Below the pieces are notes generated by a model that made no database searches, had not been told where the DNA came from, and was given only the letters and a program-made list of their open reading frames with translations. From Gammaproteobacteria bacterium (GTDB lineage: Bacteria; Pseudomonadota; Gammaproteobacteria; HK1), in contig JAJECB010000041.1 of assembly GCA_022822245.1 (NCBI GenBank), positions 1 to 21,644 of the forward strand: a stretch of DNA of 21,644 bases, read 5' to 3'. Each line of letters begins with the position of its first letter. The first letter of the stretch is position 1. Made by a program: the position numbers and the translations under genes. Below, one piece after another: positions 1-21,644 of this stretch.

Positions 1-607
1 GGAAGGTGACCATGAGGCCCGGGCAGAGCACCGCCTTCGCCCGCAGCAGGTAGCGAAGCCGCGGCACGGAGAACGAGGGGCTGTCGAAGTACGCCGGGTC
101 CGGCCAGAACCGGAGCACCGTCCCGGTGTTGCGACGGCCGACCTCGCCGACGCACTCGAGGTCGGAGACCTTGTCGCCGTCGCGAAAGGCCATGTTGTAC
201 TCGTGCCCGTCGCGCCGGATCCAGACCTCGAGGTGACGCGAGAGCGCGTTGACCACGGAGACCCCGACCCCGTGCAGTCCGCCCGAAAAGCGGTAGTTGT
301 CGAGGGAGAACTTCCCCCCGGCGTGCAGCCGGGTCAGGATGACCTCCACCCCGGGGAGGCCTTCCTCGGGATGGATGTCCACCGGCATCCCGCGCCCGTC
401 GTCGGCGACGCGGAGCGACCCGTCACGGTGCAGGGTGACGTCGATGCGCCGCGCGAACCCCGCGAGCGCCTCGTCGACGCTGTTGTCCACCACTTCGCGC
501 GCGAGGTGGTCGGGGGACGACGTGTCGGTGAACATCCCGGGGCGCTTGCGCACCGGCTCAAGGCCGACCAGCACCTCGATCGCCGTGGCGTCGTAAGTCG
601 CGCTCAT
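1..607 (-). CDS. parE: DNA topoisomerase IV subunit B (ParE), N-terminal part
   Basis: This is the N-terminal ATPase part of topoisomerase IV, which with ParC decatenates replicated chromosomes. About 202 residues are inside the window and the gene continues past the left edge; full-length ParE is about 630 residues. Reading from ATG at 607, the GHKL ATP-binding signatures appear in order: DNSVDEALAG, DDGRGMPVDIHPEEG, the HAGGKF lid and GLHGVGVSVVNALS. The start MSATYDATAIEVLVGLEP and the sequence LRAKAVLCPG near the left edge resemble E. coli ParE more than GyrB. The upstream AGGAAG lies about 16 nt before the ATG, so the ribosome site is weak. In E. coli parE belongs to a yqiB-cpdA-yqiA-parE group; here a YqiB-like gene lies about 6 kb away on the same strand. 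Confidence 0.95.
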   Translation of the reverse strand, partial: MSATYDATAIEVLVGLEPVRKRPGMFTDTSSPDHLAREVVDNSVDEALAGFARRIDVTLHRDGSLRVADDGRGMPVDIHPEEGLPGVEVILTRLHAGGKFSLDNYRFSGGLHGVGVSVVNALSRHLEVWIRRDGHEYNMAFRDGDKVSDLECVGEVGRRNTGTVLRFWPDPAYFDSPSFSVPRLRYLLRAKAVLCPGLMVTF

Positions 608-808
608 GGCGAAGCCGAACCGACTTCCTCTCAGGTGACAAACCAGCGCGGACTGTTCCGCGGAGGTTTGCCACAATTGTTTTCGTACGCCCCGCTGCTC
701 ACCCTTCGCACACTCTTCTCAACCCCCGTCAGCCGTGTCCTCGCACACCGCGGACGTTCTCCAACGTCCCGGACCAGCCCCTTCCGCTCCCCCCTCGTAC
801 CCGAGCTG

Positions 809-842
809 GAGGCTACGTTCGAGCCTCGCGCCCAGTGCGAGG
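809..842. repeat. Two overlapping, mutually exclusive hairpins
   Basis: GAGGCT (809-814) pairs perfectly with AGCCTC (822-827) around a 7-nt loop. CCTCGC (824-829) pairs perfectly with GCGAGG (837-842). The right arm of the first stem overlaps the left arm of the second, so only one can form at a time. Neither is followed by a T run. The role is unknown. Confidence 0.35.
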
Positions 843-1078
843 TAGCATCGCACCGGCCCTGTTCGCTCTTTGCCGCTCACGTGCACGGAGCTTGTCCATC
901 ACGCGTGTCGACGGCATCCCGCACATTCTTTAGTAGATCAGGCAGGTGCTCACCAGATGCTGCTGCTGTCCTGTCCATGACAAAGACTCCGCAAGTTGCT
1001 AAAGTTGCCTGTATTCTCTGCTAGCCTCCAGTCTCTTTCCTGATCTGCTCGCAGGTCACCGCGGTGCAGTTTGGCTAT

Positions 1079-1142
1079 CCTGAATCTTGCACGGCCGCCC
1101 TGATTCTTGCATATCCGGATACGGCGATCATTCTTGCAAGAA
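1079..1142. repeat. Three TCTTGCA repeats plus two palindromes upstream of the cupin gene
   Basis: CCTGAATCTTGCA (1079-1091) is repeated with one mismatch as CCTGATTCTTGCA (1099-1111), 20 bp later. A third copy, ATTCTTGCA, starts at 1130 and forms the perfect 12-bp palindrome TTCTTGCAAGAA (1131-1142). The 10-bp palindrome TATCCGGATA (1112-1121) lies between. Such clusters occur in regulator-binding regions and also as multiple terminal repeats at ends of some insertion sequences (IS21-type ends, for example). The sequence alone does not decide between these. Confidence 0.5.
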
Positions 1143-1224
1143 CGAAGTCACGCGATGGATGGATTGGGTTTCCGTGGGTGAGGGGACGGGTGACACTTTC
1201 TCCTACGTACAGGGAGTAGTCTGC

Positions 1225-1638
1225 ATGCCAGAACAGGGACGATCTCCGGGATTCGGAACGCGGGAACTCCCCGCTCAACCCAATGTGACCGCGCCGGACG
1301 GATCGCACGTGCGGGAGTTGCTTTCCCTCCCTTCCGGGAGCGCAGCGCACTTCCAGCTTCCTCCGGGCGCGGTGTCCCGGGCGGGTCGACATCGCACGGT
1401 CGATGAGATTTGGTACATCCTCGCGGGCCGCGGCGAGATGTGGCGGCGCGACGGCGGCCATGAAGAGGTGGTGTCGCTCAGCCCCGGAGTTTGCCTGACG
1501 ATTCCCGTCGGCACGTCGTTCCAGTTTCGGTCGCTTGGGGATTTACCGCTTTCGGCGTTCGCCGTGACGATGCCCCCGTGGCCCGCCGGGTCCGACGACG
1601 AATGGCGGGAAGTCGCCGCGCACTGGTCGGAAGGGTAG
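1225..1638 (+). CDS. Small cupin-fold protein with degenerate metal site
   Basis: This gene encodes a 137-residue single-domain cupin. The ATG at 1225 is preferred because AGGGAG at 1211-1216 is an ideal ribosome site 8 nt upstream; the frame is open further 5' (to 1087) but that part reads through the repeat region. Cupin motif 1 spans residues 48-68 (G48, H56, E61, G68) and motif 2 spans 88-103 (G88, P94, G96). The spacing fits the family consensus exactly, but the first motif-1 histidine is Gly54 and the motif-2 histidine is Phe99, so only two of the four usual metal ligands remain. The protein may bind metal weakly or act as a sugar- or ligand-binding cupin. It appears monocistronic, and its substrate cannot be predicted. 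Confidence 0.75.
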   Translation: MPEQGRSPGFGTRELPAQPNVTAPDGSHVRELLSLPSGSAAHFQLPPGAVSRAGRHRTVDEIWYILAGRGEMWRRDGGHEEVVSLSPGVCLTIPVGTSFQFRSLGDLPLSAFAVTMPPWPAGSDDEWREVAAHWSEG

Positions 1639-1653
1639 GAGCGGCCATGCTCC
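1638..1653 (+). terminator. Weak hairpin at the end of the cupin gene
   Basis: GGAGC (1638-1642) and GCTCC (1649-1653) form a 5-bp stem directly over the cupin stop codon. No T tract follows. It is only a possible termination or stability element. The rest of 1639-1893 shows no gene. Confidence 0.2.
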
Positions 1654-1836
1654 GGATCCGCCGGCAGCCTCCGCTGCATCGTGAGCGGAATGACGGCGGG
1701 GGCAGTGAAGGGCCAGCGTGCCGCGACCGCGGCGGCAGGTCGGGCCGCCTCCGCCTCGGAATCGAGGCAGTGCGTTGTCGCGAGGTGAGGGGGGAAAGCA
1801 CCCGGCCGGGCGGGAGACCGGGGCCCGAGCCGTTCG

Positions 1837-1865
1837 TTGATCGCGGCCCCGGCGTCGTCTAACCT
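1837..1865 (+). promoter_or_regulatory. Possible sigma-70 promoter for xseB
   Basis: TTGATC (1837-1842) and TAACCT (1860-1865) are separated by 17 bp and lie about 30 bp before the xseB ATG. The -35 matches 4 of 6 consensus bases and the -10 only 3 of 6. This is a suggestion based on spacing and position. Confidence 0.3.
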
Positions 1866-1893
1866 CGCTCCACGCATTTCCGGCCGGACCGCC

Positions 1894-2217
1894 ATGCCCG
1901 ACACCCCCGATCGCGAGACGACGCCCCGGAGCTTCGAGTCGGCGCTCGCCGAGTTCGAGGCCCTGGTGGAGAAGATGGAACGGGGCGATCTCAGCCTCGA
2001 GGACTCGGTGAGCGCGTACGAGCGCGGCGTCGTCCTGCACCGCTACTGCGAGCGGGCGCTGTCCACCGCGGAACGCAAGATCCGGATCCTCACCGAGGGA
2101 GCGGGAGACGGCGGGCAGGAGGAAGCGCTTCAGCTCTTCCGACCCGAAGCCGGCGACGCCCGCACCTCGAGCGAAGGCGAGCCGGCCGCTTCCGCGCCGG
2201 GCGAGGCGGACAGGTAA
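1894..2217 (+). CDS. xseB: Exodeoxyribonuclease VII small subunit (XseB)
   Basis: XseB is the small subunit of exonuclease VII, which degrades single-stranded DNA into oligonucleotides together with the large subunit XseA. The 107-residue product contains the conserved helical-hairpin core at residues 13-67 ([19 protein letters not shown], then [14 protein letters not shown] and AERKIRIL). The C-terminal 35-40 residues are an acidic, alanine-rich tail longer than in E. coli XseB (about 80 residues). The ATG at 1894 places the core where homologues begin; a TTG at 1837 would add 19 poorly conserved residues. In many proteobacteria xseB heads an xseB-ispA-dxs operon, but here neither ispA, dxs nor xseA is adjacent. 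Confidence 0.9.
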
Positions 2218-2221
2218 CCAG

Positions 2222-2259
2222 GGCCTCCGCTCCCGGCGGGGTGGAACGAAAGGGAGGCC
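2222..2259 (+). terminator. Inverted repeat after xseB
   Basis: GGCCTCC (2222-2228) and GGAGGCC (2253-2259) can form a 7-bp stem with a 24-nt loop, starting 4 nt after the xseB stop. There is no T run, so it may be a stability hairpin or a factor-dependent site. The rest of 2260-2410 is very GC-rich and shows no gene. Confidence 0.25.
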
Positions 2260-2417
2260 GCGCGCTCCGTCCGCTACCGGCTCCGATCCCCGCGCGGAAC
2301 GCCCCGTTTCCCCGGCCCCGGGACGGGGACGCCCGGGCGGGATCCGGCCGGCGCGGCCCCCCGTCGCCGGAGCGACGATCGGGGCCGGACCCGCGCGTCG
2401 ATGCCGGCCGAACCGGG

Positions 2418-2423
2418 TATCAT
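2418..2423 (+). promoter_or_regulatory. Possible -10 box of folE2
   Basis: TATCAT, in the context GGGTATCATTCGCG, lies 35 bp before the folE2 start in otherwise very GC-rich DNA. No good -35 is visible 17 bp upstream. A similar GTATCAT occurs ahead of the crotonase gene at 17741-17747. No Zur-type operator was recognised. Confidence 0.3.
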
Positions 2424-2458
2424 TCGCGCGCTCCCCACGAAGACGAGGTACGGGCAAC

Positions 2459-3289
2459 TTGAAGACGCTGGATCGGACCGAGAACGCCCGCCCGGAACAC
2501 GGCCCGGACATCACCTCGATCGTCGACGTGCAGGGCAGTCCCGACGCCCGCCGCATCCCCATCGACAAGGTCGGGATCAAGGGGATCCGCCATCCCGTGC
2601 GGGTCCTTGACCGTTCCACCGGAAGGCAGGAGACGGTCGCCACCTTCAACATGTACGTGGACCTGCCCCAGGACTTCAAGGGGACCCACATGTCCCGCTT
2701 CGTGCAGGTCCTCGACGACCACGAGTACGAGATCACCGTCTCCACGTTCCAGCGTATGCTGCGCGAGATGGTGGAGCTGCTCGAGGCGCGCTCCGGCCAC
2801 ATCGAGATGACGTTCCCCTACTTCGTGCGCAAGGCCGCCCCGGTGAGCCGCGTGAGCAGCCTGATGGACTACGACGTCACCCTGATCGGAGCGATCCGCC
2901 AGGGGGAGGTACGGATGAGCACCCGCATCGTCGTGCCGGTGACGAGCCTTTGCCCGTGCTCGAAGGCGATCTCGGACTACGGCGCGCACAACCAGCGCTC
3001 GCACGTGACCGTGCACGCCCACACCCGGGCCCTGGTGTGGATCGAGGAGCTCATCGACATCGTGGAGCACGAAGCATCGTGCCAGCTCTTCGGTCTGCTC
3101 AAGCGCCCCGACGAGAAGTTCGTCACCGAGTACGCCTACGACAACCCCAAGTTCGTCGAGGACCTGGTCCGCGACGTCGCGCAGCGCCTGGACGCGGACC
3201 CGCGCATCGAGGGCTATTCCATCGAGGCGGAGAACTTCGAGTCGATCCACAACCACTCGGCGTACGCGCGCATCGACCGTCCGGCTTGA
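2459..3289 (+). CDS. folE2: GTP cyclohydrolase FolE2 (type IB)
   Basis: FolE2 converts GTP to 7,8-dihydroneopterin triphosphate, the first step of tetrahydrofolate and queuosine synthesis. It is the metal-promiscuous alternative to zinc-dependent FolE. The 276-residue length is normal. The active-site segment TSLCPCSK puts Cys165 and, 12 residues on, His177 (GAHNQRS) at the spacing of the Neisseria gonorrhoeae Cys147/His159 pair; Glu218 in RPDEKF is the probable third ligand. The start is TTG at 2459, preceded by GAGG at 2445-2448; no in-frame ATG lies close enough to replace it. The gene converges on mazG with only 11 bp between stop codons. Many bacteria induce folE2 under zinc limitation, but the sequence does not show whether that is so here. 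Confidence 0.95.
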
Positions 3290-3300
3290 GTCCGGCGACG

Positions 3301-4035
3301 TCACTCCTTGGCCTGTTCCCACAGGGCGTCGAGCTCCGCTGGCGTGCGCTCGTCCAGATGCCGTCCACGACCGATGAGACCCTCCATCTTTCGAAAGCGT
3401 CGCTCGAACCGCCGGCTGGCCCCGGCGAGGGCGCGGCCGGAGTCGAGATCGAGCCAGCGGGCGAGGTTGACGCACGTGAAGAGAAGGTCGCCGAGCTCCG
3501 ACTCCACCCGCTCCGTCCCCTCCTCCGCGTCGAGGGCTTCCCGGAGTTCGGCGACCTCCTCGTCGAGCTTGGCGAACACCCCTTCCACGTCGGGCCAGTC
3601 GAATCCGACCGCGGCGGCCCGGCGCTGCACCTTCGCGGCCCGCGCAAGTGCCGGAAGCGCGATGGGGATCCCGTCGAGGGCGCTCGCGGCCGTCGGCCGT
3701 TCGTTCGCCTTCGCCCGCTCCCAGTCCGGCCGTTCCGAGGTGGCCGACGGATCGAACACGTGCGGGTGGCGGCGGATCATCTTGTCGAGGATCGAATCGA
3801 CGACGTCCTCGATGTCGAAGCACCCTCGCTCACTGGCCAAATGGGCGTGAAACACCACTTGAAACAACAAGTCACCCAATTCTTCGCGAAGTGAGTCGAA
3901 GTCCGCGCGCGCGATCGCGTCGGCGACCTCGTACGCTTCTTCGATGGTGCAGGGTGCAATCGTGTCGAATGTCTGGACCCGGTCCCAGGGGCAGTCCTGC
4001 CGGAGCCTGGCCATCAATCCGGTGAGACGTTCCAT
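3301..4035 (-). CDS. mazG: Nucleoside triphosphate pyrophosphohydrolase MazG
   Basis: MazG hydrolyses canonical and damaged (d)NTPs to monophosphates and pyrophosphate; in E. coli it also modulates ppGpp and removes aberrant nucleotides. The 244-residue product has two tandem MazG domains. The N-terminal one carries EEAYE (residues 32-36) with EELGD (51-55), the acidic magnesium-binding helices. The C-terminal one carries EEVAE and ESELGD. The beginning, ARLRQDCPWDRVQTFDTIAP, closely follows E. coli MazG. The ATG at 4035 is supported by a GGAGG ribosome site just upstream and by agreement with the homologue start, although the frame stays open further 5'. It is divergent from slt with 58 bp between start codons. 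Confidence 0.93.
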   Translation of the reverse strand: MERLTGLMARLRQDCPWDRVQTFDTIAPCTIEEAYEVADAIARADFDSLREELGDLLFQVVFHAHLASERGCFDIEDVVDSILDKMIRRHPHVFDPSATSERPDWERAKANERPTAASALDGIPIALPALARAAKVQRRAAAVGFDWPDVEGVFAKLDEEVAELREALDAEEGTERVESELGDLLFTCVNLARWLDLDSGRALAGASRRFERRFRKMEGLIGRGRHLDERTPAELDALWEQAKE

Positions 4036-4093
4036 CCTTTCCTCCGTCGTGGGGGGTCCGTTCGCCCGCGGCCGGACCCGAGGGTGCAGTGCC

Positions 4094-6160
4094 GTGAAGG
4101 CCGGACGGAGCGGGCGCGGGCTTCCGGCCGGGCGGCGGAACCGGGCGCCCTCCACCGCGCCGGCCCGGGGCCGAGGCCGGGCCTGGGGCCGGGGTGTCGC
4201 CATCTTCCTCCTTTTGGGGGCCCTCGTGCCAGTCGCCGTCCCCGAAGCAGGGGCCGCGCGCGCGGAGCCCCCGATCTCCCGGGCGACCCTCGAGCGGATC
4301 GCGATCCTCGAGGCCCGGAAGGCGCTCCGGCGCGGAGAGCGCAAGCGCTTCGACCGGATCACCGCATCGCTCCGGGACCACCCGCTCCACCCGTGGCTGC
4401 GGTACCTCGAGTTCCGGGCCCGGTTCGGCCGGCACTCCGAGGCGGCGATCGAGGGGTTCCTCGCCACCGTTCCGGACACGCCGATGGCGGACCTCGTGCG
4501 GCTCCAGTGGCTCGACCGCCTCGCGCGGCAGCAACGCTGGGCCCGTTTCCTGGAGGTGTACGCCTCCCTCTCTGCGCGCCGCGTCGCGGCCCGGGTCGAG
4601 TGCCTGCGGGCGCGGGCCCTCCTCGAGACCGGCGACAACCTCGCCGGATTCGAGGCCGCCGCCCGGCTGTGGCGCGTACCGAGATCCCAGCACAAGGCGT
4701 GCGACCACACTTTCAAGATCTGGGCGCAGCGGGGAGGACGGACCTCGGAGCATCTCTGGCATCGGATCGAGATCTCCCTGAAGCGCGGCAACCGGGGCCT
4801 CGCTGCCTACGTCGCCCGAATGCTCGACCAGCCGGACCGGGACATCGCGGAGCGCTGGATCCGCGACTACCGCCGGCCGGCCCGGATCGTGGCCCGCGCG
4901 GACCGGGCCCGGCACGAGCCGGCATGGCGCCAGCCGGTCGCGACCGCTATCGCCTCCATCGCCCGGCGCAACCCGGGCGCGGCGGCCCGCGCGTGGCGGG
5001 CGGTGTCCGAGGACGGGGCCACGCCCCCGCCCCCCGAGCTGGATGCCTTCGCGTCCTGGCGCATCGGGCTCGGCTACGCGCAGGACCACCGGATCGCGGA
5101 GGCGGTGGAGTGGATCGAGCGCGTCCCGGAGGCCGACCGCAGCCCTCGTCTCCTCGGCATCCTCGCCCTCCTCTCGATTGCCGAAGGACGTTGGATGGAT
5201 GCTCTCGACGCCCTCGACGCGCTGCCCCCCGACACGCGCTCGGAGCTTCAGTGGCGGTACTGGCGCGCCCGCACCCTCACTGCCCTCGGGCGGGCCGAGG
5301 AAGCGCAGTGGGCCGAGCTTGCCGCCCATCGCGACTACTACGGATTCCTCGCCGCCGATCGGATCGGCGCCCCGTACCGCATCGTCCAGCACCCGAGCGG
5401 TTCCTCCGCCGAACGCATCGGCCGGATCGGGCGCATGGGCGGATACCGGCGCGCGGTGGAGTTTCACGCGCTCGGGTTCCGGAACGGGTTCAATCGCGAA
5501 TGGCGCCATCTCGTGAGGCGCCTCGAGGGCGAGGACCTGGCCGCCGCGGCGGAGCTCGCCACCCGGCACGGGTGGCACTTCGAAGCCATCCGGGGCGCGG
5601 CTCGGGCCGGGGCGCTCGATCGCCTGGATCTCCGCTTTCCCATCGCGTGGGAAGCCGAGACGGCCGCCGCGGCCCGCGACCACGGCATCGACCCGGCGTG
5701 GGTGTTTTCCACCATCCGGATGGAGAGCGCATTCCGACCCCGCGCCCGTTCCTCGGCGGGGGCCCTCGGGCTCATGCAGATCATGCCCGCGACCGGCCAA
5801 CGGATCGCGCGGCCGGCCGGGGTCCGGCTCCGCGGCAACCGGACCCTCCTCGACCCGAGGAAGAACATCCGCGTCGGCGCTTATTACCTGCGCCACCTCC
5901 TCGACCGGATGCACGGCAATCCGGCCCTTGCGAGCGCGTCGTACAACGCGGGCCCGCACCGGACGGAGCGGTGGCTCGGGGCGGGGGGAGGACTCGAGCC
6001 GGAGCTGTGGGTGGAGTTCGTGCCGTATACCGAAACCCGCCAGTACATGAAGCGGGTCATGGAGTACCGCATCGTCTACCAGCACCGCATGGGAGTCCGC
6101 ACGGACCGGCTGAGCGACCTCCTGCGCCCCCTCCCCACCGCGCTCGCCGGATCCCGCTAG
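4094..6160 (+). CDS. slt: Soluble lytic murein transglycosylase (Slt70 type)
   Basis: Slt is a periplasmic enzyme that cleaves the MurNAc-GlcNAc bond of peptidoglycan, forming 1,6-anhydroMurNAc ends. A GTG start at 4094 with GAGGG at 4080-4084 gives 688 residues, against 645 for E. coli Slt70. A long Arg-rich n-region is followed by a hydrophobic stretch (residues 35-48) and probable signal peptidase cleavage near AGA/ARA (54-57). The middle is the alpha-helical superhelix (U and L domains, to about residue 500). The C-terminal GH23 domain contains RMESAF with catalytic Glu544, GALGLMQIMPATG and ASYNAGPHR. The anhydro-muropeptides it releases are substrates of AmpD, encoded about 1 kb away. 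The start is uncertain because the frame is open upstream to 3944. Confidence 0.9.
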   Translation: MKAGRSGRGLPAGRRNRAPSTAPARGRGRAWGRGVAIFLLLGALVPVAVPEAGAARAEPPISRATLERIAILEARKALRRGERKRFDRITASLRDHPLHPWLRYLEFRARFGRHSEAAIEGFLATVPDTPMADLVRLQWLDRLARQQRWARFLEVYASLSARRVAARVECLRARALLETGDNLAGFEAAARLWRVPRSQHKACDHTFKIWAQRGGRTSEHLWHRIEISLKRGNRGLAAYVARMLDQPDRDIAERWIRDYRRPARIVARADRARHEPAWRQPVATAIASIARRNPGAAARAWRAVSEDGATPPPPELDAFASWRIGLGYAQDHRIAEAVEWIERVPEADRSPRLLGILALLSIAEGRWMDALDALDALPPDTRSELQWRYWRARTLTALGRAEEAQWAELAAHRDYYGFLAADRIGAPYRIVQHPSGSSAERIGRIGRMGGYRRAVEFHALGFRNGFNREWRHLVRRLEGEDLAAAAELATRHGWHFEAIRGAARAGALDRLDLRFPIAWEAETAAAARDHGIDPAWVFSTIRMESAFRPRARSSAGALGLMQIMPATGQRIARPAGVRLRGNRTLLDPRKNIRVGAYYLRHLLDRMHGNPALASASYNAGPHRTERWLGAGGGLEPELWVEFVPYTETRQYMKRVMEYRIVYQHRMGVRTDRLSDLLRPLPTALAGSR

Positions 6161-6162
6161 CC

Positions 6163-6197
6163 CGCGTTCACTCCAACGCGCCCGTCCGGGAAACGGG
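6163..6197 (+). terminator. Tandem hairpins after slt
   Basis: CGCGTT (6163-6168) pairs with AACGCG (6175-6180), and immediately afterwards CCCGT (6181-6185) pairs with ACGGG (6193-6197). They begin 3 nt after the slt stop codon. No T tract follows, so this is a likely 3'-end or stability structure, not a classical intrinsic terminator. Confidence 0.35.
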
Positions 6198-6261
6198 TGC
6201 GGGCGGGATCACGCCGCGCCAATCCAACCCGCCGGACCGCTGCGACGAACGCGAAGCCTGA

Positions 6262-6280
6262 CTAGCCCGCATATCTCACC
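6262..6280 (+). repeat. Left terminal inverted repeat of the element
   Basis: This 19-bp end is CTAGCCCGCATATCTCACC. It is identical to the reverse complement of 6523-6541 and resembles the internal copy at 6357-6375 (CTAGCCGCAATATTTCACC). Confidence 0.8.
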
Positions 6281-6356
6281 AACTTTCTGCTGCGGACGCC
6301 AATCTGCTCGCTATGACAAGGCGTACTCCCTCAAGCCGCTTCACCAGCGCGTAGCG

Positions 6357-6451
6357 CTAGCCGCAATATTTCACCGATGTTCGTCGCGAGGGCGCCAAGA
6401 TGCTTGTGGTAGCGGGCCGTACTCCCTCAAGCCGCTTCAACGTAGTGTCGA
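6357..6451 (+). repeat. Second, tandem copy of the left 95 bp of the element
   Basis: Positions 6357-6375 repeat the left end with a few changes, and a 22-bp block at 6322-6343 is repeated exactly at 6418-6439. The two units are therefore tandem direct copies about 95-96 bp apart. The second copy matches the inverted right end better internally: 6371-6396 agrees with the reverse complement of 6502-6527 at all but two positions. Confidence 0.65.
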
Positions 6452-6456
6452 CTACG
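6441..6456. repeat. Short hairpin inside the element
   Basis: CGTAGT (6441-6446) and ACTACG (6451-6456) form a perfect 6-bp stem with the 4-nt loop GTCG, near the middle of the segment between the second left end and the right end. Confidence 0.35.
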
Positions 6457-6522
6457 CCTTCAGCGTCTCTCGGTCCGTGCGGCCAGCCACAGCGCCGTCT
6501 CGGCGCCCTCGCGACGAAAGTC

Positions 6523-6541
6523 GGTGAGATATGCGGGCTAG
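6523..6541 (-). repeat. Right terminal inverted repeat of the element
   Basis: This is a perfect inverted copy of 6262-6280. Bases 6538-6540 are also the TAG stop codon of the leftward DUF1249 gene. Confidence 0.8.
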
Positions 6542-7038
6542 CCGTGATGGCGGACCGGCTCGAGGGGAAGCGATTGCGGGATGCGGGGGCAAGTCACGAG
6601 CAGGAACAGGTGCCCCTGCCGGTGGCAGAAACCGAGCCATTTCTGCAGGAAACGATTGGTTTGCCACTTGCGTTCGAGGTCCGGCATCCGCTTCCGGCGC
6701 CAGGACGTCCGGCCCGGGCTCCGCTGGCGCCGACGCCGGCTGAAGCTGACGAGCTCCGCGGCGTTCACGTCGTGGTACACGACGATCCCCGCGTTCGGCT
6801 GGAGCTCGTCGCCGAACCAGTAGGTCAGCGAGAGGGTAGTGGTGTAGCGTTGCTGCTCGTGCACCGTGAGGTAGAGGTCGAGCGCCCCCGCGACCCGGGA
6901 CACCACCGTGCCCTCGATGCATCGCAGCTCCGGGACGAGCCGCAGCAGCCGGTAGTAGTTGCTCTCGTAGAGATCGATGAGAGACCCGAGCGACTGGCGC
7001 TGCGGCGGCACGATGGCGATGTTCCGTTCGAACGACAT
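6538..7038 (-). CDS. DUF1249 (YqiB-like) protein
   Basis: This 166-residue protein belongs to the DUF1249 family, whose function is unknown; E. coli YqiB (about 140 residues) is a member. Family signatures seen are the YRLLRLVPEL helix, RYTTTLSLTYWF, IVVYHDVNAAEL and KWQTNRFLQKWLGFC. The ATG at 7038 has no strong ribosome site. About 20 residues after the conserved CHRQGHLF end are unlike the family and run to a TAG codon that lies inside the inverted end of the adjacent 280-bp element. Whether the native C-terminus was changed depends on whether the CTAG was already present before insertion. In E. coli the homologue is near parE, a linkage loosely kept here. Confidence 0.85.
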   Translation of the reverse strand: MSFERNIAIVPPQRQSLGSLIDLYESNYYRLLRLVPELRCIEGTVVSRVAGALDLYLTVHEQQRYTTTLSLTYWFGDELQPNAGIVVYHDVNAAELVSFSRRRRQRSPGRTSWRRKRMPDLERKWQTNRFLQKWLGFCHRQGHLFLLVTCPRIPQSLPLEPVRHHG

Positions 7039-7118
7039 GACCGGCCGATGGTAGCAGTCGGATTGCGCCGGTGGAAATCCCGGCCGCACGGAGCGATCCG
7101 GTACCTCGGGAGAGAGGA

Positions 7119-7682
7119 TCAGGCGGGAACGAGGAGACGCCGGAACCCTTCCCAGTCGAACGCGGGGCCCGGATCGGTCTTGCGTCCGGGCGCGATGTCC
7201 GAGTGTCCGACGATCCGGTCGGGACGAACGGACGGCCACCGGGACATCACCGCGCGGGCGAGGTCCGCAAGCGCCTCGTACTGGCTCCGTTCGTAGGGCA
7301 GCGTATCGGTTCCCTCCAGCTCGATCCCGATCGAGAAGTCGTTGCACGCCGGCCGGCCGCGGTAGTGCGAAGGCCCCGCGTGCCAGGCGCGGTCGAGAAA
7401 CGACACGTACTGGGTGATCGCGCCGGTCCGGTCGACGAGGGCGTGCGCGGAGACCCTGAGCCCTTCGAGGCCCCGGAACGCGGGATGGTCGGACGGGTCC
7501 AGCTCGTTGCAGAAGAGGCGGGTGACCGCGCCGCCCCCGAACTCCCCGGGGGGAAGGCTGATCCCGTGGACGATGACGAGGTCGATCTCCGCCCCGGCCG
7601 GACGGGGGTCGAAGTTGGGCGACGGGCAGCGCCGCGCGCCGTCCTCGAGCCACCCGTCGGGGCGGATGACGAGGCGGACCAC
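7119..7682 (-). CDS. ampD: 1,6-anhydro-N-acetylmuramyl-L-alanine amidase AmpD
   Basis: AmpD is a cytoplasmic zinc amidase that removes the peptide from 1,6-anhydroMurNAc during murein recycling, and thereby lowers the inducers of AmpR/AmpC. The 187-residue protein has the amidase_2 fold with zinc ligands His39 (IVHGIS), His160 (VGHSDIAPGRK) and Asp170, catalytic Glu121 (GIELEG) and Lys168. The spacing is the same as His34/His154/Asp164 of Citrobacter AmpD. The start is GTG at 7682, 8 nt after the stop of the P-II-like gene, so the two are probably co-transcribed with the DUF1538 genes. No ampE follows; the next gene downstream is the DUF1249 gene, about 80 bp away on the same strand. Confidence 0.95.
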   Translation of the reverse strand: MVRLVIRPDGWLEDGARRCPSPNFDPRPAGAEIDLVIVHGISLPPGEFGGGAVTRLFCNELDPSDHPAFRGLEGLRVSAHALVDRTGAITQYVSFLDRAWHAGPSHYRGRPACNDFSIGIELEGTDTLPYERSQYEALADLARAVMSRWPSVRPDRIVGHSDIAPGRKTDPGPAFDWEGFRRLLVPA

Positions 7683-7690
7683 GGGGTCGG

Positions 7691-8038
7691 TCAGAGCTTT
7701 TCCTCGACCACCGATTGCAGCAGCTCCATCTGGTGGGCGACTCCCACCGCGTCCTCGACGTCGATCTGGAACGCGATGCCCGCCCCGCTCTGGTCGAAAT
7801 CCCCCACCTGCTCGATGGCCTCGAGCACCCCGCGGCTCAGGTGCTCCTCGACGAGGAACAGAAGCATGTCGCGGGAGGTTTCGAGCGAGAGCCCGAGGAA
7901 GGTCTTCTTCACGTCCACCCCTTCTCCGCGTACCCGGCTCACGACGGTCGAACCGAGCGCCCCCTTCTCGCGGGTGGCGTGGAGGATGGGCTCGGTGTGG
8001 GAGTCGTCCACGAGCGCCACGATCAGTTTGAAGTGCAT
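7691..8038 (-). CDS. P-II-like regulatory protein linked to DUF1538
   Basis: This 115-residue protein has a ferredoxin-like P-II fold: strand MHFKLIVALVDD, a helix, GSTVVSRVRGEG, and the C-terminal SGAGIAFQIDVEDAVGV, which resembles the GTGIAF...VEDVVG segment of P-II relatives. The canonical uridylylated T-loop with its Tyr is missing: the segment between GEG and the next strand is short and reads VDVKKTFLGL. It is therefore not a standard GlnB or GlnK. The ATG at 8038 has a GGAGG ribosome site. It follows two DUF1538 membrane genes by about 50 bp, an arrangement known in other proteobacteria. It probably gates the DUF1538 transporter in response to an unknown small ligand. Confidence 0.85.
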   Translation of the reverse strand: MHFKLIVALVDDSHTEPILHATREKGALGSTVVSRVRGEGVDVKKTFLGLSLETSRDMLLFLVEEHLSRGVLEAIEQVGDFDQSGAGIAFQIDVEDAVGVAHQMELLQSVVEEKL

Positions 8039-8088
8039 GTCGGTTGAATCCTCCGAGTTTTTCGGACGGCTCTCTCCCGGCCCGGGCT

Positions 8089-8853
8089 TCAGCCGCGGCG
8101 TGACGCCCGCCAGCGCGACGCCTGGGCGTAGGCGAGGACGGCCATGATGGGGAAGAGGCTCGCGAACGCGATGAGCCCGAAGCCGTCCAGGGTCGGACTC
8201 CGGCCGGGGACCGACGAGGCGAGCCCGAGCCCGAGGGCGGTGACGATGGGCACGGTCACCGTCGACGTGGTGACCCCGCCCGAGTCGTACGCGAGCGCGA
8301 CGATGCCCCGCGGGGCCATCGTGGTCTGGATGAGGACCAGGGCATAGCCCGCGATGATGTAGTAGTGGAGCGGGGTCCCGGTCACGATGCGCAGCACCCC
8401 GACCGCGACCCCGATCGCGACCCCGATCGCGACCGCGACCCGGAGTCCGGTCACCCCGATGGCGCCGCCGGAGACCTCGTTGGCCTTGATCGACACAGCC
8501 ATCAGCGAGGGCTCCGCGATGGTGGTGGAGAACCCGATCGCGGCGGCGAAAAGATAGACCCAGGCATAGTGCTCCCAGCCGACGGCGCCACCTCCCGACA
8601 CGCCGAGGAACACGGGGTCCGCGAGCTGCCGGGCCATGCTCCGGCCGAGGGGGAAGAGCGCCTTCTCGAGCCCGATGAGGAAGAGCCCGAGGCCCAGGGT
8701 CACGTAGACGAGCCCCATGACGACGGCGCGGGGGTTCGGGATGGGCCGGCCCACCACGAAACGCTGGAACGCGAACAGCACGATGACGATGGGGGCGACG
8801 TCGAAGGTCACCCCGAGAAGCAGCATCGCGGCGTCGACGAGGAAGCCGATCAC
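8089..8853 (-). CDS. DUF1538 membrane protein, second of pair
   Basis: This 254-residue multi-pass membrane protein has about seven hydrophobic segments. It carries the two DUF1538 signatures: GFSTTIAEPSLMAVSIKA in the first half, and YDSGGVTTSTVTVP followed by TALGLGLASS and DGFGLIAFASLFP in the second. The start is GTG at 8853, overlapping the stop of the upstream paralogue by 4 nt (GTGA), which indicates translational coupling. A paired DUF1538 system from Halomonas zhaodongensis (UmpAB) has been reported as a two-subunit Na+(K+, Li+)/H+ antiporter, so an ion-antiport role is likely but not proven here. A 12-bp-period repeat at 8401-8440 encodes the Ala/Val/Ile/Gly-rich helix. Confidence 0.88.
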   Translation of the reverse strand: MIGFLVDAAMLLLGVTFDVAPIVIVLFAFQRFVVGRPIPNPRAVVMGLVYVTLGLGLFLIGLEKALFPLGRSMARQLADPVFLGVSGGGAVGWEHYAWVYLFAAAIGFSTTIAEPSLMAVSIKANEVSGGAIGVTGLRVAVAIGVAIGVAVGVLRIVTGTPLHYYIIAGYALVLIQTTMAPRGIVALAYDSGGVTTSTVTVPIVTALGLGLASSVPGRSPTLDGFGLIAFASLFPIMAVLAYAQASRWRASRRG

Positions 8854-9599
8854 CCGAGCCCCCTCCCCATGGCTCCCGCGATGAGCCCGTAGAGCATGAC
8901 CGCCGCCATCGGGGTGAGGGAGGCGAACGCGATGAGCCCGAAGCCGTCGGTGAGGGGATTGCGGCCGCGGATGCTCGATGCAAGCCCGATCCCGAGGGCG
9001 GTGATGAGGGGGACGGTGACCGTGCCCGTGGTCACCCCCCCCGAGTCGTAGGCGATGCCGATGATCTCGGGCGGGGCGAACCAGGTGAGGACGACGATCG
9101 CGGTGTAGCCCCCGATGATGAGGTAGTGGATGGGCCAGCCGCGGAGGATCCGGTACACGCCGACGAGCCCCGCGAAGCCGACCGCGAGCGCGACCGAGAG
9201 ACGCAGGCCCAGGGCGTACGCGTCCTGCTCGTCGGCGCCACGACCGACGATGCCTTCATCGGCCGCGACCCGGGCCGCCTCCTTGGTCACCGCGATGAGG
9301 GCGGGCTCGGCGACCGTCGTTCCGAATCCGAGGCCGAACGCGAACACGAGGAGCCAGGGAAGGCTCCCCTTGCGGGCGAGACCGTCCGCGAGCATCGAGC
9401 CGATCGGGAACAGCCCCGCCTCGAGCCCTCGGACGAAGAGGGCGAGGCCGACGACGACGCAGGCGCAGCCCACCACCAGGTCGAGGAAGTCGGGGATCGG
9501 CTGGCGCAGCACCAGCACCTGGAACGCGGCGATGACGAGGATGATCGGCGCGAGATCCCGGACACTGTCCCGCAGGGTTCTGACGAGGGGCTGGAGCAT
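8850..9599 (-). CDS. DUF1538 membrane protein, first of pair
   Basis: This 249-residue membrane protein is paralogous to its downstream neighbour; both have GFGTTVAEPALIAV/GFSTTIAEPSLMAV and YDSGGVTT.TVTVP signatures with the same spacing. The motif DGFGLIAFASLTP near the C-terminus is nearly identical in the two. Charged residues inside hydrophobic segments (the Glu of AEP and the Asp of YDSGG) are candidates for ion binding. It is the first gene of a four-gene leftward unit (DUF1538, DUF1538, P-II-like, ampD) that starts at ATG 9599. A perfect TATAAT box lies about 40 bp upstream (9643-9638). The ribosome site is weak. Confidence 0.88.
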   Translation of the reverse strand: MLQPLVRTLRDSVRDLAPIILVIAAFQVLVLRQPIPDFLDLVVGCACVVVGLALFVRGLEAGLFPIGSMLADGLARKGSLPWLLVFAFGLGFGTTVAEPALIAVTKEAARVAADEGIVGRGADEQDAYALGLRLSVALAVGFAGLVGVYRILRGWPIHYLIIGGYTAIVVLTWFAPPEIIGIAYDSGGVTTGTVTVPLITALGIGLASSIRGRNPLTDGFGLIAFASLTPMAAVMLYGLIAGAMGRGLG

Positions 9600-9637
9600 G
9601 GCGGGACGGGGTGCGCTCGGTGCCGGGACGTCCGGCC

Positions 9638-9643
9638 ATTATA
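9638..9643 (-). promoter_or_regulatory. -10 box TATAAT of the DUF1538 operon
   Basis: Reading leftward, TATAAT matches the sigma-70 -10 consensus perfectly, which stands out in this GC-rich DNA. A transcript would start near 9631, leaving a leader of about 30 nt. The hexamer 17 bp upstream (CCGGTC) is not a good -35 and lies in the arm of a hairpin (9649-9670), so an activator may be needed. Confidence 0.55.
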
Positions 9644-9648
9644 GGGAA

Positions 9649-9670
9649 GGCGCCGGGGGCGACCGGCGCC
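9649..9670 (-). terminator. Strong hairpin after the CoA-ligase gene
   Basis: GGCGCCGG (9649-9656) and CCGGCGCC (9663-9670) form an 8-bp perfect GC stem with a 6-nt loop, 31 nt after the ligase stop codon. The following leftward sequence is TTCCCTATAAT, so there is no long T run. It probably ends the upstream transcript, and it overlaps the promoter of the DUF1538 operon. Confidence 0.5.
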
Positions 9671-9700
9671 GGGAGGCGGCGGACCGGGCGGGGAAAGGGG

Positions 9701-11020
9701 TCAGTCCGCCTCGTGGATGCGGGGCACCTTGTGGGGCGGCCCGAGGGCGAGGAGGGTCTCCGCGTCCACCCAGTCGATTCGGGCGGGAAGTCCGAGGGCG
9801 TCCTCGAGGCTCGCCTCGAGCCGCGGCTTGAGACCCGCGGGGTCGGCAATCTCCCCTTCGCGGGTGCCGACCCGCAGGCGGAGGGTCTCCATGTCCGGGC
9901 CGGTCCGGACGATCTGGAAGAGGCCGTGGTCCACCTCCGGCCAGTGCTCGAGGATCCGCTGAACCTCGACCGGGAACACCGTCTGCCCCCGGACGCTCAC
10001 CCGGTATCCCACCCGCCCGAGGAAGTGGAGCCGGGTGCTCGTCCGCCCGCACGCGCACGGCTCGGTGGTGGCGGTGCCGATGTCCTCGCTCCGCCAGCGG
10101 ATGAAGGCGAGCGATTCGTCCATGAGGGAGGTGAACAGGAACTCGCCGCGCTCCCCCTCCGCCACCGGGGTGGTCGTTCCGGGCTCCACCACCTCGACGA
10201 ACCAGAGATCGTCGTGCATGTGCAGGCCGTCGTGCTGGTCGCACTCCTGCATCATGAAGCAGAGATCACCGGTCCCGGAGAGCTCGAAGGCCTCGCTGCC
10301 CCACTGCTCGTCGACGAGACGGCGCGCCTTCGGGGTCAGCGCGTCGCCGGCCCAGATGAACCCCCGGGTGCTCCCCAGGATCTCCTTCGGATCGAGCCCG
10401 AGGCGCGCGATCTCGGCGCGGAGCCCGATCGCCTGGGGCGGGGAGAGGAAGGCGTGCACGTCGGGCTTGAGGTAGCGGAAGGTCTGCACCACGCGCGGGA
10501 GGTCCGGCCAGTCGGTAAACGTCACCCGGGCGCCGATGCGCCGGGCCGCGTCGGCGAGGGCGAACGCGGGGCGCAGGTAGAGGGCGAGGGACAGGCTCGC
10601 CAACCCGCCCGGGCGCAGCCCCGCCGCCCACAGATGACGCGCGAGGGACTCGGCGAAGATCGACTTGTCGCGGTCCGTGATGGGGAGGAAGGTCGGGGCC
10701 CCGGTGGTCCCGGAGCTCGTGTGGACGTCGCAGGGCACGTCCGCGGGGAGGAGACTCATCCCCCCGTAGGGATCGCCGGTGTCGTCCCGGACCTGCCGGA
10801 CCATCTCCTTGTGCACGGTGGGGGCGGCGCGGACGAAGTCATCGAGGGATCGGATGTCGCCGGGGTGCACTCCGGACGCCTTCCATTCCCGCCGGAGGAG
10901 GCTCGATCCGGCCCACGCGATCGGCAGCCGGGCGAGGAGCCGGGCTTCCTGGAGGGCCCGCATCCGGTCCGTCGGCAGGGTCTCCATCTCGTCGTTCCAG
11001 AACCGGCGCGGCGCGTCCAT
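9701..11020 (-). CDS. PaaK-like (phenylacetate-CoA ligase family) acyl-CoA ligase
   Basis: This 439-residue member of the ANL adenylating superfamily activates a carboxylic acid with ATP and then transfers it to CoA. Visible motifs are HTSSGTTGAPTFLP (P-loop, near residue 92), IWAGDALTP, the ECDQHDGLHMHDD segment typical of PaaK relatives, RSEDIG (ADP-ribose-contacting Asp) and CACGRTSTRLHFLGR followed by RVSVRGQTVFPVEV at the hinge. The length is normal for PaaK. The ATG at 11020 has GGGAG 9 nt upstream. It is the last gene of a leftward group after an E1 gene and a mini-E2, from which it is 43 bp away. No other phenylacetate genes are nearby, so the true substrate is unknown; an aryl- or branched-chain acid is a guess. 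Confidence 0.85.
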   Translation of the reverse strand: MDAPRRFWNDEMETLPTDRMRALQEARLLARLPIAWAGSSLLRREWKASGVHPGDIRSLDDFVRAAPTVHKEMVRQVRDDTGDPYGGMSLLPADVPCDVHTSSGTTGAPTFLPITDRDKSIFAESLARHLWAAGLRPGGLASLSLALYLRPAFALADAARRIGARVTFTDWPDLPRVVQTFRYLKPDVHAFLSPPQAIGLRAEIARLGLDPKEILGSTRGFIWAGDALTPKARRLVDEQWGSEAFELSGTGDLCFMMQECDQHDGLHMHDDLWFVEVVEPGTTTPVAEGERGEFLFTSLMDESLAFIRWRSEDIGTATTEPCACGRTSTRLHFLGRVGYRVSVRGQTVFPVEVQRILEHWPEVDHGLFQIVRTGPDMETLRLRVGTREGEIADPAGLKPRLEASLEDALGLPARIDWVDAETLLALGPPHKVPRIHEAD

Positions 11021-11063
11021 CAGGATCGGCTCCCGGTGAGATTCGAAGGTCGGCCGCCCGCGT

Positions 11064-11657
11064 TCAAAGGAGGGCCCGCCGGGGGTCGAGGCAAAGCCAT
11101 CGAAGCCGTTCGAGGAAGGCCGCGCCCTCCTCCCTTGCGCCCGCGTCGAGCTCGAGGCCGAACCGGATCGACTCCGATTGGAGGATGATCGCGACCACCG
11201 CCCCGGCCGGCCGGTCCCCTCCGCCGGCCGAGGCAGGGGGGAGGACGGTCTCCGGGGCATCCGAGGGGCGGAGCGCGAACGCCGTTTCCGAGAGTCCGGG
11301 AAAGTCCCGCCGTGCGGCCCCGCAGAGCCGCACCGCGATCTCGACCGCCTTCGGCGGCTCCGCGGCGACGGCCGCGAGCGCGCCGCAGGTCTCCCGGACC
11401 GCCCTGGCGTCGCAGGTGATCTCCATGCGAAGGGTCCCCTCCCCCGCCTCCCCGTCCGAATCCGCTTCCGCATCCCCGGGGAAAACGGTCCGGGGCTGCG
11501 GCGGCCGGGCCGCCGCGGGCGGTCTCCGCCCCGCCTCCCGGAGCACGTCGGTCAGGGTGGCGGCACCGCCCGGGCCGCTCCCGGCCACCCCGGCCGCATC
11601 CAGTCCGAGCTGCCGCGCCACCCGATCGGCGAACGAGCCGGCGGAGGAATCGGACAA
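11064..11657 (-). CDS. Mini-E2: E3-binding domain plus degenerate acyltransferase domain
   Basis: This protein has 197 residues. Residues 7-42 resemble a peripheral subunit-binding (E3BD) domain of 2-oxoacid dehydrogenase E2 chains (ADRVARQLGLDAAGVAGSGPGG, TLTDVLREA). After a Pro/Ala-rich acidic linker (43-75), residues 76-197 resemble a shortened E2 catalytic domain, ending FLERLRWLCLDPRRALL like the canonical C-terminus. There is no lipoyl domain, and where E2 has the HxxxDG motif this protein has Leu168 and Ala172. It therefore cannot act as a normal acyltransferase. The start is TTG at 11657, 4 nt after the E1 stop, with GGAG upstream, so it is translationally coupled to E1. It may anchor E1 or E3 to a complex. 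The domain call rests on visual similarity. Confidence 0.6.
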   Translation of the reverse strand: MSDSSAGSFADRVARQLGLDAAGVAGSGPGGAATLTDVLREAGRRPPAAARPPQPRTVFPGDAEADSDGEAGEGTLRMEITCDARAVRETCGALAAVAAEPPKAVEIAVRLCGAARRDFPGLSETAFALRPSDAPETVLPPASAGGGDRPAGAVVAIILQSESIRFGLELDAGAREEGAAFLERLRWLCLDPRRALL

Positions 11658-11661
11658 CGGG

Positions 11662-14103
11662 CTACTCCGAGATCACCGCGGCCGCGATCGTGTCGAGGAT
11701 CGCGTCGATGTCGATGCGATGGTGGGCATACAGCTCCGGGACGCTGCCCGACTGCCCGAAGTGGTCGACGCCGAGCGGGAAGCAACGGTGTCCGGCGACC
11801 GAGCCGATCCAGTCGAGCGACCCCGGATGGGCATCGGCCACGGTGACGAGTCTCGCCCCGGGAGGGAGGGGGTCCAGGAGCCGTTCAAGGTGGGAGCGGA
11901 CCCCGCGGTCTCCCTCGCGGCGGGCCCGGGCCGCCGCCCGCCACCCGGTCGCCAGCCGGTCGGGAGAGGTGACCGCGAGCACTCCGGCTCCCGGCAGCTC
12001 CCCCCGCACCGCCTCGTGCGCGGCGCGGGCCTCGTCCGCGACCGCCCCCGCGTAGACGACGGCGAGATCCGACCCCGGCGCGGGCGGGATCAGCCAGTAT
12101 CCACCGAGCAGGATCTCGGCCGCGTCGGTCTCGGACAGCTCCCGGACCGGCTGCTCGACGGCCCGCGTGCTCAGGCGAAGGTACACCGAGCCGCCCGCTT
12201 CGTCTCCGGGAAGGCCCGGCACCGATGCCGGCGCCTCCCCTCCCGACCGCCCGCGCTGCATGTAGTCGAACCCCCACCGCATGATGACGGCCAGCTCGTC
12301 GGCGAACGCCGGCTCGAAGGCGGCAAGCCGATCCTGGCCCATGCCGATGAGCGGGGTGGAGATGGACTGGTGGGCCCCGCCTTCGGGGGCAAGGCTGATC
12401 CCGGACGGGGTGGCGACGAGGAGGAACCGGGCGTCCTGGTAGCAGGCGTAGCTGAGGGCGTCGAGGCCCCGCTGGATGAAGGGGTCGTACAGGGTGCCGA
12501 CGGGCAGCAGCCGCTGTCCGAAGAGGGAGTCCGAGAGCCCGAGCGTCCCGAGCAGAATGAACAGGTTGTTCTCCGCGATGCCGAGCTCGATGTGCTGCCC
12601 CCGCGGCGAGGCGGCCCACGCCTGGAACGAGGCGACCGCCTCCTCGCGAAAGGTGTCGGCCTGCTCCCGGGCGGAGAACACCCCCCGCCGGTTGACCCAT
12701 CCGCCGAGATTGGTGGAGACCGTCACGTCCGGGGACGTGGTGACCACCCGGTCCGCGAACTCGCTCCGCGCCCGTCCGATGGAGGCGAGGATCCGCCCGA
12801 AGCACTCCTGGGTGGAGAGCCGCTCCCCCCTGGGAACGGGAAACGCCTCGGGAACGGTCACCGCGGGGACCTCGTAGCGGCGATTCGCGGCCTCGGCGAA
12901 GGGCGCCCCCGCGATGTACTCCTCCAGCACCTCGGGAGAGAGCGCGAGCCCGGCGAACCGGTCCCACTCCGCCCCCCGCTCGACCCGGTGCCGGCGTCTC
13001 AGCTCGTCCATCTGCTCCACGCTCATCAGGCCCGCGTGGTTGTCCTTGTGACCGGCGAAAGGCAGCCCGTAGCCCTTGATCGTGTAGGCGATGAAGCAGG
13101 TGGGTTCGTCGCTCCCGGCGGCCGCCTCGAACGCTTCCACCACCGCCTCGATGTCGTGGCCGGCGAGGTTCGTCATCAGCCGGGCGAGCCGATCGTCGTC
13201 GAACTCGTCGAGGAGCGCCCGCATCCCGGCGACCTTCCCGAGGTCCTGGGTGAGGCGCTCGCGCCACGCCGCCCCGCCCTTGAACACCATTGCCGAGTAG
13301 AGGGTGTTCGGGCAGTCGTCGATCCACTTCCGGAGCGCGTCGCCCCCGCGCCGGCGGAATACCCGCTGCAGCTTCTTGCCGTACTTGAGGGTCTCGACCC
13401 GCCAGCCCATGTTCCGGAACAGCTCGTCGAACCGGCCGTACAGCCGGTCGGTGATCACCGAGTCGAGGCTCTGCCGGTTGTAGTCGACGATCCACCACAG
13501 GTTCCGGACCTCGTGCTTCCAGCCCTCCAGCAGCGCCTCGAAGATGTTCCCCTCGTCGAGCTCGGCGTCGCCGGCAAGGGCGATCATGCGCCCGTCCGGG
13601 CCGCCGCGGGGCTCCCACTCGTGGGACCGGATGTAGTCCCGGACGATGCTCGCGAAGAGGGTCGCGGCGACCCCGAGCCCTACCGATCCGGTCGAGAAGT
13701 CGACGTCGTCCTCGTCCTTGGTGCGCGAGGGATAGGCCTGCGCTCCGCCAAAGGCGCGGAACCGCTCCAGGTTCTCGCGGGACTGGCGCCCGAAGAGGTA
13801 CTGGATGGCGTGGAACGCGGGGCTCGCGTGCGGCTTGACCGCGACCCGGTCCCCGGGGCGGAGGATCGCGAAGTAGAGCGCGGTCATCAAAGCGACGACC
13901 GACGCGCTCGATGCCTGGTGCCCGCCGACCTTGAGGCCGTCCTCGTTGGGCCGGACGTGGTTCGCGTGGTGGACCGTCCAGCTCGCGAGCCACAGCACCT
14001 TGCGTTCGAGCTCGCGCAGCACCTCGAATCGGTCGGGCGACGGCTCGCCGACCCGCCCTTCGGGCCGCGGACTGTCCGGCGCCGGTTCGATTCGAGCCGC
14101 CAT
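11662..14103 (-). CDS. Thiamine-diphosphate 2-oxoacid dehydrogenase E1, AceE/MdeB type
   Basis: This 813-residue enzyme resembles homodimeric pyruvate dehydrogenase E1 (AceE, 887 residues) and the related MdeB-type E1 linked to 2-oxobutyrate oxidation in Pseudomonas. It would decarboxylate a 2-oxoacid on ThDP and pass the acyl group to lipoyl-E2. The ThDP/Mg site reads GDAELDEGN (178-186) with Asn209, a variant of GDG...N. The region VGGHQASSAS (59-68) is the transketolase N-terminal segment, GHKDNHAG (351-358) corresponds to the active-centre loop, and ELGIAENN (506-513) carries the glutamate that activates ThDP (Glu511). The ATG at 14103 has GGAAGGG upstream. It is followed without a gap by the mini-E2. 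The substrate is unknown; branched or short 2-oxoacids are possible. Confidence 0.85.
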   Translation of the reverse strand: MAARIEPAPDSPRPEGRVGEPSPDRFEVLRELERKVLWLASWTVHHANHVRPNEDGLKVGGHQASSASVVALMTALYFAILRPGDRVAVKPHASPAFHAIQYLFGRQSRENLERFRAFGGAQAYPSRTKDEDDVDFSTGSVGLGVAATLFASIVRDYIRSHEWEPRGGPDGRMIALAGDAELDEGNIFEALLEGWKHEVRNLWWIVDYNRQSLDSVITDRLYGRFDELFRNMGWRVETLKYGKKLQRVFRRRGGDALRKWIDDCPNTLYSAMVFKGGAAWRERLTQDLGKVAGMRALLDEFDDDRLARLMTNLAGHDIEAVVEAFEAAAGSDEPTCFIAYTIKGYGLPFAGHKDNHAGLMSVEQMDELRRRHRVERGAEWDRFAGLALSPEVLEEYIAGAPFAEAANRRYEVPAVTVPEAFPVPRGERLSTQECFGRILASIGRARSEFADRVVTTSPDVTVSTNLGGWVNRRGVFSAREQADTFREEAVASFQAWAASPRGQHIELGIAENNLFILLGTLGLSDSLFGQRLLPVGTLYDPFIQRGLDALSYACYQDARFLLVATPSGISLAPEGGAHQSISTPLIGMGQDRLAAFEPAFADELAVIMRWGFDYMQRGRSGGEAPASVPGLPGDEAGGSVYLRLSTRAVEQPVRELSETDAAEILLGGYWLIPPAPGSDLAVVYAGAVADEARAAHEAVRGELPGAGVLAVTSPDRLATGWRAAARARREGDRGVRSHLERLLDPLPPGARLVTVADAHPGSLDWIGSVAGHRCFPLGVDHFGQSGSVPELYAHHRIDIDAILDTIAAAVISE

Positions 14104-14135
14104 ACACCCTTCCGAAGCTCTCGACGGCTAGTTTG

Positions 14136-14175
14136 GGGGTTTTGGAGACAGAAGAAAAGTCGCTCACCAGCGCTC
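14136..14175 (-). terminator. Weak hairpin and T-rich tract after the transglutaminase gene
   Basis: Reading leftward across the transglutaminase stop codon, CGCT-GGTG-AGCG forms a short stem followed by ACTTTTCTTCT. The stem is only 4 bp, so termination would be partial. The 60-bp spacer up to the E1 start is AT-rich, but no good promoter was found in it; read-through from the upstream triad is possible. Confidence 0.25.
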
Positions 14176-15012
14176 GATGATCACCTCGGTCTCGAGACGG
14201 GAGCGGGCGGTGCCGTGGAACACTCCGCGGGTGGGCGGAACGTCCGCGTAGTCCCGGCCAACCGCCACCCGGACGTGCCGTTCGTCCCCCTCGGTGTCGT
14301 TGGTCGGGTCGAAGCCGAGCCAGCCGACCCCCGGGAACCATCCCTCCACCCACGCATGGCTCTCGCCCGCCGTCACGTTCTCCTCGACCGGAGCGAGGTA
14401 CCCCGAGACGTAGCGGCACGGGATCCCCCACTTGCGGAGGATCGAGGCCATCACGTGCGCGTAGTCCTGGCATACCCCCCGGCCGGTCTCGAGGATCGCC
14501 TCGATCGGGGAGTCCGCGGTGGTGCTGCCCGGGACGTACTCGAAGATCCGGAAGAGCCTCGCCCGAAGCTCGCGCCCGCTCGCGAGCGGGTCGTCGCCGG
14601 GCGCAAGCCCATGGGTGGCGATGAACCGTTCGAGGGCCGGCGAGGAGCGCACGTACTCGCTCGCGTGGAGCATCGGCCAGAGGTCGACATCGTTGCGGGC
14701 CTCGCGGAGCTCCTCCCACCCGCCGGCCGGGAGCCGCTCGGGAGCGGGGGGCACCGGACCCACCTCCGCGCTCGACCGGGCGACGATCTCGAGTCCTTCA
14801 TGGGCGCCGGGGCGATTCAGGAAGTGCCCCGTATTGCCGAAGGGGTCGACGAACTCGAACAGCGGGCCGTCGGGATCGGTGTGAACGGAGAACGAGTGGA
14901 CCACCTGGAGCCGATCCCGGATCGGGCACAGGTGCAGGGTCGTTACCTCCGAATGCACCGGAGAATCGTAGGCGAACCGGATCCGGTGGGTGATCGCGTA
15001 GCGTGCGATCAC
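14164..15012 (-). CDS. Transglutaminase-like cysteine protease of the ATP-grasp/Alpha-E cluster
   Basis: This 282-residue protein has the bacterial transglutaminase-like N-terminal domain (residues 3-80, YAITHRIRFAYDSPVHSEVT) followed by the papain-like core. The catalytic triad is visible: Cys181 in GRGVCQDYAH, His219 in GESHAWVEGW and Asp235 in GFDPTND. The start is GTG at 15012, which overlaps the TGA of the Alpha-E gene by 4 nt and implies coupling. In many proteobacteria this trio (ATP-grasp, Alpha-E, transglutaminase) is conserved and is thought to make and process a peptide or amide conjugate (the amidoligase systems described by Iyer, Aravind and colleagues). The real substrate is not known. 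There is no signal peptide, so it probably works in the cytoplasm. Confidence 0.9.
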   Translation of the reverse strand: MIARYAITHRIRFAYDSPVHSEVTTLHLCPIRDRLQVVHSFSVHTDPDGPLFEFVDPFGNTGHFLNRPGAHEGLEIVARSSAEVGPVPPAPERLPAGGWEELREARNDVDLWPMLHASEYVRSSPALERFIATHGLAPGDDPLASGRELRARLFRIFEYVPGSTTADSPIEAILETGRGVCQDYAHVMASILRKWGIPCRYVSGYLAPVEENVTAGESHAWVEGWFPGVGWLGFDPTNDTEGDERHVRVAVGRDYADVPPTRGVFHGTARSRLETEVIIERW

Positions 15013-15986
15013 GTCTCGAGTCCCCCGACCGGCGAGAAGCCGAGATAGGAAGTTACCGCAAGGTCGTGAAGCTTCCGGCAATCGCTCCCGATCGAACGGA
15101 AGAAACGGACCGAGTCCCTCCCCCGCTCCCCGTCGAGGTTCTCGACCTCGAGGGCGGCCGCGAGGCGAAGGGCCATTCGATGCGGGGGGGCGAGAGGATA
15201 ACGGGCCCCCGCGGGGTCGATACCGGCGAGCATCTCTTCGATGAGGCGCATCGAGAAGCGAAGCGAGCGGGGAAGCTCCGGATCCTGCACGAGGAAGACG
15301 AGCACCTGTTCCTGCCGCACATCCATGGAATAGTGGCGGCTGTAGACCTCGTATGCTCCACAGATGCGCAGGAGGTCCGCCCAAGGCAGCACCGACTCGC
15401 CGCGCGCGCGGCGGCCAAGCTCCACCCAGGCGCCGAGAAATGCCGCCTGGTGCTGCACCCGCTCGACAAAGCCGCCGAGGACCATGAAGCGCCAGCCATC
15501 GTCGCGGTACATGAGCGCATCCATCACTCCGGCGAGGTGCCGCAGCCGATCGGTTGCCTCGCCGACAAAGGCGGCCGGCCCGCTCGCCCAGGCGGCGGGG
15601 AGATCGCTGTCCCGCATCCAGAGATACCCCTGGTTGAGGCACGTCCACACCGGCAGGGGAAGATGGGAGCGTACCTGACGGGCGTTCTCGCGGGCGGTGC
15701 TCCAGCACGACAGGATGGACTCGGGATTCGACGCCTCCTCGATGAGGCTGCCCGCGAGGGTGTAGGCGTCCATCATGAGAAACGTCTCGGCTTCTTCCGA
15801 GCTCTCCGGGGCTTCGGGAGGGCTCTGGCCAAGCGTCCGGTACACCACCTCCCAGGCGACAGCTATCTCGTTGCCCGTCCGGTCCACCAGCCGGTCGAGC
15901 GGATACCGCACAAGTCGGATGGTCTGCTTGGTCCGCTCGAGATAGCGGCCCATCCAGTAGAAGTTCGCGGCGACTCTCGCCAGCAT
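15009..15986 (-). CDS. Alpha-E domain protein (DUF403)
   Basis: This 325-residue all-helical Alpha-E family protein starts with the hallmark MLARVAANFYWMGRYLERT. It has repeated acidic helices, ERVQHQAAFLGAWVELGRRA, and the C-terminal LAVTSYLGF ending. It has no known catalytic residues and is presumed to act as an accessory or scaffold for the ATP-grasp ligase encoded immediately upstream (26 bp). The ATG at 15986 matches where family members begin. The gene overlaps the transglutaminase gene downstream. Its length is normal for single Alpha-E proteins; some bacteria carry it fused to the ATP-grasp protein. Confidence 0.92.
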   Translation of the reverse strand: MLARVAANFYWMGRYLERTKQTIRLVRYPLDRLVDRTGNEIAVAWEVVYRTLGQSPPEAPESSEEAETFLMMDAYTLAGSLIEEASNPESILSCWSTARENARQVRSHLPLPVWTCLNQGYLWMRDSDLPAAWASGPAAFVGEATDRLRHLAGVMDALMYRDDGWRFMVLGGFVERVQHQAAFLGAWVELGRRARGESVLPWADLLRICGAYEVYSRHYSMDVRQEQVLVFLVQDPELPRSLRFSMRLIEEMLAGIDPAGARYPLAPPHRMALRLAAALEVENLDGERGRDSVRFFRSIGSDCRKLHDLAVTSYLGFSPVGGLET

Positions 15987-16012
15987 GGCTGCAACCGGTC
16001 TCCGCCCCGCCT

Positions 16013-17479
16013 CTATCCGTCGACTACCCAGAGATCCTTGCAGCCGCCGCCCTGGCTGGAATTGACTACCAGGCTGCCCCGCCGGAGTGCGACCCGGCAG
16101 AGCCCGCCAGGCACGACGTCCTGGCGGTCGCGCCCCTGCAGCACGAAGGGGCGAAGGTCCACGTGCCGGGGCTCGATACCGCCGTCGACATAGCAGGGAG
16201 CCCGGGAGAGGTCGAGGGTGGGCTGGGAGATGAAGTTCGACGGGTCCGCCTTGATCCGCTCGGCGAACTCGGCCCGTTCAGCGCTCGAGGCATGGGGGCC
16301 GACGAGCATCCCGTAACCGCCCGAACCACCGACTTCCTTCACCACCAGCTCCTCCAGGTGCTCCAGCGTCCAGGCGAGACCCTCGGGCTCCCGGCAAAGA
16401 TGGGTTTCGACGTTCTTGAGGATCGGCTCCTCGTCGAGAAAGTACCGGATAATGCGTGGGACGTAGGCGTAGAGCGCCTTGTCGTCGGCCACCCCGGTGC
16501 CGGGAGCGTTGGCGAGGACGAAGTTGCCCGCCCGATAGGCGTGGAACATCCCCGCCGCCCCGAGAACCGAGTCAGGACGAAACGTCACCGGATCGAGGAA
16601 GTCGTCGTCGAGCCGGCGATAGAGCACGTCGATGCGCTCGAGGCCCTTCGTCGTACGTTCGTACAGGACCGCATCGTGGACCACGAGGTCCTGCCCTTCG
16701 ACGAGGTCGATACCCATCTCTCCGGCGAGCAGGGTGTGCTCGTAGTAGGCGGAGTTGTACAGCCCGGGAGTCAGTATCGCGATGCGCGGGGTCCGCATCG
16801 AGGGCGCGAGAGAGGCGAGGACCGAGTACAGCCGCTTGCTGTAGTCGGACACCTCGCGCACCCGATGAGAGCGGTAGAGCTCGGGAAACGCTCCCTTCAC
16901 CGCATCGCGGCAGCCGAGCATGTAGGACACCCCGGAAGGCACACGGAGGTTGTCTTCGAGCACCGCGAACCCCTCGTGGGTGCGGACGAGATCGGTGCCG
17001 CACACCGCGACGTAGACGTCGTGGGGAACCTTGATTCCCCGCATCTCCATGCGGTACTGCGGGCCACCGAGCACCAGATCGAGGGGAACGACCCCGTCGC
17101 GGAGCGAGCGGCCCTCGTGGTAGATGTCCCTGAGGAAGAGATTGATGGCGGCGAGGCGCTGCTTGAGCCCCCGCTCGATGTGATCCCACTCCCGGGCGGG
17201 GAGCAGGCGCGGCACGAAGTCGAGAGGGATGATCCGCTCGGTCATCTCGTCCCCGCCGTACACGGTGAACGTGATCCCCTCGTGCAGGAACCGGCGATAG
17301 ACGCTCTCCTGGAGTTTCGCCAGATCTTCCGGCACGAATCCGACGAGTGCCTCCGTCATCTGCCGGCCGGCGGCGCGCGGAGTCCCGTCCGCCTCGAACA
17401 TCTCGTCGAAGAACCGGGGATCGAGCTCGTACCCGGGGAACGACGCGGCGGCGCCTCTCGGAGACTCGGACTTCGACAC
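16013..17479 (-). CDS. Circularly permuted ATP-grasp type 2 ligase
   Basis: This 488-residue protein belongs to the circularly permuted ATP-grasp family (old names DUF404/DUF407). Such enzymes are predicted to form an amide or peptide bond through an acyl-phosphate using ATP. Characteristic segments are FTVYGGDEMTERIIPLD (71-87), EDNLRVPSGVSYML (175-188), LTPGLYNSAYYEH (236-248), VKEVGGSGGYGMLVG (380-394, the nucleotide-binding loop) and NSSQGGGCKDLWV (473-485). The GTG start at 17479 is the best fit, with GAGGA about 10 nt upstream. It is the first gene of the triad with Alpha-E and the transglutaminase. No Anbu protease gene, a frequent partner, is adjacent. Confidence 0.9.
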   Translation of the reverse strand: MSKSESPRGAAASFPGYELDPRFFDEMFEADGTPRAAGRQMTEALVGFVPEDLAKLQESVYRRFLHEGITFTVYGGDEMTERIIPLDFVPRLLPAREWDHIERGLKQRLAAINLFLRDIYHEGRSLRDGVVPLDLVLGGPQYRMEMRGIKVPHDVYVAVCGTDLVRTHEGFAVLEDNLRVPSGVSYMLGCRDAVKGAFPELYRSHRVREVSDYSKRLYSVLASLAPSMRTPRIAILTPGLYNSAYYEHTLLAGEMGIDLVEGQDLVVHDAVLYERTTKGLERIDVLYRRLDDDFLDPVTFRPDSVLGAAGMFHAYRAGNFVLANAPGTGVADDKALYAYVPRIIRYFLDEEPILKNVETHLCREPEGLAWTLEHLEELVVKEVGGSGGYGMLVGPHASSAERAEFAERIKADPSNFISQPTLDLSRAPCYVDGGIEPRHVDLRPFVLQGRDRQDVVPGGLCRVALRRGSLVVNSSQGGGCKDLWVVDG

Positions 17480-17523
17480 CTTCCTGGATTCCTCGACCCG
17501 CGCGCTTGGCGTCCCTCCGATCC

Positions 17524-17552
17524 ATCATAGCCCCGTGGGCCGGGGCCGACAA
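17524..17552 (-). promoter_or_regulatory. Sigma-70-like promoter of the ATP-grasp triad
   Basis: Reading leftward, TTGTCG (17552-17547) and TATGAT (17529-17524) are separated by exactly 17 bp. A transcript would start near 17517, about 38 nt before the GTG start. The match is 4 of 6 at -35 and 5 of 6 at -10, good for this GC-rich genome. Confidence 0.55.
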
Positions 17553-17740
17553 ATGCGAGGGACCGGCCGGCCCCGGCGCGTGCGACTCGTTGCACGGACG
17601 AAGAGGATTTTCCGTGCCGACGCCTCGGCGGGGCCGGCGGAGACCCGGAACGGCGCCGCCGGCCATGCGCCCTCGCGCTCCGCCCGGCGCCGTCTCCTCC
17701 TCCGCCGACCGGCGGAAGTCCCTCGCCGTCGCCGGTTCCC
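17553..17740. other. Intergenic region between divergent genes
   Basis: This is the middle of the 303-bp gap between the ATP-grasp gene (leftward) and the crotonase gene (rightward). It is GC-rich, no ORF in it has recognisable motifs, and no clear repeat was found. Confidence 0.5.
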
Positions 17741-17741
17741 G

Positions 17742-17747
17742 TATCAT
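17742..17747 (+). promoter_or_regulatory. Possible -10 box of the crotonase gene
   Basis: TATCAT, in the context CCCGTATCATCGCG, lies 35 bp before the start codon, the same distance as the TATCAT before folE2. No good -35 is visible at 17 bp spacing. Confidence 0.35.
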
Positions 17748-17782
17748 CGCGCCACCTGACACACGAGAGGCCCACACGGGAC

Positions 17783-18583
17783 ATGAAGCTCGAGCTCGAC
17801 ACGGACCGGATGATCGCCGAGGTCAAGGACGGCATCGGCTGGGTGATCTACAACAACCCGAAGCGCCTGAACGCGGTCTCGCTGGAGATGACCGAGGCGC
17901 TCCCGGTCATCTTCGATACGTACGAGGAACGCGACGACGTCCGGGTCGTGGTCTTGCGGGGGGCCGGCGAGCGGGCCTTCGTATCGGGGGCCGACATCTC
18001 GGAGTTCGAGAAGAACCGGTCGTCCGAGGAGAGCCGCCGGATCTTCGACGAGAAGGGAAAGATCGCGGCGGCCCGGATCGAGGCATTCACCAAGCCCATC
18101 ATCGCCATGGTCCGGGGCTATTGCATCGGCGGCGGCCTGATGGCGGCGCTCAAGGCGGACATCCGCATCGCCTCCGACGACGCCCAGTTCGGAATTCCCG
18201 CGGCCCGGCTCGGCCTCGGCTACGGCTTCTCGGGGGTCGCCCCGCTCGTGGACCTGGTGGGATCGGCCGCCGCGAACGAGATCCTGTTCTCCGCGAGGCG
18301 CTTCAGCGCGGACGAAGCCCTTCGGATGGGGCTCGTGAACCGGGTGGTCTCCGGCTCCGCCCTCGAGCCGGCGGTGCTGGAGCTCGCCCGGACCATCGCC
18401 GACAACGCGCCCCTCACCGTCCGGGCCGCGAAGTTCGCGATCCGCCAGTGCGCCCGCGACCCGGGCGCGCGCGACCTGGACGGGGCCGCACGGCTCGTCG
18501 AAGCCTGCTTCCGGAGCGAGGACTACGTCGAGGGCCGGCGCGCCTTCATGGAGAAGCGCCGGCCCGCTTTCCAGGGTCGCTGA
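17783..18583 (+). CDS. Crotonase-fold protein (enoyl-CoA hydratase/isomerase family)
   Basis: This 266-residue crotonase superfamily protein has a complete fold. Oxyanion-hole segments are visible at ERAFVSGADISEF (63-75) and GYCIGGGLM (112-120), and the FGIPAARLGLGYG segment is at 136-148. Compared with rat mitochondrial hydratase, the two catalytic glutamates (Glu144 and Glu164) fall on Met120 and Ala140, so simple hydration of enoyl-CoA is unlikely. It may be a decarboxylase, hydrolase or isomerase of an acyl-CoA, or a non-hydratase paralogue. Position and length are otherwise normal. The ATG at 17783 has a modest AGAGG site upstream. It converges on amt and appears monocistronic. Confidence 0.9.
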   Translation: MKLELDTDRMIAEVKDGIGWVIYNNPKRLNAVSLEMTEALPVIFDTYEERDDVRVVVLRGAGERAFVSGADISEFEKNRSSEESRRIFDEKGKIAAARIEAFTKPIIAMVRGYCIGGGLMAALKADIRIASDDAQFGIPAARLGLGYGFSGVAPLVDLVGSAAANEILFSARRFSADEALRMGLVNRVVSGSALEPAVLELARTIADNAPLTVRAAKFAIRQCARDPGARDLDGAARLVEACFRSEDYVEGRRAFMEKRRPAFQGR

Positions 18584-18590
18584 GCCTCGA

Positions 18591-18622
18591 CGGTCCGGCC
18601 CCGAGGTCACGGGGCCGGACCG
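18591..18622. terminator. Bidirectional hairpin terminator between crotonase and amt
   Basis: CGGTCCGGCCCC (18591-18602) and GGGGCCGGACCG (18611-18622) form a perfect 12-bp stem with an 8-nt loop. It lies in the 51-bp gap between two convergent stop codons and so probably serves both genes. There is no T run on either side. Confidence 0.7.
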
Positions 18623-18634
18623 GATCCCGGCGCC

Positions 18635-20053
18635 TCACTCGTCGCGCTGCAGCTCTTCGAAGTCGTCCGGCTCGGGCATGACCACGAACTCGGGATAGGA
18701 CTCCATGCCGAGCTCCGCGGCGTCCTGCCCGAGCTGTTCGACGGTCGGCGAGACGCGCACCCCTACGATCTTCTCGATGACCGTCCAGAGGATCCACGAG
18801 ACCACGAACACGAAGGCGCCGATCGAGACGACCCCGACGATCTGAACCCAAAGGTCCGCCCCACCCGCGATGCACACCGCGAGGGTGCCCCACACGCCCG
18901 CGAACATGTGGGCGGGCACCGCGCCGACGACATCGTCGATCTTGACCGCGTCCAGGAACCTGAGCCCCGCGGTACAGATGATCCCGCCGATCGCGCCGAT
19001 GATGATTGCCCAGTAGTGGTCGACGATGTCCGGGCCCGCGGTGATCGCGACGAGCCCGGCGATGGCCCCGTTGAGGCCGGCGAGGAGGTCGATGCGTCCG
19101 AGGATCGGTCTCGAGACGCTGATCGCGGCCATCACCCCCGCCGCCGCGGCGAGGTTGGTGTTGACGAGCACGTTGCTCATCGCGACCGCATCGACGGTTC
19201 CGGCGAGAGCGAGCTGCGAGCCGCCGTTGAAGCCGAACCACCCGAGCCACAGGATGAACACCCCGAGGGTCACGGAGGGGATGTTCGAAGGGGTCGACGG
19301 CCTGACGGTACCGTCGGCGCGGAACTTCCCGCGCCGCGCCCCCACCACCATGGCTCCCGCGAGAGCGGCCCAACCTCCGGTGGAGTGAACGATGGTGGAA
19401 CCCGCGAAGTCCTGGAAGCCCATCTCGGCGAGCCATCCTCCGCCCCACGTCCAGGCGCCGACGATTGGATAGACGATGGCGGTCAGGATCGTGATGAAGA
19501 TGAAGAACGACCAGAGCTTCACCCGCTCGGCGAGGGCGCCGGACACGATGGAGGCCGCGGTGGCCACGAACACCATCTGGAAGAACCAGTCCGACATCGT
19601 GGCGTAGCCCTGATCGAGGACCGCCGCCTTCGCCGATTCGTCGCCGCCGAGCAGGGCGAGCTCCTCCGCGGACGGGCCGTAGAACAGCTCGATCGTGCCG
19701 ATCCACCCGCCCTCGGGTACCCCGACGTACATGAGGTTGTAGCCGATGAGGTAGTAGGCGAGCCCCGCGATCGAATAGAGGCCGATGTTCTTCAGGCAGA
19801 TGACGGACGCGTTCTTGGTACGGACCGAACCCGATTCGAGCATCGTGAAGCCGGCGCACATCCACATGATGAGCGCGCCCCAGATGAGGAACGAGAAGGT
19901 GTTGAGGACGAACTGGGTCTCGTTGGGGACGGACGCCCAGGCGGTCCCCGCGGCGACGAGGACGGCGCCGCCCGCGAGCGCCCCGGCGATGGTCACGGTT
20001 CGTGAGGAGATCGGACGCCTGGTCCGACGCCCTGATGGTTCGTTCTGCTTCAT
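18635..20053 (-). CDS. amt: Ammonium transporter (Amt/MEP/Rh family)
   Basis: This inner-membrane ammonium channel has 472 residues. Residues 1-40 form a signal-like N-terminus (Arg-rich, then a hydrophobic stretch ending GTAWA), followed by about 11 membrane helices. Key residues are in place: Asp215 in FQDFAGS, the pore twin histidines His223 (IVHSTGGWAALAG) and His382 (VPAHMFAGVWG), and the conserved GFNGGS segment. The C-terminal cytoplasmic tail (about 432-472) is acidic. The ATG at 20053 has an excellent GGAGGA site. GlnK is not adjacent, although glnK-amtB pairs are usual. It lies 80 bp downstream of a threonine synthase-like gene on the same strand. No NtrC or sigma-54 site was recognised upstream. 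Confidence 0.95.
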   Translation of the reverse strand: MKQNEPSGRRTRRPISSRTVTIAGALAGGAVLVAAGTAWASVPNETQFVLNTFSFLIWGALIMWMCAGFTMLESGSVRTKNASVICLKNIGLYSIAGLAYYLIGYNLMYVGVPEGGWIGTIELFYGPSAEELALLGGDESAKAAVLDQGYATMSDWFFQMVFVATAASIVSGALAERVKLWSFFIFITILTAIVYPIVGAWTWGGGWLAEMGFQDFAGSTIVHSTGGWAALAGAMVVGARRGKFRADGTVRPSTPSNIPSVTLGVFILWLGWFGFNGGSQLALAGTVDAVAMSNVLVNTNLAAAAGVMAAISVSRPILGRIDLLAGLNGAIAGLVAITAGPDIVDHYWAIIIGAIGGIICTAGLRFLDAVKIDDVVGAVPAHMFAGVWGTLAVCIAGGADLWVQIVGVVSIGAFVFVVSWILWTVIEKIVGVRVSPTVEQLGQDAAELGMESYPEFVVMPEPDDFEELQRDE

Positions 20054-20133
20054 CGCTTGGCTTCCTCCTTTCTTTCTCGTTGCCCCGGGGAGCGCACCGG
20101 CGATGCGAACCTCCCTCGCGTCCCCCGAGCCGG

Positions 20134-21327
20134 TCAGGTATCGGATGTTTCGAATTTTCGGGTGACCAAAGGCAGAGGATACTTGAGACCGGTCGCGCAG
20201 TTGAACAGCACGACCCGCTCGCCGGCCGAGATCCGGCCGTCCGCCACCGCCTCGCGCCACGCCGCGTAGGTCGCCGCCCCCTCGGGGCAGAGCAGAAGCC
20301 CGTCGCGCCGGGCCACCTCGGCCCGCGCCTCGAGGATCGCCTCGTCGTTCACGCTCGCCGCGAATCCGCCGCTCTCCCGAACCGCGCGCAGGATGAGGAA
20401 ATCGCCGACGGCGGCGGGAACCCGGATCCCCGCCGCGACCGTGTGCGCCCCCTCCCACCGGGGGGCGTGCTCCTCCCCCGCCTCGAACGCCCGCACGATC
20501 GGGGCGCACCCGGCGGCCTGGACTGCGACCATGCGCGGCAGGGGACCTTCCAGCCAGCCGACGGCCTCGAGCTCGGCGAACGCCTTCCACATCCCGATGA
20601 GCCCGGTCCCGCCCCCCGTGGGGTAGACGATGACGTCGGGAAGCGTCCAGCCGAGCTGCTCGGCGAGCTCGAACCCCATCGTCTTCTTGCCCTCGATACG
20701 GTACGGCTCCTTGAGGGTGGATACGTCGAACCAGCCCTCCTCGTCCGCCCGCTCGCGGACGATGCGCCCGCAGTCGTCGATGAGGCCGTCCACCCGCCAG
20801 GTGACCGCGCCCTGGAGCTCGATCTCGGAGAGGTTGACCTCCGGCGTGTCGTCCGGGCAGTACACCACCGATTCGATCCCGGCCCGCGCCGCATAGGCGG
20901 CAAGGGCCGCTCCCGCGTTGCCGTTGGTCGGCATCGCGAGCCGGCCGAGGCCGAGCTCCTTCGCCATCGAGACGGCGAGCGCGAGCCCGCGCGCCTTGAA
21001 CGAGCCGGTGGGAAGCCGCCCCTCGTCCTTGACCAGCAACTCCCCCCCGTCCCCGCCTTCCGGCACGGCGAGGGAGACGAGCGGTGTCGTCACCTCCCCG
21101 AGCGACACCCGGTTCCCGGCCTCGCGCACCGGCAGGAACTCGCGGTACCGCCAGAACCCGTCCGGCCTGGCCGCGAGGGCCGCCCGATCAAGATCCGCAG
21201 CGATCGCGTCGAGGTCGTAGCGAACGAGGAGAGGCCGGCCGGCCGCAGAGAGCCCGTGCACCTCTCCCGCGGGATACGACCGGCCGGTGAGAGAGCATTC
21301 GAGGTGAGTGACGTAGCTGGCGCTCAT
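20134..21327 (-). CDS. Threonine synthase-like PLP enzyme
   Basis: This 397-residue fold-type II PLP enzyme is closest to threonine synthase, which converts O-phosphohomoserine to threonine. The PLP lysine is Lys111 in LPTGSFKARG. The substrate-side loop PTNGNAGAALAAYAARAG follows at about 133-150, the phosphate-binding YPTGGGTGLIG at about 235-245, and LCPEGAAT near the C-terminus. The N-terminus (THLECSLTGRSYPAGEVHGL) is the usual short Cys-containing segment of this subgroup. The ATG at 21327 fits the family start. No hom or thrB gene is nearby, so a related role (threonine dehydratase-like or diaminopropionate lyase-like) is not excluded. It could be co-transcribed with amt, 80 bp downstream. 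Confidence 0.85.
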   Translation of the reverse strand: MSASYVTHLECSLTGRSYPAGEVHGLSAAGRPLLVRYDLDAIAADLDRAALAARPDGFWRYREFLPVREAGNRVSLGEVTTPLVSLAVPEGGDGGELLVKDEGRLPTGSFKARGLALAVSMAKELGLGRLAMPTNGNAGAALAAYAARAGIESVVYCPDDTPEVNLSEIELQGAVTWRVDGLIDDCGRIVRERADEEGWFDVSTLKEPYRIEGKKTMGFELAEQLGWTLPDVIVYPTGGGTGLIGMWKAFAELEAVGWLEGPLPRMVAVQAAGCAPIVRAFEAGEEHAPRWEGAHTVAAGIRVPAAVGDFLILRAVRESGGFAASVNDEAILEARAEVARRDGLLLCPEGAATYAAWREAVADGRISAGERVVLFNCATGLKYPLPLVTRKFETSDT

Positions 21328-21363
21328 GGCGTCTCCGGATGGATGGCCCCAGTCGGGCCGGAA

Positions 21364-21417
21364 CGGATCGCTTCGATCCGGGCAAGCCGGGTGCGGGGAG
21401 ATGGCGTCGCCGCACCC
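21364..21417 (-). terminator. Two hairpins between the SMP-30-like gene and the threonine synthase gene
   Basis: GGGTGCGG (21389-21396) pairs with CCGCACCC (21410-21417), and CGGATCG (21364-21370) pairs with CGATCCG (21374-21380) across a 3-nt loop. Reading leftward they follow the SMP-30-like stop codon by about 22 nt. No T tract is present. They may terminate that transcript. Confidence 0.4.
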
Positions 21418-21438
21418 CCTTCCCCGCTCCCGGCGGTG

Positions 21439-21644
21439 TCAGGCGGACGGTCGCAGGACGACGCGGGCCGGCGGGACGGGAAGGCCCGGCACGTCGGCCC
21501 GGATCCGGTAGATGGTCCCGGAATCGTCGCGGCCGGTGCCGGCGGTGCCGGTCACGACGTAGAGGTCCAGGAGGTCCTCGCCTCCGAAGCAGACGCTGGT
21601 CGGCATCGGATGCGGGCAGGGGACCCGCTGCCGGAGGCCTCCCT
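21439..21644 (-). CDS. SMP-30/gluconolactonase-like protein, C-terminal fragment
   Basis: The last 67 residues of a leftward gene that enters from the right edge are visible. The segment PMPTSVCFGGEDLLDLYVVTG, a Gly/Thr-rich loop and GTIYRIRADVPGLPVPPARV match the final blades of SMP-30/gluconolactonase beta-propellers, which hydrolyse lactones using a divalent metal. The metal-binding residues are outside the window, so function and start cannot be checked. Two hairpins separate it from the threonine synthase-like gene. Confidence 0.75.
   Translation of the reverse strand, partial: GGLRQRVPCPHPMPTSVCFGGEDLLDLYVVTGTAGTGRDDSGTIYRIRADVPGLPVPPARVVLRPSA

Follow-up and report, generated by a model that had tools for sequence, protein, structure and literature searches.

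A reduced E2 homologue kept beside an AceE-like E1

The window, the whole stretch of 21,644 nucleotides analysed here, contains a gene for what is apparently a bacterial E2 turned into a lipoyl-free, non-catalytic protein, which is kept beside its E1 and is composed of parts like those of the fungal E3BP. The 197-residue protein (mini-E2) is encoded between the genes of an AceE-like E1 and a PaaK-like ligase. Catalytically dead E2-derived subunits are known from the eukaryotic pyruvate dehydrogenase (E3BP), and no bacterial one was found in the literature searched. The arrangement raises the question of where this E1, having no lipoyl domain of its own, sends its acyl groups.

Features of the window discussed in the text:
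11064..11657, minus strand: mini-E2 gene, ORF of 197 aa running from a TTG start at 11657 to the stop at 11064
11541..11624, minus strand: peripheral subunit-binding domain (PSBD, E3_binding), mini-E2 residues 12-39; Pfam 25.8 bits, model helices 9-16 and 35-41
11067..11435, minus strand: reduced E2 catalytic-domain fold, mini-E2 residues 75-197; AF2 model, structural matches
11662..14103, minus strand: AceE-like E1 of 813 aa, whose stop lies 4 nt before mini-E2
9701..11020, minus strand: PaaK-like AMP-forming CoA ligase of 439 aa, the next gene after mini-E2 both in the window and in all three other mini-E2 genomes

The preliminary description of this DNA had read the gene as a reduced E2 carrying a PSBD, and both parts are recovered. 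E3_binding is the only Pfam family found at E <= 1, and its match to residues 12-39 exceeds the cut-off of 23.7 bits (E 1.2e-5). Biotin_lipoyl gives no match, and no NCBIfam family matches at E <= 0.1. In the AF2 model (mean pLDDT 77.1, pTM 0.59), the PSBD helices are joined to an E2 catalytic-domain fold of the CAT type, as that description had expected of a structure prediction. The pLDDT by block is 74-94 from residue 71 onward, except for 49-69 at residues 131-150. E2 catalytic domains are the structural matches of the model, and the OdhA/KGD-type structures 8p5s and 2xt6 are also among them. The window lineage lacks the middle of the catalytic core, whereas the PSBD fold, the beginning of the core (first strand and helices) and its end (C-terminal strands and helix) remain. 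The plus-strand reading of 11064-11657 is unrelated to mini-E2.

In an alignment with the complete E2 of genome G620, which belongs to the same order, the DHRVTDG motif falls opposite GLELDAG of mini-E2. This alignment places Leu168 on the catalytic His and Ala172 on the Asp, the same two residues that had been assigned from the window alone, and the Gly of the motif is kept. With the motif absent and the fold present, the core is probably catalytically inactive.

Motifs and cysteines of the mini-E2 family

The mini-E2 family comprises 80 protein clusters, the window's own included, with lengths from the 110s to 280 residues. A protein search with mini-E2 first gave 64 matches, and a profile search gave 82, of which 76 are family members, including 17 additional ones, and six are genuine E2s. 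Among the 7,991 candidates scored with the profile, none is sized between 280 aa and a complete E2. A plasmid origin was rejected, as tblastn of mini-E2 against 72,556 plasmid records gave no match. P0065, encoded on a contig of 676 bases, is SDR-like, has only the C-terminal end in common with mini-E2 and was removed from the family; its combination of an SDR-like N-terminus with the mini-E2 C-terminal end is perhaps an assembly chimaera.

Regular expressions detect neither HxxxDG nor a lipoyl-lysine motif in any of the 80 members, which extends to the whole family the absence of both that had been noted for the window's protein. The C-terminal pattern FLxxLxx[LF]CxDP is present in 78 of the 80. 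The PSBD patterns are found in 75 (helix 2) and 54 (helix 1) of the 80 members, several of whose gene calls begin within the PSBD. In addition, the family profile finds the PSBD structure 1w4i at E 5.4e-9. The long member from genome G624 scores 20.9 bits on E3_binding, under the cut-off, and P0187, recorded as a hypothetical protein of an Immundisolibacterales bacterium, is the gene of this genome (100%).

Four cysteine columns are conserved, with C82 and C189 present in 52/52 aligned rows, C91 in 47/52 and C112 in 42/52. They could point to a new role, either as a metal or redox site or as a thiol taking the acyl group instead of the lipoyl dithiol. We regard such a role as very improbable, since P0202 lacks C82 and C91, P0190 lacks C189, and the cysteines form no known motif.

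Mini-E2 is derived from a complete E2

Genome G620 of the same order carries an E1 of this kind (72%) followed by a 425-aa E2 (L096:7531-8808, minus strand), the start of which overlaps the E1 stop. This E2 matches Biotin_lipoyl (59.7 bits), E3_binding (36 bits) and 2-oxoacid_dh (264.8 bits), and its DHRVTDG motif is intact. It resembles mini-E2 in its place after the same E1, its PSBD, its colinear core and its C-terminal end, and differs in possessing a lipoyl domain, the HxxxDG motif, a whole core and an Arg after the GxxG of the PSBD. Because this genome keeps a complete E2 behind the same E1, mini-E2 is identified as a reduced full-length E2; position, alignment and fold together show it to be the counterpart of the lipoyl-bearing E2 of G620.

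A tblastn search with the G620 E2 (E 1e-5) leaves the mini-E2 genes unmatched, and the link therefore rests on profiles, fold and position. The full profiles of the mini-E2 family and of E2 align with an hhalign probability of 98.4 (E 7.8e-15). After removal of the PSBD, the cores of the long members still align with E2 cores over 152 colinear columns (score 45.9, probability 87.9, P 3.2e-6), whereas 100 shuffles of the columns reach at most 18.8 and the reversed control reaches 14.2. The short-member cores alone give no significant alignment with E2 cores, only their last 20 residues being aligned. Both the short and the long forms give E2-fold matches.

The length of the core behind its second helix separates a class of 58 short from a class of 24 long cores among 82 sequences (the 80 clusters together with the window and G625). 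On a tree without outgroup, which was built without the middle columns and covers 80 of these rows, the class, set by core length alone, changes four times, and all four changes are forced by well-supported branches. When the G620 E2 is used as outgroup, its branch is very long and the root is unsure, so the changes may be read as losses of the core middle by analogy with the complete E2. The position behind the same E1 as a bacterial complete E2 suggests that the origin of mini-E2 is apparently separate from that of eukaryotic E3BP. Since a complete E2, a long mini-E2 and a short mini-E2 can be compared behind one E1, the steps from enzyme to structural part are open to testing.

Distribution and linkage to E1

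The gene pair singled out in the preliminary description recurs in other genomes. With the mini-E2 profile, an E1-linked mini-E2 was found in 3 of the 17 genomes of one gammaproteobacterial order, a member of which is named Immundisolibacterales. Synteny and the 97% E1 identity to G623 place the window probably in this order as well. No paper on a host of the order was found in the literature searched. The gene order is E1 - mini-E2 - PaaK-like ligase in all three, and the order around E1 in the window is common to them as far as the contigs reach. Their E1 proteins are 97 (G623), 90 and 88% identical to the window E1. Relatives of the window's PaaK-like gene at 88-95% identity occur beside mini-E2 in these three genomes and nowhere else in the order; some match to the ligase exists in 12/17 genomes of the order, those beyond the three at <= 31%. 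Moreover, the TTG start, the GGAG before it and the 4-nt gap to the E1 stop are common to all four mini-E2 loci, which agrees with the coupling to E1 described earlier. Three weak matches of the mini-E2 profile (E 5e-6 to 6e-5; G623, G624 and G618) sit in longer frames with a PSBD.

At E <= 1e-200, the E1 is matched in 28/299 and 15/200 genomes of two overlapping phylum samples and in 1/321 genomes of a class sample, none of them close, and in 6/17 genomes in the order of G001, including the three named above. A scan of genome contigs with the E1 profile gave at least 80 loci, and among the matches listed none is above 66% identity; the ORFs behind E1 were looked at in up to 47 of them. The alphaproteobacterial E1 relatives were rejected as a source of mini-E2, the sole match by tblastn with the one E2 from G620 among these at least 80 loci being at L057. 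In the search with this E2 (E <= 1e-5), 3 of 98 E1 loci, some of which end close to E1, were matched; two are the same place in G620 and the third is L057, where the match lies 1.7 kb or more from E1. E1 of this kind thus mostly occurs without a linked E2.

The protein clusters show the same association. If an equal size of the longest contig is taken as the same contig, 10 of the 24 close E1 clusters share it with a mini-E2 cluster, compared with 0/96 of the more distant ones. These counts include the partial E1 P0126 (90%), which was put in the close tier, and become 10/23 and 0/97 without that move.

Mini-E2 is under purifying selection

Mini-E2 is under purifying selection, weaker than that on E1 and the ligase. 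In three informative pairs, the omega of mini-E2 is 0.47 (window-G625, bootstrap range 0.33-0.67), 0.41 (window-G624, 0.28-0.55) and 0.44 (G625-G624, 0.30-0.62). The PSBD and core parts in these pairs give values of 0.30-0.49, and the 18-codon linker gives 1.18, 0.59 and 1.12, respectively; in two of the three pairs the linker is under less constraint than the PSBD and core. The neighbouring genes have lower values, 0.11-0.18 for E1 and 0.12-0.20 for the ligase. In the closest pair, window-G623, omega is 0.77 (0.39-1.89) and reaches 1.38 in one core part, with too few changes to decide.

It is conceivable that an active E2 became needless behind this E1 and that mini-E2 is its slowly decaying relic, the ORF persisting because of its shortness, its translational coupling and the scarcity of stop codons in a GC-rich genome. 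Mini-E2 does change faster than E1, its core middle has apparently been lost repeatedly, and the range for the window-G623 pair exceeds 1. A stop-free frame is itself no proof of selection and was rejected as such, because 26-65% of simulated copies stay stop-free under random neutral substitutions. However, the omega of 0.41-0.47 with ranges under 1 and the tighter PSBD and core argue against decay, as do the retention of both ends in members down to 36% identity and the start, frame and spacing, which are unchanged in 4/4 loci. We therefore find a decaying relic distinctly improbable, in line with the earlier judgement that the gene is not an accident of decay. That judgement had set a degraded full-length E2 against a functional association. 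The gene is indeed a reduced full-length E2, as seen from G620, yet purifying selection acts on it in this shortened state.

Lipoyl domains in mini-E2 genomes

Each of the three genomes with mini-E2 (G623, G624 and G625) has a PDH-type E2 beside an AceE-like E1, and a second E2 is readable in G624 and G625. In addition, each encodes a free-standing lipoyl-domain protein of 79-80 aa with the motif EVDKAT (L148:5100-5342, L149:5304-5543 and L150:5171-5413, all on the minus strand). The lipoyl-domain matches of G620, seven in number, all lie in frames of at least 170 residues. Acylation in trans by free or canonical lipoyl domains would be possible.

Judged by sequence, the genes that stand with the lipoyl protein at L150 encode an aldehyde dehydrogenase, an SDR and two fusions, one of E1 alpha and beta and one of the ABC transporter type; none in this stretch looked like an E2. 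The same three genomes also encode a free-standing 73-aa carrier of the biotinyl type with the motif ESMKM (L151:4874-5095, L152:5121-5342 and L153:212-433).

The PSBD, the E1 and possible partners

The E1 of the window is profile-aligned with AceE, the homodimeric PDH E1, but has no counterpart of the AceE N-terminal region: residues 26-794 of the E1 profile align with AceE 76-849 (E 2.8e-43), and the alignment begins at AceE residue 76. It scores 172.5 bits, compared with the aceE equivalog cut-off of 859.9. The window E1 retains most of the residues that align with the active site of AceE; the loop histidine 407 of AceE aligns with a Gly, and a His is found two places earlier. An assignment of this solo E1 to the MdeB type was not adopted, as no paper with that gene name was found in the literature searched.

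Canonical PSBDs carry arginines at two positions, one before the basic residue of helix 1 and one after GxxG. Among the family members readable by the patterns, the first position is never Arg (0/54; D, G, S, E, A, H or N instead), nor is the second (0/76; A, S, P, V, T, D or G instead). Among the remaining E2s in eight genomes of this order, counted by eye in the readable rows, Arg occupies the first place in 20/21 (Gln in L118) and the second in 19/21 (Gln in L115, Leu in L114), and the E1-linked G620 E2 has Thr and Arg. As its PSBD is without the arginines of canonical PSBDs, E3 binding by mini-E2 is doubtful. Basic PSBD residues bind partners, and the N-terminal region of AceE binds the PSBD, according to PMC6270654. 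The name PSBD should not be read as a function here, because the arginines are lost and the E1 is without the AceE N-terminal region.

According to PMC10156792 and PMC7494870, eukaryotic E3BP (protein X) is an E2 homologue that combines a PSBD with a catalytically inactive core, as mini-E2 probably does; in fungi this core is reduced, and some Eurotiomycetes sequences are even without a lipoyl domain. E3BP mostly keeps the lipoyl domain and recruits E3, whereas mini-E2 is bacterial, lies beside E1, matches the local E2 in position and has residues other than Arg at both canonical PSBD sites.

By its E2-derived end, mini-E2 might join the core of the cell's canonical E2p or E2o, with its PSBD bringing E3 or E1, or it might cap that core and tune its size. 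Such an adaptor would have the parts of fungal E3BP, a PSBD and a reduced inactive core-binding domain (PMC10156792 and PMC7494870). Canonical E2s are present in the mini-E2 genomes. The C-terminus of the E2 core makes contacts between trimers, and the C-terminal end of mini-E2 is conserved. However, the PSBD arginines are lost, and the linkage of mini-E2 is with this E1, not with the canonical PDH genes; we consider an adaptor unlikely, though deserving of serious weight.

Proposed role of mini-E2

The retention of a shrunken, apparently dead E2 right beside E1 in these uncultured bacteria suggests a structural rather than a catalytic role. We put at about an even chance that mini-E2 is a non-catalytic structural partner that would bind its E1. 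The complete E2 behind the E1 of G620, the recurrent linkage to E1 and ligase, the omega of the informative pairs, the changes in the core middle, the fold matches and the conserved C-terminal end speak for such a partner; the lost PSBD arginines, the missing AceE N-terminal region, the many E1 loci of this kind with no linked E2, and a selection weaker than on the neighbours, together with the window-G623 value, speak against it. In this proposal, mini-E2 would be translated together with E1, and its E2-derived body with the conserved C-terminal tail would self-associate or dock, gathering E1 into a complex. The acyl groups of E1 could then pass in trans to the lipoyl domains of canonical E2s or of the free lipoyl protein. 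Alternatively, the product of E1 might be activated by the neighbouring PaaK-like ligase.

A partly comparable arrangement exists in actinobacteria, where the E2-type domain of OdhA/KGD is fused to E1, catalytically active and without a lipoyl domain of its own. Both systems pair an E2-core fold with an E1 and have no lipoyl domain attached to that fold. Mini-E2 differs in being a separate ORF 4 nt downstream of E1 and an apparently inactive chain with a PSBD.

A more far-reaching view is that of a 2-oxoacid dehydrogenase taken apart. Its E2 would be a scaffold only, a bacterial counterpart of E3BP produced by repeated trimming, and the CoA thioester would be made by the ATP-dependent PaaK-like ligase or via the free-standing lipoyl proteins. 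We hold this view to be speculative and quite unlikely.

Ligase and gene neighbourhood

Among solved structures, the PaaK-like ligase has its best relative in 2-hydroxyisobutyryl-CoA synthetase (6hdw, E 3.3e-39), by a narrow margin over PaaK, and the Pfam match of the ligase is confined to its C-terminal domain. In the window, a transglutaminase gene lies upstream of E1 on the same strand. In G620 (L096:11317-11826), G616 and G001 (L097, L098), the place upstream of this E1 type is taken by a divergent gene that, from a look at the sequence, encodes an AsnC/Lrp-type regulator. At 7691-9599, the window contains a pair of neighbouring DUF1538 genes and, after them, a P-II-like gene; the two DUF1538 proteins show 45-50% identity to each other's places in relatives.
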